From assembly GCA_947446575.1 (NCBI GenBank), contig CANFHC010000003.1, forward strand, positions 1 to 64,000: DNA of 64,000 nt, read 5' to 3'. The stretch is from Bacteriovoracaceae bacterium. GTDB lineage: Bacteria; Bdellovibrionota; Bacteriovoracia; Bacteriovoracales; Bacteriovoracaceae. Shown here piece after piece: positions 1 through 64,000 of this stretch. The position numbers and the translations under genes were made by a program. Numbering within the stretch: position 1 is the stretch's first letter; each line of letters opens with the position of its first letter. Below the pieces are notes generated by a model. That model searched no databases. It had not been told where the DNA came from and saw nothing but the letters and a program-made list of their open reading frames with translations.

Positions 1-442
<442 letters not shown>

Positions 443-670
443 TCAATATAAAATTGTTTAAAATTAAATTTAACGATTACTATACGGATGTTTTTGTATT
501 CTTAGATTGATTCAACTTTCATTAAATCAACTCTGACTTTTATCACCAAATGATTGAACTGTAGCCGTTTAACGGGCGTGACAGAATACTTACGTCAGAT
601 ATTTTTTGTTTGGGACCTTTCTCATCTTGAATCGAGACATTGCTGTCTCAAATCTTTTAACTCTATTTAA

Positions 671-683
671 TTTTTAAAGAACA
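671..683 (-). promoter_or_regulatory. boxA-like rRNA antitermination site
   Basis: On the minus strand this reads TGTTCTTTAAAAA, close to rrn boxA elements (E. coli TGCTCTTTAACAA). It lies between tRNA-Ala and 16S in the leader, where NusB/NusE antitermination complexes are recruited in known rrn operons. Assignment rests on sequence likeness and position only. Confidence 0.55.
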
Positions 684-705
684 AATTTTACCAATAGTGA
701 GAAAC

Positions 706-781
706 TGGTGGACATGACAGGGATCGAACCTGCGACCCTCTGCGTGCAAGGCAGATGCTCTCCCAGCTGAGCTACACGCCC
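706..781 (-). tRNA. tRNA-Ala (anticodon UGC)
   Basis: The complement folds as a full cloverleaf of 76 bases with encoded CCA: acceptor GGGCGTG pairs with CATGTCC (two G-U pairs), D-arm GCTC/GAGC, anticodon loop CTTGCAC giving UGC, and T-arm with TTCGATC. The UGC anticodon decodes alanine GCN codons. It precedes 16S in the same transcript, about 260 bases upstream, instead of lying in the 16S-23S spacer where tRNA-Ala is usually found. The 16S-23S spacer is outside the window. Confidence 0.96.
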
Positions 782-847
782 AAAATTCTATATATTTCTA
801 CAAGAAATCGTGCTTCGTAATCAGTTCTCATTTCTAAGGTGAAGAGG

Positions 848-876
848 AATTTAATCAACCATCGTTAATAAGTCAA
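848..876 (-). promoter_or_regulatory. Candidate rRNA operon promoter
   Basis: Minus-strand -35 TTGACT (871-876) and -10 TAAATT (848-853) are separated by exactly 17 bases, matching 5/6 and 4/6 of the sigma-70 consensus. Transcription would start near 841, about 60 bases before tRNA-Ala. The flanking DNA is very AT-rich, as expected for an UP element. No better promoter is visible between this site and the tRNA. Confidence 0.5.
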
Positions 877-976
877 CACTATTTCTCATTTTATTTTAAA
901 AATATTTTTTTTCTCTCGATAATCTAATTTGAGGCTATAATTATATTAATAACAATTATTTACACTAAGATGTTTC

Positions 977-1552
977 ATGAAAATTATTACTCTTTTTTCA
1001 CTCTATTCTCTGCTTCTATTTGCTTCTTGTGAGTTCAAAAAAAATAGTTCAGCTCTATTATCTAGTATGAACGGAAAAATAGAGGTTGATAAATTACAGA
1101 CAGATATAGGTGGACTCTCAACTACATCAGCTACGATTAAAACTGTTCATGGTGATATCGTTTTTCGTTTCTACACTAAGGCAGCTCCTCATACGTCTGC
1201 GAGAATCATGCAATTGATACAGAATAAGTTTTATGACGGACTTGTTTTTCATAGAGCTATTCCGAATTTTATTATTCAAACAGGTGATCCAACGGGAGCT
1301 GGTAATGGTGGGAGTGGAACGAAACTTAAGGCTGAGTTTAATGAGCTTCAACATATAAAAGGAACAATTGCGATGGCCAGAGGAATGGATAAGGATTCAG
1401 CTGATTCACAATTCTATATATGTCTTACAACTCTTTCCCATCTGGATGGGAAGAATACTGTCTTCGGACAAGTCGTAGATGGCTTAGATGTATTACCTAA
1501 ACTTTCCAAGGGAGATCGTGTGATTTCCATCACTCTTAATATCAAAAATTAA
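977..1552 (+). CDS. Cyclophilin-type peptidyl-prolyl isomerase, lipoprotein
   Basis: 191 residues. A short signal peptide ends in the lipobox LFASC (Cys 18), so the protein should be lipidated and exported. From about residue 50 it is a bacterial cyclophilin: VFHRAIPNF with the catalytic Arg, then IQTGDPTGAGNGGSG, an acidic FNEL segment and the IAMARG block. Cyclophilins catalyse prolyl cis-trans isomerisation and help fold periplasmic proteins. It stands alone between the rRNA operon and a broken phosphatase gene; only a weak ribosome binding site is visible. Family assignment is firm; substrate unknown. Confidence 0.93.
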   Translation: MKIITLFSLYSLLLFASCEFKKNSSALLSSMNGKIEVDKLQTDIGGLSTTSATIKTVHGDIVFRFYTKAAPHTSARIMQLIQNKFYDGLVFHRAIPNFIIQTGDPTGAGNGGSGTKLKAEFNELQHIKGTIAMARGMDKDSADSQFYICLTTLSHLDGKNTVFGQVVDGLDVLPKLSKGDRVISITLNIKN

Positions 1553-1627
1553 GTATAAAATTTTCAAATGTTCTTCCAATAATTACGCCTCTCGACAAGC
1601 TTAAGCAAAAACAGTGGGAGATTTTTT

Positions 1628-2275
1628 ATGTTCTATTTATTAGTTCAATTACTCCTTTTAACCAACGTGCATGCAGGACTCGTTTCGAGCATGCCTTCGA
1701 CATATAAGAAACGGGCATTCCGAATTCGCATCTTGTTTCACAAAATGTTGTGCGCGGAATGGCACCAAGAAATGAAGATGGTATAAAAAAATTAATTAGC
1801 CTGGGGGGTAAGTGATTTTCTTATTTTTAAAATTGATACTAATGGTGATGTAGCTAATGAAATTAGTGCACTCGAAAAAAATGGAATTGAAAAAAATCAC
1901 ATCACTCATCTAGATTTTCCATGGAAAGATATCACTGATTTTAAACCGATTTGCGAAATGACTATTGATGCTTTAAAAGTTATTGAATCAGCAGAGAAAA
2001 ATAATCGTAAAATCTATTTTCATTGCTCACTTGGTGAAGACCGTACAGGATACTTAGCCGGACTTTACAAAATTTTTTCTCAAAAAATGAGTGTAGATGA
2101 TGTTTTTCAAAGCGAGCTTTGTGATAAAGGATATGAAGCTGGTGATCCAATCAAAGGAATGAATATAGTGGCGAAAGTGCGTGAGAGTTTAACTCCCTCA
2201 TTTTTAACAATGGCTGAAATAATTAAGAAGAATAGAAATTTGAATAAAAAACTTTGTAATACAAGAGAAATTTAA
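1628..2275 (+). pseudogene. Secreted tyrosine-phosphatase-like protein, two frameshifts
   Basis: An ATG with a good GGGAG ribosome site starts a signal peptide (MFYLLVQLLLLTNVHA). The reading frame must shift near the GGG run at 1713-1715 to enter GIPNSHLVSQNVVRGMAP, then shift back at the six-G run at 1803-1808 to enter VSDFLIFKIDTNG. The final frame contains the HC-X5-R phosphatase loop HCSLGEDRTG (about 2021-2050). Adding one G at the first run and removing one at the second gives a continuous product of about 216 residues, the normal size of small periplasmic dual-specificity phosphatases. The gene is therefore either decayed or carries two homopolymer sequencing errors. Family call is firm; functional status is open. 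Confidence 0.75.
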
Positions 2276-2328
2276 TAATTTTAGTGCAGAAACTTTGAAG
2301 AATTATAGTTGTAAAAAATCGAAATTAA

Positions 2329-2358
2329 TTCACTGAGAGTTTTTGTGCCCTCAGTGAA
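2329..2358 (-). terminator. Hairpin after the caa3 oxidase operon
   Basis: A perfect 9-bp inverted repeat (TTCACTGAG / CTCAGTGAA) with a 12-base loop lies 10 bases past the stop codon of the last oxidase gene. On the minus strand a T-rich stretch follows about 13 bases later, so it may stop transcription or just protect the 3' end. The opposite-strand phosphatase gene ends just to the left. Confidence 0.5.
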
Positions 2359-2368
2359 CTTATCAAAT

Positions 2369-2656
2369 TTAGCGGTAAACTGATTCCAAAATAAGAGCAA
2401 TGGCGTAGAACCCAGCCAGAATTGGAAGAGCGGCAATAAATTTTAACCATCCTTTTTCTTCTTTTAAGTGCATATAAAAATAAGCAACAACAAAAGCTTT
2501 TGCAAGTGCCAGACCTACGAGGCCAATAGCTTTTAAGTGGTATTCTGTTTTAAGACCAGGAATAGCAAGCTCCAATCCTGTTAAAAGTGATAAAACAACG
2601 AACACGATAACGTATTCAGCTGTGTGACTTTTAAATTCTTTAGTATGTTCACCCAT
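2369..2656 (-). CDS. ctaF: Cytochrome c oxidase subunit IV (caa3 type)
   Basis: 95 residues with three membrane segments (about 15-32, 42-65, 70-90). The segment AKAFVVAYFYMHLK is the signature of the small prokaryotic subunit IV of caa3-type heme-copper oxidases. The subunit supports assembly and stability of the oxidase in the inner membrane. It is the last gene of the oxidase operon, one base after the SCO gene, which agrees with the usual ctaCDEF order. Confident. Confidence 0.88.
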   Translation of the reverse strand: MGEHTKEFKSHTAEYVIVFVVLSLLTGLELAIPGLKTEYHLKAIGLVGLALAKAFVVAYFYMHLKEEKGWLKFIAALPILAGFYAIALILESVYR

Positions 2657-2657
2657 C

Positions 2658-3362
2658 TTAATTCTCCTTCTTCACTTTTTTGTATGTAAAACTATCGTTC
2701 ACCAAAAGTCCAAGATCGATCATCATTCTATCCATCTCAACTTTTTCAGTTCCGTAATAGCCTCTTACTATTCCCTTATCATCGACAAGTACCACTTTTT
2801 CAGTGTGAGCTATATCAAAAAGAGTGATTGTTTTATCTGCTAATTTTTTTGAAACAGCTTCCTTATTTCCCATTGGAACTTTAAAGCCATCGATGACGAT
2901 TTTTTTAAGGTCCGCTTCAGTTCCAGTAAGAAAATTCCAAATAAAAGGATTAGAATTTCTTTTTCGAGCATACTTAAAAAGAACATCAGGTGTATCGTTC
3001 TTGGGATCTACTGTAAAAGTTACAATCGCTGCTTTTGTTCCGAGACCTCTTATTCTTTTTTGAACAAGATCCATTTTTTCCATTAATGCCGGACAACTTG
3101 AAGGGCAAGATGTGAACATAAAATTGGCGACATAATACTTGCCTAGTAAATCTTTAGTTCCGTAAGGTTTGTTGAATTCATTCGTTAAAGAGAATTCAGG
3201 CACCTTGAAATAAGTTGGCAAGGGTGGCGGAAGAATTCTATGAAGAGATCGATAAACAGGATAAGAAAATAAAAAAAGCCAAAAGAAGATCCAGAATGAT
3301 TTCATTCGCATCATTTTTTCGAACCAATTATTATCTCTATAGTAGCCAGTAATCGTTGTCAT
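2658..3362 (-). CDS. SCO1/SenC copper chaperone
   Basis: 234 residues. One membrane anchor (about 22-40) is followed by a periplasmic thioredoxin-like domain. The copper ligands are visible: Cys 86 and Cys 90 in TSCPSSCP and His 186 in DIAHTEKV, with the TVDPKNDTP loop typical of SCO proteins. SCO proteins deliver copper to, or reduce, the CuA site of oxidase subunit II, which is encoded three genes upstream in this operon. Spacing to both neighbours is short. Confident. Confidence 0.93.
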   Translation of the reverse strand: MTTITGYYRDNNWFEKMMRMKSFWIFFWLFLFSYPVYRSLHRILPPPLPTYFKVPEFSLTNEFNKPYGTKDLLGKYYVANFMFTSCPSSCPALMEKMDLVQKRIRGLGTKAAIVTFTVDPKNDTPDVLFKYARKRNSNPFIWNFLTGTEADLKKIVIDGFKVPMGNKEAVSKKLADKTITLFDIAHTEKVVLVDDKGIVRGYYGTEKVEMDRMMIDLGLLVNDSFTYKKVKKEN

Positions 3363-3380
3363 AATAGTCTTCTTACTTTT

Positions 3381-4268
3381 TTATTTTAAAGCAGCTTCTA
3401 AAAGTTTTGCTCTCTCTGGTGTATTTTTTAAATCCATAAGCGATCTCACGTAGTGAGCAACGGCCCAAATTTCATCATCTTGAAGTGTCCCTTTCCAACT
3501 TGGCATTGCTGCTCCACCAACACCTGCATTTAAGCGAACATAAAGCTCTTCAACAGTTTTTGCAGAACGAACTGAATCGTAAGTAAATTCTGGTGGCATT
3601 GATGAGTAACCATAATCGTTTGGCTGAAGTTTAACGTGGTACATGTCCGGATCGAACTCAGTAACCGGTTTACCGTTAATTTTTTGAGAAATTTCACTGA
3701 ACTCTGCATGACTTACGTAAGCTCTGTGACAAGTCCAACATTGAGCGACCGCATGGAAAACTTCTTTTCCGCGTTGAATTGCACTTTCTTTATGTGCATC
3801 TCCATATGGATCTTTGGTGATAACGATTGATTCACCTAATTTTTTATCAGCGCCTTCCCATTTTGCTGGAGCAAATGTCTTAATGTATTGAACAAGGTTA
3901 AACATTTGTTGATCTGATAATTCTTTCCATGGAAGCATTGCTGTTCCAGTTAATCCATTACGAAGGATTTGGTAGAAATCTTCGTCATGTGGAAGTTCAC
4001 CTGAGACAACTTTACCGAATTTATATTGGCCAAGCTTAAAGTTTCTTGGAGGAACCGATAATCCTTTCGCAGAAGTTCCGTTACCGTCACCGTTCACGCC
4101 ATGACATGGCATACAGTATTCAGTGTAAGTTGATTTACCATCGTTAAGAGCTTTTGCTGGAGCATAAACTCCACCCGCGTAGATCTTATCTTCTTTGAAA
4201 AAACTTTCACTACATGAAACTAATGTAGTTAATGCAGCGATGGTTAAAACGAGATTTAAACCTTTCAT
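3381..4268 (-). CDS. Diheme cytochrome c lipoprotein of the oxidase operon
   Basis: Starting at the ATG preceded by AGAGGA, the product has 295 residues; a longer in-frame start has no ribosome site. A lipobox (TLVSC, Cys 19) predicts outer-face membrane attachment. Two class I cytochrome domains follow, with CMPCH at 52-56 and CWTCH at 177-181 and Met-containing loops after each. It probably feeds electrons to the CuA centre of the neighbouring oxidase, taking the place of the cytochrome domain that many caa3 oxidases fuse to subunit II. The role is inferred from position. Confidence 0.9.
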   Translation of the reverse strand: MKGLNLVLTIAALTTLVSCSESFFKEDKIYAGGVYAPAKALNDGKSTYTEYCMPCHGVNGDGNGTSAKGLSVPPRNFKLGQYKFGKVVSGELPHDEDFYQILRNGLTGTAMLPWKELSDQQMFNLVQYIKTFAPAKWEGADKKLGESIVITKDPYGDAHKESAIQRGKEVFHAVAQCWTCHRAYVSHAEFSEISQKINGKPVTEFDPDMYHVKLQPNDYGYSSMPPEFTYDSVRSAKTVEELYVRLNAGVGGAAMPSWKGTLQDDEIWAVAHYVRSLMDLKNTPERAKLLEAALK

Positions 4269-4278
4269 ATTTTTCCTC

Positions 4279-4854
4279 TTATAAAACAAAAATAGTCACA
4301 AACATGATGAACCAAACAATACCTAAAAAGTGCCAGAACTTTCCAACATTAACAGCCTGTTGCTGAGACTTTGGAGAAATTTCTTTTAGAGCACTAAAAT
4401 AAAGCCAAAAGAGCAGGGCCATTGCTACTACGATATGAGCAGCATGAATCCAAGTAAAAGCATAAATTATCGAAGGGAAAACTCCCGATGAAACAAAAAT
4501 TCCTTGAGTTTTTAATGAATGCCAAAGCAGAGATTGTACGGCCATGAAGCCAAGACCTAAAACGATCGTAGCGATCAAACCTCTTTTATCTGCGATATTT
4601 TTTTCAAACCAAATATAAGTCATTGAACTTAAGAAAATACAAATTGTAGAAAAGCCCGGCAGTAATAGAGATGGCTTTTCCATCCCGGCCGGAGGCCACA
4701 CTGGTGAAGTAAATCTGAACATCGCAAAGCCCATCATTAGAGTTGCAAAAAGCATCCCGAATGAAACAAGTGTAACAATCATCGCGACAGAAGAAATAAT
4801 CTCTTGTCCTTGATCGTGCTCACTTAATTGTTTTTTAGCTGTTGCTACATCCAT
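4279..4854 (-). CDS. Cytochrome c oxidase subunit III, divergent
   Basis: 191 residues, five predicted membrane segments. Position directly after subunit I and the ending GKFWHFLGIVWFIMF show it belongs to the COX3 family. It is diverged: where subunit III normally has a Trp/Gln-rich helix with a buried Glu it reads QSLLWHSLKT, and the usual FHGLHV motif is WIHAAHIVVA. A second, more canonical subunit III is encoded at 12528-13148. It may be a structural replacement or belong to an alternative oxidase form. The start lies three bases after the subunit I stop. Confidence 0.85.
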   Translation of the reverse strand: MDVATAKKQLSEHDQGQEIISSVAMIVTLVSFGMLFATLMMGFAMFRFTSPVWPPAGMEKPSLLLPGFSTICIFLSSMTYIWFEKNIADKRGLIATIVLGLGFMAVQSLLWHSLKTQGIFVSSGVFPSIIYAFTWIHAAHIVVAMALLFWLYFSALKEISPKSQQQAVNVGKFWHFLGIVWFIMFVTIFVL

Positions 4855-4857
4855 CTT

Positions 4858-6588
4858 TTATACTTTTACCAATTCTTCAGTTTGATATTGGAAATCTCTT
4901 CCTGTTTTTAAATTTGGGTTTCCAATTTCGTGTGGTCCACATTTTACAACAGGAATTACATCAAAGTTATAGTGTGGAGCTGGACTTGGAATTCCCCACT
5001 CAAGTGTTCCAACATTCCACGGATTTTGAGTAGCTTTTGGTCCTTTGATCATTGAATAAACAAAGTTGTATACGAAAAATAATTGTCCAAATCCCATGAA
5101 GATTGCTGAGTAAGTAATAAACATGTTGATAGGAATTAACTTATGTAAAAACTCATATACATATGGGTTGTAAATACGTCTATGCATTCCAGCATATCCT
5201 ACAATCATCATACCCATGAATACTCCGTTTAATCCTAAGATAGAAATCCAGAAGTGTATTTTACCGAGAGTTTCATCCATCATGCGACCGTACATTTTTG
5301 GAAACCAAAAATATGTTCCTGCAAATCCGCCAAGAAGAACTGAAGCGGCCATTGTATAATGAAAGTGACCCACAACAAAATAAGTATCGTGAAGGTAAAG
5401 GTCCGTTGAAACAGTTGCAAGGTATAAACCTGTTAATCCACCAAGACCGAAAACGAATACAACTCCCAATGAAAATAACATTGGTGTCGCAAACCTGATT
5501 GATCCTTTCCAAAGAGTTCCGAGCCAATTGGCAAAGAAAATTGCTGATGGAATGGAAATTGTCATCGTGAGCATCATGAAAGATTGAGTAAGAAGTGGAC
5601 TCATCTGAGTCGTGTACATATGGTGTCCATAAACTACAGTTGATAAAACTGTGATTGATGTCATCGCAAGTGCTGTTGATTTTGCTCCGAACGCTGGCTT
5701 TCTAGAAAAGAAAGAAAGTAAGTCAGACACAATTCCCCAAGCTGGAAGAATAAGGATGTAAACTTCCGGGTGACCGAAAATCCAGAATACATGTTGGAAT
5801 AAAACAGGGTCTCCAGATCCGCTAGTTGCAGCTGCACCAGCAAGGAAGAAAGTTGTTCCAAAAACGCGGTCAAAAGTTAGAAGAAGAAGACCTGCTCCAA
5901 GAACTGGAAGAAAAAGAGCATTTAATATTGCTGTTAACCAAAGTCCCCATACAGTAAGTGGCATATCGAAATAGCCCATTCCTGGTGCGCGAAGAGTAAT
6001 GATTGTTGCGATATAGTTTACCGCACCCATTGTTGAAGAAACTCCAAGAACGAAAAGAGCTAGACACCAAAGTGTTTGGCCCACGCCGGGAGATCCGATG
6101 AGCGTTGATAAGGTTGGATATGAAACCCATCCACCTGCAGCAGCTCCCAATGGAGTAAATAATGAAACAACTAAAAGAAGTGCTGAAACAACAGCAAGCC
6201 AAAAAGATAACATATTCAGTGTTGGGAAAACCATATCTCGGGCACCGATCATGAGTGGAATGCAAAAGTTTCCAAATGCTCCGATCAGAATTGGTGTAAT
6301 TGCGTAGAAAATCATTATCGTACCGTGAAGCGTGAAGAGCATCGCGTACGTATCAGGTGGAACAACACCATTTGTTGTTGGAAACAAAAAATGTCCAATT
6401 ACTGGGAATGGTTCACCTGGAAAAGCAAGAGTCCAGCGAATCAAAAGCGCCATCATCCCACCTAGGCCTAAGAAGGCAATTCCGTACCACAGGAATTGTT
6501 TTGCAATCACTTTGTGATCGAAAGAGAAAACATATTTCGACAAAAATGTTTTTGGTGCATCGTGAATATGTTGTTCAAAAAATGCCAT
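4858..6588 (-). CDS. ctaD: Cytochrome c oxidase subunit I
   Basis: 576 residues, twelve or so membrane helices. Metal ligands are all present: His 88 (low-spin heme), His 273 with the cross-linked Tyr 277 in GHPEVY, His 322 and His 323 (CuB), His 408 (high-spin heme) and His 410. Glu 275 in GHPEV marks the A1 class with a D-channel. It reduces oxygen to water and pumps protons in the inner membrane. Flanked by subunits II and III in the order expected for a caa3/aa3 operon. Very secure. Confidence 0.97.
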   Translation of the reverse strand: MAFFEQHIHDAPKTFLSKYVFSFDHKVIAKQFLWYGIAFLGLGGMMALLIRWTLAFPGEPFPVIGHFLFPTTNGVVPPDTYAMLFTLHGTIMIFYAITPILIGAFGNFCIPLMIGARDMVFPTLNMLSFWLAVVSALLLVVSLFTPLGAAAGGWVSYPTLSTLIGSPGVGQTLWCLALFVLGVSSTMGAVNYIATIITLRAPGMGYFDMPLTVWGLWLTAILNALFLPVLGAGLLLLTFDRVFGTTFFLAGAAATSGSGDPVLFQHVFWIFGHPEVYILILPAWGIVSDLLSFFSRKPAFGAKSTALAMTSITVLSTVVYGHHMYTTQMSPLLTQSFMMLTMTISIPSAIFFANWLGTLWKGSIRFATPMLFSLGVVFVFGLGGLTGLYLATVSTDLYLHDTYFVVGHFHYTMAASVLLGGFAGTYFWFPKMYGRMMDETLGKIHFWISILGLNGVFMGMMIVGYAGMHRRIYNPYVYEFLHKLIPINMFITYSAIFMGFGQLFFVYNFVYSMIKGPKATQNPWNVGTLEWGIPSPAPHYNFDVIPVVKCGPHEIGNPNLKTGRDFQYQTEELVKV

Positions 6589-6627
6589 GAGTATCCTCTC
6601 TTATCTATTTAAACTTATAAAAAATTC

Positions 6628-7443
6628 TTAATTATTTGCAAGCCATTTCCAACCCCAATACAGGTCGGCACTGTCTTTTTCCATTACGTAAGCTGTGCGG
6701 TTTTGCATTTCATTTTGCCATTTATCAAAATCAGCTTGGCTGTAGACTGTCATTTTCGCTTGCATTCTATAGTGGAAAGTTCCACAAATTTGAGCACAGA
6801 CAACTTCGTACAAGCCTGGAGTTGTTAATTCACTCCACATTTTTGAAACTCTTCCTGGTATAGCATCGACTTTTAATCTTGTGTTTGGAAGTGAGAACGA
6901 GTGGATAACGTCTTTAGCTGTTACTTGGAAAACAATCTTTTTTCCAACTGGAAGGCGAAGATCATTTAGTGTAACGATATCGTCTTCAGTGTTGAAAATT
7001 CCATCTTTACCAGCGTAACGAAAGTTCCATGCCCATTGTTGACCAAGAACTTCTACGCGAACGATGTCCTCTGTTTCTTTAGGCCATTTTGCAAATACTT
7101 CCATGTAATCGCGGTTAGAAATACCTGTAATTTGCATATCAATAACAATGAAGACTAAAGCTCCAATCGCTGCAACTACTGCAATATGTTTTTTGCTTGT
7201 TCCATGAACATAAAGAGCAACTGGGTGTTTGCTTTTTCTGTAAAGGTAACTGAACCCAAAAAGTCCAAGGCAAACTAAAACAAAAAAGAAAAGGATGAGT
7301 TTTGTTGTCAGCCAAAATAGAGAGTCTATTAAATGACCATTTGTTGAAATATCAAGTGGTGGTCTCATTCTCTCTAGTAAGCTCATTTCGCTAGCGTTAG
7401 CGCTAACGACAAATAGTTTCATGTAAAGACTGTATAGATTCAT
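6628..7443 (-). CDS. ctaC: Cytochrome c oxidase subunit II with CuA site
   Basis: 271 residues. Two membrane helices (about 41-67 and 85-103) precede a periplasmic cupredoxin domain. The CuA ligands are His 181 (VIHSF), Cys 216, Cys 220, His 224 and Met 227 in CAQICGTFHYRM; a Gln replaces the common Glu between the cysteines. QQWAWNFRY is the usual electron-entry aromatic patch. There is no C-terminal cytochrome c domain, so the separate diheme cytochrome encoded downstream probably serves as donor. Secure. Confidence 0.96.
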   Translation of the reverse strand: MNLYSLYMKLFVVSANASEMSLLERMRPPLDISTNGHLIDSLFWLTTKLILFFFVLVCLGLFGFSYLYRKSKHPVALYVHGTSKKHIAVVAAIGALVFIVIDMQITGISNRDYMEVFAKWPKETEDIVRVEVLGQQWAWNFRYAGKDGIFNTEDDIVTLNDLRLPVGKKIVFQVTAKDVIHSFSLPNTRLKVDAIPGRVSKMWSELTTPGLYEVVCAQICGTFHYRMQAKMTVYSQADFDKWQNEMQNRTAYVMEKDSADLYWGWKWLANN

Positions 7444-7527
7444 TTCAGCAATCCCTGGAGTGGAAAGTTAAAGATGCGTTATTAATTTATTTATCCGTTT
7501 AATATTAATCGTAAATTCTAATTTTAT

Positions 7528-9354
7528 CTATTTAAAAAAGATCAAAGCCGCCAGCAATAGGGGCAAGTAAAACAGTGAACCGTAAAAATAGTTTCTGGCC
7601 CATTCGCGATGCAATGCTAAATCTTGTTTAAGAAAAAAGCCACGAGCGGAATATATTAAAAAAACACCGCTTAAAACCAAGGCGGCCCTAGTATAAATAA
7701 AACTTGCTTGGGCAAAAAATGAAGGTAAGAGCGAAACGATAAAAAGTAAAAGTGTGAACACAAAAATTCCCATCTTTGTTATCTGTAATCCCTTTTTAAG
7801 ATTGGGATAAACTTTTATGTCTGCTGCGTCGTAATCTTCCGCATGATAAAGAGAAATCGCTAAGAAGTGTGGCAATTGCCAAATAAAAAGAATCAAAAAC
7901 AAAGCGATGGCCATGAAATCGATTTTTCCAGTAACAGCTGTCCATCCCATCACAGGAGGAAGGGCTCCTGGAATTGCCCCTATATAAACGGCATATTCAC
8001 TTTTCTTTTTCATCGGTGTGTAGGCATACAAATAAAGAACTGCTGAAATGAAAGCTAAAACACCTGTAACTAAATTGATAAAGAGACAAATTGCGGGAAT
8101 TGAAATTAAAACTAATGCCGTTCCAAAAATAAGGGCTGTTTTAGGCTGCATTCTTCTTGAAGGAAGTGGACGGTCTTTTGTTCTTTTCATTTTCGCGTCA
8201 GTGTCGCGCTCGATATAACAATTTAAAGCGGCTGCGCCAATTACAACTAATGTTATAAGGAAGAAAGCTAAGAGGGCTTTGAAAAAATAAATTTTTTCAG
8301 GCGCTACCATTGTTCCAACCATGACAGTAACCATTACTAATAATGACAGTCGTGGTTTAGTAAGATCTACAATGTCAGATAAAAAAGAGTGGCGGTTACT
8401 TGTAAAATAGAGATCTTCAGCATCTTTTAAAAAAAGATTTAGCTTCCAAAGGGATCCTAAGCTTAGGGCAGCTCCAGCTAAGTGCAAAGTCGTAGGAACA
8501 ACAGAAAGATTAAGAGCAACTGTCATTATTCCAATGAAAACTTGGAATGAGATAAAAAGAAATGGAAGTAAACTTAAAAATCTCATTTTTTTAATAGGTT
8601 TAAAAAAGTTAGCAGAGCGAATTGCAAAAAATGAAACGACGAAAAATACAACAACTGCATACATACGATGGATCATATGAAGTTGGGCTTGAGGCAAAGT
8701 GGGCCATGCTGTAAGGCCTAATGTTTCAAAGTCTCTGCATAGAAGCGCGTTCGTTTCGCCAATTCCACAAGCAGCTCCAGCTCCTGCGTGACGCATGAAA
8801 GCACCAAGAAGAATTTGTAAAAAAAGCATCGCAAGTGCTAGGACTAAACCATGTCTAATAAGAGGATTCCAATTTTTTTGAATAAGTTTTTTTGTTTCTT
8901 CGCCAATTGATTGAAAGCGGATTTTGGCCTCTGTCGCTTTGTGATTAATGTAAATAAGTGTGGATAAAAAAATTAATGAAAGACCTAAGTGTGAAGTTGA
9001 AACAATCGTTGGCAATCGATAGATAACAGTGATTCCTCCAAGCGCTCCTTGGGAAATGACCAAGAAAAGAGCAAGGCACGACATTTTAAAAACGCGGTTA
9101 TGAGCATCTGAAATTTTTCTCTCTGTTGATGAAAGCCACACTAGCCCAATAGAAAAAAGACCAACCAAAGTCGCCAGTAGTCTGTGTCCGTGTTCAATTA
9201 AAATTGAACCTTCCATTTTTGGGAATAATTGGTTGTAGCAAAGAGGCCAGTCTGGACAGGCTAGGCTTGACTCGGTATTATGGACGACCGCTCCCCAGAT
9301 AATGAGGATAAAAGTTGTAATAACAGCGACAAGAGAAAGATTTTTTACTCGCAT
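7528..9354 (-). CDS. Fused heme A synthase - heme O synthase (CtaA-CtaB)
   Basis: 608 residues in one frame. The first half (about 1-300) is CtaA/COX15: eight membrane helices, HGHRLLATLVG and HMIHRMYAV with heme-ligand histidines, and the Cys pair in the AACGIGETNALLC loop. From about residue 320 it is CtaB, a UbiA-family farnesyltransferase with NCYIERDTDAKMKRTKDRPL holding both Asp-rich sites. CtaB makes heme O from heme B and farnesyl diphosphate; CtaA oxidises heme O to heme A. Fusion would channel the intermediate. It heads the oxidase operon. Confidence 0.93.
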   Translation of the reverse strand: MRVKNLSLVAVITTFILIIWGAVVHNTESSLACPDWPLCYNQLFPKMEGSILIEHGHRLLATLVGLFSIGLVWLSSTERKISDAHNRVFKMSCLALFLVISQGALGGITVIYRLPTIVSTSHLGLSLIFLSTLIYINHKATEAKIRFQSIGEETKKLIQKNWNPLIRHGLVLALAMLFLQILLGAFMRHAGAGAACGIGETNALLCRDFETLGLTAWPTLPQAQLHMIHRMYAVVVFFVVSFFAIRSANFFKPIKKMRFLSLLPFLFISFQVFIGIMTVALNLSVVPTTLHLAGAALSLGSLWKLNLFLKDAEDLYFTSNRHSFLSDIVDLTKPRLSLLVMVTVMVGTMVAPEKIYFFKALLAFFLITLVVIGAAALNCYIERDTDAKMKRTKDRPLPSRRMQPKTALIFGTALVLISIPAICLFINLVTGVLAFISAVLYLYAYTPMKKKSEYAVYIGAIPGALPPVMGWTAVTGKIDFMAIALFLILFIWQLPHFLAISLYHAEDYDAADIKVYPNLKKGLQITKMGIFVFTLLLFIVSLLPSFFAQASFIYTRAALVLSGVFLIYSARGFFLKQDLALHREWARNYFYGSLFYLPLLLAALIFFK

Positions 9355-9390
9355 ATTTTAGCTCTTATATTGGCTGTAGTTTTGCTCTTT

Positions 9391-9419
9391 TATATACTAA
9401 ATCTTTCTTGCAAAGTCAT
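9391..9419 (-). promoter_or_regulatory. Candidate promoter of the oxidase operon
   Basis: On the minus strand ATGACT (9414-9419) and TATATA (9391-9396) are 17 bases apart, each 4/6 to sigma-70 consensus. Start of transcription would fall about 30 bases before the CtaA-CtaB start codon. This is the only reasonable pair I see in the divergent spacer. Confidence 0.35.
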
Positions 9420-9484
9420 ATAGATATTGAGGATAATTTTAGCTTCGACAAAGTCATTTTGTTCGATTAATCGAGGTGTTGTTT

Positions 9485-10585
9485 ATGCATAAAAATAAAG
9501 GGGCTATTTACTACGGGGACTACTTACAACTCCCTAAGCTCCTCGATTCGCAACTTCCTTTAAGTAGAAAGTATGCCGATGAAACTAACGGAGAATGTCA
9601 CGACGAAATGTTGTTCATCGTTGTCCATCAAGTGTATGAACTTTGGTTTAAACAAATTCTTCATGATTTAAATGCCATTCTTAAAACTTTCCAACAAGAC
9701 TATGTTCCAGAGTCACAACTTTCATCGGTTGTACAAAAACTTGAACGCATAAAAAAAGTTCAGGCATTGCTCATCGGTCAATTTGACGTCTTGGAAACAA
9801 TGACTCCAATGGATTTTTTGGAATTTCGCGATTTACTCATTCCGGCCTCTGGATTTCAAAGTGTGCAATTTAGAGAAATTGAAATAAAACTGGGATTAAA
9901 TACTGGAGATCGCCAACATGTTGACCGGGAATTTTTCCTTGGTCGCCTAAGTGAATCTGATCGAAATAAATTAACGTCACTAGAGTCCTCACCTTCTTTG
10001 CTAAAACTATTGGAAGTTTGGCTTGAGCGCGTTCCGTTTACGAATATGAGGAATTTTAATTTTTGGGCCGAGTACCAAAAATCGATCGATGGAATTTTGC
10101 ATGATGATCATGAGACCATTCTAAAGAACAGTGCTCATCTTAGTGAAACACAAAAAAATATCCAACTAGAGAATCTAGAGATTACTAAATCTACTTTTAG
10201 AAGCTTATTTGACGAGAAAGCTCATGAAGAATTAATTAACAGCAAACAAAGAAAACTTTCACAAAAAGCAATCTTGAACGCATTGTTCATTCTGCTTTAT
10301 AGAGACGAATCAATTCTGGCCCTTCCGTTCCAAGTATTAACAGCGATGATGGATATCGACGAAAACTTTACGACTTGGAGATATCGTCATGCTCTACTTG
10401 CCCAAAGAATGTTGGGAACAAAAATTGGAACAGGTGGATCGTCAGGTCATCAGTATTTGAAAAGAGCTGCTGATAACAACAGAGTCTTTATCGATTTATT
10501 TAATCTTTCCACTTTTTTAATTCCAAGGTCGCGCCTGCCGGTGCTCCCAAAAGATGTAAAAGAGCAGTTAAATTTTAATGTATAA
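9485..10585 (+). CDS. kynA: Tryptophan 2,3-dioxygenase
   Basis: 366 residues from the ATG that follows GAGG by 8 bases; a GTG nine bases earlier is too close to that site. The protein has the family blocks YYGDYLQL, HDEMLFIVVHQVYELWFKQ (distal His and heme pocket) and GTGGSSGHQYL (substrate loop). It oxidises L-tryptophan to N-formylkynurenine with a heme cofactor. The next gene, a kynureninase-like enzyme, overlaps it by 8 bases, so the two work in one pathway. No formamidase gene is visible nearby. The pair is on the strand opposite to the surrounding respiratory operons. Confidence 0.94.
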   Translation: MHKNKGAIYYGDYLQLPKLLDSQLPLSRKYADETNGECHDEMLFIVVHQVYELWFKQILHDLNAILKTFQQDYVPESQLSSVVQKLERIKKVQALLIGQFDVLETMTPMDFLEFRDLLIPASGFQSVQFREIEIKLGLNTGDRQHVDREFFLGRLSESDRNKLTSLESSPSLLKLLEVWLERVPFTNMRNFNFWAEYQKSIDGILHDDHETILKNSAHLSETQKNIQLENLEITKSTFRSLFDEKAHEELINSKQRKLSQKAILNALFILLYRDESILALPFQVLTAMMDIDENFTTWRYRHALLAQRMLGTKIGTGGSSGHQYLKRAADNNRVFIDLFNLSTFLIPRSRLPVLPKDVKEQLNFNV

Positions 10586-11729
10586 AAAATATTATAAACT
10601 TTTTTTAGAAGCGAATTCTGGCATTCAACACTATGCTAGTCACAGCCATCATTTTTGGCCAGACGTCACTCGCTCCGCCACACTTCAATACTGGGATGAT
10701 TCTGCTCGCTTTGTTGATGATAAGTGGGATCATATCTTTGGAAAAAAAATTCCTGAAGCACAAAACCTTATCGCAGATATTTTAAATCTTTCGCATCCTG
10801 AACAAATTGCCTTTGCACCAAATACGCATGAATTTGTCTATCGTCTCTTAAGTTGTTTTGATCCTAAGAAAAAAACAAAAATCCTCACATCGGACTCGGA
10901 GTTTTATAGCTTTGATCGTCAGGTGAATCGGTTGAGTGAAGATGAATTAATAGATATTGAAAAAATTCAAACAACTCCATTTGATAATTTCGAAGATAGA
11001 TTTATTGAAAAAATAAAAAAGAATCATTACGACATGATTTTTTTAAGTCATGTCTTTTTTAATTCGGGAATGTTGATTAAAAACTTAAAACGAATTGTTG
11101 AAGCTGTTCCTGATGAAAATACAATGATCGTTATCGATGGCTATCATGGCTTTATGGCCATACCTACAGATCTTCAAGAAATTGAGTCTCGAGTTTTTTA
11201 TCTCTCTGGCTCTTATAAATATGCCCAAGGTGGAGAAGGCTGCTGCTTCTTACACGTTCCGAAAACCTCAAAGCATCGTCCTCTTTATACTGGATGGTTT
11301 GCGGGCTTTGGTGATCTAGCAAAAAATGATGGAAGCGTAAATTACAATAGTGATGGTATGCGCTTTGCTGGTTCAACGATGGATTTCACGGCACTTTATC
11401 GCCTCATTTCTGTATTAGATCTTTTTAAATCCGAAAAAATTACGGTTCAGGATATTCACTCTCATATCCAAAAATTACAAGCAAACTTTCGAGAACATCT
11501 TCTATTAATTGATCATCCCTTTTTAACTGAAAAGAATATTTTAAACGTAGATTATAATTATCATGGGCATTTTTTAACTTTTGCTATGCCTTCTCCCGAG
11601 CATACAAAAAAATTGCACGACGAGCTTAAAGCTAAAAGAATCTGGACAGATTATCGAGCCTCTAAACTTCGTTTTGGATTTGGAATATATCAAAATGATT
11701 GTATCGATTTAAGCTCAATGAAAAAGTAG
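10578..11729 (+). CDS. Kynureninase-like class V aminotransferase fold enzyme
   Basis: 383 residues. PLP-dependent class V fold: the cofactor lysine sits in LSGSYKYAQGGEG and the phosphate/Asp region in IVIDGYHGFMAIP. HYASHSHHFWPDVTR near the N-terminus resembles kynureninases. The start codon overlaps the tryptophan dioxygenase end, giving translational coupling. By context it should cleave kynurenine to anthranilate and alanine, but I cannot separate kynureninase from related hydrolases on sequence alone. Its stop faces the DUF420 gene stop 12 bases away with no terminator. Confidence 0.8.
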   Translation: MYKKYYKLFLEANSGIQHYASHSHHFWPDVTRSATLQYWDDSARFVDDKWDHIFGKKIPEAQNLIADILNLSHPEQIAFAPNTHEFVYRLLSCFDPKKKTKILTSDSEFYSFDRQVNRLSEDELIDIEKIQTTPFDNFEDRFIEKIKKNHYDMIFLSHVFFNSGMLIKNLKRIVEAVPDENTMIVIDGYHGFMAIPTDLQEIESRVFYLSGSYKYAQGGEGCCFLHVPKTSKHRPLYTGWFAGFGDLAKNDGSVNYNSDGMRFAGSTMDFTALYRLISVLDLFKSEKITVQDIHSHIQKLQANFREHLLLIDHPFLTEKNILNVDYNYHGHFLTFAMPSPEHTKKLHDELKAKRIWTDYRASKLRFGFGIYQNDCIDLSSMKK

Positions 11730-11741
11730 CTTTCAATTAGC

Positions 11742-12311
11742 TTATTGATGATTAAAAAATTTTAAGAAAATAAAGACAACAACACCAGTAATTGAAACAT
11801 ACAGCCAGATTGGAAACGTTATCTTGGCGATCTTTTTGTGCTTCACAAATTTTTTAGTCAGGGCCAAATAAAGAGTCGAAAGAATCAGTGGAACTTGAAT
11901 CGCGGAAAGTAGAATGTGCGAAATGAGAATACTAAAATAAATTGTTCTAATTGGCCCAATTGCGACGAACTTCGAGTCGCCGTGAAAGTGGTGATAAGAA
12001 ATGTATCCAACTAAAAAAAGAGCTGACGTAAAAGTTGCTGCGTACATCGCGCGCTTGTGCCATTGGATATTATTTCTTTTAATTAATGTGTAACCAATCA
12101 CTAGAAAAAATGAAGTGAGTGTATTTAAAAAAGCATTCATCGCCGGAAGTGCGTTTATCCAAGTTCCACCTTCTGGATTGGCACCTGCTTTAAAATAAAT
12201 TAGCCAAATTAAAAATGAAAGAATGGCGAGGCTTAAGATTATTATAAGTGCGAAAGCATTTTTATCAGAAACGTCTTTGCTGTTATCAGTATCGGGATTA
12301 TAGGAGTCCAT
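11742..12311 (-). CDS. DUF420 (CtaM/YozB-like) membrane protein
   Basis: 189 residues, five to six membrane helices with a short acidic N-terminus. The core WHKRAMYAATFTSALFLVGY, the ISYHHFHGD histidines and the RTIYFSILISHILLS helix are typical of DUF420. Members such as Bacillus/Staphylococcus CtaM are needed for maturation of heme A oxidases, in line with its position among oxidase genes. Its ATG overlaps the stop codon of the preceding small gene by one base. The assembly role is inferred from the family. Confidence 0.85.
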   Translation of the reverse strand: MDSYNPDTDNSKDVSDKNAFALIIILSLAILSFLIWLIYFKAGANPEGGTWINALPAMNAFLNTLTSFFLVIGYTLIKRNNIQWHKRAMYAATFTSALFLVGYISYHHFHGDSKFVAIGPIRTIYFSILISHILLSAIQVPLILSTLYLALTKKFVKHKKIAKITFPIWLYVSITGVVVFIFLKFFNHQ

Positions 12312-12520
12312 TATTTTGAACTTTGGTTGTTGATGTTTTTATACTTTAAAAAAGTTTTAAACATATAGAACATAGGAAAATATATGAGCAGAATAAAAAC
12401 ACCGACTATATAAATATAATACTTATCTCTTGGATCTTGACCTGAACACATCGGGCAAGCTAATACATTGCCCGATGTGAATAGTGTTATTGTCAATATT
12501 GAGACGAGTTTTTTATTCAT
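12311..12520 (-). CDS. Small membrane protein with periplasmic CPMC motif
   Basis: 69 residues. A cleavable signal peptide (MNKKLVSILTITLFTSGNVLA) is followed at once by CPMCSGQDPRDKYYIY and one membrane helix (about 35-55). The CxxC pair at the periplasmic face next to oxidase assembly genes suggests a role in copper or thiol handling, but I do not know the family and this is a guess. It lies between subunit III and DUF420, overlapping the latter by one base, so the three are one operon. Confidence 0.7.
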   Translation of the reverse strand: MNKKLVSILTITLFTSGNVLACPMCSGQDPRDKYYIYIVGVFILLIYFPMFYMFKTFLKYKNINNQSSK

Positions 12521-12527
12521 AAGTTAC

Positions 12528-13148
12528 TTATAAAAGATAAACAAAAGTAAAAACGAGAATCCAAACTAAGTCGACAAAGTGCCAAAACAATCCTGCAATT
12601 TCTAGCATATTGTAGTCACCGTTATCGAAATCCCCTCTGTAGGCATGGATATACATTACTATAAGATAAATTACACCAGAGAGAACGTGCAGACCGTGGA
12701 ATCCAGTAATTGAAAAAAACGTAGAAGCAAAAAGACTTGTTCCATGAGCATATGAATTAAAACTCATTCCCATGTGACCAATCAAATGCGAATACTCGTA
12801 CATTTGAATTCCAAGAAACGAAGCTCCACCAACAATTGTGAAAAGTAGCCAGTTAAGCATTGCTTGTCTGTTTTTTTGCTTACAAGCATCAATAGTTAAA
12901 ACCATTGATACTGAAGAACAAATTAGTAGAAACGTCATGAAGCCAGAAAGTCCAACCCCACCAAGAGCTTCTGAAGGATTTGGCCAAGATTTTGTCGCAC
13001 GCAAAACTGCGTAGGCAATTAAAAAACCTGAGAATGACATTGCATCGGTTACAAGAAATAACCACATTCCAATTTTTCCAGGACTGGCCTTTCCAAATTG
13101 CTCGTCATTATATACTACTGGTCCATCGTGTGCATGAGCTTGACTCAT
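12528..13148 (-). CDS. ctaE: Cytochrome c oxidase subunit III, canonical
   Basis: 206 residues, five membrane helices after a His-rich cytoplasmic N-terminus. It retains the COX3 hallmarks: the buried Glu in LGIQMYEYSHLI, the TGFHGLHVLSG motif and the C-terminal EIAGLFWHFVDLVWILVF helix. It follows the octaheme cytochrome gene in the bc-complex operon, away from subunits I and II, which are 6 kb downstream. The oxidase operon has its own divergent subunit III, so the genome encodes two. Family secure; which oxidase it joins is unclear. Confidence 0.9.
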   Translation of the reverse strand: MSQAHAHDGPVVYNDEQFGKASPGKIGMWLFLVTDAMSFSGFLIAYAVLRATKSWPNPSEALGGVGLSGFMTFLLICSSVSMVLTIDACKQKNRQAMLNWLLFTIVGGASFLGIQMYEYSHLIGHMGMSFNSYAHGTSLFASTFFSITGFHGLHVLSGVIYLIVMYIHAYRGDFDNGDYNMLEIAGLFWHFVDLVWILVFTFVYLL

Positions 13149-13170
13149 ATTAGTTACTCCTTAAACTCAA

Positions 13171-15987
13171 TTACTTTTGGTTTTTTCCAAGTTCAATAAC
13201 ATATTTTGTTAGTGCATCGATTTGTTTATCCGCATTTCCTTCAAAAATACTTGGATCAACTGGCACATTTCCATCATCTCCAAAGAAACTAGGCATAATT
13301 GTTCCAGGTAAAATCGCTTGTGGATTTTTTAACCATTTTCTTACCCAAGAAGGACGAAGTCTTTTTGCAACATTATGAAGATTTGGTGCTTGTGCAACAT
13401 CTTTTGTGAATCCAATCGAATGGCAAGAAACACAATTATAAGAGTTCCAAAGTTTTACTGCACCTTCTCGCTCTCCCGGTGCCCAACTTACTTCCATCTC
13501 TGGCTCTTCAAAGTTTCCTTGATGAGCTCCATTTTGAAATCCTGCAACTAGTGCATTTTTTTCAGCAAGCGAAAGATTAAACGATGGCATTCTGATTTGT
13601 AACCATGGTCTGATTGGTTCTACGTTTCCAAAAAAGTGATACATCCAGTTTGCTTGAACTCTATGTCCTTCGTTTACTAAACGAGGTGGACCTTGATTGA
13701 TGTCATCAGCGTAATTGCGAAGAATATCACCGCGAAGGCCATCTATCTGGTGACACCCCATGCAATTATATTTTCCTGCGACTTTCATACCTTTATTATA
13801 AAGCTCCTCACCAGCGTCGTATTTCTTTATACCCGAGAGAGGGACAACATCTGAAACTTGACCGAGGATAGCGACAGTTATTTTTTTCGCTTCTGCTTCA
13901 CTCATGTAAAAATTTGGCATCTTGTTTAAGTCTTTAAAGACTTTATCAATACCCTCATCCCAACGACTTGGTCTTTGAAGGTGAGCGATGATCCATTTAT
14001 CTCTTTCTTGAGGAATTTGATGTTGTAGACCAAAACCAAATTGAGTGATTGGCTTAGAACCTTCTTTAACTAAGTTTGGACCAATTCCAGCATAACCATC
14101 AAAACCTTCGAGATTGTGACAAGAATAACATCCATATTTACCAATAGAGCGTTTTCCAAGATCAAGAGTTTTTTCTCTATCATTCATCTTCGCAACTTTA
14201 GCCATAGCTCCGTTATGAGTATCAAAAGCTGAGTTGTAATCAACCAACAATTCATCACGAGCTTTTGTATCTAATTTAGCAAAAGTAAGTGCTTCAAAAG
14301 TCTTATTTCTTAAAGATAACAAATATGTTGCGATATCATTGGCCTCTTGATCAGATAAGCGCATTGAAGGCATTATAGTATCTTCTTGATAGTGAGATGG
14401 TTTTTTAAGCCATGAAACTAACCAATCAGGTTGAACTTTAGAGCCAAGACCTGTGAGCCAAGGACCAGCATAAGCTTTAACTTTATCGGATTGTTCTTCA
14501 AGTCCTTCGACGCCGTGACATCCTAAACATCCAACTTGAGAAATAATTTTCTTTCCGTTTTCAGCATTTCCAGGATGAAATTTTTCATTCGGTATATACG
14601 GTTTAGATTTATCGTAAACATATTCTGCGATCGCATTTACTTCAGCCATATTCAAACGAACAAATTCTGGTTTTGAATTATTTGATTGTCTAAAAAACGC
14701 TGGCATTTTTGAATGTTTGTTGAATGATCTTGGTTCCCATACCCATGACTTGAACCATTCTTTATCTACTTTTCCAGCAATTTTTAGAAGCGAAGGACCT
14801 GGCTTTCTTCTATTTTCAGTCCAAGCTCCCATGGTATGACAGCCGTAACAGCCATACTTTTCAATTGCCATGCGGCCCTCGTTAAGTACAGTTGCACCCT
14901 TAATAAGCTCGACTCCACTATGGCATTTTACACACCCAGCTTCAGTTTGAGAAAGACGAAACATTGGATTGGGAATGTGATGTGGTTCTTTCCAACCATA
15001 TTTTTGTACCCATTCATGCTCTTGTTTTTCACTATCTGGCATGTGAGCAACAGAAACAAAATCATTTGTTCTCTGACCTTCTCCACCGTGACAAGAAGTA
15101 CAACCTGTAACTTTCATTGGGTGTTTAGATTCCATTCCTACCATTAGGTCTAGCTTAGGGTGAGTTCTGAATGGTTGTTTTTCTTTTTCGTAACCAGGTT
15201 GATCAATAAAAGTGTGACATGTAATACAACGATCAACTCTTGGAACTTGGCGGAAATAACGATCATCAGTAACGTCGTTAATTACAATTTGTTGAATCTT
15301 AATTGTTGGATCTAAATAATCCACAAACGGCATGTTTCTTATAGCAAAAATCGGAGAGATATCAGTTGTCTTCTTTGCTGCTTCTAAAAGAGTAACCTTC
15401 ATGGTCATGTCTTTCATTTCTTTTTGAGTTGAAATAACTTCTTTATTAAGGTCAGCAATTTTTGCACGGATAATTTTTTCTTCAGCTTGAAAAGCTTTAA
15501 GATTATCTTTTCCTTGATTAAATTCTTCTTTTAGCTTTGCTAATTCTGCAAGTTTTTTTTCAGCTTCTTTTTCTTCATGGTGCCCTTTTGCGGTTTCATA
15601 TTGGAAGTTCATCGCTGAAACATCTCCATTTGAAACACCATTTTTAATGGTTTGAGCTTTCATTTTAGTAAGAACAGCTTTCAAATCATTTTCGGAAGCA
15701 TCGATAGCTTTTTTTCTACTTGCTACAATCTCTTCGCCTTTGGCGATTGAAGTTTTCAATTCAGCTAATTTTTTAGCATCAATTTCTTTAGTCGCTGCTT
15801 TTAGAGATTCTTCGATGTGACGACGCTTAATTTGTAGTGACTCAACCTGAATCGCTTTCCATGGCCTGATATAATCATCTAGAAAAACCCAAACTGTCGT
15901 AACGAACAAAATAAAGGATAAGATCGCCATGACCTTATGAAGCTTGGGCATGTTGTATGCCATACCTGGTTCTTTATTCTCACTCAT
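13171..15987 (-). CDS. Octaheme c-type cytochrome with periplasmic coiled coil
   Basis: 938 residues. A single N-terminal membrane helix (17-37) is followed by a long charged coiled coil (about 45-210) and then eight heme sites: CXXCH at 254, 296, 352, 380, 487, 620, 742 and 852. Several heme segments are repeats of the monoheme class I type, each ending in a MPSF/MPAF-like Met ligand. The gene sits between cytochrome b and subunit III, where a cytochrome c1 would be expected, so it probably carries electrons from the Rieske/b complex to the oxidase and may scaffold a supercomplex. The role is inferred; heme count is direct. Confidence 0.88.
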   Translation of the reverse strand: MSENKEPGMAYNMPKLHKVMAILSFILFVTTVWVFLDDYIRPWKAIQVESLQIKRRHIEESLKAATKEIDAKKLAELKTSIAKGEEIVASRKKAIDASENDLKAVLTKMKAQTIKNGVSNGDVSAMNFQYETAKGHHEEKEAEKKLAELAKLKEEFNQGKDNLKAFQAEEKIIRAKIADLNKEVISTQKEMKDMTMKVTLLEAAKKTTDISPIFAIRNMPFVDYLDPTIKIQQIVINDVTDDRYFRQVPRVDRCITCHTFIDQPGYEKEKQPFRTHPKLDLMVGMESKHPMKVTGCTSCHGGEGQRTNDFVSVAHMPDSEKQEHEWVQKYGWKEPHHIPNPMFRLSQTEAGCVKCHSGVELIKGATVLNEGRMAIEKYGCYGCHTMGAWTENRRKPGPSLLKIAGKVDKEWFKSWVWEPRSFNKHSKMPAFFRQSNNSKPEFVRLNMAEVNAIAEYVYDKSKPYIPNEKFHPGNAENGKKIISQVGCLGCHGVEGLEEQSDKVKAYAGPWLTGLGSKVQPDWLVSWLKKPSHYQEDTIMPSMRLSDQEANDIATYLLSLRNKTFEALTFAKLDTKARDELLVDYNSAFDTHNGAMAKVAKMNDREKTLDLGKRSIGKYGCYSCHNLEGFDGYAGIGPNLVKEGSKPITQFGFGLQHQIPQERDKWIIAHLQRPSRWDEGIDKVFKDLNKMPNFYMSEAEAKKITVAILGQVSDVVPLSGIKKYDAGEELYNKGMKVAGKYNCMGCHQIDGLRGDILRNYADDINQGPPRLVNEGHRVQANWMYHFFGNVEPIRPWLQIRMPSFNLSLAEKNALVAGFQNGAHQGNFEEPEMEVSWAPGEREGAVKLWNSYNCVSCHSIGFTKDVAQAPNLHNVAKRLRPSWVRKWLKNPQAILPGTIMPSFFGDDGNVPVDPSIFEGNADKQIDALTKYVIELGKNQK

Positions 15988-16039
15988 ATCTGTCTATTCC
16001 TTAAAATAAAAAAAAACAAAAAATAAAATTCAAAAAAAC

Positions 16040-17122
16040 TTATAAGTTAAGTTCCCACTCTGGAAGAGCTACGATGTACTTTAAGCTGAACAACCATCGA
16101 AGAATCATCTTTATAGGTAAACTCATAGTCATTAAAACAAGAAACATAAAAATGTAATAACGAATCGCTCCTACATTTTGGAAAAAATCACGCCCTACTC
16201 TTGTAGCTTTTGCCATCCATGGTGGAATAATAATGATGTAAGCTAGACTTAAAACGATTCCGAAAATTTCTCTTAAAACTAAATTTTTTGGAAGCCCAAC
16301 TCCAAGAGTTTTAATCCAAATAATTTCTGAAAGGTTTACGTTAAATGAAGCTACAACTTTGTGGAAATCCCAATATTCAAAAGGGCCATAGAATGTCCAG
16401 TTGGGACCGCGAAGGAAAACCCCTACTATAATGAGATAGATCCAAAGAACCAACCACCCATACATAAAAGCAGTAATGGCCATTTTTCTTTCTTTAAAAG
16501 TAAAATATCCATTACCTTTAGGATTAGTATCGATATAGGGAATTGCAATGAGACCAGCTACAATCAATCCAGGTAAAACAACACCTGCCATCCAAGGGTC
16601 AAAATACACCAACATTTCTTGAAGACCCAAGAAGTACCAAGGAGCTTTGGCGGGGTTTGGTGCCCATGTAGGGTTCGCTGATTCTTCTAGCGGTGCTTTA
16701 AATATAATCGCCCAGACAACCAAGAAAGCAGTACAAGCAATGATAGCAAATAATTCGGTATAAACTAAGTTTGGCCATGACCAAACTTTCTCCCTTTCTT
16801 CAGGGGTGGCTTCAATAGGACCTAAACCAGCTTCAATTCGGATATCATTTGCAGCAGCTTTTGAAATAGCAAACCAAGTAAAAAACCCCACACAAACAAG
16901 TAGAATAATAATGGGAATGTTATCAGGAGTGCTAATAATTGAAAAAAAGTTTGGATCAGATAAAAACCAAACTGTTACAGGAATAAGTAAGCCAACTGTC
17001 CAGTAGGCAAACTTTTTTGAACCAAAAGTTTTGTAGTACTTAAGCATTAAATAAAACGCAAAAGTCGCCAACGGAAAGGAGATAATTGGATCTGATAATT
17101 TGTTTATAAGTTCTCTTAGCAT
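16040..17122 (-). CDS. Cytochrome b C-terminal subunit (subunit IV-like)
   Basis: 360 residues from the ATG preceded by AAGGA; the longer frame would overlap the upstream gene and has no ribosome site. The block APWYFLGLQEMLVYFDPW is the subunit IV signature (PEWY-equivalent of the Qo site). It is longer than plant/cyanobacterial subunit IV, with two extra N-terminal and two extra C-terminal helices. Together with the preceding gene it forms a split cytochrome b that oxidises menaquinol. Next to Rieske and octaheme cytochrome genes in one operon. Confidence 0.9.
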   Translation of the reverse strand: MLRELINKLSDPIISFPLATFAFYLMLKYYKTFGSKKFAYWTVGLLIPVTVWFLSDPNFFSIISTPDNIPIIILLVCVGFFTWFAISKAAANDIRIEAGLGPIEATPEEREKVWSWPNLVYTELFAIIACTAFLVVWAIIFKAPLEESANPTWAPNPAKAPWYFLGLQEMLVYFDPWMAGVVLPGLIVAGLIAIPYIDTNPKGNGYFTFKERKMAITAFMYGWLVLWIYLIIVGVFLRGPNWTFYGPFEYWDFHKVVASFNVNLSEIIWIKTLGVGLPKNLVLREIFGIVLSLAYIIIIPPWMAKATRVGRDFFQNVGAIRYYIFMFLVLMTMSLPIKMILRWLFSLKYIVALPEWELNL

Positions 17123-17153
17123 TTCTATTTTCCTTAATAGTCGTCTAATTAAA

Positions 17154-17936
17154 TTAAAGCGGAGCTGAAATCCCACCGTCTTTTCTTACTCTCCAAAAGT
17201 GAACCGCAATCAACACACCAACAACTAGTGGGATGAATACACAGTGAAGAATATAAAAACGTAGAAGAGCAGGCTCACCTACAAAGCGTCCACCTAATAG
17301 CTGGAAGCGCACGTCGTTTTTATCAGAGACCATTACGAAATCACCGATACGAGCAAGCATTGCTCCAGGTCCAGCATTCCCCGCAAACGGAGTCGCTTTC
17401 GCCATACCAGATCCAACGGTGATCGCCCAAATAGCTAGCTGATCCCATGGAAGAAGATATCCAGTGAATGAAAGAAGAAGAGTTAATACTAGAAGGATAA
17501 CACCAACACCCCAGTTGAATTCGCGAGGTGGTTTATATGATCCAGTCATGAACACGCGGAACATGTGAATCCAAACGGTGATTACCATAGCGTGAGCTCC
17601 CCAACGATGTATCTCGCGCATGATTCCCAATGGAACGTGTTCGCGAAGAGCAACGATATCGTTGAAAGCGTATTCAGCAGTTGGTCTGTAATAGAACATC
17701 AAAAGAAGTCCTGTAACAGTCAAAGCTAAGAAAATAAAAAATGTAAGTCCCCCCATACACCAAGTGTATCCAAGCTGAACTCCAGATTTTTTTAACTTAA
17801 TTGGGTGAAGGTGAAGAAACACATTTCCTGCGATAACAGCTGCTCTGTTACGAGCGTTATCTGGTGGACCATGTCTGAAAATTGATTTCCAAACTTGGGT
17901 GTCTCGAACTTTTTTTGCGATTCCATTGTCTGACAT
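17154..17936 (-). CDS. Cytochrome b N-terminal subunit (b6-like)
   Basis: 260 residues, four membrane helices. Heme-ligand histidines are visible in HRWGAHAMVITVWIHMFRVF and the matching pair in helix two-four order, and PWDQLAIWAITVGSGM is the conserved Qo-side loop. It binds the two b hemes of a quinol-cytochrome c reductase in the inner membrane. The split organisation (b6 plus subunit IV) resembles Firmicutes, Chlorobi and other menaquinone-using bacteria. The C-terminal extension HFWRVRKDGGISAP is cytoplasmic. Confidence 0.93.
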   Translation of the reverse strand: MSDNGIAKKVRDTQVWKSIFRHGPPDNARNRAAVIAGNVFLHLHPIKLKKSGVQLGYTWCMGGLTFFIFLALTVTGLLLMFYYRPTAEYAFNDIVALREHVPLGIMREIHRWGAHAMVITVWIHMFRVFMTGSYKPPREFNWGVGVILLVLTLLLSFTGYLLPWDQLAIWAITVGSGMAKATPFAGNAGPGAMLARIGDFVMVSDKNDVRFQLLGGRFVGEPALLRFYILHCVFIPLVVGVLIAVHFWRVRKDGGISAPL

Positions 17937-17978
17937 TTTAAAACCTTTTTACAAAAAATATTTTTTAACAATTAACGA

Positions 17979-18482
17979 TTAAACTTCTAAAAATGAATCT
18001 GGGTTATCCCACTCGCCTTTTTCCCAACGGTAAACTTTTGTTTTATCAACTTTAATTTTTCCATCTGGCTGAAGACCGATTTTGAAACGCTCGAGTGGAC
18101 GTGGAGTTGGACCTTCGAAATTGATCCCGCTCATATAGTAACCAGATCCGTGACATGGACATTTAAATTTTAATTCAGCTGGGAGCCAATTAGGAATACA
18201 TCCCAAGTGTGTACAGATGTTTGAGAGTGCAATAAGTTTTCCCTCTTGCTTTACCATCCAGACACCATAAGAATTTTTCCAACGCTCATCTACACCGGCC
18301 GGGTAATCAGTTGGTCCACCTGCTATGAATTCCATTTCTGGTTCAAAATTTACATTGGGATAAGAGAATCTGAATGCAAGACTTAACATCCCACCGACAG
18401 CTGCTGTGAACATTACCCAACCCACAGTTAAGTAGCTGAAAAATTCACGACGATTTAAACTTTGCTTTGTATCTTCGCTCAT
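17979..18482 (-). CDS. Rieske iron-sulfur protein of the bc complex
   Basis: 167 residues from the ATG preceded by AAGGA; the upstream in-frame start lacks a ribosome site. A twin-arginine-like start (LNRREFFSYL) and one membrane helix lead into the Rieske domain, with cluster ligands CTHLGC and CPCHGSGYY. It takes the first electron from quinol and passes it to the c-type cytochrome partner. First of the four core bc-complex genes. Export through Tat is expected from the motif and the folded cluster. Confidence 0.94.
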   Translation of the reverse strand: MSEDTKQSLNRREFFSYLTVGWVMFTAAVGGMLSLAFRFSYPNVNFEPEMEFIAGGPTDYPAGVDERWKNSYGVWMVKQEGKLIALSNICTHLGCIPNWLPAELKFKCPCHGSGYYMSGINFEGPTPRPLERFKIGLQPDGKIKVDKTKVYRWEKGEWDNPDSFLEV

Positions 18483-18533
18483 AAGCGTATCCTTGTTATA
18501 AAAACGCAAAATTGCCGAACTCTCATAAGCCTT

Positions 18534-18539
18534 ATTATA
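18534..18539 (-). promoter_or_regulatory. Candidate -10 element before the Rieske gene
   Basis: The minus strand reads CTATAATAAGG, a perfect TATAAT about 50 bases before the Rieske start. No good -35 lies 16-18 bases upstream, so it may be activator-dependent or fortuitous. If real, the bc genes can be transcribed apart from the HEAT gene that precedes them. Confidence 0.35.
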
Positions 18540-18600
18540 GACCTTAAGTTCAGCAGTTAATTATTATTAAAATCAATACTTAGATTATGCGAATGTTCTT

Positions 18601-19473
18601 CTATTTTTTCAATAGATTTAATACTTCCTTCGCTTTTGTTGCGACAGAATTATTAGAGTCTTTATTCGCTACTTCTAAGATTATTTCGTTCAGTACTTTC
18701 CAATCATGTTTTTGCAGTGTGCTTAAAACACTCAATTTTAAATCCGTAATCTGTTGAGCATCAAGTGCAGGAGGCAAAATGCGGGCCTTTGCATCTGGAT
18801 TTGGCATCAATAGAATTTCTTTGAGGGCCGGTGTCGCACTTTCGTCTTTGTATCCAATAAGAGCTGTAGCAGCTGCGTATTTCACAATAAAGTTGGAGTC
18901 TGAGAGCTGAGTTCTAATTGGAACTTGAGCTTCTGATACCATGTGCGTAGCAAGTGCTAATATAGCCGCTTGCTTTAAAATTGGTTTATCAGAGTTTAAA
19001 AGTTCAATTAATTTTGACCAATCAAACTTAATTCCCTTTGGCATGTTGGCAATCGAAACGATTGCATGAAACTTCACATCTAAGTCAGCATCGATTAACG
19101 CAAGTTGTAAGGATGGAAGGGCGATATCTGTTTTCAGTGCACCAAGAGCAGCAATAATGAAACCTCGAGTTCTTGGATCAATCGAATTTTTATAAGCGTC
19201 AGTTAAATTTGTAACCAACCATGGATAATCTTCCCTTGGAATCTGAGAAGAGTTTATTTGTTTTGATAATTCATAAGCAGCAACCCATTTATTTCCAAAA
19301 GTTTTTGAATGAATTTCTTCAACTAAATCTTTGTATGAACGCTCAGAAGAAAGCATTTTGGTAATTCCAAAAATTATTAGCGAGCCAAACAGCACGATAG
19401 CAATAGGAACGACCAGGCTTCCGACAAAAGGATTCTCGAGTAGTTTTTTTTGTGTTTGTGGAGGCGTTGACAT
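18601..19473 (-). CDS. Membrane-anchored HEAT-repeat protein
   Basis: 290 residues. One N-terminal membrane helix (about 17-38) is followed by alpha-helical repeats of HEAT/PBS-lyase type, for example AIVSIANMPKG, AAILALATHM and AAATALIGYKD. Such domains bind proteins. It is encoded just before the Rieske gene, on the same strand, so a role in assembly or stabilisation of the bc complex is likely but not shown by sequence. The start is placed at the ATG after AAGGTGAG. Confidence 0.75.
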   Translation of the reverse strand: MSTPPQTQKKLLENPFVGSLVVPIAIVLFGSLIIFGITKMLSSERSYKDLVEEIHSKTFGNKWVAAYELSKQINSSQIPREDYPWLVTNLTDAYKNSIDPRTRGFIIAALGALKTDIALPSLQLALIDADLDVKFHAIVSIANMPKGIKFDWSKLIELLNSDKPILKQAAILALATHMVSEAQVPIRTQLSDSNFIVKYAAATALIGYKDESATPALKEILLMPNPDAKARILPPALDAQQITDLKLSVLSTLQKHDWKVLNEIILEVANKDSNNSVATKAKEVLNLLKK

Positions 19474-19583
19474 GCACTCACCTTATGGCTCTTAAAAATT
19501 ATTGTTTCTTCGCAATGATTAGAATGATAAATAACAAATCTACACTATCATGACAATTGAATTGAACCTCTAAGAGAGAAAAT

Positions 19584-20129
19584 ATGGCCTACTTACTTCG
19601 CACATTAATACTTCTGATGATCGTCAGTATTTTTCTAACAGCTTCCCTTGCGTTAAAGATTGTTCATTTACCTTTAAGCCATATCCAAGTCGCAATTCCG
19701 GCTTTCATTTATACAATCTTTGCACAAGCATTTGTCATGTTTTACTTCATTGGTGTTGCACGTTTAACAAACAATGTTTATTCAATCGTCAGCTCTGGTA
19801 CAAATCTCAATGAATTATTTGATAATCCTCCAGAAGACCTGACTCCTTACATTGAAAAAACAAAAAAGTTTGTTGAAGAAGCAGACCGTTCAAAAAGACA
19901 AACGATTCCTTGGACAATCCTTATGCTGATTCTTGGAATGATAGCTTTTTTATTGGGTGGGGCCCACGATACTGGTCTAGTTCAAAAAACGACGCATTCA
20001 GGAGTGGTTCTAGGATTTATTATTGCCATGACCATTGGATTTTTTCGTCAGTGGTACTACCTGGGAAAATCTCACCTTTTACTTAGAAAATTAAAATCAT
20101 TATATGGAATGGCTGACGCTCAAATGTAA
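19584..20129 (+). CDS. Four-helix membrane protein of unknown function
   Basis: 181 residues with four predicted membrane segments (about 5-24, 35-60, 110-128, 138-155) and a charged cytoplasmic middle (PEDLTPYIEKTKKFVEEA). AGAGAG precedes the ATG at good spacing. It diverges from the HEAT/bc operon and its stop faces the next gene six bases away. I do not recognise the family. Confidence 0.7.
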   Translation: MAYLLRTLILLMIVSIFLTASLALKIVHLPLSHIQVAIPAFIYTIFAQAFVMFYFIGVARLTNNVYSIVSSGTNLNELFDNPPEDLTPYIEKTKKFVEEADRSKRQTIPWTILMLILGMIAFLLGGAHDTGLVQKTTHSGVVLGFIIAMTIGFFRQWYYLGKSHLLLRKLKSLYGMADAQM

Positions 20130-20135
20130 TTTTTA

Positions 20136-21437
20136 CTAAATTGATTTGACCATGATAAAAACGCGAGTTTTCCCGGGAACATTTTTAACATTCGAAGTGT
20201 TGTTTTCAAAAAGTTTAGACTGATTAACTTTCATTGTTTCAGACATAAAGTCTTTAAAAAACTTTTTGGGAATATAAATATTGTAATATACTCCACCAGG
20301 TACATCCATCCCTGGAGTTGAGTCTCCTACGGCTTCTGCTTGGTATTTTTCTATCAATTGATTAATTTTATCGCGAGAAGCGTACGTATTAGTTGCAGTC
20401 ATCATCAAGCGATAAATCTTGGTCGTCCCTCCGCGAGTTTCCCGATAACCATTCGGACTTTCCGAATCACCTTCATATTGCGAAGGTTCTTTATCAGCTT
20501 CTTTTAAATCTTTGGGGATATTTTCCATAGAAGTAAGGGTTACTTCCGTTTCTTCTTCATATTTATCAGGATCAAAAAATTCAGTTAATTTCTCTCCCTT
20601 CGTAATATCTTTAATCTCATTAAAATTAAGTTTAAATTCTTTAGCCGCTTTGATCTCGGGACCTTTAAATACTAAACTTTTATTCAACCAATTAAATTGG
20701 GGTTCATAAATACTAACTTTGTTCGCCAGATATTTTTCATACCAAACATTAGCTTGTTTTACGCCGTAAATAGTTATTGTGAATAATAAAAGAAGAACTG
20801 AAATATCTTGAACTACTTTAATTTGTTTTACGAAACTTGTGCGCTCTTTAATTTTAGAGAGATTAAACTGTCGACTCTTAAAATCAGCGCGCATCCTCTT
20901 AACAAACAAACTCCACTCATCGAAAAGAGTAACTTCCATTGAGGGCATAATTTCTTCTTCACGAGAGCCATTAGCTGGAGTTGTGATATTAAGTTCTGAT
21001 CTAATCTTATTAAATGTAACAGTAAGATTTGGACTTAAAATATTTCCAACCTGAAAGGTATCTGAGAGGTATTGATCAAGATGAGGATATTCATCCAAAA
21101 GAAAATTGCGAAGAATCGTAGCCACTACAGACGGAGTAATTCCAGTCTCGAATGCTATTTGCTCTATGCTTTGATTTTTAAAAATAAAAATATAATTAAT
21201 GAATTTATCACGTAGCCATAAAAACCATGATGAAAGTGACCCGATTCGCACTTGCGAATAAGCGTAATCGAAGCGCTCCATTAATTTTTTAAGCGTAATC
21301 TCATCTTCAAAAAATGAATCCCAAAATGTCTCGAATTCTTTTTTAAAGCGGCCTTGCCAAGTAAGACCGTCGAGGTTCAAATTGAGCCAACTTCTAAATT
21401 CGCCAAAATCGTGAAGGTATAAAATCAGTTCATTCAT
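20136..21437 (-). CDS. Unknown bitopic membrane protein
   Basis: 433 residues. The N-terminal 170 residues look cytoplasmic and contain a helix-turn-helix-like stretch (SIEQIAFETGITPSVVATIL); one membrane helix follows at about 212-228; the remaining 200 residues are extracytoplasmic, acidic in the middle and end in GKTRVFIMVKSI. The architecture (cytoplasmic DNA- or sigma-binding part, one helix, sensor part) recalls anti-sigma or membrane-bound regulators, but I see no diagnostic domain. It follows the thiolase by nine bases, so the two are probably cotranscribed. Function unknown. Confidence 0.7.
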   Translation of the reverse strand: MNELILYLHDFGEFRSWLNLNLDGLTWQGRFKKEFETFWDSFFEDEITLKKLMERFDYAYSQVRIGSLSSWFLWLRDKFINYIFIFKNQSIEQIAFETGITPSVVATILRNFLLDEYPHLDQYLSDTFQVGNILSPNLTVTFNKIRSELNITTPANGSREEEIMPSMEVTLFDEWSLFVKRMRADFKSRQFNLSKIKERTSFVKQIKVVQDISVLLLLFTITIYGVKQANVWYEKYLANKVSIYEPQFNWLNKSLVFKGPEIKAAKEFKLNFNEIKDITKGEKLTEFFDPDKYEEETEVTLTSMENIPKDLKEADKEPSQYEGDSESPNGYRETRGGTTKIYRLMMTATNTYASRDKINQLIEKYQAEAVGDSTPGMDVPGGVYYNIYIPKKFFKDFMSETMKVNQSKLFENNTSNVKNVPGKTRVFIMVKSI

Positions 21438-21446
21438 TTTATTTTT

Positions 21447-22625
21447 CTAAACTCTTTTTAATAAAATTGCAATTCCTTGACCTCCACCAATACAAGCAGA
21501 AGCGATTCCATAATTTAACTTATGGTGACTCAGCTGACGAGCAAGCGTGTGAGAAATGCGCACACCAGAAGCTCCAAGTGGATGTCCAATTGCAACAGCC
21601 CCCCCCCATATATTAAGCTTTGAAAGCGGAATGTCTGTATCTTTTAAACATGATAAGGCTTGACCGGCGAAAGCTTCATTAATTTCGAAAAGATCAATTT
21701 GATCCATCGTCATTTTATTTTTTGCCAACAATCCTTTAATGGCCGGACTCGGTCCAATTCCCATAATTTTGGGATCAACACCAACAACAAATCCATCAAT
21801 GATTTCTGCCAGCGGAGTTAAGCCTTCTTTTTTAATAAATGATTCACTTGCAACAATAACAGCAGCAGCACCATCAACAATTCCTGAAGCAGAAGCTGCA
21901 GTAACGACTCCATCAGTTTTAAAGGTTGGTTTAAGTGATTTCATTTCATCTAATGAAATATCTTCTCTTAAATGTTCATCACGATCACACGTTCCTTTTC
22001 TTAATGGAACCGGAGCGATTTCACCTTGAAGTAATCCCTCTTTATAAGCTCTTGCCGCTCGGACGTGCGAGTTATAAGAAAACTCGTCACAAGCCAGTCT
22101 CGTGATGCCAAATTTTTCAGCTAAATTTTCAGCGGTAATTCCCATTGGTGTTTGGGTATATTGATCAGTAAGAGCATCTAGTAACATATCGACTGATTTT
22201 AGTGCACCATACTTTGTTCCAAAACGTGAGCCATATGTTAAGTGCGGAACCATGGACATGTTTTCTGTCCCAGCAGCAAGAACACAATGAGCTTCACCTA
22301 ACTTTATAAGTCTCGCGGCAGTTAAAATAGCTTCAATACCCGATCCACAAAGTCGATTGAGAACTAAACCTGGAGTTTCTTGCCTACACCCTAACTTTAA
22401 AGCGAGGTGGCGGCCACCGTACATTGTATCTGTTGATGACGGGACAACATTTCCTAGTATTACATCATCTATTTTTGAAGGGTCTAATTTGATTTCAGAT
22501 ATCAAAGCCTTAGAAGCATGAACTGCTAAATCAACGGGTGTTATATCTTTTAATGAGCCACCAAATTTTCCAAACGGTGTTCTTTTACCTTGCACTAAAA
22601 AGACGCGTTCTGATCCAACGGACAT
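21447..22625 (-). CDS. Acetyl-CoA acetyltransferase (thiolase)
   Basis: 392 residues, the standard thiolase length. The nucleophile Cys 93 lies in LNRLCGSG, followed by the NEAFAGQAL block, the His of AIGHPLGASG and the second catalytic Cys in SACIGGGQG. An AGGAGG site precedes the ATG. It either condenses two acetyl-CoA or degrades acetoacetyl-CoA/3-ketoacyl-CoA; no neighbouring beta-oxidation or PHB gene settles which. Divergent from a coiled-coil gene. Confidence 0.93.
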   Translation of the reverse strand: MSVGSERVFLVQGKRTPFGKFGGSLKDITPVDLAVHASKALISEIKLDPSKIDDVILGNVVPSSTDTMYGGRHLALKLGCRQETPGLVLNRLCGSGIEAILTAARLIKLGEAHCVLAAGTENMSMVPHLTYGSRFGTKYGALKSVDMLLDALTDQYTQTPMGITAENLAEKFGITRLACDEFSYNSHVRAARAYKEGLLQGEIAPVPLRKGTCDRDEHLREDISLDEMKSLKPTFKTDGVVTAASASGIVDGAAAVIVASESFIKKEGLTPLAEIIDGFVVGVDPKIMGIGPSPAIKGLLAKNKMTMDQIDLFEINEAFAGQALSCLKDTDIPLSKLNIWGGAVAIGHPLGASGVRISHTLARQLSHHKLNYGIASACIGGGQGIAILLKRV

Positions 22626-22716
22626 ATTTGCCTCCTACATTTCTAAGTCTTAGTCATCGTATCATATATAGTAAGTCTCCAAGAAATTCTTGGCAAAGAA
22701 TTAAAAAAGGAAAGTT

Positions 22717-23136
22717 ATGTCTACTATCAGTGATGTTCAAGCTCAAAAATATATGGAAGCTGAAACAAAAAGATACAATACAGAAATAAAAGATCTGCGT
22801 TCGACCAATGACCGAACTTACGAAACAGAAGCTAAAGCTAAAGAAGGCGAGCTTAAAAGGATGCGCGATGATTATGAAACAAAAATCGCCAATCTTAAAA
22901 ATGATCAGGAACAAAAACTAGTTGAGATTAGAGATCGTCAGTCAAAATCTGTTGGTGAAGAAAATATGCGACTTCAGCAGGAAGTTGAGAATTTAAAAAG
23001 ATCTCACCAAGACCAAGTGGCAGAGATCAAAAGCAGTCAACAAAACGAAATAAAAGAAATGATTGATTCACATAAAAAAACTCTTGATAACGCCAAGACA
23101 AAATTTGTGAAAGAAAAAAGTAAATTTGAAGCATAA
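22717..23136 (+). CDS. Small coiled-coil protein
   Basis: 139 residues, almost wholly charged alpha helix with heptad patterning and many Gln/Glu/Lys (for example SVGEENMRLQQEVENLKRSH). No signal peptide or membrane helix. AAGGAAAG lies just before the ATG. It precedes a FliG-like gene by 44 bases on the same strand, which suggests but does not prove a shared structural role. Function unknown. Confidence 0.75.
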   Translation: MSTISDVQAQKYMEAETKRYNTEIKDLRSTNDRTYETEAKAKEGELKRMRDDYETKIANLKNDQEQKLVEIRDRQSKSVGEENMRLQQEVENLKRSHQDQVAEIKSSQQNEIKEMIDSHKKTLDNAKTKFVKEKSKFEA

Positions 23137-23180
23137 ATAAAAGCAAATAGCAGTGGTTATGTAAATATTTAAGGAGAAGC

Positions 23181-23609
23181 ATGGAAGCAAACAATAACTC
23201 GAATAGCATTTTTATCAACGGGAAAGCGCAGATCATCGAAATGCTACAACACATGCCTCGCGAGGAAAGATCACGCCTCTTAAAAAATTTAAAGGTGAGA
23301 AATCCACAACTTGCTGAAGAATTAACTGAACAATGTTTTACGTTTTCAGATTTAGATAATTTAGCTGATAGCGACCTTCAAATGATTTTCCAATATGTGA
23401 CTGCTCCTATCCTTGGAATGGCCCTTAAAAATGTTGAAAGAGCATTTCAACGTCGCCTACTCTCTCTCGCTGGCAGAGATTATGCTGAAGAAGCATTCCG
23501 CGTATTAAAAACAAGCTATGCTACTGAAAAACGTGATGTCAAACGCGCTCAAAATAAAATTGTAGAAATTTTAGTAAATTTGAAAAAAAGAAAACAAATA
23601 AATCTTTAA
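23181..23609 (+). CDS. Miniature FliG-like protein (middle/C-terminal part)
   Basis: 142 residues. The segment around 25-115 resembles the end of FliG-M and FliG-C: ELTEQCFTFSDLDNLADSDL, then LGMALKNVERAFQRRLLSLA and the helix RDVKRAQNKIVEILVNL, in the order found in the flagellar motor switch protein. The N-terminal domain that binds FliF is absent. AAGGAG precedes the ATG. FliG-C contacts the stator and sets torque direction, so this could be a motor modulator or have been recruited elsewhere. Similarity judged by eye. Confidence 0.65.
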   Translation: MEANNNSNSIFINGKAQIIEMLQHMPREERSRLLKNLKVRNPQLAEELTEQCFTFSDLDNLADSDLQMIFQYVTAPILGMALKNVERAFQRRLLSLAGRDYAEEAFRVLKTSYATEKRDVKRAQNKIVEILVNLKKRKQINL

Positions 23610-24166
23610 TTGGCACAACTTGCAACAGGCATTTCAATCGGCTTTTGCGATTTAGGGTAGAAATATCTTAAGTCGTAAAAAGTTTTTTGATTTTTACAAT
23701 AAAGCATTAGTATTTGTGTCCTCAAGAGATTTAGATCATCCCCGCAAACGCCCAAGACTAACCTTTCTGTTGCTTTTAAATTAAACATGATAGATGTTTG
23801 TATTTTATTCTCTATTGGAGTTGGGTTAATTTCCAATCCTTTTGGGCAATTGCCTTCTGCATTTTCCTGATCAGAGTACAATCCTCGAATCATCATTACT
23901 TTATTGCTAAAAAGCTTAAAAGCACGATCTGCATCGACGTCGGTAATGACTTCTGTAATTAATAAATTATTTTGCAACTCCCCATCAAACCTAATCTTCA
24001 TTCCAGGAATAATTTTTTCTTGAAAATCTTTATCAATAGAAGTTTTTTGATTTTTTAAACTATCTATCCACTTCAGCTTTGGGAAACTAGACTTTAGAGA
24101 ATTCCCTTTAGAACAAGCAAAAAGAATTACAATTAAAAATGAATATAAAATATTACTCTTTTTTAT
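23606..24166 (-). CDS. Predicted lipoprotein lacking a standard start codon
   Basis: The frame open before the first ATG (24001) encodes an ideal lipoprotein signal, KKSNILYSFLIVILFACSKG, with Cys as the lipidation site, followed by a soluble domain ending PVASCAN. The only codon in the right place is ATA at 24164-24166; no ATG, GTG or TTG occurs between it and an upstream in-frame stop. The internal ATG has no usable ribosome site. The frame overlaps the end of the upstream gene by 14 bases, so translation may be coupled. About 186 residues; function unknown. It ends 4 bases inside the convergent FliG-like gene. Confidence 0.6.
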   Translation of the reverse strand: MKKSNILYSFLIVILFACSKGNSLKSSFPKLKWIDSLKNQKTSIDKDFQEKIIPGMKIRFDGELQNNLLITEVITDVDADRAFKLFSNKVMMIRGLYSDQENAEGNCPKGLEINPTPIENKIQTSIMFNLKATERLVLGVCGDDLNLLRTQILMLYCKNQKTFYDLRYFYPKSQKPIEMPVASCAN

Positions 24167-24623
24167 AAGTCGCCAGGGCGTTTAAATATTTTTTTTCATC
24201 ATCCTTACTCAAGACCGTATCAATATCTTTTTCTCCAGCAAGAAGATTGTGCTCCAAAATAATTTCTTCAGTAGCCTTTAATCGCTCACAAAGCGTCTCA
24301 AACATTTCTGGAACCCAACTTGGTCCACCTTTTATTATCGAAAGGATATCTTTTTGCTCTACAAGGACTAATTCAATGTCAGTCTTCGCAATCGCTGCAT
24401 ATTCAGTTGGTTTATTCGTTAGAACACTTATTTCATTTAAAAATTCTTTTTCATTGCACAGTTTTAAAATTGAAAGGTGTGGCCCAGTTGTTTTTATTAA
24501 ATGCAATTGACCTTTTTTCACCAAATACAAAAACTTAGAGTTTTCACCTTGAGAAAAAATAACCGTCCCTGCTTTAAAGGCAATTGGGGCATCAGTGCCC
24601 TTACCCAATGGTAAATTGACCAT
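24153..24623 (-). CDS. Cyclic nucleotide-binding domain protein
   Basis: 156 residues from the ATG preceded by AAGGAG; that start overlaps the Ppx/GppA gene by 23 bases. The fold is a cNMP-binding beta barrel (GTVIFSQGENSKFLYLVKKG, then EFLNEISVLTNKPTEYAAIA) followed by a helix, without the DNA-binding domain of CRP. It is probably a sensor or partner subunit that responds to a cyclic nucleotide. The phosphate-binding cassette is not a clean RAAS-type match, so ligand binding is uncertain. Confidence 0.8.
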   Translation of the reverse strand: MVNLPLGKGTDAPIAFKAGTVIFSQGENSKFLYLVKKGQLHLIKTTGPHLSILKLCNEKEFLNEISVLTNKPTEYAAIAKTDIELVLVEQKDILSIIKGGPSWVPEMFETLCERLKATEEIILEHNLLAGEKDIDTVLSKDDEKKYLNALATYKKE

Positions 24624-25518
24624 CAATCTCTCCTTGAATGAGAACTCCATAACGAAGTCCACGAGTGGAAATTTGCATATTTTCTATTTTTAGTTTTTCT
24701 CCAATCATTTCAGCAACTGTTGAAGCGGCTGCAACCATTGGTGCTCTTTTTCCTAAGTGAGGAAACAAAAGCAATAAATTCTCAATATTTGTTTTTTGAA
24801 GATCAGCGCTGAAAGCTTTGAAGGAAGAAAACTTAATAGTAAGTCCATCAATCTCTTTATCCTTATAGACGTTATGCCCTAGAAACATTGAAGCAAGGGA
24901 AGTCATACTTCCTGCGACGCAGAGGAGATTTTTTGTTTCATAGGGAACAAGGTCTGCGGATAATATATTGTCCATTCTTTCATCAAAACTTTTTTCTGCC
25001 CGCCAGTCAGTGGCCCGCACCGAGCCTACCGGCATACTAATAGTCGAAAGAATCTGAAATGGATGCAATTGAATGCGGATAAGCTCCGTGGAAGCTCCTC
25101 CCATATCCATGATCACCAGTTCTGAATCGCTTTCAACAACAGAAGCAACACCTAAGGCAGTATAATAGGCTTCCCCCCTAGCGGTTATTTTTGTAATTGA
25201 AAATCCCAACTCACTTTTTATCTTTTGGAAAAACTCAGGTGCATTCGTTGCCACCCGTGAAGCTTCAGTTGCAGTAACAAGAACATTTTCAGGCTTAAAA
25301 TTAATTTTTTCTAATTGTTTTTTATAATCACTTAAAGCTTCATAAGTTGCTTGCATAGAATCTGGATGAAATATTTTAGTTTTATCCAAGTCTTTACCCA
25401 ATGAAGTAATATAAGAAAGATTCAAAAGTTCACACTTAATTTTTTTTCCAGCTTGATCCATTTCACAAGCAAGTAAGAGTACTGAATTAGATCCTATATC
25501 AATACTAGCTCGAATCAT
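24601..25518 (-). CDS. Ppx/GppA family phosphatase
   Basis: 305 residues. The actin-fold phosphate loops are clear: IDIGSNSVLLL at the start and MDMGGASTELIRI in the middle, plus VTATEASRVATNAP. Family members hydrolyse polyphosphate or convert pppGpp to ppGpp. At 305 residues it has only the catalytic domains, as in short Ppx proteins. The ATG overlaps the mtnA-like stop codon (ATGA). Substrate cannot be decided here. Confidence 0.9.
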   Translation of the reverse strand: MIRASIDIGSNSVLLLACEMDQAGKKIKCELLNLSYITSLGKDLDKTKIFHPDSMQATYEALSDYKKQLEKINFKPENVLVTATEASRVATNAPEFFQKIKSELGFSITKITARGEAYYTALGVASVVESDSELVIMDMGGASTELIRIQLHPFQILSTISMPVGSVRATDWRAEKSFDERMDNILSADLVPYETKNLLCVAGSMTSLASMFLGHNVYKDKEIDGLTIKFSSFKAFSADLQKTNIENLLLLFPHLGKRAPMVAAASTVAEMIGEKLKIENMQISTRGLRYGVLIQGEIDGQFTIG

Positions 25519-26558
25519 TTTTTTTCCACCACTGCTCGAATATTCTCAGGCGTTGTTGGATAGATTATTCCATTCTCACAAATGATTCCTGTAATACAGC
25601 TATGGTCAGTAACGTCGAAACTTGGATTGAGCGCCTTGGCGTCAACGTGAGCGATTGAATGCTCTTTATATTTTAAAATTTCATCTTGGTCGCGCAATTC
25701 AATTTCAATTTCATCACCAGTTTTAAGGGTTAAATCAAATGAGCTGATCGGTGCAACAATATAAAATGGAATCCCATAATGTTTAGCAATGATGCTTAAA
25801 CTTGATGTACCTATTTTATTGGCCGTATCGCCATTTTCAACAATGCGATCTGCTCCAGCAAAAATAGCGTCAACCATTTTATTTTTCATTAAATAAGATG
25901 CAGCACCCTCAACTACGATGTGATGATCAATTCCTTCTTTTAAAAGTTCAAAACTTGTAAGTCTTGATCCTTGTAAATAAGGTCTTGTTTCACTGGCGAA
26001 AACACTTTTAACTTTTTTTTGGTTATTTAGGTGAACAATAACTCCGAGTGCTGTTCCCAAAACACCACAGGCAAGAACTCCTGTATTACAAATAGTCATA
26101 ACGTTCAGTGGACGGTCACCAAATTTTTTAGCGAGATCCATTTCCGCGAACTTGGCCATTGCTAGATTTTTTTCATAAAGATTATTCATCTCATTTTTAG
26201 CATGGGCCACCAACTTAGGATAAAGAGCATTCATGTGAGTTTCAGCCTTTGCCATGACAACACAACGATCAATTTCAAAAGCTAAATTAACAGCTGTTGG
26301 GCGAGCACTTTTTAAGTACTCAGCAGCACGTGCAAATTGCTCATAAGTAGCTTTCGGATTGTGCTTTATAAAAAGGGCCATTCCCCAGATACCAGTAAAT
26401 CCAATAAGCGGTGCTCCGCGGACAACCATATCTTTAATTGCGACAAAGCAATCTTCAATAGTTTTAGCTGTCACATAGACTTCTTCATTAGGAAGTAGTC
26501 TTTGGTCTAACAATTTTAAAATATCATTTTCATGCTTTAGAGGAAATATTGCTGTCAT
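25515..26558 (-). CDS. mtnA: Methylthioribose-1-phosphate isomerase-like protein
   Basis: 347 residues of the eIF2B-alpha/MtnA family. Family blocks are VVRGAPLIGFTGIWGMAL, MTICNTGVLACG with the catalytic-position Cys 157, and AGADRIVENGDTANKIGT with Asp 237. MtnA isomerises methylthioribose 1-phosphate to the ribulose form in methionine salvage. No other salvage gene is nearby; instead it is coupled to Ppx/GppA by a 4-base overlap. A related ribose-phosphate isomerase role is possible. Confidence 0.9.
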   Translation of the reverse strand: MTAIFPLKHENDILKLLDQRLLPNEEVYVTAKTIEDCFVAIKDMVVRGAPLIGFTGIWGMALFIKHNPKATYEQFARAAEYLKSARPTAVNLAFEIDRCVVMAKAETHMNALYPKLVAHAKNEMNNLYEKNLAMAKFAEMDLAKKFGDRPLNVMTICNTGVLACGVLGTALGVIVHLNNQKKVKSVFASETRPYLQGSRLTSFELLKEGIDHHIVVEGAASYLMKNKMVDAIFAGADRIVENGDTANKIGTSSLSIIAKHYGIPFYIVAPISSFDLTLKTGDEIEIELRDQDEILKYKEHSIAHVDAKALNPSFDVTDHSCITGIICENGIIYPTTPENIRAVVEKK

Positions 26559-26570
26559 AATTTTTTCTCA

Positions 26571-28856
26571 CTATTTCTTTTTAAAAAATCCGTCTAATAA
26601 CCCTTTCACTTTTTCTTTTGCTGCTTCTGGAACGATTTTATCTAAATTCTTCTCAATAACTTTTTTAATTTCTTCTTGGCCTTTGGTTTTCAATGCCCCT
26701 TTGGCAAGCTTTGAAACTGTATAACCATAATCCGGCTTCATATCGAATCCTGGTCCAGTGACTCGTATTGGTAGGATTTTGGTTCCAACATTAGCTTGAA
26801 GAATGTCTGAAATTTTGCCCGTGTTATCCACAAAACTTACATCCATAGATGATAATTTTGATGAACCTGGAATGGGATAAATTTCCCCGCTTCCACTGAC
26901 CTGAACCTTTTTATTAATACCAATAAAATCAAATGCAGAAATACTATAATGGTCGTTAGTAAAATGACCTTTCATAGTTAGTGTTTCAAAATTTCCATCA
27001 ATCTTAACTTGCTTGTCTTTGACCTTATCTTTAACAACAGGAATATTTGCAAGAAGAGGATTAATATAATCAGATAAATTCAATTTTTTGATTTCTCCAT
27101 TTTTTGCATCGGCTAATACATTGACGTCATAACCTGCAGGCTTAGCATTTTTATAGATAGTCGCTGATCCATTTACTTTACCCGAAAATGTTCCGGAAAA
27201 ATTTTCAATGAACGGTGGTAAAAATGCTTTGAAAGATGACATGTTTAAATTGGCCATCTCGAAATTAAACTTTGATTCACTTGAATTTTTTCCAAGAATC
27301 ATTGTTTGGCTGAGCTTTCCAGTTCCTTTAGAAAATTTAAAAGTCATATTATCAATAGCGATAGAAGTTAGACTTGTAATAATTTTTCCGCGTCCTGAAA
27401 AATCTTCACCGCCAATATTAATATTTCCCCACTCAACATTTACACTTGAGGGAGGGAGTCCTAAAGGTGGAGCACTCGCTTGAACTTTGGCTGCACCTTT
27501 TTTACCTTCAGCCTGGGCTGCTTCAGTGTCTTCAGTTTTTTTATCCCAAAGTTTCGAGCGAATTAATTTCTCTGGAACTTTCATTCCACTAGCTACAATG
27601 CGAATATCAAACGGCTTAAGTTTAGCTATATCGAATTTTTCATTTGGATCAAATGTCCCCGCTACCGATGTGTTTACTTGCCCTTCAAGAATTTCTGTTT
27701 TTACTTTTACTGATAAGTCATGGCCTTTAAAATCACCTGTCACAATCGTATTAGAAACGACTCCATCTTTTGAGTAAACAATTCCAGGAGTAATGCCGAA
27801 ATTCATATTAGCATTGATTTTTTTGTCTTCACCGTAAGCTACGTTACCGCGAGCTGTAAGTTTTGCCTTAGAGAGATCGATAGTTTTATCAAGACCCATA
27901 ATCGCCGCGACATCTTTTAAAACAATGTCGGCTGCAATATCGGTGATATCAATTTGTTTAGCCATTTTAAAATTTGCACTAATTTTATTTTGTGATTCAA
28001 AACTCGTTGCCAAATTTCCCGAGAGCTCACCATCTTTTTTCAAAAGAAGATCGATTTTTGTTGTGATTTCTGGAAACTTCCACTCAAGACCTGTCTTAGA
28101 AATATTATTAACTTTAACAATGACTAATGATGATACAGAACCATTTTTCACCAAGTCAGCAATATTAAATTCTCCAATCGCAATTGTATCAAAAGCCACG
28201 ATTGATTGATCTTTCATTGTAAACTTAGCACTAGAAGCTACTTCAAATGCAGTTGAAGATTCAAAGTTTAATCCTTTAATTAAAAAACGAGAGACTTTTA
28301 TATCTCCTTTTGAATTATCACGAAGAGCATACTTTACTGAGACATCCGAGAGCTTTACGTTGATTTTACTTTTCCCAAAAAAGCCTAAAGCTGAGTTTGA
28401 GACTGTTTCACCATTTTTTTCTTCTTCTTTCTTTTTCTCTTCTGGAGATTTTTTATCTCCCATTGCATATGTCCAGTTATTGCCTTCAGGGAACTCATGG
28501 TAGTTCATTTCTGGAGCATCTAACTTTATTTCTACAATTCCAGAGCCTGTAAGTATGGCCCATAAGGGAACTTTCACAACCAACTGGTCAACCGACATCA
28601 TATCGACTTTTTGATTATCCTTTGTAGTTTTAAATGCGAATTTCTCTAAATTAACGTTAAAGTTTAATCCCCACCCAATACTTACATTTTGCAAAGTTAC
28701 TTCAGCTCTTGGAAAAATTTTTTGAGTTTGTTCAATTGCAATTTTTTTTATTTCTTCTGGTCTGAGCTTAGTTGAGGCGTAATAAAATAATCCACCTACT
28801 AAAATAACAAAGACGGATAACGCGATTCCTAAAACTTTTACTTTGTTTGATTTCAT
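26571..28856 (-). CDS. AsmA-family protein
   Basis: 761 residues from the ATG preceded by AGGAT; a TTG two codons earlier is less likely. One N-terminal membrane helix (about 8-28) is followed by a long beta-rich periplasmic region, with the AsmA start motif VTLQNVSIGWG and a C-terminal AsmA-type domain ending in Lys-rich helices. AsmA/YhdP/TamB-like proteins bridge the periplasm and influence outer-membrane lipid balance. A low-complexity Lys/Glu patch lies near residue 140. Lies in the same operon as the HTH gene upstream and mtnA downstream. Confidence 0.85.
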   Translation of the reverse strand: MKSNKVKVLGIALSVFVILVGGLFYYASTKLRPEEIKKIAIEQTQKIFPRAEVTLQNVSIGWGLNFNVNLEKFAFKTTKDNQKVDMMSVDQLVVKVPLWAILTGSGIVEIKLDAPEMNYHEFPEGNNWTYAMGDKKSPEEKKKEEEKNGETVSNSALGFFGKSKINVKLSDVSVKYALRDNSKGDIKVSRFLIKGLNFESSTAFEVASSAKFTMKDQSIVAFDTIAIGEFNIADLVKNGSVSSLVIVKVNNISKTGLEWKFPEITTKIDLLLKKDGELSGNLATSFESQNKISANFKMAKQIDITDIAADIVLKDVAAIMGLDKTIDLSKAKLTARGNVAYGEDKKINANMNFGITPGIVYSKDGVVSNTIVTGDFKGHDLSVKVKTEILEGQVNTSVAGTFDPNEKFDIAKLKPFDIRIVASGMKVPEKLIRSKLWDKKTEDTEAAQAEGKKGAAKVQASAPPLGLPPSSVNVEWGNINIGGEDFSGRGKIITSLTSIAIDNMTFKFSKGTGKLSQTMILGKNSSESKFNFEMANLNMSSFKAFLPPFIENFSGTFSGKVNGSATIYKNAKPAGYDVNVLADAKNGEIKKLNLSDYINPLLANIPVVKDKVKDKQVKIDGNFETLTMKGHFTNDHYSISAFDFIGINKKVQVSGSGEIYPIPGSSKLSSMDVSFVDNTGKISDILQANVGTKILPIRVTGPGFDMKPDYGYTVSKLAKGALKTKGQEEIKKVIEKNLDKIVPEAAKEKVKGLLDGFFKKK

Positions 28857-28864
28857 TTTCAATC

Positions 28865-29152
28865 CTATAATCCTATTTCATTATTTGCATTTTCAGTTTT
28901 TTTTGCGATTTTCAAAAGTTCTTTTAATGGTTTAATCATTGGGTTTTGATCATTAAATTTATAGATCCGAGATCTACCAACAACTCTCGAAGTGAGAAAG
29001 CCTGCTTCTTCAAATCTTTCTAGTTGTTTTATGATAGGGTCTAGAGCTGTGTGATGTTGTTGGGCGATAGCAGACGCATGCAGTTCTCCAAATTTAAAAA
29101 TAGAGAGCATCACTTTTTCTGCAGATTTATTTCCAAAAAGACCTTCAAGCAT
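28865..29152 (-). CDS. Winged-helix transcriptional regulator
   Basis: 95 residues forming a single winged helix-turn-helix: recognition region SAIAQQHHTALDPIIKQLERF and a wing FLTSRVVGRSRIYKFND, as in ArsR/MarR-like one-domain regulators. There are no metal-ligand cysteines. It heads an operon with AsmA, MtnA-like and Ppx/GppA genes, so it probably regulates that operon and itself. The start codon follows a promoter so closely that the mRNA would have almost no leader. Confidence 0.8.
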   Translation of the reverse strand: MLEGLFGNKSAEKVMLSIFKFGELHASAIAQQHHTALDPIIKQLERFEEAGFLTSRVVGRSRIYKFNDQNPMIKPLKELLKIAKKTENANNEIGL

Positions 29153-29158
29153 TTGGAG

Positions 29159-29190
29159 ATTATCAACTAAGCATTAGTCATTATCAACTA
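29159..29190 (-). promoter_or_regulatory. Promoter inside an 11-bp direct repeat, near-leaderless
   Basis: ATTATCAACTA occurs at 29159-29169 and 29180-29190, exactly 21 bp apart (two helical turns). Read on the minus strand the copies supply the -35 TTGATA (29182-29187) and the -10 GATAAT (29159-29164) with a 17-bp spacer. The ATG of the winged-helix gene begins only six bases after the -10. The repeats are a natural operator for that regulator. Confidence 0.55.
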
Positions 29191-29194
29191 CATT

Positions 29195-30409
29195 TTAGTT
29201 ATAGCGATTTACAAAGATTTTTTTTAGTCGGTGTTGTCTATCCGACCGATAGATTCCATTGTGTCCTGAAAAAAGATAACTTAAGCCGATGGTAATTGCC
29301 GCATACGCTCCAATATCTGAACCAAAAAGTGACATGGATAAAAATAGGCAAGAGATTGGAGTATTCGAAGCACCAGCAAACACGGCGACAAATCCCAACG
29401 CACTCAGAAGTGGAAAGGCCAACGGCAAAATTAGACTTAAAGCATTACCTAATGTTGCCCCTATATAAAAAAGCGATGTCACTTCTCCGCCTCGAAAACC
29501 AGAACCGACCGACGTCACTGTCATAAAAATTTTACCCAAAAAATCATAGGGATGAACCCGCTCAAGAAAAGTCGCGTGAATAATATCTTCACCCAAACTT
29601 TGATAACGATCACTTCCAAAAAGGGTAAAAAACAAAACAACAATCATTCCACCAAGAAAAGGACGGTAAAGAGAATTGGGAATTTTATTTTTAAAAAAAT
29701 CTTTTAATGCATGCAAAGACCAAACAAAAAACTTGGCAACTAATCCAAAAATGACTCCTGCCACTATTGCGGAAAACAAACTGGGAATTGAAAATGGAGG
29801 AATATGTATCAATGGTTTGTAGTTAAAATGAACAATTCCTAAAATGTGAGTGGTATAATCACCAACAAAAGCTGCTACTAAACAAGGAAAGAGGGCTTCG
29901 AAATTGACAGAACTAAGAAGTAAAATCTCAATACCAAAAACAGCACCTGCGAGCGGTGTTCCGAAAATGGCTGCAAACCCTGCACTCATCCCCACCATTA
30001 AAACGATGCGACGATTGTCAAAAAAAGTTCCAGCAAATTTAGAAAATTGATCACTAATACCTGAACCCATTTGAACAGCGGCTCCTTCTCTTCCAACTGA
30101 AGCTCCAAAGAGATGGGAGACAACGGTGCTAATAAAAATCATCGGCACAATACGAAAGGGAATATGCTCGCGTGGTTCATGAATTTCATCGAGGATTAGA
30201 TTATTTCCGCCATCAACGGTTAGCCCGTAACGGTTGTAAAACCATGCGACTAAAACACCTATGACGGGGAGAAAAACAACAATCCAACTATGGGTCTTTC
30301 TAAAATCAATGGCCCATCCAATTGCTTTAAAAAAGCAAAAAGCTGCTCCTCCGGCGAGAATTCCCACCGTAACAGATAATAATGTCCATTTAACTAGTGA
30401 TTTTGTCAT
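29195..30409 (-). CDS. ClC-family chloride channel/transporter
   Basis: 404 residues, about ten membrane helices. Filter motifs are present: GREGAAVQMGSG (GREGP equivalent) and GSGFRGGEVTSLFYIGATLG (GGxFxP equivalent), but Glu 148-type gating residue context is altered, with Ala following GREG instead of Pro. It moves chloride or fluoride, either as a channel or as an antiporter. The length is shorter than E. coli ClcA and there are no CBS domains. Confidence 0.9.
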   Translation of the reverse strand: MTKSLVKWTLLSVTVGILAGGAAFCFFKAIGWAIDFRKTHSWIVVFLPVIGVLVAWFYNRYGLTVDGGNNLILDEIHEPREHIPFRIVPMIFISTVVSHLFGASVGREGAAVQMGSGISDQFSKFAGTFFDNRRIVLMVGMSAGFAAIFGTPLAGAVFGIEILLLSSVNFEALFPCLVAAFVGDYTTHILGIVHFNYKPLIHIPPFSIPSLFSAIVAGVIFGLVAKFFVWSLHALKDFFKNKIPNSLYRPFLGGMIVVLFFTLFGSDRYQSLGEDIIHATFLERVHPYDFLGKIFMTVTSVGSGFRGGEVTSLFYIGATLGNALSLILPLAFPLLSALGFVAVFAGASNTPISCLFLSMSLFGSDIGAYAAITIGLSYLFSGHNGIYRSDRQHRLKKIFVNRYN

Positions 30410-30549
30410 AGTTTAATTCTAAAGAATGACGACTCAAATGTCTTGAAGCTTTTCTATCACCCCCTCTATAAATTTTACCAATTCCCCCTTCCCCACAGCT
30501 CCCCACGATATAATCCAACGAATAAGCAATGTAAGTGAAGAGGCTTTGG

Positions 30550-30720
30550 ATGAAGTCCATTAACAAACTATTAGAATTTTATAAAACGAGAGAAAAGTCA
30601 CTTGAGAATATCTATATGGGAAGTGGCATTGTTAGTTGGAGATATGCCTGGGTTTTCAGCTTAAGCAATTTTTACTACCAAATCTTAAAAATCTTTAAAC
30701 CTCAAATACTAGTGAGATAA
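30550..30720 (+). CDS. Possible small protein before the flippase-like gene
   Basis: 56 residues starting at an ATG preceded by GAGG; the sequence ends SNFYYQILKIFKPQILVR. It stops two bases before the next start codon, which fits translational coupling. There is no recognised domain and the frame could be chance. Kept because of its spacing and ribosome site. Confidence 0.35.
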   Translation: MKSINKLLEFYKTREKSLENIYMGSGIVSWRYAWVFSLSNFYYQILKIFKPQILVR

Positions 30721-30722
30721 TT

Positions 30723-31712
30723 ATGAAAGATAAAACTAAAAAAACTTATCATCGTATTCTTCTTATTTTATCAGCAGGTCTTTTAATTGGTTTGTTTTTT
30801 TATGTTCAAAAAAATGGTTCTTCTTTTGCTCGGATAAAATCGATAGACTTAAGTTTGATTTTTCTTTTGATTAGTATTCATGCTCTCAATTATCTCCTTT
30901 TAGGAATTACTCATTTTTATCCTCTTCAAAAGCATAATATTCATCTTAAGTTTAAAGAATGGTATGGCCTTTGTGCGATTTCAGAATTGTTCAACATGCT
31001 TCTTCCTGCAAAAGGCGGAACAGCTATTCGCATGATGTACATCAACGAAAAAAAGGGATTAGAGATTAGAGAATTTCTTTCTATGGGACTTGCTGTTGTT
31101 TTAACAGGATTTTCACTCTTAGGTGTGGTGGGAACAATTTATTGTCATTTTTTCTTAAATATTCACAACATTGTATTCGTCGCCCTTGAATCACTATTTA
31201 TTTCATTGATGATTTCGTCTTTCATCCTCATTTTCGCTTCAGAATTTGTTACTCGTCTTTTTAAGTTGGATCGGAAATATTCACCTAAAAAATATCTTAC
31301 TGATAAAAAAATTGTATTCGTTTCATTTTCTGCTTATCTGGGAATGTTTATTCTTTATCCAATTAAAGTTTATCTTTCATTTAAGGCAATTGGAGTAAAT
31401 ATTCAGTTAATGAATTCATTCGAGATAAGTTTAATCTTACTTGGATCTAGTTTTTTCCAAGTTCTCCCTGGAAATGTTGGCGTGAAAGAAGTGGCCACTG
31501 CTTATGTTGCACAACAATACGGAATTCAATTTGAAACAGCACTGCTCGCAAGTCTAATAGATCGAGCAATTTTATTACTCTTCTTATTTCCATTGGGATC
31601 GTATTTTTACTGGGATCTTTTACTCGATGCTAGTTTACCTAGAATTAAACTCCCAAGTATTTCAGCATCGTCACGAATTCCTCTGATAAAGCGACTGGTA
31701 AAAGTGCGCTGA
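30723..31712 (+). CDS. Flippase-like integral membrane protein (UPF0104/LPG synthase TM type)
   Basis: 329 residues, about eight membrane helices. ISELFNMLLPAKGGTAIRMMY and SFFQVLPGNVGVKEVATAY are the paired motifs of the lysylphosphatidylglycerol-synthase transmembrane/flippase-like family. Members move or modify lipid-linked molecules. The catalytic soluble domain of MprF is absent, so this is a stand-alone membrane unit. A ring of Lys/Arg closes the C-terminus. Confidence 0.82.
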   Translation: MKDKTKKTYHRILLILSAGLLIGLFFYVQKNGSSFARIKSIDLSLIFLLISIHALNYLLLGITHFYPLQKHNIHLKFKEWYGLCAISELFNMLLPAKGGTAIRMMYINEKKGLEIREFLSMGLAVVLTGFSLLGVVGTIYCHFFLNIHNIVFVALESLFISLMISSFILIFASEFVTRLFKLDRKYSPKKYLTDKKIVFVSFSAYLGMFILYPIKVYLSFKAIGVNIQLMNSFEISLILLGSSFFQVLPGNVGVKEVATAYVAQQYGIQFETALLASLIDRAILLLFLFPLGSYFYWDLLLDASLPRIKLPSISASSRIPLIKRLVKVR

Positions 31713-31762
31713 GAATAAAAAATTGTCTTATAATAAGACCGTATTTAACCTAGCGGAAGTCA

Positions 31763-32014
31763 ATGATCCATAAAGCAAAACCTTGTTTCCAAGCTGTCAA
31801 AGCAGGATTTCATACTCAACTCTCAGGACACACTCATGGTGGTCAAAGCTTTCCTTGGAATATCATCCTAACCATGGTTCAACCATACGTGCGGGGACTC
31901 AATATTTATGAGGGCATGAATATATATATTCATAGTGGAACTGTTTTTTGGGGACCACCAAATAGATTTATGTTTAATTCTGAAATCGCAGAAATTATTT
32001 TTAAATTTTTTTAG
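31763..32014 (+). pseudogene. Metallophosphoesterase, C-terminal remnant
   Basis: 83 residues match only the last part of YkuE/YaeI-type phosphoesterases: LSGHTHGGQSFPWN carries the GHTHGGQ metal motif and IHSGTVFWGPPNRFMFNSEI the closing strand. The first two thirds, with the other metal ligands, are missing; only 50 bases separate it from the upstream stop codon. It cannot be an active enzyme. It likely records a deletion next to the radical SAM cluster. Confidence 0.7.
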
Positions 32015-32024
32015 GAGAAAATGT

Positions 32025-32990
32025 GTGATTTTAGCATTTGATAAAAAAATTCAAGAGCATCAAATTATTCTCAATAGAGTTTCGGTTGCTACTTTGCAAA
32101 TTAACCTTGGAAAATTATGCAATCAAGCCTGTCATCATTGCCATGTAGAAGCAGGTCCTCTACGAACTGAAATCATGACGGAAAAAACTGTCGATAGAGT
32201 TATTGAGCTGATGAAAAAATCACCTAATTTAAAAACTATCGATTTAACTGGTGGTGCTCCTGAAATGAATCCAAATTTTAAGAGGCTAGTTATTGCGGCC
32301 AGAGAATTGAACTTAGAAGTTATTGACCGTTGCAATTTAACTATTTTTTATGAATTTGGTTTCAGTGATCTGCCTGAATTTTTGAAAGAACAAAAAGTTC
32401 ACATTGTAGCCTCTATGCCTTGCTACACTAAAAAAAATGTTGATATGCAACGTGGCCGTGGTGTTTTTGATAAAAGTATAGAAGGATTAAAACAGTTGAA
32501 CTCTCTTGGTTTTGGTATTCATGGCACTGGATTAACTTTGGACTTAGTTTATAATCCTGGAGGAGCATTCCTACCAGGCGCCCAATTAAAACTTGAAGCT
32601 GATTATAAAAAAGAGCTAAAACAATTTTTTAACATAGAATTTAATAAGCTATACACTATTACTAATATGCCGATCAAACGTTTCTTAGATGATCTCAAAC
32701 GCCTCCAAAAATATGATGAGTATATGACTCTATTAATGAACAATTTTAATCCACATGCTGCTGATTCAGTTATGTGCAAATCTCTCGTATCGATAGGATA
32801 TGATGGTCAAATTTATGATTGTGATTTTAATCAAATGCTCGAAATACCGGCCAGTAATAAAAAAACGACCTTATGGGATATAAATAGAATAGAAGATTTT
32901 AACGATAAAAAAATTGCTCTGGCTAACCATTGTTACGGCTGCACCGCAGGTGCTGGAAGTTCTTGTGGTGGTACACTTTTAAAGGAATAA
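32025..32990 (+). CDS. ArsS-type radical SAM protein
   Basis: 321 residues from a GTG preceded by TAGGAG; upstream codons in this frame lack a ribosome site and would overlap the phosphoesterase remnant. The 4Fe-4S motif is CNQACHHC (Cys 32, 36, 39), followed by HVEAGPLRTE and LTGGAPEMNP. The C-terminus CYGCTAGAGSSCGG is the Cys-rich tail of the rSAM/selenodomain family, where ArsS makes dimethylarsinoyl-deoxyadenosine for arsenosugars. Here all positions are Cys and none is a TGA codon. Function by family; the actual substrate is unproven. Confidence 0.85.
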   Translation: MILAFDKKIQEHQIILNRVSVATLQINLGKLCNQACHHCHVEAGPLRTEIMTEKTVDRVIELMKKSPNLKTIDLTGGAPEMNPNFKRLVIAARELNLEVIDRCNLTIFYEFGFSDLPEFLKEQKVHIVASMPCYTKKNVDMQRGRGVFDKSIEGLKQLNSLGFGIHGTGLTLDLVYNPGGAFLPGAQLKLEADYKKELKQFFNIEFNKLYTITNMPIKRFLDDLKRLQKYDEYMTLLMNNFNPHAADSVMCKSLVSIGYDGQIYDCDFNQMLEIPASNKKTTLWDINRIEDFNDKKIALANHCYGCTAGAGSSCGGTLLKE

Positions 32991-32992
32991 GC

Positions 32993-33130
32993 ATGGATAG
33001 TTTAGGCAGCATCAAAGAATATTATGGAAAAGTTTTAGGCTCAAAAATAAATCACCTAGGTCTCTTTGATTGTGGGCAAACCCCAGGATCGGCTAGCGCA
33101 CAAGATTGTACTACTGGTGCTTGTTGCTAA
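32993..33130 (+). CDS. 45-residue Cys-rich peptide resembling an ArsM N-terminus
   Basis: A ribosome site (AAAGGA) and ATG lie two bases after the radical SAM stop, and its own stop touches the ATG of the next gene (TAAATG). The peptide starts SIKEYYGKVLGSK and ends DCTTGACC. Arsenite methyltransferases of this pathway begin with a similar YYGK segment leading to an ACC cysteine pair, but continue into a 250-residue methyltransferase that is missing here. It may be a remnant, a thiol carrier or a peptide substrate. Tight coupling favours expression. Confidence 0.6.
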   Translation: MDSLGSIKEYYGKVLGSKINHLGLFDCGQTPGSASAQDCTTGACC

Positions 33131-34471
33131 ATGAATGACTTGAGTATCGTTATTCCCGTAAAGTTTCAAGATGACTGCTGGCAAGACCTTGTCACAGAAC
33201 TTTTATCTCTTCCCGGTGAATTTGAAATTATTTTAGTTGGACCAGATTTTGATAATAAAAAATCTGATTCTCCTCGTATTCGCTTCGAGTACTGCAAGGA
33301 AGGTAGGGCCAGACAACAAAATCATGGTGCTCAAGTTGCTTCGAAAACGTTCGTTTGGTTTTTGCATGCTGACTCCCGGCTTTCAAATCGTCCAATTCAA
33401 AAAATAGAAGAAAAACTAAAAGAAAATTCCGAAGCCATTTATTTTTTTGATTTAAATTTTCTCACAGATGGTCCACGCTTAATGATTTTAAATAGCATTG
33501 GTGCTTACTTGAGATCTCATATTTTAAAAATGCCATTTGGAGACCAAGGATTTTTTTTGGCGAGAAGAACTTTCTTTTCGTTAGGTATGTTTGATGAAGC
33601 TGCCCGCTACGGTGAAGATCATTTATTTATTTGGAAAGCTCATTACAGACGTGTGCCAGTCATTCCCGCCAATGCCGAATTATTTACCAGTGCAAGAAAA
33701 TATAAAAACATCGGATGGATCACTACAACCTTTCGTCATGTAGTTTTGACTTACAAGCAGGCTATACCTCAATTAATAAAAGTTATTCGCTCCAAAAATA
33801 AAAGAAAATTTACAACCGCCATTGCTATATTTGTTAAAACACCCGGCGCCTCACCTGTTAAAAGTAGGCTTGCTGCAGATATAGGCATTGAAAAAGCTGA
33901 AGAGTTTTTTAAGCTTTCGCTTAAAGCCACAGAAGCTGCAGTGATTGAAGCTATCAAAAAAAGTGACGGTAAAATTGAGGCATATTGGGCAGTAGCTGAA
34001 AAAGATCAACTCACCAACCCACTTTGGAATAGTTTTAAAACAATTCCCCAAGGCAGTGGTGAACTTGGCGAAAGATTAGCAACTATTTATTCAAAACTAC
34101 AAAAACGACATAAAAAAGTTTTTCTCATTGGAGCAGATCTTCCCCACCTAGATTACAAAACACTCTTGCGTGCATTTTATAAACTTACTTCATCTTCTGA
34201 ATATGTTTTAGGCGAGACCGAAGATGGTGGTTTTTATCTTTTTGGCGGAAGAAGAATCATTGAACGAGCTATTTGGAATTCTATTCCTTATTCAAGTGAT
34301 CAAACTTCAGCAGCTCTTATTAATAAACTTGGAAAAGGAAATTTTCTCTTTCTGGAGCCGAATTTCGATATTGACTACAAAGTAGACTTGGAAAAATTAG
34401 TTGATTATCCAACAGAGACATTATTAAAAGAGCAACTTGATGTTATTTATTGGGCGAAAGTGAATTTGTAA
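33131..34471 (+). CDS. Fusion of two rSAM-associated transferases (GT2 and DUF2064)
   Basis: 446 residues. Residues 1-215 are a GT2-family transferase of the rSAM/selenodomain-associated type 2 class (LSIVIPVK, GRARQQNHGAQ, FLHADSRL, PFGDQGFFLARR). Residues 220-446 are the type 1 class, DUF2064 (AIFVKTPGASPVKSRLA, LIGADLPHL, GETEDGGFYLFGGRR). The two are usually separate genes near ArsS-like proteins. They likely attach or activate a sugar on the radical SAM product. The gene ends directly against the convergent helicase gene, with no spacer. Confidence 0.85.
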   Translation: MNDLSIVIPVKFQDDCWQDLVTELLSLPGEFEIILVGPDFDNKKSDSPRIRFEYCKEGRARQQNHGAQVASKTFVWFLHADSRLSNRPIQKIEEKLKENSEAIYFFDLNFLTDGPRLMILNSIGAYLRSHILKMPFGDQGFFLARRTFFSLGMFDEAARYGEDHLFIWKAHYRRVPVIPANAELFTSARKYKNIGWITTTFRHVVLTYKQAIPQLIKVIRSKNKRKFTTAIAIFVKTPGASPVKSRLAADIGIEKAEEFFKLSLKATEAAVIEAIKKSDGKIEAYWAVAEKDQLTNPLWNSFKTIPQGSGELGERLATIYSKLQKRHKKVFLIGADLPHLDYKTLLRAFYKLTSSSEYVLGETEDGGFYLFGGRRIIERAIWNSIPYSSDQTSAALINKLGKGNFLFLEPNFDIDYKVDLEKLVDYPTETLLKEQLDVIYWAKVNL

Positions 34472-36763
34472 TTATGCCATTACAATCGGTGCAAATTTCA
34501 CCATGAATTTTTTTCGAGCGCCATCGGCAAACTTAATGAGAACTTTTTCATCGGCTCCACTACCTTCACTATCTTCAACTTTTCCTGAACCATAAAGCGA
34601 ATGAACGACTTTTGATCCCTTCGGAAATTTTGGTTGATGATAAGACTCTCTTGGTGTCGCAGCTGTTTCTTTTATTTGATACACTACTTCTTCATCGCCG
34701 TATTTTGTTTCTTGAGACTGATCATATGGATCATAATTATCATCGTGTTTCCCCCCCCAACTAGAGTGAAATTCAGTCGAGCGCGAAGTGTTACTTAATT
34801 TTTTCCAAGTGAATAACTTTTCTGGAATTTCATCAATAAATCGACTTGGTCCATTGAATTTGACTTGACCAAAAAGCATACGCCCTTGAGCAAAAGTGAC
34901 ATAAAGTTTTTTCATGGCCCTAGTCATCGCAACATAAAAAAGTCTACGCTCTTCTTCCATCGCCGACTCGCCACCATCCACACTTCTATAACTTGGAAAA
35001 ACATTTTCTTCGGCACCAACAACAAATGCGTGCGTAAACTCTAATCCTTTTGCTCCGTGAACCGTCATCAAAGAAACTTCACCAGAATTAGGAATGGCTG
35101 CTTCATCAAATTCAGAGCTTGTATCCAATGTGATTGTTTCTAAGAAACCACTAAGAGTAGGAACTTCAGCTGATTCTTCAAATTGCGTAATCGCATTTAA
35201 AAGTTCATCTAAGTTTTCTAAGCGAGCTAGTGTTTCATAGTCTTTATTTGCTTTTAAGAACGAATGGTAACCAGATTCATGAAGAACTTTTTCATAAATG
35301 AGTGAAGGCTTAACTTTATTTTCATCGAGTAAACGAAGTTCACTAATTAATGTGACGAATTCGGATAGCGAGGATTTAATTTTCGCAGAAAGTTTTATGT
35401 GTGAAAAATCTTCGCCAGAGGCTCTTTGGCTATCAACAATTTTCTCAATAATGTCCCATAAAGATGAGTTTGCATTAACCGCTTCAATTTCTAATTTTCG
35501 AAGCGATGTAGCTCCAACTCCTCGAGCAGGTACATTGATTATTCGGCTAAGAGCTAGTGAGTCTTTCGAATTTATAATTAATCGCATGTATGAAAGCATG
35601 TCTTTAATTTCTTTTCTCTCGTAAAACTTCACACCACCGACAACACGGTAATTGATTTTATATTTTCTGAGTGAATCTTCGATTAAGCGCGCTTGGGCAT
35701 TCGAGCGGTAAAAAACCGCCATTTCTTTATAAGAAACACCTGCATTAAATAATTTTGCCGTTTCTTGGGCAACAAATTCTGCTTCTTCTTTGTCATTGAA
35801 ACATTCGACGATATCAATCTCATCCCCTTCCGGGTTTGCCGTCCACATCTGTTTTCCTTTTCTCAACGTATTTTTTTGAATAACGTGAGATGCGGCTTCG
35901 ATGATGGTTTTACTTGAACGATAATTTTGTTCTAGTTTTAAAACTTGGACATCAGGAAATATTTTTTCAAAGTCTAAAATATTTCGAATATCAGCACCTC
36001 GCCATGAATAGATAGATTGATCTTCATCTCCAACCACACATATATTTCGACGTTTTCCACAAAGCATTTTGATAAGCTCAAACTGCGCGCGGTTTGTATC
36101 TTGATATTCATCTACTAAAACGTAGTGGTAACGATTTTGGTAACGATTTAAGACATCTGGAAATTTTTCAAATAATTGAATGACAGCCGTAATTAATCCA
36201 CCGAAGTCGACAGCGTTTGCGCGGTGAAGTTCTGATTCATATTCTTCAAAATATCCAAAGTACTCATCCGAGGGATCGGCTCCTTCGGCCATATCTCTTC
36301 CAGGGTAGTACCCATTATTTTTTAGACCATCAATATAAGATAAAATTTCGTAAGGGTTAATTTCTTTAGTTGAAATTCCTCGACGCTCTAGCAGTGATTT
36401 CGCAATTGCTTTAGATTCACCTTCATCATAAATGGTAAAATTTCTTGAGAGTCCTAAGAAGTTAGCTTCTGATCTTAACAGTCTTGCGCAAAAAGCGTGG
36501 AAAGTAGTGATTTGAAGAGAACCGATATCAAGGCCTGGAATTTCATGTGCGATTCGCTCGCGCATTTCACGAGCGGCTTTGTTAGAAAATGTGAGTGCTA
36601 AAAGTTGATGCGGGCTTAGGTTTTTATCATCTAATAAATAAGTAATCCTCGTAACAAGAGTTTTTGTTTTTCCAGATCCGGCACCGGCCAAAATCATGAC
36701 CGGACCATCTGTTTTAAGAACAGCTTCTTTTTGAACTGGATTGAGACTAGAAAGATTCACCAT
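34472..36763 (-). CDS. pcrA: UvrD/PcrA-type DNA helicase
   Basis: 763 residues. Superfamily 1A motifs in order: AGAGSGKTKTLVTR (Walker A), VDEYQDTNRAQFEL, GDEDQSIYSWRGAD, LEQNYRSS, LMTVHGAKGLEF and FYVAMTRA. The C-terminus has a PcrA-like tudor domain (VVHSLYGSGKVED...) that binds RNA polymerase in Bacillus PcrA. It unwinds DNA 3'-5' in repair and replication-fork maintenance. Monocistronic-looking; the closest gene upstream is unrelated. Secure, though UvrD and PcrA names are interchangeable here. Confidence 0.95.
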   Translation of the reverse strand: MVNLSSLNPVQKEAVLKTDGPVMILAGAGSGKTKTLVTRITYLLDDKNLSPHQLLALTFSNKAAREMRERIAHEIPGLDIGSLQITTFHAFCARLLRSEANFLGLSRNFTIYDEGESKAIAKSLLERRGISTKEINPYEILSYIDGLKNNGYYPGRDMAEGADPSDEYFGYFEEYESELHRANAVDFGGLITAVIQLFEKFPDVLNRYQNRYHYVLVDEYQDTNRAQFELIKMLCGKRRNICVVGDEDQSIYSWRGADIRNILDFEKIFPDVQVLKLEQNYRSSKTIIEAASHVIQKNTLRKGKQMWTANPEGDEIDIVECFNDKEEAEFVAQETAKLFNAGVSYKEMAVFYRSNAQARLIEDSLRKYKINYRVVGGVKFYERKEIKDMLSYMRLIINSKDSLALSRIINVPARGVGATSLRKLEIEAVNANSSLWDIIEKIVDSQRASGEDFSHIKLSAKIKSSLSEFVTLISELRLLDENKVKPSLIYEKVLHESGYHSFLKANKDYETLARLENLDELLNAITQFEESAEVPTLSGFLETITLDTSSEFDEAAIPNSGEVSLMTVHGAKGLEFTHAFVVGAEENVFPSYRSVDGGESAMEEERRLFYVAMTRAMKKLYVTFAQGRMLFGQVKFNGPSRFIDEIPEKLFTWKKLSNTSRSTEFHSSWGGKHDDNYDPYDQSQETKYGDEEVVYQIKETAATPRESYHQPKFPKGSKVVHSLYGSGKVEDSEGSGADEKVLIKFADGARKKFMVKFAPIVMA

Positions 36764-36785
36764 AGGGAATCATAGTCTCAAAAAT

Positions 36786-38612
36786 TTACTCAACCGTCAC
36801 TGATTTCGCTAAATTTCTTGGCTTATCAATATCTGTTCCTTTGAATTTCGCCATATAATACGCAAGGAGTTGATTAACAACGTTTACGTATAGCGGTGAT
36901 AATTCTTCAAGTCCTTCGAAATCAAGTGGAATATAGTAATCTGACAAGTGCATTAGTTCTTCGTTTCCACGAGGACCAATTCCAACAATTATACCTTTTC
37001 TTGCTTTAATCTCATGAACATTTGAAATTGTTTTTTCAAATAATTCTGGACCAACCAAAGCAATGTTTACCATCTCTTCGTCAATTAATGCAATTGGGCC
37101 ATGCTTTAACTCTCCAGCAGCGTATCCTTCAGCATGAACATAAGCTATTTCTTTAAGTTTTAATGCACCTTCAAGAGCAATTGGAAAATATGCTCCTCTT
37201 CCGGTGTAGAAGAAACCTTTTTTATTGTAAATAGATTCTGCAACTGATTTTATTGCATCTGATTGTAAAAGAAGTTTATCAATTCTCTCGGCTAGAAGAG
37301 CAAATCTTCCAGTGAGTTTTACTTTTTTCCCCTCGTCTTTTAAATCTCCAGCAATAGCTGCAGACATTAAACGTCCAGTAAGAGCTTGTTGAGTAAATGC
37401 TTTTGTAGATGCAACTCCTATTTCAACACCAGCGCGAATAAGAAGATTGTCATCGCAATCTCTAAAAAGTGTTGACCCGTCCACGTTTACAATCGACACA
37501 GTTTTTACACCAGCTTTTTTGCAAATTGATTGAGCTGCAAGTGTGTCAGCAGTTTCTCCCGATTGAGATACAAAAATACCAACATCACCCATTTTAAGAA
37601 TAGGGTTTTTATAACGAAATTCAGAAGCTAATTCTACAACTGCTGGAATGCGGTTGATTCCTTCTAAAAAATCGCGAATTACAAGTCCCGCATAAGCAGC
37701 AGTTCCACAAGCTGATAGATAAATTCTCTCTGGCTTATAAATTGCAATTTTTTCTAACGATTCTTTTCCTTCACCAGCAAAATAATACTGAGTAAGATTG
37801 CGAATTAATCCAGGTTGTTCATGAATTTCTTTAAGCATGAAATGTTCATACTCACCTTTTTCACTTACCTGGAGAGACATATCTTGTTTTTTAGAAAGGT
37901 ATCTTGTTGTCTTCGTAAGATCTAATTCATAAAAGTTTGCGATATTTTTGTTTTCTCCAGATAAATGCACGATAACTTCATCTTCTGGGAAATAAAGAGA
38001 ATGAACCATACCTGCTAGTGCATACGGATCAGAAGAAACAAGAGCTTCACTTGTCACTTCATTTACACCACAAACAAGTGGTGCCCCTCTTTTAACGGCG
38101 AAAATTTCGCCAGTTTTAGGATAAAGAACAACAAAAGCAGAGTTCCCTTGAATGCGCTTAAAAGATGTCGCAATCGCTTCTTTAATTGGCATTTCTTGCT
38201 TCAAATAAAATGTAACTAATTCTAAAAATGATTCTGAATCTGTTTCTGATTTAAACTTTACTCCGTGGCCAGCGAGTTCTTTTTTGATTTCATTCGCGTT
38301 TTCAACAATTCCATTGTGAATAATAGACAGTACATCATTGTTATGTGGATGAGCGTTTACATCTGTAACACCACCGTGAGTTGCCCAACGAGTGTGTCCA
38401 ATGCAAGAGCGAGCGATAATATCTTTGCCTACAAGCTCAGCTTTTAAGTTATCCAACTTTCCAGCTTTTTTGTAATATTGCATTTTATTATTTTGATCAA
38501 TGAAACTAACACCAGCAGAATCATATCCGCGGTATTCGAGGCGCTTTAATCCTTCAATAACGATTGATACTGAATTCTGAGATGGACCAAAATACCCGAC
38601 AATTCCACACAT
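36786..38612 (-). CDS. glmS: Glutamine-fructose-6-phosphate aminotransferase
   Basis: 608 residues. The start is set at ATG-TGT so that the catalytic Cys follows Met (MCGIVGYFG), with AGAGG upstream; a GTG three codons earlier would bury it. An N-terminal glutaminase domain is followed by two SIS domains (VSQSGETADT, ARKGIIVGIG) and the C-terminal PRNLAKSVTVE. It makes glucosamine 6-phosphate, first step to UDP-GlcNAc. glmU lies just upstream on the same strand, so the two steps are coexpressed. I see no glmS ribozyme. Confidence 0.96.
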   Translation of the reverse strand: MCGIVGYFGPSQNSVSIVIEGLKRLEYRGYDSAGVSFIDQNNKMQYYKKAGKLDNLKAELVGKDIIARSCIGHTRWATHGGVTDVNAHPHNNDVLSIIHNGIVENANEIKKELAGHGVKFKSETDSESFLELVTFYLKQEMPIKEAIATSFKRIQGNSAFVVLYPKTGEIFAVKRGAPLVCGVNEVTSEALVSSDPYALAGMVHSLYFPEDEVIVHLSGENKNIANFYELDLTKTTRYLSKKQDMSLQVSEKGEYEHFMLKEIHEQPGLIRNLTQYYFAGEGKESLEKIAIYKPERIYLSACGTAAYAGLVIRDFLEGINRIPAVVELASEFRYKNPILKMGDVGIFVSQSGETADTLAAQSICKKAGVKTVSIVNVDGSTLFRDCDDNLLIRAGVEIGVASTKAFTQQALTGRLMSAAIAGDLKDEGKKVKLTGRFALLAERIDKLLLQSDAIKSVAESIYNKKGFFYTGRGAYFPIALEGALKLKEIAYVHAEGYAAGELKHGPIALIDEEMVNIALVGPELFEKTISNVHEIKARKGIIVGIGPRGNEELMHLSDYYIPLDFEGLEELSPLYVNVVNQLLAYYMAKFKGTDIDKPRNLAKSVTVE

Positions 38613-38685
38613 ATTTAACACCCTCTAAAAGTAATTATGTAGTCAAAAATAGAACTTTAATAATACCATTAGTGTAAAAAAGTGT

Positions 38686-40092
38686 TTAGCCTTTTTTGTG
38701 TTCTTTCTTCTTGATAAATCTGTGCGCTATACCTTCTTTTGTCGTTTGTTGATTGCGAGAAATAGCAAACGATCCATCCGGCATATGCTTTGTAATGGTT
38801 GAAGAAGAAGCAACGAAACAATCATCTCCGATCTCTACTGGGGCAACTGTTTGAGAATCAGAGCCAATGAAACAGTTTTTACCAATCTTGGTTATATGCT
38901 TGTTAGCTCCATCATAGTTACAAGTTATAAATCCACATCCAATATTTGTATTTTCGCCAACGAAGGCATCGCCAACGTAACTTAGATGCGAAACTTTTAC
39001 ACCACGATCCAAAACTGATTTTTTGATTTCTACAAAATTTCCAATTTTCGCTTCAGGTCCAATATCTGCTCCTGGTCTCAGCCTTGCAAACGGTCCAGCA
39101 GCCGCCTTACAATGTAAGTGGGCACCTTCTAAAATAGAATAGGCCAATACACGAGCTTCATCGTCAACTATTGAGTCAGATATTTGTGCACCCATTTCAA
39201 TAACTACGTTTTTTCCGATCTTAGTTTTTCCCGTTATAAAGGTATTGGGGTAGATAACAGTCCCCTCTCCAATTTCAACTTCGCTATCAATATAAGAATG
39301 AGGAGCATCGATAAATCGGACGCCATTTTCACGATGTTGTTTTTTAATTTTCACTCTAAGTGAATGTTCAACTGTTTCCAATTGTCTCAAGTCATTAACA
39401 CCTAAAAATGTTTCGGCATTTTCAAAACAGTGAGCTTTTACATTAAAACCATCTTTAAACACATCAGTAAGATAAAACTCCCCAGACTTGTTATTAGAAT
39501 CAATTTCTTTTAAATGCTCTACGACGTAAGAAGTTTTTAACAAATAGAGACCAGAATTTACTTCTGTAATTTTTCTAATTTCATCACTAGCATCTTTTTC
39601 TTCGATGATATGAAATCCTTTCTTCCCCCTTACAATTCGTCCATACCCCTTAGGATTTGATTCGATAAAACTCGCAGCAACTCCATCTAAATCTTCAGAC
39701 TTCACCAAAGTTAGCAGTGCGGTTAAATCGTCTGCTGATACAACAGGTGTATCAGCACAAATAACTAATGTGTAATGAAACTCTTTTGTAACGATAGAAG
39801 AATTGAAATATGACCGAAGAGCATCTGCAGTTCCCAATTGCTTTTCTTGAATTGCAAAAGAAATTTCCGAATGATTTTTCTCTACATATGAGCGGACCAA
39901 GTCGCGCTGGTGCCCGATGACTACTGTAATTTTACTTTCGATTTTATTCTGACTAAAAAACTTTTTTAATTCGCGAATAGGAAAATCAATTAACTTTTTA
40001 TCCAAGCAAGGCGCTAATGGCTTCGGCGCGTTTAATTTCAAGCGCTTTCCTTCACCTGCCGCTAAAACAACTGCCCCTATACTTAAATTCAT
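38686..40092 (-). CDS. glmU: Bifunctional GlmU uridyltransferase/acetyltransferase
   Basis: 468 residues from the ATG preceded by GGGAG, which places the nucleotide loop VVLAAGEGKRLK at the N-terminus as usual; a longer frame lacks this. The first domain is an NTP transferase (ADTPVVSADD), the second a left-handed hexapeptide-repeat helix (GNFVEIKKSVL, SYVGDAFVGENTNIG, ITCNYDGANKH). It acetylates glucosamine 1-phosphate and adds UMP, giving UDP-GlcNAc. Paired with glmS 73 bases downstream. The common GTR of the loop is GKR here. Confidence 0.94.
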   Translation of the reverse strand: MNLSIGAVVLAAGEGKRLKLNAPKPLAPCLDKKLIDFPIRELKKFFSQNKIESKITVVIGHQRDLVRSYVEKNHSEISFAIQEKQLGTADALRSYFNSSIVTKEFHYTLVICADTPVVSADDLTALLTLVKSEDLDGVAASFIESNPKGYGRIVRGKKGFHIIEEKDASDEIRKITEVNSGLYLLKTSYVVEHLKEIDSNNKSGEFYLTDVFKDGFNVKAHCFENAETFLGVNDLRQLETVEHSLRVKIKKQHRENGVRFIDAPHSYIDSEVEIGEGTVIYPNTFITGKTKIGKNVVIEMGAQISDSIVDDEARVLAYSILEGAHLHCKAAAGPFARLRPGADIGPEAKIGNFVEIKKSVLDRGVKVSHLSYVGDAFVGENTNIGCGFITCNYDGANKHITKIGKNCFIGSDSQTVAPVEIGDDCFVASSSTITKHMPDGSFAISRNQQTTKEGIAHRFIKKKEHKKG

Positions 40093-40289
40093 TGCTACTC
40101 TCCCACGTATTCTAGTCAGACAATTTGGTCTATTTTCATTTAGAACGCTGATTATTGCAATCAAGTATAGCGAAAAAAAATGAAGAATTGTTCATATTTT
40201 ACCATAATTCCTTAAAGAGTTTCTGCGATAACCCGAATTGATAGCTGTATGCAAATGAATTTGCGAAGGCCAATCTTGGAGGACAGAAT

Positions 40290-42707
40290 ATGGTAACTAA
40301 TTATGAGGGTGACAACATCGAACTAAAAGATCATCTCCCTCTCCTGCCAATTAGGGACATAGTGGTATACCCGTTTATGATTTTACCTTTTTTTGTAGGG
40401 CGCGATTCCTCAATTCAGGCCGTAGATCATGCTCTAAACAAATCTGAAAGACTTATTCTACTTGCTAGTCAAAAAGACATGAAAGCAGAAGCACCGACAC
40501 CAGATGAAATTTATGAGACCGGTACGATCGCAATGATCATGCGAATGAGAAAACTTCCAGATGGAAGAGTAAAAATTTTAGTGCAAGGGCTTTCAAAGGC
40601 GCGCATTACAGAATTTACTCAGGAAGCTCCTTACTTCATGTGTAAGCTTGTTAAAGTATCTGATGTGGCCATTGAAGAAAACAATGTCGCAGCCAATGCT
40701 CTAATGAGAAACATTCGCGAGCAACTTGAAAAAGTTATCAATATGGGAAAAGTTCTATCCCCTGATATTTTGATGATCTTAGAAGATATCAAAGATGCAG
40801 GAAGATTAGCTGACCTAGTTGCATCAAACTTAAATCTACATGTAGCAGAAGCTCAAGCGATTTTAGAAACGCTTGATCCGATGGAAAGGCTGCATAGAAT
40901 TAACGATATTCTCTCGCGTGAATTAGAAATTCTAGCAATGCAAAACAAAATTAAAAGCACTGCAAAAGATGAAATCTCTAAAACACAAAAAGAGTATTTC
41001 CTTAGAGAGCAAATCAAAGCTATCAAATCTGAACTTGGTGATGAAAAACAACAAGACCCAGATGATGAGTTTGGTGAAATAAAAGAAAAAATCAAAAAAG
41101 CCAAGATGAGTGATGAAGCGGAAAAAGAATCGCTGAAACAAATTGCTCGTTTAGAAAAGATGCACCCTGATTCTTCAGAAGCTTCTATCCTTAGAACTTA
41201 TTTAGAATGGATGTGCGATCTTCCATGGAGTAAATCAAGTGACGAGAAAATCGATCTTGATACTGCACTGGAAATTTTAAATGAAGATCACTTTGATCTC
41301 TTTAAAGTGAAAGAAAGAATTTTAGAATACCTAGCTGTTCGCAGTCTAAAAGGTCAAGGAATGAAAGGTCCAATCCTTTGTTTCTCTGGTCCCCCAGGTG
41401 TTGGTAAAACATCTCTTGGTAAATCTATCGCCAAAGCATGTGGAAGAGAATTTATCCGCATCTCGCTTGGTGGTGTAAAAGATGAAGCTGAGATTAGAGG
41501 ACATAGAAGAACGTACGTGGGAGCAATGCCTGGTCGTTTTATCCAAGCTCTAAAACAAGCAAAAACAAATAACCCAGTTATCCTTCTAGATGAAGTAGAT
41601 AAAATGGGTGGAGATTTCAAAGGGGACCCTTCATCGGCCCTTCTTGAAGTCTTAGATCCGGAACAAAACTGTAACTTCCGCGATCATTACCTGAACATCC
41701 CTTTTGATTTATCAAATGTTATGTTCATCGCTACTTCCAACGTTCTTGATCAAATTCCAGCTCCTCTTAGAGACAGAATGGAAGTAATCAATCTTTCTGG
41801 ATACACGCAGGAAGAAAAAGTTGCGATCTCGAAAAAATACATCATTCCAAAACAAATGGATGAAAACGGAATTAATGGTGAGCACATCACTTTTTCTGAT
41901 GATGGTGTCGCAAGTGTAATTAAGCACTACACTGCTGAAGCTGGACTTCGTAACTTAGAAAGAAAAATTGGAGCGATCTGTAGAAAAGTCGCAATGAAAA
42001 TTGCAAAAGGCGAAGCAGAAAAAACTCACATCATGACTGAGACCGTATTTAAACTTCTTGGTCCTCCCGTCTATACAAAAGACGACGAAAAAGATGTTGA
42101 TGAGGTTGGAGTAGCAACGGGTCTTGCTTGGACATCCCACGGTGGTGAAGTTCTTTATATCGAAGCCACAAAGATGAAAGGAAGAGGATTAACTCTTACC
42201 GGTCAACTGGGTGACGTCATGAAAGAATCTGCTCAAACAGCAATTGGATATATTAGAAGTCAGGCTGCTGAACTTCATATTGACGAAGAAATTTTTGAGA
42301 AGAATGAAATTCATATCCATCTTCCAGCTGGGGCAACCCCGAAAGATGGACCAAGTGCAGGGATCACTCTTGCTACAACAATTGTGTCTCTTTTAACAAA
42401 TACTCCAATCAGCCGCGAAGTTGCTATGACAGGTGAAATCACTCTGACTGGAAAAGTTCTTCCGATCGGGGGATTAAAAGAAAAAGCACTAGCTGCGATG
42501 AGAATGAATATTAAAACAATCATCATTCCATGGAAAAACAGAAAAGATCTGGAAGAAATTCCTGAAGAATACAGAGCGAAATTGACCTTCATCCCGGTTA
42601 AAACCATTGATGAAGTTCTAGAAGTGGCACTAATAGGCTGGAAAGAAAAAAAGAAAAAGAAAGCCTACGCTCGTGCCAAAGAAACTTTGCCGCCTGCAGC
42701 TGCCTAG
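40290..42707 (+). CDS. lon: Lon ATP-dependent protease
   Basis: 805 residues, normal for LonA. N-terminal substrate domain (LPLLPIRDIVVYPFM), AAA+ module with GPPGVGKTSLGKS near residue 355 and LLDEVDKMG, and a serine-lysine protease domain with DGPSAGITLATT near 690 and GGLKEKALAA near 730. It degrades misfolded and regulatory proteins in the cytoplasm. GGAGGA precedes the ATG and a strong terminator follows. The extreme C-terminus is an extra Lys/Ala-rich tail. Confidence 0.97.
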   Translation: MVTNYEGDNIELKDHLPLLPIRDIVVYPFMILPFFVGRDSSIQAVDHALNKSERLILLASQKDMKAEAPTPDEIYETGTIAMIMRMRKLPDGRVKILVQGLSKARITEFTQEAPYFMCKLVKVSDVAIEENNVAANALMRNIREQLEKVINMGKVLSPDILMILEDIKDAGRLADLVASNLNLHVAEAQAILETLDPMERLHRINDILSRELEILAMQNKIKSTAKDEISKTQKEYFLREQIKAIKSELGDEKQQDPDDEFGEIKEKIKKAKMSDEAEKESLKQIARLEKMHPDSSEASILRTYLEWMCDLPWSKSSDEKIDLDTALEILNEDHFDLFKVKERILEYLAVRSLKGQGMKGPILCFSGPPGVGKTSLGKSIAKACGREFIRISLGGVKDEAEIRGHRRTYVGAMPGRFIQALKQAKTNNPVILLDEVDKMGGDFKGDPSSALLEVLDPEQNCNFRDHYLNIPFDLSNVMFIATSNVLDQIPAPLRDRMEVINLSGYTQEEKVAISKKYIIPKQMDENGINGEHITFSDDGVASVIKHYTAEAGLRNLERKIGAICRKVAMKIAKGEAEKTHIMTETVFKLLGPPVYTKDDEKDVDEVGVATGLAWTSHGGEVLYIEATKMKGRGLTLTGQLGDVMKESAQTAIGYIRSQAAELHIDEEIFEKNEIHIHLPAGATPKDGPSAGITLATTIVSLLTNTPISREVAMTGEITLTGKVLPIGGLKEKALAAMRMNIKTIIIPWKNRKDLEEIPEEYRAKLTFIPVKTIDEVLEVALIGWKEKKKKKAYARAKETLPPAAA

Positions 42708-42742
42708 TTTGATGAGATTCTGAGTAAAATTGTCTGATAAAA

Positions 42743-42777
42743 GAGAAACCAACAGTATTGTTGGTTTTTCTTTTTTT
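42743..42777 (+). terminator. Intrinsic terminator after lon
   Basis: Inverted repeat AAACCAAC / GTTGGTTT with a short AGTATT loop is followed by TTCTTTTTTT. Good stem and T-run on the plus strand, 40 bases past the lon stop. Confidence 0.85.
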
Positions 42778-42832
42778 ATTAATCCCTTTTCTTGATATGA
42801 TTATCAATATCAAACTTTGAATTGGGAAACCT

Positions 42833-43237
42833 ATGAAGCCACCACGCAATCATGATAAATTAAGAATCCTTATTGTTGATGATTCAGATTTCAACCGTCG
42901 ATCGATGGTAGAAATTCTAACGGAAGAAGGATTCAATGTTGTAGGACAAGCTAGTTCGGCTGAAGAAGCTATTCAAATCGCCCACTCTACAAAATCAAAT
43001 CTTATTTTTATTGATGTTGTAATGCCAGACATCTCAGGCCTTGAACTTACAAAACATTTTCAAGAAAAAGGGGCCGGTGAGCGCTTCCTAATTATGATGT
43101 CTTCACTTAATATCGAAAGTATTGTTATAGAGTCCATTTCTAACGGGGCCATAGATTTTTTACAAAAACCATTTGATCGCGATGATCTCATTAAGGCCGT
43201 AGAAAAAATTGAACGCCTCGTTGAAAAAGACCGCTAG
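42833..43237 (+). CDS. CheY-like response regulator receiver
   Basis: 134 residues, a lone receiver domain. ILIVDDSDFNRRS supplies the acidic pair, IFIDVVMPDISG the phospho-acceptor Asp, MMSSLN the switch Ser and LQKPFDRDD the conserved Lys. With no output domain it should act by binding a partner, as CheY does with the motor. No kinase gene is adjacent; a small membrane protein follows 8 bases later. Confidence 0.9.
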   Translation: MKPPRNHDKLRILIVDDSDFNRRSMVEILTEEGFNVVGQASSAEEAIQIAHSTKSNLIFIDVVMPDISGLELTKHFQEKGAGERFLIMMSSLNIESIVIESISNGAIDFLQKPFDRDDLIKAVEKIERLVEKDR

Positions 43238-43245
43238 GGAGATAT

Positions 43246-43575
43246 ATGTTTTTAATTCGTTTCGCTTTTTACTTCACTCTAAGCTTTGCCATCCTTTGCA
43301 TTCCGATTGGAGGCAATCGTCACCTGTTCGATAAGTTTTATAGCTTAGTCACTCCTTATGCTGATAAGGCGGTCATGACGACTAAACAGAAACTCACTGT
43401 AACTAAACGCTATTCACGAAAGCTCTACTCAAACTCTGAGCCCCTAGAAAAAGATGAAATAAAAACTAATCTTGCCGGTGTTCAAAAAAAGATACAAAAA
43501 GTGAATAAACATCCAGATGATTCTTATACCGATGAAGAGCGAGAGCGATTAAAAAAAGTTTTAAGTAATGATTAG
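43246..43575 (+). CDS. Small membrane-anchored protein of unknown function
   Basis: 109 residues. One N-terminal hydrophobic segment (about 3-22) could be a signal anchor; the rest is basic and ends in a charged helix (YTDEERERLKKVLSND). AGGGAG precedes the ATG. Cotranscribed with the receiver gene and ended by a shared terminator. I do not recognise a family. Confidence 0.7.
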   Translation: MFLIRFAFYFTLSFAILCIPIGGNRHLFDKFYSLVTPYADKAVMTTKQKLTVTKRYSRKLYSNSEPLEKDEIKTNLAGVQKKIQKVNKHPDDSYTDEERERLKKVLSND

Positions 43576-43584
43576 ATAAGACGC

Positions 43585-43617
43585 AAAAAGCCCACCATTC
43601 GGTGGGCTTTCTTTTTT
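43585..43617 (+). terminator. Bidirectional intrinsic terminator
   Basis: A perfect stem AAAGCCCACC / GGTGGGCTTT with an ATTC loop is followed by CTTTTTT on the plus strand; on the minus strand the same stem precedes TTTTTGCG. It serves both the receiver operon and the convergent small secreted gene. Confidence 0.92.
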
Positions 43618-43648
43618 ATGTGTGGAGTGGAGTGAAATTTTCTTTTAA

Positions 43649-43828
43649 CTATTTACTAACGTTTTTTGCTTCTTCTTTAACAACTTCTGTTTCAACTGGT
43701 GCAACTACTTTTACCTCTCTCTTACCTTGGTTAGCATAAGGACATTCGCTTTTTTGATTTTCACCAACTTCAGCTGACATTGCTCTTAATCCAAAAAATA
43801 AAAGTGATGCGATTACTAGTGCTTTCAT
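43649..43828 (-). CDS. Small exported protein, paralog A
   Basis: 59 residues. GGGGGAATTT precedes the ATG. A signal peptide (MKALVIASLLFFGLRAMSA) leads to a mature peptide of about 40 residues with the core EVGENQKSECPYANQGKRE and an acidic/Lys tail ending NVSK. The core is almost identical to that of the gene at 44116-44298, while signal and tail have diverged. One Cys per chain could form dimers or bind a metal. No known family. It has a sigma-54-like promoter. Confidence 0.8.
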   Translation of the reverse strand: MKALVIASLLFFGLRAMSAEVGENQKSECPYANQGKREVKVVAPVETEVVKEEAKNVSK

Positions 43829-43873
43829 AAATTCCCCCTGACGGCTTTTTTAAGTTTTCTTGTAAATGTATAT

Positions 43874-43889
43874 TGCACCGTTCATGCCA
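43874..43889 (-). promoter_or_regulatory. Sigma-54-like promoter of paralog A
   Basis: The minus strand reads TGGCATGAACGGTGCA: GG and GC are separated by exactly 10 bases as required for the -24/-12 elements (consensus TGGCAC-N5-TTGCA). Transcription would start near 43863, leaving a leader of about 35 bases. The paralogous gene has the same arrangement. Confidence 0.6.
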
Positions 43890-43940
43890 ACATCATGGCC
43901 TTGGAAATTAAGCAACTTACTCTTGTAAAAATTACGTTGT

Positions 43941-43955
43941 GTCTAAAAACAGGAC
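43941..43955. promoter_or_regulatory. Upstream GTC-N9-GAC element, copy 1
   Basis: GTCTAAAAACAGGAC lies 52 bp upstream of the -24 element of paralog A. It shares its ends and the TAAA with the perfect palindrome upstream of paralog B. A candidate binding site for a sigma-54 activator. Confidence 0.4.
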
Positions 43956-44058
43956 AGTGGTGTCTGTTGATTAGTCATTATTTAATATATTTCATGTCTA
44001 TACATCCACGAGATGCGACATCATAACCATAAAAATGGCTAAAGCTCTTAGTCCATCA

Positions 44059-44087
44059 TAAAAAAAGCCCGGTAAAAACCAGGCTTT
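44059..44087 (-). terminator. Terminator of paralog B
   Basis: AAAGCC-c-GGT / ACC-a-GGCTTT with an AAAA loop; on the minus strand it is followed by a run of seven T. It lies about 28 bases past the stop codon of the gene it ends and insulates the two paralogs. Confidence 0.8.
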
Positions 44088-44115
44088 CTTTATTAATTAA
44101 ATTTTTAAAAAAAAA

Positions 44116-44298
44116 TTACTTACTAATGTTGGTTGCATCTTCTTTTTTAACTTCAGTTTCTACTGCAACAACTGGTTTTGCTTCTCTCTTACCTTGGTTA
44201 GCATAAGGACATTCGCTTTTTTGGTTTTCACCAACTTCGTTAGCAGCAAATACGTTTAAAGAAGCTATAGAGATAGTGATTAAAATTAAAAGTTTCAT
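44116..44298 (-). CDS. Small exported protein, paralog B
   Basis: 60 residues. AAGGGGAATTTT before the ATG, signal peptide MKLLILITISIASLNVFA, then NEVGENQKSECPYANQGKRE and the tail ending ATNISK. The 18-residue core matches paralog A perfectly, and DNA identity is highest there, so a tandem duplication is likely. The mature peptide is secreted or periplasmic with one Cys. Unknown family. Confidence 0.82.
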   Translation of the reverse strand: MKLLILITISIASLNVFAANEVGENQKSECPYANQGKREAKPVVAVETEVKKEDATNISK

Positions 44299-44332
44299 AA
44301 AATTCCCCTTGTGTACGTTTACTTATTACTAC

Positions 44333-44348
44333 TGCATGAGTAATGCCA
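44333..44348 (-). promoter_or_regulatory. Sigma-54-like promoter of paralog B
   Basis: The minus strand reads TGGCATTACTCATGCA with 10 bases between GG and GC, the -24/-12 geometry. The expected start near 44323 gives a leader of about 25 bases. Matches the paralog A promoter at the TGGCAT and TGCA ends. Confidence 0.6.
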
Positions 44349-44420
44349 AACGAAGAGACTGCAATTTTTATAAGTTAGGCGTTCACTAAATATAAGATTG
44401 TAAAAAATTTTAAACAGGCC

Positions 44421-44435
44421 GTCTAAAGTTTAGAC
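44421..44435. promoter_or_regulatory. Palindromic GTC-N9-GAC element, copy 2
   Basis: GTCTAAAGTTTAGAC is a perfect palindrome around its central base, 73 bp upstream of the -24 element of paralog B. The distance differs from copy 1 by 21 bp, two helical turns. It also lies just past the stop of the next minus-strand gene, so it could instead be part of that gene's end. Confidence 0.45.
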
Positions 44436-44443
44436 ATATTTTA

Positions 44444-44974
44444 CTAGCGACACATCTGATTACTAGCTTCAAGCGAGCACAGGAGTTTAGTCTCACGACC
44501 TAAATTGGTATACGTGGCCTTAATAATCATTTGTAGGTCATCAATCTTGCCTTGAACGATCTCTGCTTGATCAGTAGATAGATCTGCCATTAATGAAGCT
44601 AAGACCGACGTAGAGGTCGAAAGCCCCCCTATAAACGTGGCAATCTTAAGTACCTTAGCATCATTTTTAAAGCGGTAAGTAGCAATCGCCCCACCAAGGA
44701 CTGTAAGTGCTGTAACTGCATCAGCAATTTTTCTAGTATTTAAATAAACATTTTTATGATTCTTTTTAAGTTTAGCTTCTTCCAATGCTGTATTTAAAAC
44801 TTGTAATTGGAGGTTTAAATCTTTTAATGATTTTTTTAAAGCTTCGATGCTCTCAAGTCTTTCAGTCACATCAGCATCAACCACACGATTGACTCGAGAA
44901 GAACCGAAAGCATTCATAGCAATCGATGAAATTAAAATAGTGACTAAAAACAAAATTGAAAATGAAGCTTTCAT
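44444..44974 (-). CDS. Exported helical protein of unknown function
   Basis: 176 residues from the ATG; GAGGA lies ten bases upstream. A signal peptide or anchor (about 1-24) is followed by a coiled coil (ERLESIEALKKSLKDLNLQL), a hydrophobic middle that may form a hairpin of two short membrane helices, and a C-terminal helix ending SLEASNQMCR with two Cys. It belongs to a row of minus-strand genes for small exported proteins. Family unknown. Confidence 0.7.
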   Translation of the reverse strand: MKASFSILFLVTILISSIAMNAFGSSRVNRVVDADVTERLESIEALKKSLKDLNLQLQVLNTALEEAKLKKNHKNVYLNTRKIADAVTALTVLGGAIATYRFKNDAKVLKIATFIGGLSTSTSVLASLMADLSTDQAEIVQGKIDDLQMIIKATYTNLGRETKLLCSLEASNQMCR

Positions 44975-45056
44975 ATCGTCCAATCCTCACATAATAAGAT
45001 TGACACAATCATAGCTCGAAAGAATTTTTAGTGAGAAAGAGTTCTTGGCCGTAAGT

Positions 45057-45093
45057 AAAAAATATCAAGACTGCCTAAAAAATAGACAGTCTT
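45057..45093 (-). terminator. Intrinsic terminator of the Cys-rich protein gene
   Basis: Hairpin AAGACTG-c-CTA / TAG-a-CAGTCTT with an A-rich loop; on the minus strand it is followed by GATATTTTTT. It lies about 20 bases past the stop codon. Confidence 0.75.
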
Positions 45094-45113
45094 AAAATAT
45101 TTATTAATGAAAA

Positions 45114-45371
45114 TTACTTCGTTTTACTAGTTCCAGGAGCTACAACAGAAGCAGATCCATCTGTTGACGGTTTCGCTGCAGTTGAAGAAACAATATCAGA
45201 ACACGCAGTGTTCGATTCTTTGTTCTTGTTACATTTTCCGTTTTCGAAAATATTGTCTTTCCCTAGCGCTTTACATGAAGCTTCATCAGAACAAGCTTCG
45301 TTTAGTTTACACTCTCCAGCGAAAGCTGAAATCATAGCTACCATCATCATTACAGTCATAAAAATCTTCAT
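45114..45371 (-). CDS. Small secreted Cys-rich protein
   Basis: 85 residues. AAGGAG precedes the ATG. A signal peptide (about 1-18, ending AFA) precedes five cysteines (in GECKLNEACSDEASC, NGKC and NTAC), then a Ser/Ala/Thr-rich flexible tail ending GTSKTK. The spacing suggests disulfides in a small fold. It follows the YD-repeat gene by 42 bases on the same strand and may be cotranscribed. Unknown function. Confidence 0.78.
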   Translation of the reverse strand: MKIFMTVMMMVAMISAFAGECKLNEACSDEASCKALGKDNIFENGKCNKNKESNTACSDIVSSTAAKPSTDGSASVVAPGTSKTK

Positions 45372-45413
45372 AGTCTTCTCCTTCCTCGATTCTCTAGTGA
45401 GAGTATCGGTTGA

Positions 45414-47042
45414 TTACATATTTAAATTAACACCTGCAGGCTTAACAATACTTAAAAGGGACTGAAATGCCTGTGTAACTTGTAAGGCCATCTTCGCGCC
45501 GGCCTTAGATTCTACTTTTTTGATTTCCCCGTAGTTATCGTAAGCTACGTTAATGATCCCTACATTTTCCATTTCAATTTCAACAGGTTTCCCCATTGAA
45601 TTATACTTGAATGAAAGAGTACGACGTGATTTTTCATCATTTTTTTCTTGGTCAATCATTTTCGTGATTTTTCCAACACGGTCATAAATAAGAAGTACTG
45701 ATTTTCCAGAGCTATTTACAGCCTTAGAAAGGTTACCCGTTTTATCGTATTGGAAAGTAGTCCAGCCTTCATTGTTTACAACTTTTGTGATCTTGTTGAT
45801 TTTGTCGTCGTAATCAAGTTGAACGAATTCACCTTTTGTAGAGGTCTTTTTAGTAAGAAGTCCCTTCGCATTGTATTCGAAAGTTGTAACGTCTTTACCG
45901 CGAGTGATTTTTAATGGAAGTGAACAACACTCAGAGTAGATTGTTTCTGTTTTAATTCCATCTAGCTCAGTCGCAATTCTGTATGTGTACTGCTGCCCAT
46001 CTGGTTTTGTTTTAATTTCGTATTCATAACGACTAACTGATTCTGGTCCATCAGTTGGTTTCTTGCTTACAGTTGTCCAGTAATGGAAGTCTGGATTTTT
46101 GGGATTGTTTTCGTACTTATACTTAGTCGACTCTCCATTTCTTTCGACAACTTCAGTTGCAAACGAGTTTTTATCGTACTTGATTTGCATCTTAGAATTA
46201 TCACCGTAAGTGATAGACGTTAAGTTGTGATTATTGTCGTAATCGTATTTATAACTATTCCCACCAACATCATTACTTCCAACTAAGTTCCCTTTTGGAT
46301 CGTAAGTATAATTAGTCTTTTTATCTCCAGCAGAAGCTGCAGATTTAATTTTCCCATCTGGGTACCACTCAAGAAGAATTTGTTTTGCTTGAGTATCTTT
46401 GATAGCGAAAACTTGATTAGCTTTATATTCAAATAATATAGCATAGCCATTTTTATCTGTGATTTTTACTAACTTTCCATCGTTATCAAAAAAGTCTGTA
46501 CGCCCATCAGAGTTACTTCTTTTGTATCCATCTTTTTCTTTAACAATGGTTTGAATACCACGGTCATTAGAATAAAGAGTCGTTCCATCAGCAAGTTTTG
46601 TTTCCACGTTGTATCGTTTAGAATAAACTTGGCGAAGTTCAGCGTCGTTATTTAAGCGAGTGACAAGAGCTTGCACAGCGGGCTCACTCATTCTTTCACT
46701 TTTCTTCATAGCATCTACAATTTTTTTCGAAGCTGATTCTACGTTTACTGCTTCTTTGGGAACGAAACGCGTTTGAGCTCCCGATCCGTTTTCAATGACA
46801 ACTACTGATCCATCGGCAGAAACAACAAGCTTTGTTTCATAGAGAGATCCCCAACCAAAACCAAACCAACCATTTTCAGTTGATTTCGCATTATATGTTC
46901 TTGTTACTTCTAAATCATGGTCACCACCAGGTACGATAATGTCTGTGTACGTGATATAAAAGTTACCATTTTTTAAGTTAACCCCTCCGAACGCCACCAG
47001 TGGCAATAACGAAAGAGCAATTAGTGATTTTTTAAAGCTCAT
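45414..47042 (-). CDS. YD-repeat (RHS-like) exported protein without toxin tip
   Basis: 542 residues from the ATG after GAGG/AAGGA. A signal peptide (about 1-20) precedes a DUF6531-like start (VTRTYNAKSTENGWFGFGWG) and about ten YD repeats of the form YDxxGNL (for example KYDYDNNHNLTSITYG, TFQYDKTGNLSKAVNS). Full RHS toxins are over 1000 residues with a PxxxxDPxG cleavage motif and a variable C-terminus; neither is present. It may coat the cell surface or shell a small cargo. Neighbours are small secreted proteins. Confidence 0.85.
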   Translation of the reverse strand: MSFKKSLIALSLLPLVAFGGVNLKNGNFYITYTDIIVPGGDHDLEVTRTYNAKSTENGWFGFGWGSLYETKLVVSADGSVVVIENGSGAQTRFVPKEAVNVESASKKIVDAMKKSERMSEPAVQALVTRLNNDAELRQVYSKRYNVETKLADGTTLYSNDRGIQTIVKEKDGYKRSNSDGRTDFFDNDGKLVKITDKNGYAILFEYKANQVFAIKDTQAKQILLEWYPDGKIKSAASAGDKKTNYTYDPKGNLVGSNDVGGNSYKYDYDNNHNLTSITYGDNSKMQIKYDKNSFATEVVERNGESTKYKYENNPKNPDFHYWTTVSKKPTDGPESVSRYEYEIKTKPDGQQYTYRIATELDGIKTETIYSECCSLPLKITRGKDVTTFEYNAKGLLTKKTSTKGEFVQLDYDDKINKITKVVNNEGWTTFQYDKTGNLSKAVNSSGKSVLLIYDRVGKITKMIDQEKNDEKSRRTLSFKYNSMGKPVEIEMENVGIINVAYDNYGEIKKVESKAGAKMALQVTQAFQSLLSIVKPAGVNLNM

Positions 47043-47105
47043 AAACCTCAAGTCCTTGTTAATAAAAAAATCTATTAAATATTTCGGTCATTTTAATCAA
47101 ATTCT

Positions 47106-47996
47106 TTAAATCTTAATTTTTACAATTTTCATTATAACGTAAATCCCTGCCAAATCGAAAAGAACCGCAAAAAACAGCATTATGAATCCAATGATTGTCG
47201 TAAATAGTGGAGTCATTGAGGCGGGATCTTGCAGATAATAAATGAGTCCCAGAGCATATGGCATGGCCCCGATAACCATTCCCTGGAACATTCCCTGCGC
47301 AGTGAAGGTGTCAATTTTTTGTTGCAGTCGTACTCTTTCGCGAATTACATCTACAATGGTATCGAAAGTCTCTGCTAAATTCCCCCCAGTCTCTCTCAAA
47401 ATATTGACGGAAGAGACGAACATGTCATTATCTTCTGTCGGAACTCTTTTTGTTAAATTTTCAAAGCATTCTTCAAGGGGCATACCGATTCTGTTTTGTT
47501 GAAGGATAATATTAAATTCTTGAGATATCGGCGCTGGCATTTCATCTACAATCATACCAAGGGCCTGAGGAACAGACAGGCCAGCACGTATTCCGTTGGA
47601 TAAAAGTTGAAGCGCATCTACCATCTGCGATGAATAGGTTTTAATTCTTTTTTCCACTAGGTAATTAACAATTATTCTAGGTGCTTTAAAACCAATAAAG
47701 GCCAATATTCCGCCTAATATAATTCCGATGATCCACGAGCCAAGAATTCCCATTAATAAAAAAACAAAAGCACCAACGCCGACTGAAGAACCTAAAAGAA
47801 TATATGTTAAACGGTCTTGAGGAATTTCAATAAAAAGAAATTCCAATTTTTCCATAATATAAGTTCTTGTTCCGTATGTTTGCTGTTCAACCCATTCAAA
47901 AATATTAATTGAATATTTATAGCTAAGAGCAAACACCATCGCACCCACCACAAAGATGAGTCCTTTTAGTTGAATCAAATCTATAAATACGCTCAC
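47106..47996 (-). CDS. tadB: Tad inner-membrane platform protein TadB
   Basis: 296 residues, a T2SSF-domain protein with membrane helices near 10-28, 65-85, 90-105, 245-262 and 272-292 and the cytoplasmic four-helix block QMVDALQLLSNGIRAGLSVPQAL. TadB with TadC forms the platform on which the TadA ATPase works in Flp pilus assembly. It is the only such gene in the cluster; a TadC partner is not visible. It follows the TadZ-TadA fusion by 11 bases. Confidence 0.88.
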   Translation of the reverse strand: MSVFIDLIQLKGLIFVVGAMVFALSYKYSINIFEWVEQQTYGTRTYIMEKLEFLFIEIPQDRLTYILLGSSVGVGAFVFLLMGILGSWIIGIILGGILAFIGFKAPRIIVNYLVEKRIKTYSSQMVDALQLLSNGIRAGLSVPQALGMIVDEMPAPISQEFNIILQQNRIGMPLEECFENLTKRVPTEDNDMFVSSVNILRETGGNLAETFDTIVDVIRERVRLQQKIDTFTAQGMFQGMVIGAMPYALGLIYYLQDPASMTPLFTTIIGFIMLFFAVLFDLAGIYVIMKIVKIKI

Positions 47997-48007
47997 TCAA
48001 CTAACTC

Positions 48008-50257
48008 CTATTTTTTTACCGGCGGTTTTCCCGGAGGATTGGCGGCTGCTGCTCCACCACCAGCAACTGGTTTTGCCGTTGCTACAACTGGGGCAGCTGC
48101 ACTTGGAGTTGCCGAAACTGCAGGTGCAGGTGCACCTGTTGGCGGAGGTGGTCTATTACTAAAGATTCCGCGTGGAACGTTGAAACCTTTTTTCTCGAGC
48201 ACTTCAATAAATTTTGGAATAAATCCTGTTGCTTGAAATTCTCCAATGATTTTTCCGCTTTTATCCATGTCTTTTTGAACATAAAGGAAAATATCTTGAA
48301 GAATCATCGTATCTCCTTGGAGACCTCCGATTTCTGTGATGTACATAATTTTTCTACTTCCATCATCAAGACGAGATTGTTGAATAATTAAATGGACAGC
48401 TCCAGCGATCATTTCTTTAATCGCGCGAGCTGAAATTGATGTTCCCGCATACTGAACAAGCGTTTCTAATCGTCCAATACATTCGCGTGGATTATTCGAG
48501 TGGACCGTCGTCATTGAGCCATCATGTCCTGTTCCCATTGCTTGAAGCATGTCGAGTGTTTCACCACCACGACACTCACCAACGACAATTCTATCCGGAC
48601 GCATTCGCAGAGTTTGTTTTACTAGACAGCGAATATCAATCGCTCCATCTCCTTCCAGGGAGGGCGGTCTTGTTTCAAGTCTAACGATATGTTCTTGCGG
48701 GAAGTTTAGTTCAGCCGAGTCCTCACATGTAATAATACGTTCGTTAGATTGAATGAATCCACCAAGAATATTGATCAGTGTCGTCTTACCAGAACCAGTA
48801 CCACCAGAAACAATAATATTTCTGTGGGCCTCAACAGCGATTCTTAAAAAGTCCGCCATACTTTCAGTCATTGAACCAAACTTAACAGCGTCTTTGTAAG
48901 TTAATCGTTTATCTGGAAATTTACGAATCGTTATCGTACACCCATCGATAGATGACGGTGGGATAATCGCATGCACACGAGATCCATCACGCAAACGGGC
49001 ATCGACATAAGGGGTTTTTTCATCAATACGACGACCGATAGGAGCAACAATTCTTTCAATAACGTTCAAGACCTGACGGTCATTGGTAAAAGTAACATCG
49101 GAAAGTTTAATCTTCCCACTTTGTTCATAATAAATCTTGTATGGACCAACAACCATAACCTCTGAAACCGTTTTGTCTCGAAGTAAATCTTCAAGAGGAC
49201 CCAATCCTAATGCTTCATCGATAATTTCTTTTACAATTTGATTCATGTCTTCGCGTGAATTCAAAATTCCTTTGGTATCTTCTTTACCTAAAAGATCGAC
49301 AACAACTTTTTTTGTCTGCTCTTTTAAAATAATTTGTGCTTTAGGATCATTATCATCCGCTTTTTTCAAATCCATTTCTTCTACAAGTGCTTTATGGATG
49401 CGCGACTTAAGTTCAGTCCATGGATTTTTTCCACCTTTGGCCGAAACTGGAACTCCATCTTTTCCTTCTTCTTTTTTTACACCAGTATCAGTTGGCTTAG
49501 TTAATTTCTCTAAAGTTTTTAAAACGTTTTTTTCATTTAATCTTCGAACTGTATCGATAACCCCTTTGGCAAAAGGACTATTTCTTGCGACTAACATCAC
49601 GGGCTTTTTTTGATTTAAAGCTAAGATACAATTTTGATCATCGCGAGCTATCGCTGAAAAAACAGGTTTTCCCAAAGTCTTAGAGATAACTTCATTGGTA
49701 ACAGGATGGCCTTGTTGAGCTTGATTCACTACAAACTGGATCATATCTTTTGGAAACATCATCGTAACCAGATCTGAGTACAATCGTTTTGTTTGATTGA
49801 GTGCCAAAATGTCTGGGGTCACGACCACTAAAATTAAAGTTGAGAACTCCAACGCTTTTATTGCCAATGGCGTGAGCTCATTTCCAGCGTCGATTATTGT
49901 AATGGGATAAATATTTGTTACGGCCTTAAGGGTTCGCCCTAATGCTTCAACTTCAATCCCGTTAGTGGCCACGGGATCACTTGGCATACCAATATAAAAA
50001 ACGTTTTGATTCATACTAACGAACTGCTGAATTGAATTGGGATCAATAGCTCCCTTAAATTCTGCGAGTTCTTTAATATTTTTTTTACCTTTCATCCCGG
50101 TGATGAAATCCTGATCCCCACTGGCTTTCTGATCGAAATCTAGAAGCAGTGTTTTTACTTTGCCTTCGATGGCATAAGCAAAAGCGAGGTTCGCAGCAAC
50201 TTGAGATTTACCCAAGCCTCCCTTTCCCCCAATAATAGATATTATATGTCCGGCCAT
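48008..50257 (-). CDS. TadZ-TadA fusion: MinD-like ATPase plus secretion ATPase
   Basis: 749 residues. Residues 1-250 are a ParA/MinD-family TadZ/CpaE domain with the deviant Walker A GKGGLGKS (11-18). From about 285 it is CpaF/TadA: N-terminal helical domain, GGTGSGKTT (485-493), Walker B region RIVVGECRG and TVHSNNP. A Pro/Ala-rich tail of about 45 residues follows 705. TadZ places the pilus machine and TadA powers it; here both are one chain. The ATG abuts the secretin stop (TAAATG). Confidence 0.92.
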   Translation of the reverse strand: MAGHIISIIGGKGGLGKSQVAANLAFAYAIEGKVKTLLLDFDQKASGDQDFITGMKGKKNIKELAEFKGAIDPNSIQQFVSMNQNVFYIGMPSDPVATNGIEVEALGRTLKAVTNIYPITIIDAGNELTPLAIKALEFSTLILVVVTPDILALNQTKRLYSDLVTMMFPKDMIQFVVNQAQQGHPVTNEVISKTLGKPVFSAIARDDQNCILALNQKKPVMLVARNSPFAKGVIDTVRRLNEKNVLKTLEKLTKPTDTGVKKEEGKDGVPVSAKGGKNPWTELKSRIHKALVEEMDLKKADDNDPKAQIILKEQTKKVVVDLLGKEDTKGILNSREDMNQIVKEIIDEALGLGPLEDLLRDKTVSEVMVVGPYKIYYEQSGKIKLSDVTFTNDRQVLNVIERIVAPIGRRIDEKTPYVDARLRDGSRVHAIIPPSSIDGCTITIRKFPDKRLTYKDAVKFGSMTESMADFLRIAVEAHRNIIVSGGTGSGKTTLINILGGFIQSNERIITCEDSAELNFPQEHIVRLETRPPSLEGDGAIDIRCLVKQTLRMRPDRIVVGECRGGETLDMLQAMGTGHDGSMTTVHSNNPRECIGRLETLVQYAGTSISARAIKEMIAGAVHLIIQQSRLDDGSRKIMYITEIGGLQGDTMILQDIFLYVQKDMDKSGKIIGEFQATGFIPKFIEVLEKKGFNVPRGIFSNRPPPPTGAPAPAVSATPSAAAPVVATAKPVAGGGAAAANPPGKPPVKK

Positions 50258-51754
50258 TTAGCGGCTCCTTTTTCTAAACTTTCTTTCAATATCAGTTGCA
50301 CCATTAGCTGCTGATTCGATTACTTCCGGTGTGACAAAAATAACGAATTGAGTACGACTAGTTGAATATTTTTTTGACTTAATAAATGAAAACAGGGCTG
50401 AGCCAGTATCAGACGTTGGTCTATCTCCATCTTTATCAAAATCTGTTTGTGTTGTGTTCGTAACAACTCCGCCAATAACTGCAGACTCCTGAGACTTAAC
50501 AATAATTGTTGTATCAACAGTGTTATCGAGAGTTCGAGGAGGAGAATCGTTCGAAGCAGAACTCACATTTATATTTATTTTTAGATTTATTTTTTCTTCT
50601 TGTAATGACGTAGGCGTAATATTCATTTTAAATCCAGTTACAGCTATTCCAGATTTTGCGTTATCCGTATTTCCAATTTGGTAAGGAATTGTTGTTGTTT
50701 TATTAATTATCCCTGCGACATTTTCTTTTACGACAACCACGCCAGATTCAACAATACGAGCATGACCTGCACTCTTAGCTGAATTAAGTTTTGGAAAAAG
50801 ATGAGAAATAGTGGCGGAAAGAGTATTTGAAGAAGAAGTTGTTACTCCTCCTGCATTTCCTTTACCAATAGCGATTGATCCACCATCTGCACTTATGAAA
50901 GGTGTCCATGTAAAAGAAAATAACCGATCGTATCCTTTAGTGAGCTCAACGAATTGAGCTGTCAATTTATATAATTTAGGAAGAGGCTCTGGTTTTGGTT
51001 TCGAGTTGATCGTAAGCAAATTTTCAAATGGAGGTTTTTTTGTTGATTGAACGGCATCAGTTCTTCTGGCGAGGTTTTGAATTTGATCCGGAAGATAGGC
51101 CCTCGCGATCTGCTCTGCCTTATCACTTTCTTCCTTTGAACCAACAATTCCTTCTATCCAAAAACTTCCGTTAACAACTCTAACGGTTACATCCTTGAGC
51201 TGACTTTTTTGCATTTCTTCTTGCATTTTTTTAGCAATGACAAGTTGAGTTTGGGGAGAGAGTTCTACCAGTCTTAAAACATCAGGAAATTTATCGAGAA
51301 TAACAACCACTTTACCAATATCGCTAGGGACAACAATTTGTCCTCCGACATATACGGAGTCTCCCTTGATGCCAATTTCTAATCCTTCAACATCGCTTAA
51401 TAATTCTTTTAATTGAACTACGTTTTTAGATTGATCCGAAGCCGTGATCTTCACTAAATAGCGAGCACGAACATCTCCAGCGGCATCTCGCAATGTCAGA
51501 GTTGTCTCTCCCGCTTTAACCCCAGTTAAGGTAACTTCTTTTTTTGAAGGAACAATCTGATAAGTTGCAAGATTTTCATTCGCAAGTTTAACAACTGTGT
51601 TGGGAACAAAATCTAACTTGATAATTTTTTCTAAACCAACAACGACATCAATTTCTTTAAGAGCTTCTTCTTTAGGTGCATCATCTTGCGCAAAAACATT
51701 CGAGCAAACCATCAAAGAAAAAATTAAAAGAATTCGCAATGTCTTATTGAGCAT
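50258..51754 (-). CDS. cpaC: Tad outer-membrane secretin CpaC/RcpA
   Basis: 498 residues from the ATG preceded by AGAGAG, which starts a proper signal peptide (MLNKTLRILLIFSLMVCSNVFA). A pilus N0-like domain (LATYQIVPSKKEVTLTGV), BON-type repeat (VRVVNGSFWIEGIVGS) and the secretin core (ATISHLFPKLNS, IPYQIGNTDNAK, RTQFVIFVTPEV) follow. It makes the outer-membrane pore for Flp pili. It overlaps cpaB by 11 bases. Confidence 0.92.
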   Translation of the reverse strand: MLNKTLRILLIFSLMVCSNVFAQDDAPKEEALKEIDVVVGLEKIIKLDFVPNTVVKLANENLATYQIVPSKKEVTLTGVKAGETTLTLRDAAGDVRARYLVKITASDQSKNVVQLKELLSDVEGLEIGIKGDSVYVGGQIVVPSDIGKVVVILDKFPDVLRLVELSPQTQLVIAKKMQEEMQKSQLKDVTVRVVNGSFWIEGIVGSKEESDKAEQIARAYLPDQIQNLARRTDAVQSTKKPPFENLLTINSKPKPEPLPKLYKLTAQFVELTKGYDRLFSFTWTPFISADGGSIAIGKGNAGGVTTSSSNTLSATISHLFPKLNSAKSAGHARIVESGVVVVKENVAGIINKTTTIPYQIGNTDNAKSGIAVTGFKMNITPTSLQEEKINLKININVSSASNDSPPRTLDNTVDTTIIVKSQESAVIGGVVTNTTQTDFDKDGDRPTSDTGSALFSFIKSKKYSTSRTQFVIFVTPEVIESAANGATDIERKFRKRSR

Positions 51755-52568
51755 TTTTACTCTCTTTTGTGTATTTATCAGAAAAGAAAGTTTTTGCTTC
51801 AACTGCATCTTCCCCAAGTACATCGTAAATCTGAGTGGCCTTTAATCTCACAGGCTCTTTATCAGCATTATTTCTAAGCGATAATGACAATGTTCCGTTA
51901 CCGTACGCTTGAATAAATGAAAGTTTTTGAACATCATATGGATCAAGCTCTAATGTGATCGTATTATAAGTTGAATAAGTGTTTAGGTTCATCGTTCGAA
52001 TAACTTTTGGTGTTTCAACACCGTAAATTGGAATTGAGTTAGTCATACTCATACCTGTCGATAAAACTAAAACGTCTTGCAGAATCGTTCTCGTTTTCTG
52101 TAAATCTTTTCTTGCACCTTGAGAAATATCAATGGCCGCAAGCACGTCTACTCGGTCTCCTGGTTTAATTAAACGTCCAACAGCATCGCGCTCTGTGATA
52201 TTGATTGCAACAGCCCGTTTCCCAACTGAAACCTGTCTCGATAAACCTGTTTTAATTCCCGGATACGTCACGCGCGGTTTTGTAATTTGCTCCCCTTTGA
52301 TAATTGGAACAGTGGCGATTGTATTTTCTAATTCTTTGATTGATTTAAAGTGGCCAGGGGAAAGAAAATTCTCTGGAACAGTTTTTACTTCAATTTTTGA
52401 GTCATCAATTAAATCTAATTCTTGAATATCTACTTTGGCGACAATAACAGAACTCTGAACACCGTATTGTTTTATCATTGCTGCTTTTTGATCATCGATA
52501 TACGTATACACCATCATCATGGCGAAGCCTGCGATGACGAGGGCCAGAGTCAGTGCGCGTGTGTTCAT
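51744..52568 (-). CDS. cpaB: Tad pilus assembly protein CpaB/RcpC
   Basis: 274 residues. One N-terminal helix (about 6-24), a SAF domain starting SVIVAKVDIQELDLI and a C-terminal RcpC domain with NITERDAVGRLIKPGDRVDV. CpaB helps the secretin assemble and may bind peptidoglycan. Lies in the standard cpaB-cpaC order, with the next gene starting inside its end. Secure. Confidence 0.9.
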   Translation of the reverse strand: MNTRALTLALVIAGFAMMMVYTYIDDQKAAMIKQYGVQSSVIVAKVDIQELDLIDDSKIEVKTVPENFLSPGHFKSIKELENTIATVPIIKGEQITKPRVTYPGIKTGLSRQVSVGKRAVAINITERDAVGRLIKPGDRVDVLAAIDISQGARKDLQKTRTILQDVLVLSTGMSMTNSIPIYGVETPKVIRTMNLNTYSTYNTITLELDPYDVQKLSFIQAYGNGTLSLSLRNNADKEPVRLKATQIYDVLGEDAVEAKTFFSDKYTKESKNAQ

Positions 52569-52647
52569 TTTTTACAACCTGTTTAAATAACTAGCTTTTT
52601 AATTCTAGCAATTTTTTGGTCTTATTATTGGAAGGGGAAGATTTTGA

Positions 52648-53178
52648 CTAGTTCGATGTACTTAAGATGCAAGAGTCCGTGCCTCGGGCGCCCTGCAAAC
52701 TTGGTTCAATAGAAAATGAAGTATCCGTAGCTGTATAAGAAGGACCACAAACACCATAAAAGGTAAATAGTCGGATAAAACGACTAGAGTCTTCAGCTTC
52801 TCGTTCATCACCATCGCAAGTTTCCGTTGTGCTATTTTTTAATATCGAAGAAAAACTAAAGCATGGTGCAAACGATCTTTTGCTTGCATCCATATTTTCA
52901 TTCCATCCAATGGCATTAAATCCGACTCGCTTAATTCCTTTATTATCAGAGAAATCATGTAAATCTTGTGGAGTAACTAAATAAGAATTTCCTTTAACCA
53001 AAGTATAAAAATAACCACGCACAGCCTTTTGTTGGTTAATCGATCCACTGATAGAATTTCCTGCAGTGTAGTATATGGTGTACATAAAAAGAAGAATCGG
53101 CAAAAAGAGAATCAGCTCAAAAATCGCCTGTCCTTTTTGATTGAGAAACTTTTGTTTAAAAGTATTCTTATCCACCAT
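52648..53178 (-). CDS. TadE/TadG-like pseudopilin
   Basis: 176 residues from an ATG inside the end of the previous gene. NQKGQAIFELILFLPILLF carries the Gly-Gln...Glu prepilin-like motif followed by a membrane helix; the rest is periplasmic with three Cys and no von Willebrand domain. TadV probably processes it. Pseudopilins of this class are minor parts of the Tad machine. The overlap of start and stop implies coupled translation. Confidence 0.8.
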   Translation of the reverse strand: MVDKNTFKQKFLNQKGQAIFELILFLPILLFMYTIYYTAGNSISGSINQQKAVRGYFYTLVKGNSYLVTPQDLHDFSDNKGIKRVGFNAIGWNENMDASKRSFAPCFSFSSILKNSTTETCDGDEREAEDSSRFIRLFTFYGVCGPSYTATDTSFSIEPSLQGARGTDSCILSTSN

Positions 53179-53698
53179 TATCATCCAGAGTTGCTTGTTG
53201 ATCACAGGCATTTAATTTCCCTTTATCAACTAACTTTATTGCTTCACAGACCTGAGCAAGAGACTCTGCCCTCGTAGGCTCTCTCCCTAAAAAAGATTCT
53301 GAACGAAAAACAACAGGGTCTTTCCCACCAATAAAACTAATAGAAAAGAGTTGTTCAAATTGTATATAGACTCCAATAAATGGAGTTAGCAGATCACTAG
53401 AGGGATTGTTAGCCTTTAATTCACCATTAATTTTCAACAGAGCCTCTGGCATATATTTAGCGAAAACAAGTTTCGCTTGATCAAGTGCATTTGTATCCCG
53501 ACCTTCCACTGTCTGTTGAGTTTCCGTATCAGCGACTAAAAATGTTCTTGAGGCCATATAAGTTGCATGGTGGACCATGTAGCCATTGGCGTAATTATCG
53601 GCCATTTTATAAAAAAGAAAAATAAATCCAATAGCCGAAGTAAAAGTGAGAATAAATTCAATCGTTGATTGTCCTTTGTTGTTTTTTATTAGCTTCAT
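53168..53698 (-). CDS. TadE-like pseudopilin
   Basis: 176 residues. NNKGQSTIEFILTFTSAIGF has the prepilin peptidase site (after Gly) and Glu 5, then one helix and a periplasmic domain with two Cys near the C-terminus (QVCEAI, NACDQQ). Its start overlaps the preceding gene by four bases and its end overlaps the next. Assigned by N-terminal motif and position. Confidence 0.82.
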   Translation of the reverse strand: MKLIKNNKGQSTIEFILTFTSAIGFIFLFYKMADNYANGYMVHHATYMASRTFLVADTETQQTVEGRDTNALDQAKLVFAKYMPEALLKINGELKANNPSSDLLTPFIGVYIQFEQLFSISFIGGKDPVVFRSESFLGREPTRAESLAQVCEAIKLVDKGKLNACDQQATLDDNGG

Positions 53699-54039
53699 GG
53701 TGCACCTGGTGGATAGGCACCGGTACCACCAAAGAAGCGACTGATTGAAGGATTATTTGGATTTAAATAAGTGTCGTGTTTGTTAGATTTATAATCAAAA
53801 TCCATTTTTTCGGTGAGATCAATACTTTTTTTATATTCGACACCGTAACGGTATGAATAGGCCATACCGCTTTTCATGGTGGCAAACATTCCATCTTTTC
53901 CTTTCATAAAATCTTTGTATCTTTTATTATTGAACAAGGTATAACCAAGCGAGCTTAATACCGCTAGCAACATGATATACTCGACCATACTTTGACCTAA
54001 ATTATTTTTTAATAATTTATGATTAAACGATTTTGCCAT
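53695..54039 (-). CDS. Flp/TadE-like pilin-related protein
   Basis: 114 residues from an ATG lying within the end of tadV. NNLGQSMVEYIMLLAVLSSL is a Flp-type processing site with GluTyr at 5-6, followed by a helix; the C-terminal 70 residues are polar and end FGGTGAYPPGAP. Longer than a classic Flp pilin, so it may be a minor subunit. Confidence 0.75.
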   Translation of the reverse strand: MAKSFNHKLLKNNLGQSMVEYIMLLAVLSSLGYTLFNNKRYKDFMKGKDGMFATMKSGMAYSYRYGVEYKKSIDLTEKMDFDYKSNKHDTYLNPNNPSISRFFGGTGAYPPGAP

Positions 54040-54518
54040 CCAAACCACATCCATGCGATAAAGATTACCGGTGCATATGTAAATTTTTTTCCAAAAATTT
54101 TTTTAACTCCGTTCACGTCACCGATTTTAATTAACAATATTATATTATCAAAATTCTTGAGAGCATTAAATAATAAAAGTGAACTACCGACGATCACAGT
54201 CGTGTATAGCAAATAGACAAAAACAGTTTCTTGAAAAGCCAGTGGAACGAGTAAATAAAAAGACGCCAAATATTTTGAATCGCCCCCCCCCATAATATTC
54301 ATGATGAACAACCCAAACCCAACGAGCAAAAATGCGGCAGGAAATAACAAAGCGTTCAAGTTCCAAAAATATGTATGCGGATAGAGAAAAGTGAGTACGC
54401 AGAAAAAAAGAAAATTAATAAGAATCCAAATATTAGAAATTTTTCTGGTTTTAAAATCAATGTAGGCTACAACTAATAATTGGATGGAGATGAAAATAAA
54501 AACTATCAGTGGGAGCAT
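54009..54518 (-). CDS. tadV: Prepilin peptidase TadV/CpaA
   Basis: 169 residues, about six membrane helices. The two catalytic aspartates of the A24 family are in YIDFKTRKISN and MGGGDSKYL. It cleaves and processes the Gly-Gln sites of the five pilin-like proteins encoded around it. The start overlaps the preceding pilin gene by one base. Secure. Confidence 0.92.
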   Translation of the reverse strand: MLPLIVFIFISIQLLVVAYIDFKTRKISNIWILINFLFFCVLTFLYPHTYFWNLNALLFPAAFLLVGFGLFIMNIMGGGDSKYLASFYLLVPLAFQETVFVYLLYTTVIVGSSLLLFNALKNFDNIILLIKIGDVNGVKKIFGKKFTYAPVIFIAWMWFGWQNRLIINY

Positions 54519-54742
54519 TATTTTTTAGCCTGGTTTTTGTAGCCGGTATAAAAACATTCTCGCGCACAAACCCCAACACTAAATTGCTCCGTTAATTCGT
54601 ATCCTAAATACCCCACAGACTGCATAAGAGTCTTTCCTAAGCCTTTTACCATCGTGATCGTAATAAACGTCATAAAGCTAATTATAAAAAGGTATTCTAT
54701 GAGAGCTTGCCCTGAAGTTCTCATATTTTTTTTGATAGTCAT
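54518..54742 (-). CDS. Small pilin-like protein
   Basis: 74 residues. MRTSGQALIEYLFIISFMTF has the Gly-Gln...GluTyr site; the mature part has one helix and a short tail with two Cys (VCARECF). The exact start is uncertain; a downstream ATG six codons in is possible. Lies between flp and tadV. Confidence 0.75.
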   Translation of the reverse strand: MTIKKNMRTSGQALIEYLFIISFMTFITITMVKGLGKTLMQSVGYLGYELTEQFSVGVCARECFYTGYKNQAKK

Positions 54743-54844
54743 TGTTTAAGGATTAGGGATGGATGAAGTTGGTGCAATATGAGGAAAATAATACCCATAA
54801 GAAATGGCATTTCTAATTGATCAAAATTTACAAATTACTAAGCG

Positions 54845-54869
54845 ACTAAAAGAAACTTATTCTTTTAGT
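54845..54869 (-). terminator. Hairpin at the flp stop codon
   Basis: A perfect 10-bp stem (ACTAAAAGAA / TTCTTTTAGT) with a 5-base loop; the flp stop codon lies at the stem-loop junction. No T-run follows on the minus strand. It may protect the flp message or partially terminate so that major pilin exceeds the downstream machinery. Confidence 0.45.
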
Positions 54870-55033
54870 AAATCATCGGCCTTGTTGAATACGTTACCCG
54901 TAAGCGTTTCAAGACGAGATGAAGCTTGCGCTTTAAATTTAAAAACGATCATAGCAACAACTGCAACGAGTAGAATATACTCCGTCGAAGTCTGTCCACT
55001 TTCATCCTTTAAATAGGCCATAAGCTTTTTCAT
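54857..55033 (-). CDS. flp: Flp-type major pilin
   Basis: 58 residues. AGGAGAG precedes the ATG. The prepilin site DESGQTSTEYILLVAVVAM has Gly before Gln and the GluTyr pair characteristic of type IVb Flp pilins, then one long helix and a short charged tail ending DDLLKE. First gene of the Tad cluster, which suits the major pilin. Confident. Confidence 0.9.
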   Translation of the reverse strand: MKKLMAYLKDESGQTSTEYILLVAVVAMIVFKFKAQASSRLETLTGNVFNKADDLLKE

Positions 55034-55232
55034 AAACGTTCTCTCCTATTGCTAATTCTCACTAAAATCCAATTCGGGTTTTTATAGTGAAAACTTTAAT
55101 TGTGACTCTATTATTTTACCATTTTACTCAATTTTTCTGAGCAACTATTTCGGGTATTAGCTTTTTTTGGGATAACTCTTAGATTTTACTAAAACGGTAA
55201 AAAGTTTCCTAGAGAACTCTAATCCTCAGGTG

Positions 55233-55238
55233 TATAAT
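55233..55238 (+). promoter_or_regulatory. -10 element of the 6S RNA promoter
   Basis: A perfect TATAAT lies 7 bases before the predicted 5' end of the 6S RNA. The -35 at 16-18 bases is poor, so an alternative factor or activator may help. Confidence 0.55.
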
Positions 55239-55244
55239 GAAAGT

Positions 55245-55437
55245 GAGTCTAGGAGTTGGCATTAAGTTGGTTCCTCTATAAAGATATACTCGGGAGCGGT
55301 CCCTGGTCACGGTGTGCAAGCTCATATTAAACCCGAAGGGGTTTTTTCAGTGAGAAGCCTAAAGCGACTACTTACTGCAGCCACCTATTTAACAATGGGC
55401 GGAACCTCGACAATAGTCCTCCTCCTAGGCTCTTTTT
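55245..55437 (+). ncRNA. ssrS: 6S RNA candidate
   Basis: A 190-base unit with a closing stem GAGTCTAGGAG (55245-55255) / CTCCTAGGCTC (55422-55432), followed by TTTTTCTC. The inside carries the 6S-like segment GAGAAGCCTAAAGCGAC in its 3' arm followed by a CACC...GGAACC helix, as in E. coli SsrS (GAGAAGCCTTAAAACTGCGA). 6S RNA mimics an open promoter, binds sigma-70 RNA polymerase and damps transcription in stationary phase. A -10 sits at the right distance. No convincing protein frame covers it. Confidence 0.72.
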
Positions 55438-55444
55438 CTCTCAT

Positions 55445-56866
55445 CTAATCTTTTTTCTTAAACAATATAATCTCATTATCAACGACTACACTCTTCCATA
55501 TTGAAGTTGCGTTTAGATTTTCAATTAATTTTGATCGCAATTTACGATTAAGCAGAACATATTTTATTTTGTATTTTACGAGAATATTTTCCCAACCATT
55601 TTTAGCCTCAACAACTGTGAGGTATTCGCTAAATTCATTTTGTCCGTAGATAATATTCCGAGTATCAATGAATATTTTATGTTTTTGTTCAAGAATGAGA
55701 AAACTTCCATACTCCCAATCATTAAAGAGAGGTTCACTGTCCTTAGTTTGATTGAGATAATCTCGCGCCAACAAGGGAGCAGAAGAATCAAAAACAGCTC
55801 TTTTATTTTCTGGAAGTAAATCTTGTGAATAAGGTTTTATCATTGGAAGAAATAGAAAAGTACAAAACAAAAGAAATCCAACAATCACAATATTTACAGT
55901 TGATTTTTTTTCTTTTACTTCTACTTGTTTTTCATTCACCCAAATAAAATTAGTGGCAAACGGAATGAGTACATAAAACGCGAGTGCTGTATTTCTTACG
56001 TTTAAAAACCCCAACACTAACAAAATTAAAAATGGCGAAGTTATTGTGCTTTTGAAAGTTGCAATTTTTTTTTGTTTAATTAAAAAAAGCACTAGTCCGA
56101 AAAATAAAAAAACCAATATAAAATAAATAAGCGATTGAGAAGCATACGGTCCAAAAAAATTTGGTTTTGCCCACTCATCGATATGTCTAAACTGAGAAAC
56201 GGCTGCTGTTTCGAAAACATATTGATAAATTTTATACCCGAACGGATTGATCAGAGAAGTCAACAAGAGCGATAAAATGGCAACAGCATGTTGCCATTTT
56301 ATTTTTTTAGAAAACCCTCTCCATCCATACATGACCATCAGCAGAGGCCAAGTTCCGTGGATATTTACCCAAGCTATATTGATTAAATTCAGATGAATAA
56401 TTTCTTTCCAAGAGAGGTCTTCATTTTTTTGTAAAATAAGAAATGAAAGTACCAATGGAACCATTCCCAAAAGCGCCGGTCTTTCAATCCAAAACATAGA
56501 TGATCCGAACCAAGCTATAAAGATGACCAAAAGAGTTGGCTTTGCCCAAGGGTTTTGTAGTTTTTTTAGTGACCCTAACCACAAATGAGAAAGAATTAAG
56601 ATTATCAGCTTATGAAAAAGCGAAACTCCAATTAATCCGCTAAAAGAATAGATCAAAGCATAAAGTACGCAAGTTCCCACCGGATAAATCAAAGGCTTGG
56701 TGGGAAGTACGCTGTAGATATCGTGGCGAAGAATTTCACCATGCAATAGAATATATTTTCCCTGGGCAATCCAAACAGACAGGTCCCCAGTGGTTATCGG
56801 TAACGAGAGAAAATACATCACTGGTAGCAGATAAAAGAGCCATGTATAAAATTTCTGTTTGTTCAT
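55445..56866 (-). CDS. Polytopic membrane protein, GT-C-like
   Basis: 473 residues from the ATG; a TTG six codons earlier is an alternative and neither has a clear ribosome site. About eleven membrane helices; a periplasmic loop has GDLSVWIAQGKYILLHGE near the N-terminus, with acidic and His residues as in GT-C/PMT-type glycosyltransferases, and a C-terminal soluble part with FNDWEYGSFLILEQ and IFIDTRN. Might be a lipid-linked sugar transferase; function is not proven. Convergent with the 6S RNA. Confidence 0.7.
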   Translation of the reverse strand: MNKQKFYTWLFYLLPVMYFLSLPITTGDLSVWIAQGKYILLHGEILRHDIYSVLPTKPLIYPVGTCVLYALIYSFSGLIGVSLFHKLIILILSHLWLGSLKKLQNPWAKPTLLVIFIAWFGSSMFWIERPALLGMVPLVLSFLILQKNEDLSWKEIIHLNLINIAWVNIHGTWPLLMVMYGWRGFSKKIKWQHAVAILSLLLTSLINPFGYKIYQYVFETAAVSQFRHIDEWAKPNFFGPYASQSLIYFILVFLFFGLVLFLIKQKKIATFKSTITSPFLILLVLGFLNVRNTALAFYVLIPFATNFIWVNEKQVEVKEKKSTVNIVIVGFLLFCTFLFLPMIKPYSQDLLPENKRAVFDSSAPLLARDYLNQTKDSEPLFNDWEYGSFLILEQKHKIFIDTRNIIYGQNEFSEYLTVVEAKNGWENILVKYKIKYVLLNRKLRSKLIENLNATSIWKSVVVDNEIILFKKKD

Positions 56867-56949
56867 AAAAGTATTTTTACACAAACGAAGTGATACGCAA
56901 ATCTCCCAAATCTCTTGACAGGATAACTCATAGCCCTGATCCTATTTCT

Positions 56950-57486
56950 ATGATCGATCAAAACCAAACATTTCAGCCTTTGAATTACTCTTGGATCGAG
57001 GGCCTTGCTCTTGATGAGATTAATATGGATGAATCAGGCATTGTTAATATCAATGGCCATTTAAATCCAGAACTTCTTCTAGAAGAGTCTTCAATTGCTT
57101 TCATGAATGATCTTCGCGATCGTTTTGAAGCTTATACTACAAAATTTAATGAATACCGTGCGCGTAATCATTCAAGTGCGGCAATTAAACTTTTCAAGAT
57201 TTCTAATACCGTTAATGATTTTATGTTATTTAGAAACTCATTACGTTTAATTTTTGCTCGCAAGTCATACGATGTTATTTCGATTGGATTTTTGGCAAAT
57301 GGAAAAGATATCTACGGTGCTCGCCTTTCATTCAATGACCAATTTGGATCAACAAATATCCATGAAGTTCGAGCTCACATTGGACCATTTAATAAAATCA
57401 CATGGCGCTTTAATAATGAAGCGGTAGATGTGGACGCTTTGGTTCGTCACTACTTAACTGAGTTCATTGTAAACTCAGCACGCTAA
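56950..57486 (+). CDS. Protein of unknown function
   Basis: 178 residues if translation starts at this ATG; a GTG 60 bases upstream is also in frame. No signal peptide or membrane helix. The C-terminal half (IGFLANGKDIYGARLSFNDQ, VRHYLTEFIVNSAR) is alpha/beta in look. The gene ends four bases inside the convergent epimerase gene. Not recognised. Confidence 0.6.
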   Translation: MIDQNQTFQPLNYSWIEGLALDEINMDESGIVNINGHLNPELLLEESSIAFMNDLRDRFEAYTTKFNEYRARNHSSAAIKLFKISNTVNDFMLFRNSLRLIFARKSYDVISIGFLANGKDIYGARLSFNDQFGSTNIHEVRAHIGPFNKITWRFNNEAVDVDALVRHYLTEFIVNSAR

Positions 57487-58481
57487 ATAAACGAAATTCC
57501 TTCACCTTTATTTTTAACTGCTTTGTGAGCGTCTTTGCTCCCATTGAATCTTTTAAAAGTAAATTCCATAGACTCTGTAATTGTCGGCATTTTAATTTTT
57601 AATAGTCCTTCAATATTGAGAACATCTAGCTTGTAGTAAAGATGCTCTTCAATCTTTTCTAAACTAGATCCCTTAGCGATAGGAAACAACCATTTTCCAT
57701 TATTAATTAATCCATCCGACTCTTTAAAAACTTCACAATAAAGTTTAGCAAATTCAAAATGAGTCATCGTATCCTGACTGCTCAAGTGAACTAATCGATT
57801 AGTCACATTTTTATCGATACACATTTTTAAAATCATACCAAGATAATAAACATCTAAAAATCCCTGATGAACAAAATTATCGTAAACAACGCCTTGATTA
57901 TTTTTTACATTTTTTTGTAATTGTTCAAAAAAAGTATTTTTTAACGGAGCAATTCCTCTTCCGTATAAATTGCAGCAACGTAAAATGAGATAATTCAATG
58001 ACGATTTTTGCAAATAAAACTCAGACGAAGCCTGGGCCTTACCATATTGAGTAATTACATCTGGGTTATCCATTTCATTATAGTTTTTATTCAAGCCGGA
58101 AAATACATATTGGGAGGAAAAATAAACTATGCGGGCTCCATAGCGAGGGGCTAGTTCAGCTACGTTAAAAAGTCCTGCTGAATTAAGGGCATCGCTAGAA
58201 TTTGGCATATCTGCACAGTCTTTTAGTGAAGGAAGTCCAACACAATATAAAACAAAATCGGGCTTGAAAGCATACAAGACTAATTGCACTTCATCTTTAT
58301 TTAAAACATCACAAGGTAATGTGAGGATTCCTGGAAGCGGATGATTTTTTTTATGATAAGTACCGACTACGCGATAATCTTTGCGAAAAAATTCCGCTAA
58401 ATTTGAACCTAGAAATGAGTTCACACCAATGATGAGTACTGTTTTTCTTTTGTCAGGAGCTGATTGAAAATTACTTACCAT
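57483..58481 (-). CDS. NAD-dependent epimerase/reductase (RmlD-like), altered active site
   Basis: 332 residues. Rossmann start VLIIGVNSFLGSNLAEFF and the FSSQYVFSG segment place it near dTDP-4-dehydrorhamnose reductases. The catalytic Tyr is Tyr 146 in TQYGKAQASSE, but the Lys of YxxxK is Gln 150. Either Lys 148 substitutes or the protein is a binding rather than catalytic member. It follows the flagellin genes, so flagellin sugar biosynthesis is a possible context. Enzyme family firm, activity doubtful. Confidence 0.82.
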   Translation of the reverse strand: MVSNFQSAPDKRKTVLIIGVNSFLGSNLAEFFRKDYRVVGTYHKKNHPLPGILTLPCDVLNKDEVQLVLYAFKPDFVLYCVGLPSLKDCADMPNSSDALNSAGLFNVAELAPRYGARIVYFSSQYVFSGLNKNYNEMDNPDVITQYGKAQASSEFYLQKSSLNYLILRCCNLYGRGIAPLKNTFFEQLQKNVKNNQGVVYDNFVHQGFLDVYYLGMILKMCIDKNVTNRLVHLSSQDTMTHFEFAKLYCEVFKESDGLINNGKWLFPIAKGSSLEKIEEHLYYKLDVLNIEGLLKIKMPTITESMEFTFKRFNGSKDAHKAVKNKGEGISFI

Positions 58482-58521
58482 AAATTAATCCTTCTTTTTT
58501 TTATTATAGCATTCCCAAAAT

Positions 58522-58560
58522 AAAAAAGAGGAAAGTTGCTCCATTCGGAGCAACTTTCCT
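58522..58560 (-). terminator. Intrinsic terminator after flagellin 1
   Basis: Perfect 13-bp stem GGAAAGTTGCTCC / GGAGCAACTTTCC with an ATTC loop; on the minus strand it is followed by TCTTTTTTATTTT. The strongest hairpin in the window. Confidence 0.95.
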
Positions 58561-58566
58561 TTAGAA

Positions 58567-59403
58567 TTAGCCTTGTAGTAGTTTAAGTGCAGTGTTTGAC
58601 GACTGATTCGCTTGCGATAGCACTGAAATACCTGCCTGCATAAGAATGTTATTCTTAGTCATGTCAGCTGTTTCAGAAGCTACGTCAACATCTCTAATCC
58701 TTGAATTGGCAGCTGATAAGTTTTCATCGCTGACTTCAAGGTTGTTACTTGTTGATTGCAACCTGTTCTGAAGGGCACCAAAGTTCGCTCTAACACCGTT
58801 GATATGCACGAGAGCATCATCAAGTTTTTTAAGCGAAGCTTGCGCTCCTTCTTTCGTAGACACCCCATCGATCGCCAAACCAAGTGTTTCGAGGGATGCG
58901 TCCGCTCCTGCTCCGTCATAGTGAAGTCTATCAAGGAGAGGATCATTTTTAATTCCAACTTGGAATTCGAGTTTTCCACCTGTTCCATCGAGAAGTTTGA
59001 TTCCGTTAAACTCTGTAGATTTCGAAATTCTATCAATCTCTTCTTTGAGATTTTGAAATTCAATATCTGAGAATCCCCTCTCTGTGGTTCCCACTGTATC
59101 TGAAGCGGCTTGGACTGAAAGCTCTCTAAGTCTGATAATGAGGCTCGAAATTTCATTCATTCCACCTTCTGCCGTTTGTAACATTGAGATAGCGTCACCT
59201 GCGTTTCGCTTAGCTTGTCTCATTCCTCGTATCTGTGCTTTTAAGTTTTCACTTATAGCTAATCCCGCAGCATCGTCACCAGCTCTGGTAATTCGTTCAC
59301 CCGATGATAACTTTCTCAAGTTGTCATTCTGGTTTCTCATTGTGATCCCTAAAGATCTTTGCGCTGATAACGAAGCAACGTTTGTATTTATTCGTAAACC
59401 CAT
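58567..59403 (-). CDS. Flagellin 1
   Basis: 278 residues. Conserved N-terminal D0/D1 (MGLRINTNVASLSAQRSLG, LSSGERITRAGDDAAGLAIS) and C-terminal D1/D0 (LSQANQSSNTALKLLQG) with almost no variable D2/D3. A short core flagellin like this is usual for sheathed or complex filaments such as those of Bdellovibrio, where several flagellins are used. AAGGAGATTAACA precedes the ATG. It follows flagellin 2 in tandem and ends at a strong terminator. Confidence 0.97.
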   Translation of the reverse strand: MGLRINTNVASLSAQRSLGITMRNQNDNLRKLSSGERITRAGDDAAGLAISENLKAQIRGMRQAKRNAGDAISMLQTAEGGMNEISSLIIRLRELSVQAASDTVGTTERGFSDIEFQNLKEEIDRISKSTEFNGIKLLDGTGGKLEFQVGIKNDPLLDRLHYDGAGADASLETLGLAIDGVSTKEGAQASLKKLDDALVHINGVRANFGALQNRLQSTSNNLEVSDENLSAANSRIRDVDVASETADMTKNNILMQAGISVLSQANQSSNTALKLLQG

Positions 59404-59452
59404 TGTTAATCTCCTTTCATGCGAACCTTCCTTGGTAGTACTTCGAACTTCT

Positions 59453-59479
59453 TGCTCGAAAAATTGTTTTTATTGTTTA
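59453..59479 (-). promoter_or_regulatory. Weak sigma-28-like promoter of flagellin 1
   Basis: On the minus strand TAAA (59476-59479) and TTCGAGCA (59453-59460) are 15 bases apart, the FliA geometry, but the second box matches only CGA of GCCGATAA plus the last A. Placed mainly by analogy with the clear promoter of flagellin 2. Confidence 0.3.
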
Positions 59480-59483
59480 TTCG

Positions 59484-59515
59484 TTTTCTAATTTTCTAAT
59501 TTTCTAATTTTCTAA
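59484..59515. repeat. Four tandem copies of an 8-bp unit
   Basis: TTTTCTAA is repeated four times without change, ending in AAATT. It lies directly upstream of the -35 region of flagellin 1 (read as TTAGAAAA on that strand). Copy number could change by slippage. Confidence 0.9.
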
Positions 59516-59625
59516 AAATTCTCGCAATTGTGCCTTAAACATCTACTACAATGTTAAAAACCATTCTTTATCAAAGTTACTTATCCTCAATCACACTTGC
59601 AGGCATGTTTGAGGCTCAGCGCTTA

Positions 59626-60474
59626 TTAGCGTTGAGAAGCAGCTTGGATCAAACTTAGTGCTGAGTTAGTACTTGAGTTAGCTTGAGAAAGCACACTAGT
59701 ACCAGCTTGCATTAAGATGTTCTGTTTTGTTAATTCTGCAGTCTCTGCCGCTACGTCAGTGTCTCTTACACGAGAGTTAGCAGAAGAAAGGTTTTCAATA
59801 CTCACTTGAATATTGTTAACTGTTGACTGAAGTCTGTTTTGAAGAGCACCAAAATCCGCTCTAATTCCTGATACTGAAATGATCGCTTGATCGATTGAAG
59901 TAAGAGAGTTCTGAGCTGAGATTTTGTCTGATACTGAAGCCAAGTTTAATCCAAGGGCAGCCACGTTAATGTCTGCTGATGAAGCATCGAACGTTAGTCT
60001 GTCCGAGATAGGATCATTTCTTGTTCCGATTTGAATATCAAATACTGCACCTGTTCCGTTAAGAAGTGGAACGCGGTTAAATTCTGTCGAGTTTGCGATA
60101 CGGTCAACTTCTGAAGTTAACTGTTCAAATTCCACATTAAGGAATTTTCTTTCTGTACCACCGATAGTATCAGAAGCAGCTTGTACCGAAAGTTCTCTTA
60201 ATCTGATTAGGATGTTTGAAACTTCCCCTAACGCTCCTTCAGCGATCTGAACTAGTGAAACACCATCTTCAGCGTTTCTTTCAGCCTGGCCTAGACCCTT
60301 GATCTGTGCTTTTAAATTTTCCGAGATTGCTAATCCAGCTGCATCGTCGCCAGCTCTGTTGATTCTTTGTCCTGAAGAAAGTTTCTCCAAAGACTTGTTC
60401 ATGTTGATTCTAGTTGAACCTAGATTCCTCTGTGCGTTTAACGACGCAACGTTGGTGTTAATTCGAAGTCCCAT
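59626..60474 (-). CDS. Flagellin 2
   Basis: 282 residues, closely related to flagellin 1 with the same lack of a variable middle (MGLRINTNVASLNAQRNLG; LSSGQRINRAGDDAAGLAIS; C-terminal LSQANSSTNSALSLIQ). An ideal AAGGAGG lies before the ATG. Upstream is a sigma-28 promoter and a structured leader. Several different flagellins are usually laid down along the filament of predatory deltaproteobacteria. Secure. Confidence 0.97.
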   Translation of the reverse strand: MGLRINTNVASLNAQRNLGSTRINMNKSLEKLSSGQRINRAGDDAAGLAISENLKAQIKGLGQAERNAEDGVSLVQIAEGALGEVSNILIRLRELSVQAASDTIGGTERKFLNVEFEQLTSEVDRIANSTEFNRVPLLNGTGAVFDIQIGTRNDPISDRLTFDASSADINVAALGLNLASVSDKISAQNSLTSIDQAIISVSGIRADFGALQNRLQSTVNNIQVSIENLSSANSRVRDTDVAAETAELTKQNILMQAGTSVLSQANSSTNSALSLIQAASQR

Positions 60475-60497
60475 ACATCCTCCTTGATTTCTGGCTT

Positions 60498-60535
60498 GAA
60501 AGACATCATGTCTTTCTGTGAGAACCTAATCTCAC
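60498..60535 (-). promoter_or_regulatory. Two-hairpin leader of flagellin 2 mRNA
   Basis: Between promoter and start codon the mRNA has two consecutive hairpins: GTGAGA / TCTCAC (60518-60535) with a 6-base loop, and the perfect 9-bp repeat GAAAGACAT / ATGTCTTTC (60498-60516) around one base. Downstream is an unstructured stretch with AAGGAGG. Likely 5' stabiliser or regulator site. Confidence 0.6.
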
Positions 60536-60548
60536 GGCTTCAAATATC

Positions 60549-60575
60549 TAATCGTCGTCTCAGAAAATATCTTTA
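60549..60575 (-). promoter_or_regulatory. Sigma-28 (FliA) promoter of flagellin 2
   Basis: On the minus strand TAAA (60572-60575) is followed after exactly 15 bases by GACGATTA (60549-60556), 6/8 to GCCGATAA. Standard flagellin promoter; start near 60541. Confidence 0.8.
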
Positions 60576-60718
60576 GGAAAAAGTGACTATTTTTTCGACA
60601 TTATTTTTCTCGTAACTATTTGTAATTTCTGGAAAAGCAAAAACATAGTATTTTGCTCCAGTTATTTTTATGAAAAAAAATTAGGCAATTGCCCCACTAC
60701 TGTTTGTAAAATAGACAA

Positions 60719-61768
60719 ATGACCCCTAATAATTTCGCCCTAACGTCGCTTTCAGCAAACCCCGAGTATTTCGAAGATGTGATTCGTCTAATAGAAGAGA
60801 GTTTTCATTATAGTGAAACTCATCACTATGAAATAGACTTTGCTCCACTCGTGAATCCACTAAACTTTGAAAATTGTTTTCTCTTTATAGATAGCGAGAC
60901 CAATACGGTTGCTGCACACTTGGCTATTTGCAAAAGAGTAATGATCAAAAACAATTTTGAATTATCTGTTGCACTTGTTGGCGGTATAGCAACTAATAAA
61001 AAATTTCGAGGTCTGGGACTTTTCCAAAAATTAATGGATCATGCAATCCAATCTTTTCAAAAAGAAGTAGGATTATTTATATTGTGGAGTGAGTTGGAAA
61101 ACCTATATGAAAAATTTTCTTTTTATCGCACTGGCGGATTAATTGAAACAGGTAAAAGAAACTTCAGCGCGAGCGAACGCCCCAGTGGATATGAGAAAAC
61201 TAAATTCCCCGCTCTATCAGATAAAGAATTCAAGACCATAATCAATCTTTACTCTACGTTTAATGAAAAATATTTCTTTACCGTTAAAAGAGAAGATAAG
61301 GATTGGTCAATAATACGCGAGATGAATTCTATTGATCTCTATGTTAAAAAAAATAGCTCAGATGAAATCATAAAATACTTTTGTGTAAACAAAGGAAGAG
61401 ATTTAACAAATATCATCCACGAAATTTCATGTAAACCTTCAGAGATGAGTATTATTTTAAAAGATTTAGAAAATTTCAAACTGTGGTTGCCTGAAACAGA
61501 AATAAGCACATTTATGAGCAGCGAAGTTTTTTATACTGCATTTATGCGATTTGGATCACTGCCTATACTTAATATTTTTTTGTCTCTCCTTACCAATGAT
61601 GATTTAAAAGTTCTTTCTCTGGATGAACAGGTTCGCTTTCAGTTTAAAGATAAAGAATTCGGAGCTTCCAAAAAAGAATTTCTACAATACCTCTTTGGGC
61701 CGAAGCCTTTAGCAGAATTTGAAAACTACAAACTCTCTTTATATATTCCAGGCACAGATAGCATTTAA
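60719..61768 (+). CDS. GNAT-family acetyltransferase
   Basis: 349 residues. The acetyl-CoA site VGGIATNKKFRGLGLFQKLM (about 90-109) marks the GNAT fold; residues 160-349 form an additional, unrecognised domain. It diverges from the flagellin locus. Could acetylate a protein or small amine; nothing nearby identifies the substrate. No clear ribosome site at the ATG, so the start is tentative. Confidence 0.75.
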   Translation: MTPNNFALTSLSANPEYFEDVIRLIEESFHYSETHHYEIDFAPLVNPLNFENCFLFIDSETNTVAAHLAICKRVMIKNNFELSVALVGGIATNKKFRGLGLFQKLMDHAIQSFQKEVGLFILWSELENLYEKFSFYRTGGLIETGKRNFSASERPSGYEKTKFPALSDKEFKTIINLYSTFNEKYFFTVKREDKDWSIIREMNSIDLYVKKNSSDEIIKYFCVNKGRDLTNIIHEISCKPSEMSIILKDLENFKLWLPETEISTFMSSEVFYTAFMRFGSLPILNIFLSLLTNDDLKVLSLDEQVRFQFKDKEFGASKKEFLQYLFGPKPLAEFENYKLSLYIPGTDSI

Positions 61769-61840
61769 ATTATTATTGATAGACAACTCATCATGCTCAG
61801 CAAATTTATCAGCAAACAATTATTCTAAAGAGTCTAATTT

Positions 61841-63556
61841 TTAGAATTCATTTTTCTTCACAACCGTAGGCTTAAAAATCGAATTGATGTATTTAGAAGC
61901 AATCTTGTATGGAAAAAGCTGATTTTTTATTTCTTTCATTTCTTTAACCGTTTGAGGCTCTAGCATTGAGACATCGGCCCTATCCATAAAATCATAATCA
62001 ATGGCACCAGGCTCTGCCTTTAAGAAGAGAAAAGATTCGTCCGCGACTCTATAGGGAAAGATAGATTTAAAACCAGCATAATAAAAAGTACTAGCAATGA
62101 CACTGTTGCTTATCACATGTCGGTCATTAAAGACTTGAGTAAGTCCTACTCGGCCTTGGTATTTATTTTTACTATAGTCTTCTTTGTTGTAAAAAGGTGC
62201 ATCTAAAACCACAAAGCCATTTGGATTGAGGGTATGGCGAACGTAAGTATAAAACTCGACACTATAGAGCCTGGCGAGGTCATACGAATTTGGATAAGGA
62301 AAATCTATAAAAACTGCATCGTACTTATCATTAGTATTTCTCACATAATAAAATCCATCATTAATTTCAGAATGTACTCTTGGATCATCGAGCGAATGTT
62401 TATTGAGTTCAGCAAATCGCGTCTTAGCCAAATCGATCATCTTTTGATCTAGCTCGATATGCTTAATAGATTCTATTCCTTTATACTTTAAAAGTTCGCG
62501 TAAGAGTAAGCCATCCCCACCACCTAATAACAAAACTTTTCTAGGAACAACTTTATTCATAACGACTGAAACGTGGGCAAAGGCCTGATGATAATAAAAT
62601 TCTGTTGTCGTATTAAATTGAAAATTTGTATCTAAGGTCAAAATAGTTGAATCGGAAACTTTTCCATCTTCAGAAGTTGGATAAGTAAAAATGTCGACGT
62701 ATTGATATAATGACTTTTGGCGTTCAACTGGTTTAAAGTTATCAACCCTTCGAACTAAATCATCTATGTCAGTACTGTTTTGTGCCAAAATCTTTGGAAG
62801 GTAATAAAATAATTTTAAATACCGTTGAGTGATACTGTATTCATTCAATCCTATGATTGAAATTAACAATAAAATAAAAGTAATGAATCCAGAATAAAAT
62901 ACTTTTTTGGCTTTTGCATATTTCACAATACAAAAAATACAAACTAGTAAATTCAAAAGAGCCACGGCAACTGATGTTTTTATAACATCTAGCTTAGGAA
63001 GCAGAAAATAAGCAAAACAAATTGTTCCGACCAATGTCCCTAGGTAATTTATCCCTAGAATTTGATGCTCCCCTTCTTCCGAAATACCCAGGCGATCTTC
63101 TGCTATTTTCATCATTAAAGGTATTTCAAATCCCGACAAAAGCCCAATTGATAACGTTAGAGATTGAATCAGAAGAAAAAAGACGATTTTTAAAAGAAAC
63201 ATATTCTGCAAATAAAAAGACGAGTAAAAATCACCCGTATAAAAAAAGAGGTTATCCACATACTTATAGCTTCCATGAAAGATATAAACATAAACAACAC
63301 AAATAGCTCCTAAGAAGGCAAGGGCCAACTCAACATTGATTAAACTTTTATACGCATCTTTTAATCTATCTGAGTAATAGGCTCCAAGCCCTAAGCCACC
63401 GATGTAAACACCAATGGTAAGCGATTGCCACCAAATATAATTTCCTGTAACAATGGCCAGTGTATTCGAGAGCAGTAATTCATAGACAATACTACAAAAA
63501 GCTAGGATTGAAGTAATGAGCAGTAATTCTATTTTTATTAAATTTCTTTCTTTCAT
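61841..63556 (-). CDS. Membrane-embedded spermidine-synthase-like protein
   Basis: 571 residues. The first 225 residues have about seven membrane helices (for example IGLLSGFEIPLMMKIAEDRL). Residues 290-540 are a spermidine-synthase/methyltransferase fold: VLLLGGGDGLLLRELL, HIELDQKMIDLAKTRF and YDAVFIDFPYPNSYDLARLY, which has the catalytic Asp. Such fused proteins occur widely, with uncertain polyamine specificity. The ATG shares a base with the stop of the upstream gene, so they are coupled. Confidence 0.85.
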   Translation of the reverse strand: MKERNLIKIELLLITSILAFCSIVYELLLSNTLAIVTGNYIWWQSLTIGVYIGGLGLGAYYSDRLKDAYKSLINVELALAFLGAICVVYVYIFHGSYKYVDNLFFYTGDFYSSFYLQNMFLLKIVFFLLIQSLTLSIGLLSGFEIPLMMKIAEDRLGISEEGEHQILGINYLGTLVGTICFAYFLLPKLDVIKTSVAVALLNLLVCIFCIVKYAKAKKVFYSGFITFILLLISIIGLNEYSITQRYLKLFYYLPKILAQNSTDIDDLVRRVDNFKPVERQKSLYQYVDIFTYPTSEDGKVSDSTILTLDTNFQFNTTTEFYYHQAFAHVSVVMNKVVPRKVLLLGGGDGLLLRELLKYKGIESIKHIELDQKMIDLAKTRFAELNKHSLDDPRVHSEINDGFYYVRNTNDKYDAVFIDFPYPNSYDLARLYSVEFYTYVRHTLNPNGFVVLDAPFYNKEDYSKNKYQGRVGLTQVFNDRHVISNSVIASTFYYAGFKSIFPYRVADESFLFLKAEPGAIDYDFMDRADVSMLEPQTVKEMKEIKNQLFPYKIASKYINSIFKPTVVKKNEF

Positions 63557-64000
63557 TAGAATTTCCCGCCAAAATAAAATCTTTGAACAATTATTTCATT
63601 TACTGCATCTGCATTGAAAATCATCAGCCCCCAAACAATAAGCATTATCCAAATTATAATTTGATATTTCTTGCTTTGAATTTTCATTTTATTCATTACA
63701 AAAAATGCAATTAATATATTGATCAATGAAACGACGTAACCAATTGTGAAAATATGTAAACTTGGCAAGATGAATATCGGAAAAAGTATAGCGCCCAAAA
63801 GTGTTCCGAGATAATCATATGCTAATACAAAATGTCCCTTGGTAACTTTAAACTGTTTACTCATGTCCATTAGTAATGGCAATTCCAGACCAGATAAAAA
63901 GCCGATGGCCACGATGAGCAAATGATTCACCGTAAAGAGAGGCATTTGCACCCATGAAGAAAAAAATGAAATTCCAGAGACTTTAGCAAATTTATTAAAA
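63556..64000 (-). CDS. Paralogous membrane domain, 5' part cut by the window edge
   Basis: The frame stays open to the right end, so the start is outside. The visible 147 residues resemble the membrane half of the downstream spermidine-synthase-like protein: AIGFLSGLELPLLMDMSKQF and YDYLGTLLGAILFPIFILP align with its SGFEIPLMM and YLGTLVGTICF segments. There is no synthase domain before the stop. It may be a membrane partner or a half that split from a duplicated gene. Confidence 0.7.
   Translation of the reverse strand, partial: FNKFAKVSGISFFSSWVQMPLFTVNHLLIVAIGFLSGLELPLLMDMSKQFKVTKGHFVLAYDYLGTLLGAILFPIFILPSLHIFTIGYVVSLINILIAFFVMNKMKIQSKKYQIIIWIMLIVWGLMIFNADAVNEIIVQRFYFGGKF

Follow-up and report, generated by a model that had tools for sequence, protein, structure and literature searches.

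The two tiny genes and their upstream elements

Two very small open reading frames lie in tandem on contig C3 of a 3.39-Mb genome, in the stretch of 64,000 nucleotides that was analysed as a whole (the window). Little has been described of how Bacteriovorax and its relatives control their exported proteins. Copy B (43649..43828, minus strand) encodes a 59-aa protein with the signal peptide MKALVIASLLFFGLRAMS and copy A (44116..44298, minus strand) a 60-aa protein with the signal peptide MKLLILITISIASLNVFA, each with one cysteine. A sequence-only reading of this DNA had described them as tandem genes with signals of their own and an identical 18-residue core (VGENQKSECPYANQGKRE), and both open reading frames were found as described. 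The pair is flanked on one side by lon, a cheY-like gene and a gene for a 109-aa protein, and on the other by genes for a 179-aa protein, an 85-aa protein and an RHS-repeat protein. Past copy A a terminator-like hairpin with a run of T behind it was read from the sequence (44064..44087, minus strand), which makes separate transcription of copies A and B probable; a second terminator-like hairpin (43590..43607), also read from the sequence, would serve copy B as well as the 109-aa gene that converges on it. No phage record encoding the peptide was found. A match of the tiny protein to PetL was rejected, being weak and spanning the hydrophobic signal peptide only.

Each gene is preceded on the minus strand by a sigma-54 promoter of the -24/-12 type, at 43874..43889 for copy B (TGGCATGAACGGTGCA) and at 44333..44348 for copy A (TGGCATTACTCATGCA), as the sequence-only reading had proposed. 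The 3.39-Mb genome was examined by pattern searches and in targeted stretches. The strict form of the promoter (TTGGCAYN6TGCA) occurred 10 times in the genome compared to none in the reversed control, with two of the ten belonging to the tiny pair, and most of the others stood in front of plausible genes, 22-58 bp before the start codon, and many of these genes encode signal peptides. A relaxed promoter pattern gave 44 raw matches with an N7 spacer, the same number as with the right spacer, so the relaxed core alone is uninformative and only the strict core, or the core together with a box, carries information.

A putative activator box was located further upstream of each gene. The box of copy B (43940..43956) is an imperfect palindrome (GTCTAAAAACAGGAC) centred 60 bp away from the -24 GG, counted to its first G, and that of copy A (44420..44436) is a near-perfect palindrome centred 81 bp from the corresponding G of its own promoter; copy B has in addition a second, weaker putative box (43961..43977), also centred at 81 bp. 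The GTC-N9-GAC elements reported earlier are found in these boxes at 43941-43955 (copy B) and 44421-44435 (copy A), their offset of two helical turns corresponds to the distances of 60 and 81 bp, and the element of copy A is indeed perfectly palindromic about its central base. The element is thus shared by both genes, but as a bare motif it was not commoner than chance (268 matches compared to 798 in the reversed control). Only the longer form TGTCTAAAnTTTAGACA, allowing at most one mismatch, was significant, with 12 sites in this genome and none in the control. A box-like match at 45072 was discarded as it falls within an apparent terminator hairpin.

Conservation and extent of the promoter and box

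A profile built from the two proteins picked up homologs across the order, in 26 of 129 genomes. Within the genus the gene was carried by 13 of 14 genomes, always as a pair, and homologs of other genera whose flanks were read retained the lon/cheY/109-aa/RHS neighbourhood. A TGGYA-N8-GC promoter was present in all 38 homologs, 48-67 bp upstream of the start codon, and a palindrome like TGTCTAAAnTTTAGACA further upstream in 37 of them, with the best palindrome scoring above the 99th percentile obtained for upstream DNA after shuffling; the box matrix for these homologs had been trained on the very sites that it scored, so that this result alone would be circular, the independent test being the peptide-blind search described below. 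Box centres were nearly all 49-51, 58-61, 68-69, 79-81 or 90 bp from the -24 GG, and these clusters, approximately 10 bp apart, indicate a symmetric upstream site on a constant helix face. The proposal of a sigma-54 secreted-peptide module with a common upstream element is therefore supported by conservation, and relatives that keep the peptides have kept the promoter and, with one exception, the box.

The peptide-blind search combined TGTCNAANNTTTANNCA, a distance of 45-75 bases and TGGCAYN6TGC across the 129 genomes. It returned 66 matches in 46 genomes and 19 genera, partly from related genomes and hence not all independent, compared to zero in the reversed control. Distances between box and promoter clustered near 60, 69 and 79 bp (58-61, 66-72 and 77-82) with almost none between; the clusters are one helical turn apart, as looping from one helix face requires. 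By a crude hydrophobicity rule, 56 of 64 readable downstream ORFs were exported-like compared to 16 of 39 background ORFs of the window. Tiny proteins were the most frequent product, with 18 downstream genes encoding tiny single-cysteine proteins of 57-72 aa. The sequence search had missed 13 of these 18, each of which has exactly one cysteine; six of the 13 loci have RHS or CheY/109-aa/Lon neighbours, and the flanks of several others were too short to show any. The thirteen probably represent the same gene, so far diverged that only the signal peptide, the cysteine and the length are still recognisable. That the open reading frames and boxes are chance features might be thought from their small size and from the result that no Pfam, NCBIfam or PHROGs family scored above cut-off for the tiny proteins; this explanation is refuted, with virtually no probability left to it, by 38 stop-free homologs, synteny, a conserved promoter and zero control matches.

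The box itself extends well beyond the tiny genes. With at most one mismatch, TGTCTAAAnTTTAGACA occurred 625 times in the 129 genomes compared to 29 times in the control, in 120 genomes and with up to 19 sites per genome. In the window's genome the best sites were mostly intergenic and many were located upstream of exported-protein genes, with clear sigma-54 cores at the boxes before a 113-aa CHTPR protein, a lipoprotein and a 182-aa protein that was labelled lytic-transglycosylase-like by eye. The module of box and promoter proposed for the pair is real there, but it is not private to the pair and marks an order-wide set of exported proteins: TGGCAY-N6-TGC promoters, with a palindromic TGTCTAAAnTTTAGACA that lies roughly 5 to 9 helical turns further upstream and keeps to one face of the helix. 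The comparative evidence for control of these promoters by sigma-54 and the box is strong, and the tiny genes likely belong, as separate transcripts, to a sigma-54 regulon of exported proteins that spans the order. This short and highly specific combination yields a list of co-controlled exported proteins, reveals tiny genes missed by protein searches and makes the role of sigma-54 in bacteria of a predator lineage directly testable.

Several perfect or near-perfect boxes were located 70-130 bp before exported-protein genes without a recognisable sigma-54 core (C1:117794, C1:104402, C35:3615 and C3:93327; L103, L102, L094 and L104, respectively). As several of the best boxes are of this kind, the protein that binds the box may be active at other promoters too. 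The same boxes would also suit a general regulator outside the class of bacterial enhancer-binding proteins (EBPs), with the overlap with sigma-54 promoters forming an extra layer of control. This is improbable given the helical phasing of box and promoter in the 66 peptide-blind matches and the Fis-like symmetric site of 15-17 bp, as expected for EBPs. The 171-177-aa exported protein that follows the strong box at C1:104402 appears to resemble in its layout the 179-aa exported protein beside the tiny pair (44444-44983, minus strand). In related genomes, five loci (L152, L241, L247, L249 and L257) have a box and a sigma-54 promoter followed by a constant gap of 121-123 bp and then an aminotransferase-like gene; this unusually long gap could hold a leader RNA or a missed small ORF.

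Candidate activators

The genome encodes rpoN once (PF04552 at C1:79150; E 2.6e-62) and seven EBP-like genes that carry GAFTGA. Since the protein binding an order-wide box should have an order-wide helix-turn-helix (HTH), three widely conserved EBP classes that qualify by eye were considered: a FleQ-like EBP on contig C11, L048 (G000:C4) and L049 (G000:C5), G000 being the window's genome. The first is a response regulator with a FleQ-like HTH (G000:C11, about 79770-81360, minus strand). Its class has by far the most FleQ-like HTH of the three (phmmer 1e-14), it has an AAA+ domain with GAFTGA and its best PDB match is FleQ (8p53). On reading, the DD, D, T and K residues of the receiver were present, indicating an apparently intact domain, with no kinase adjacent. 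As a single copy the HTH is found in 122 of 129 genomes. Almost no boxes occur in the seven genomes with its most diverged form, a correlation that lends support but is confounded by relatedness, as those seven are also among the most distant.

The closest described parallel is FleQ/FlrA of Pseudomonas and Vibrio, which resembles the C11 candidate in being an EBP, in its AAA+ domain and in its closely related HTH. The box proposed for FleQ is GTCaNTAAAtTGAC, 14 bp in length, although genome-wide confirmation failed in that paper (PMC6120874), and a published model of the FleQ HTH places it on a site of this type as a Fis-type dimer (PMC10723142). Both that box and the one found here are symmetric GTC...GAC sites with an A/T-rich centre (PMC6120874; PMC10723142), but GTC and GAC are separated by N8 in FleQ and N9 here, such that the box does not match GTCaNTAAAtTGAC. 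FleQ also has a divergent receiver-like domain without normal phosphorylation, whereas the receiver of the candidate appears intact, and FleQ targets flagellar and polysaccharide genes whereas the targets seen here are exported proteins. The candidate gene is located approximately 9 kb from flgB-flgC, and the targets that were read included no flagellar gene. No strong box, as autoregulation might leave, was observed at any EBP gene, and presence or absence of EBP classes over nine genomes did not pick out a single regulator. We propose with moderate confidence, on a balance close to even, that the C11 response regulator is the activator.

The L048 class offers a different activator for the same regulon, a two-component EBP in an operon with a histidine kinase and lspA- and lgt-like genes, kept across genera, which would act in the manner of GlrR/QseF and link the genes of exported proteins with envelope stress or with the maturation of lipoproteins. 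Its HTH is strongly conserved. The GlrR site, TGTC-N10-GACA (PMC4987338; PMC8745638), resembles the box, and the GlrR/QseF-glmY system of Enterobacteriaceae likewise combines a response-regulator EBP, sigma-54 promoters, TGTC...GACA sites and a link to the envelope (PMC4987338; PMC6075780). The spacing of N9 here is not the N10 of GlrR, however, and the box does not fit TGTC-N10-GACA; the targets of GlrR/QseF are small RNAs whereas those here are small proteins, and the L048 HTH is weakly GlrR-like and hardly FleQ-like. No close GlrR HTH was found among the EBPs of this genome, matches being weak for all. We consider the L048 EBP an unlikely activator. Less probable still is the L049 EBP, encoded beside an acyl-CoA carboxylase gene, which would make the same regulon metabolite-responsive through its PocR sensory domain. 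The class is widespread with a conserved HTH and a GAFTGA-type loop, but its neighbours are without a link to exported proteins and its HTH is less FleQ-like.

Also on C11, an EBP-like protein without GAFTGA or receiver is encoded directly before flgB-flgC (L262, 1529-2476). EBP-like matches of 314-327 aa near the FleQ-like EBP in other genomes resemble this protein, which is possibly a flagellar regulator working without sigma-54.

Predicted control and evolution of the mature peptides

With the C11 response regulator as the activator, a dimer or hexamer of the EBP would sit on the box and, once its receiver is phosphorylated, would loop to the promoter and open it by ATP hydrolysis. Inducibility is expected of any sigma-54/EBP promoter. 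Known sigma-54 regulons share the -24/-12 promoter and a phased upstream activator site with the regulon proposed here, but differ in their targets, which here are mostly exported and include a tiny single-cysteine family absent from the family libraries searched. Cleavage by signal peptidase might leave mature peptides of about 40 residues, each with one cysteine and a hydrophilic tail, and these might act in the periplasm or outside the cell, perhaps as disulfide-linked dimers, from which a similar mature sequence of both copies in each genome would follow.

Copies A and B were compared over 11 genomes of the genus. Signal peptides were orthologous, A grouping with A and B with B, whereas the mature parts had an identity of 0.65 within a genome compared to 0.51 when paired at random, the higher value not being reached in any of 20,000 pairings, and in six genomes the mature part was closer to its own paralog than to every ortholog. 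On these comparisons concerted evolution within a genome affects the mature peptides and not the signal peptides. The promoters of the pair (locus 43649-44298) stay distinct along with the signal peptides while the mature parts homogenise per genome. Gene conversion would do this, as would joint selection on a common partner. We favour the view that both proteins have to fit a single common partner, and each might be the other's partner through the lone cysteine.

Neither RpoN nor this box was linked to Bacteriovorax in any paper found in the portions of the literature consulted, and within those portions the regulon appears undescribed. The switch between attack-phase and growth-phase genes in Bdellovibrio (PMC3627812) belongs to a related predatory lineage, one where secreted proteins matter. 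Tentatively, the sequences would fit an order-wide sigma-54 regulon in a predator lineage, in which a FleQ-like response regulator has switched from motility to the exported proteome, with unnamed tiny single-cysteine proteins, forming covalent dimers and homogenised by gene conversion, as the most constant output, perhaps acting at the envelope contact between predator and prey.

The exported RHS-repeat protein that adjoins the tiny genes (45414-47051, minus strand) has no evident toxin tip. Its gene is kept beside them across the order, and a functional link with the tiny genes is possible.
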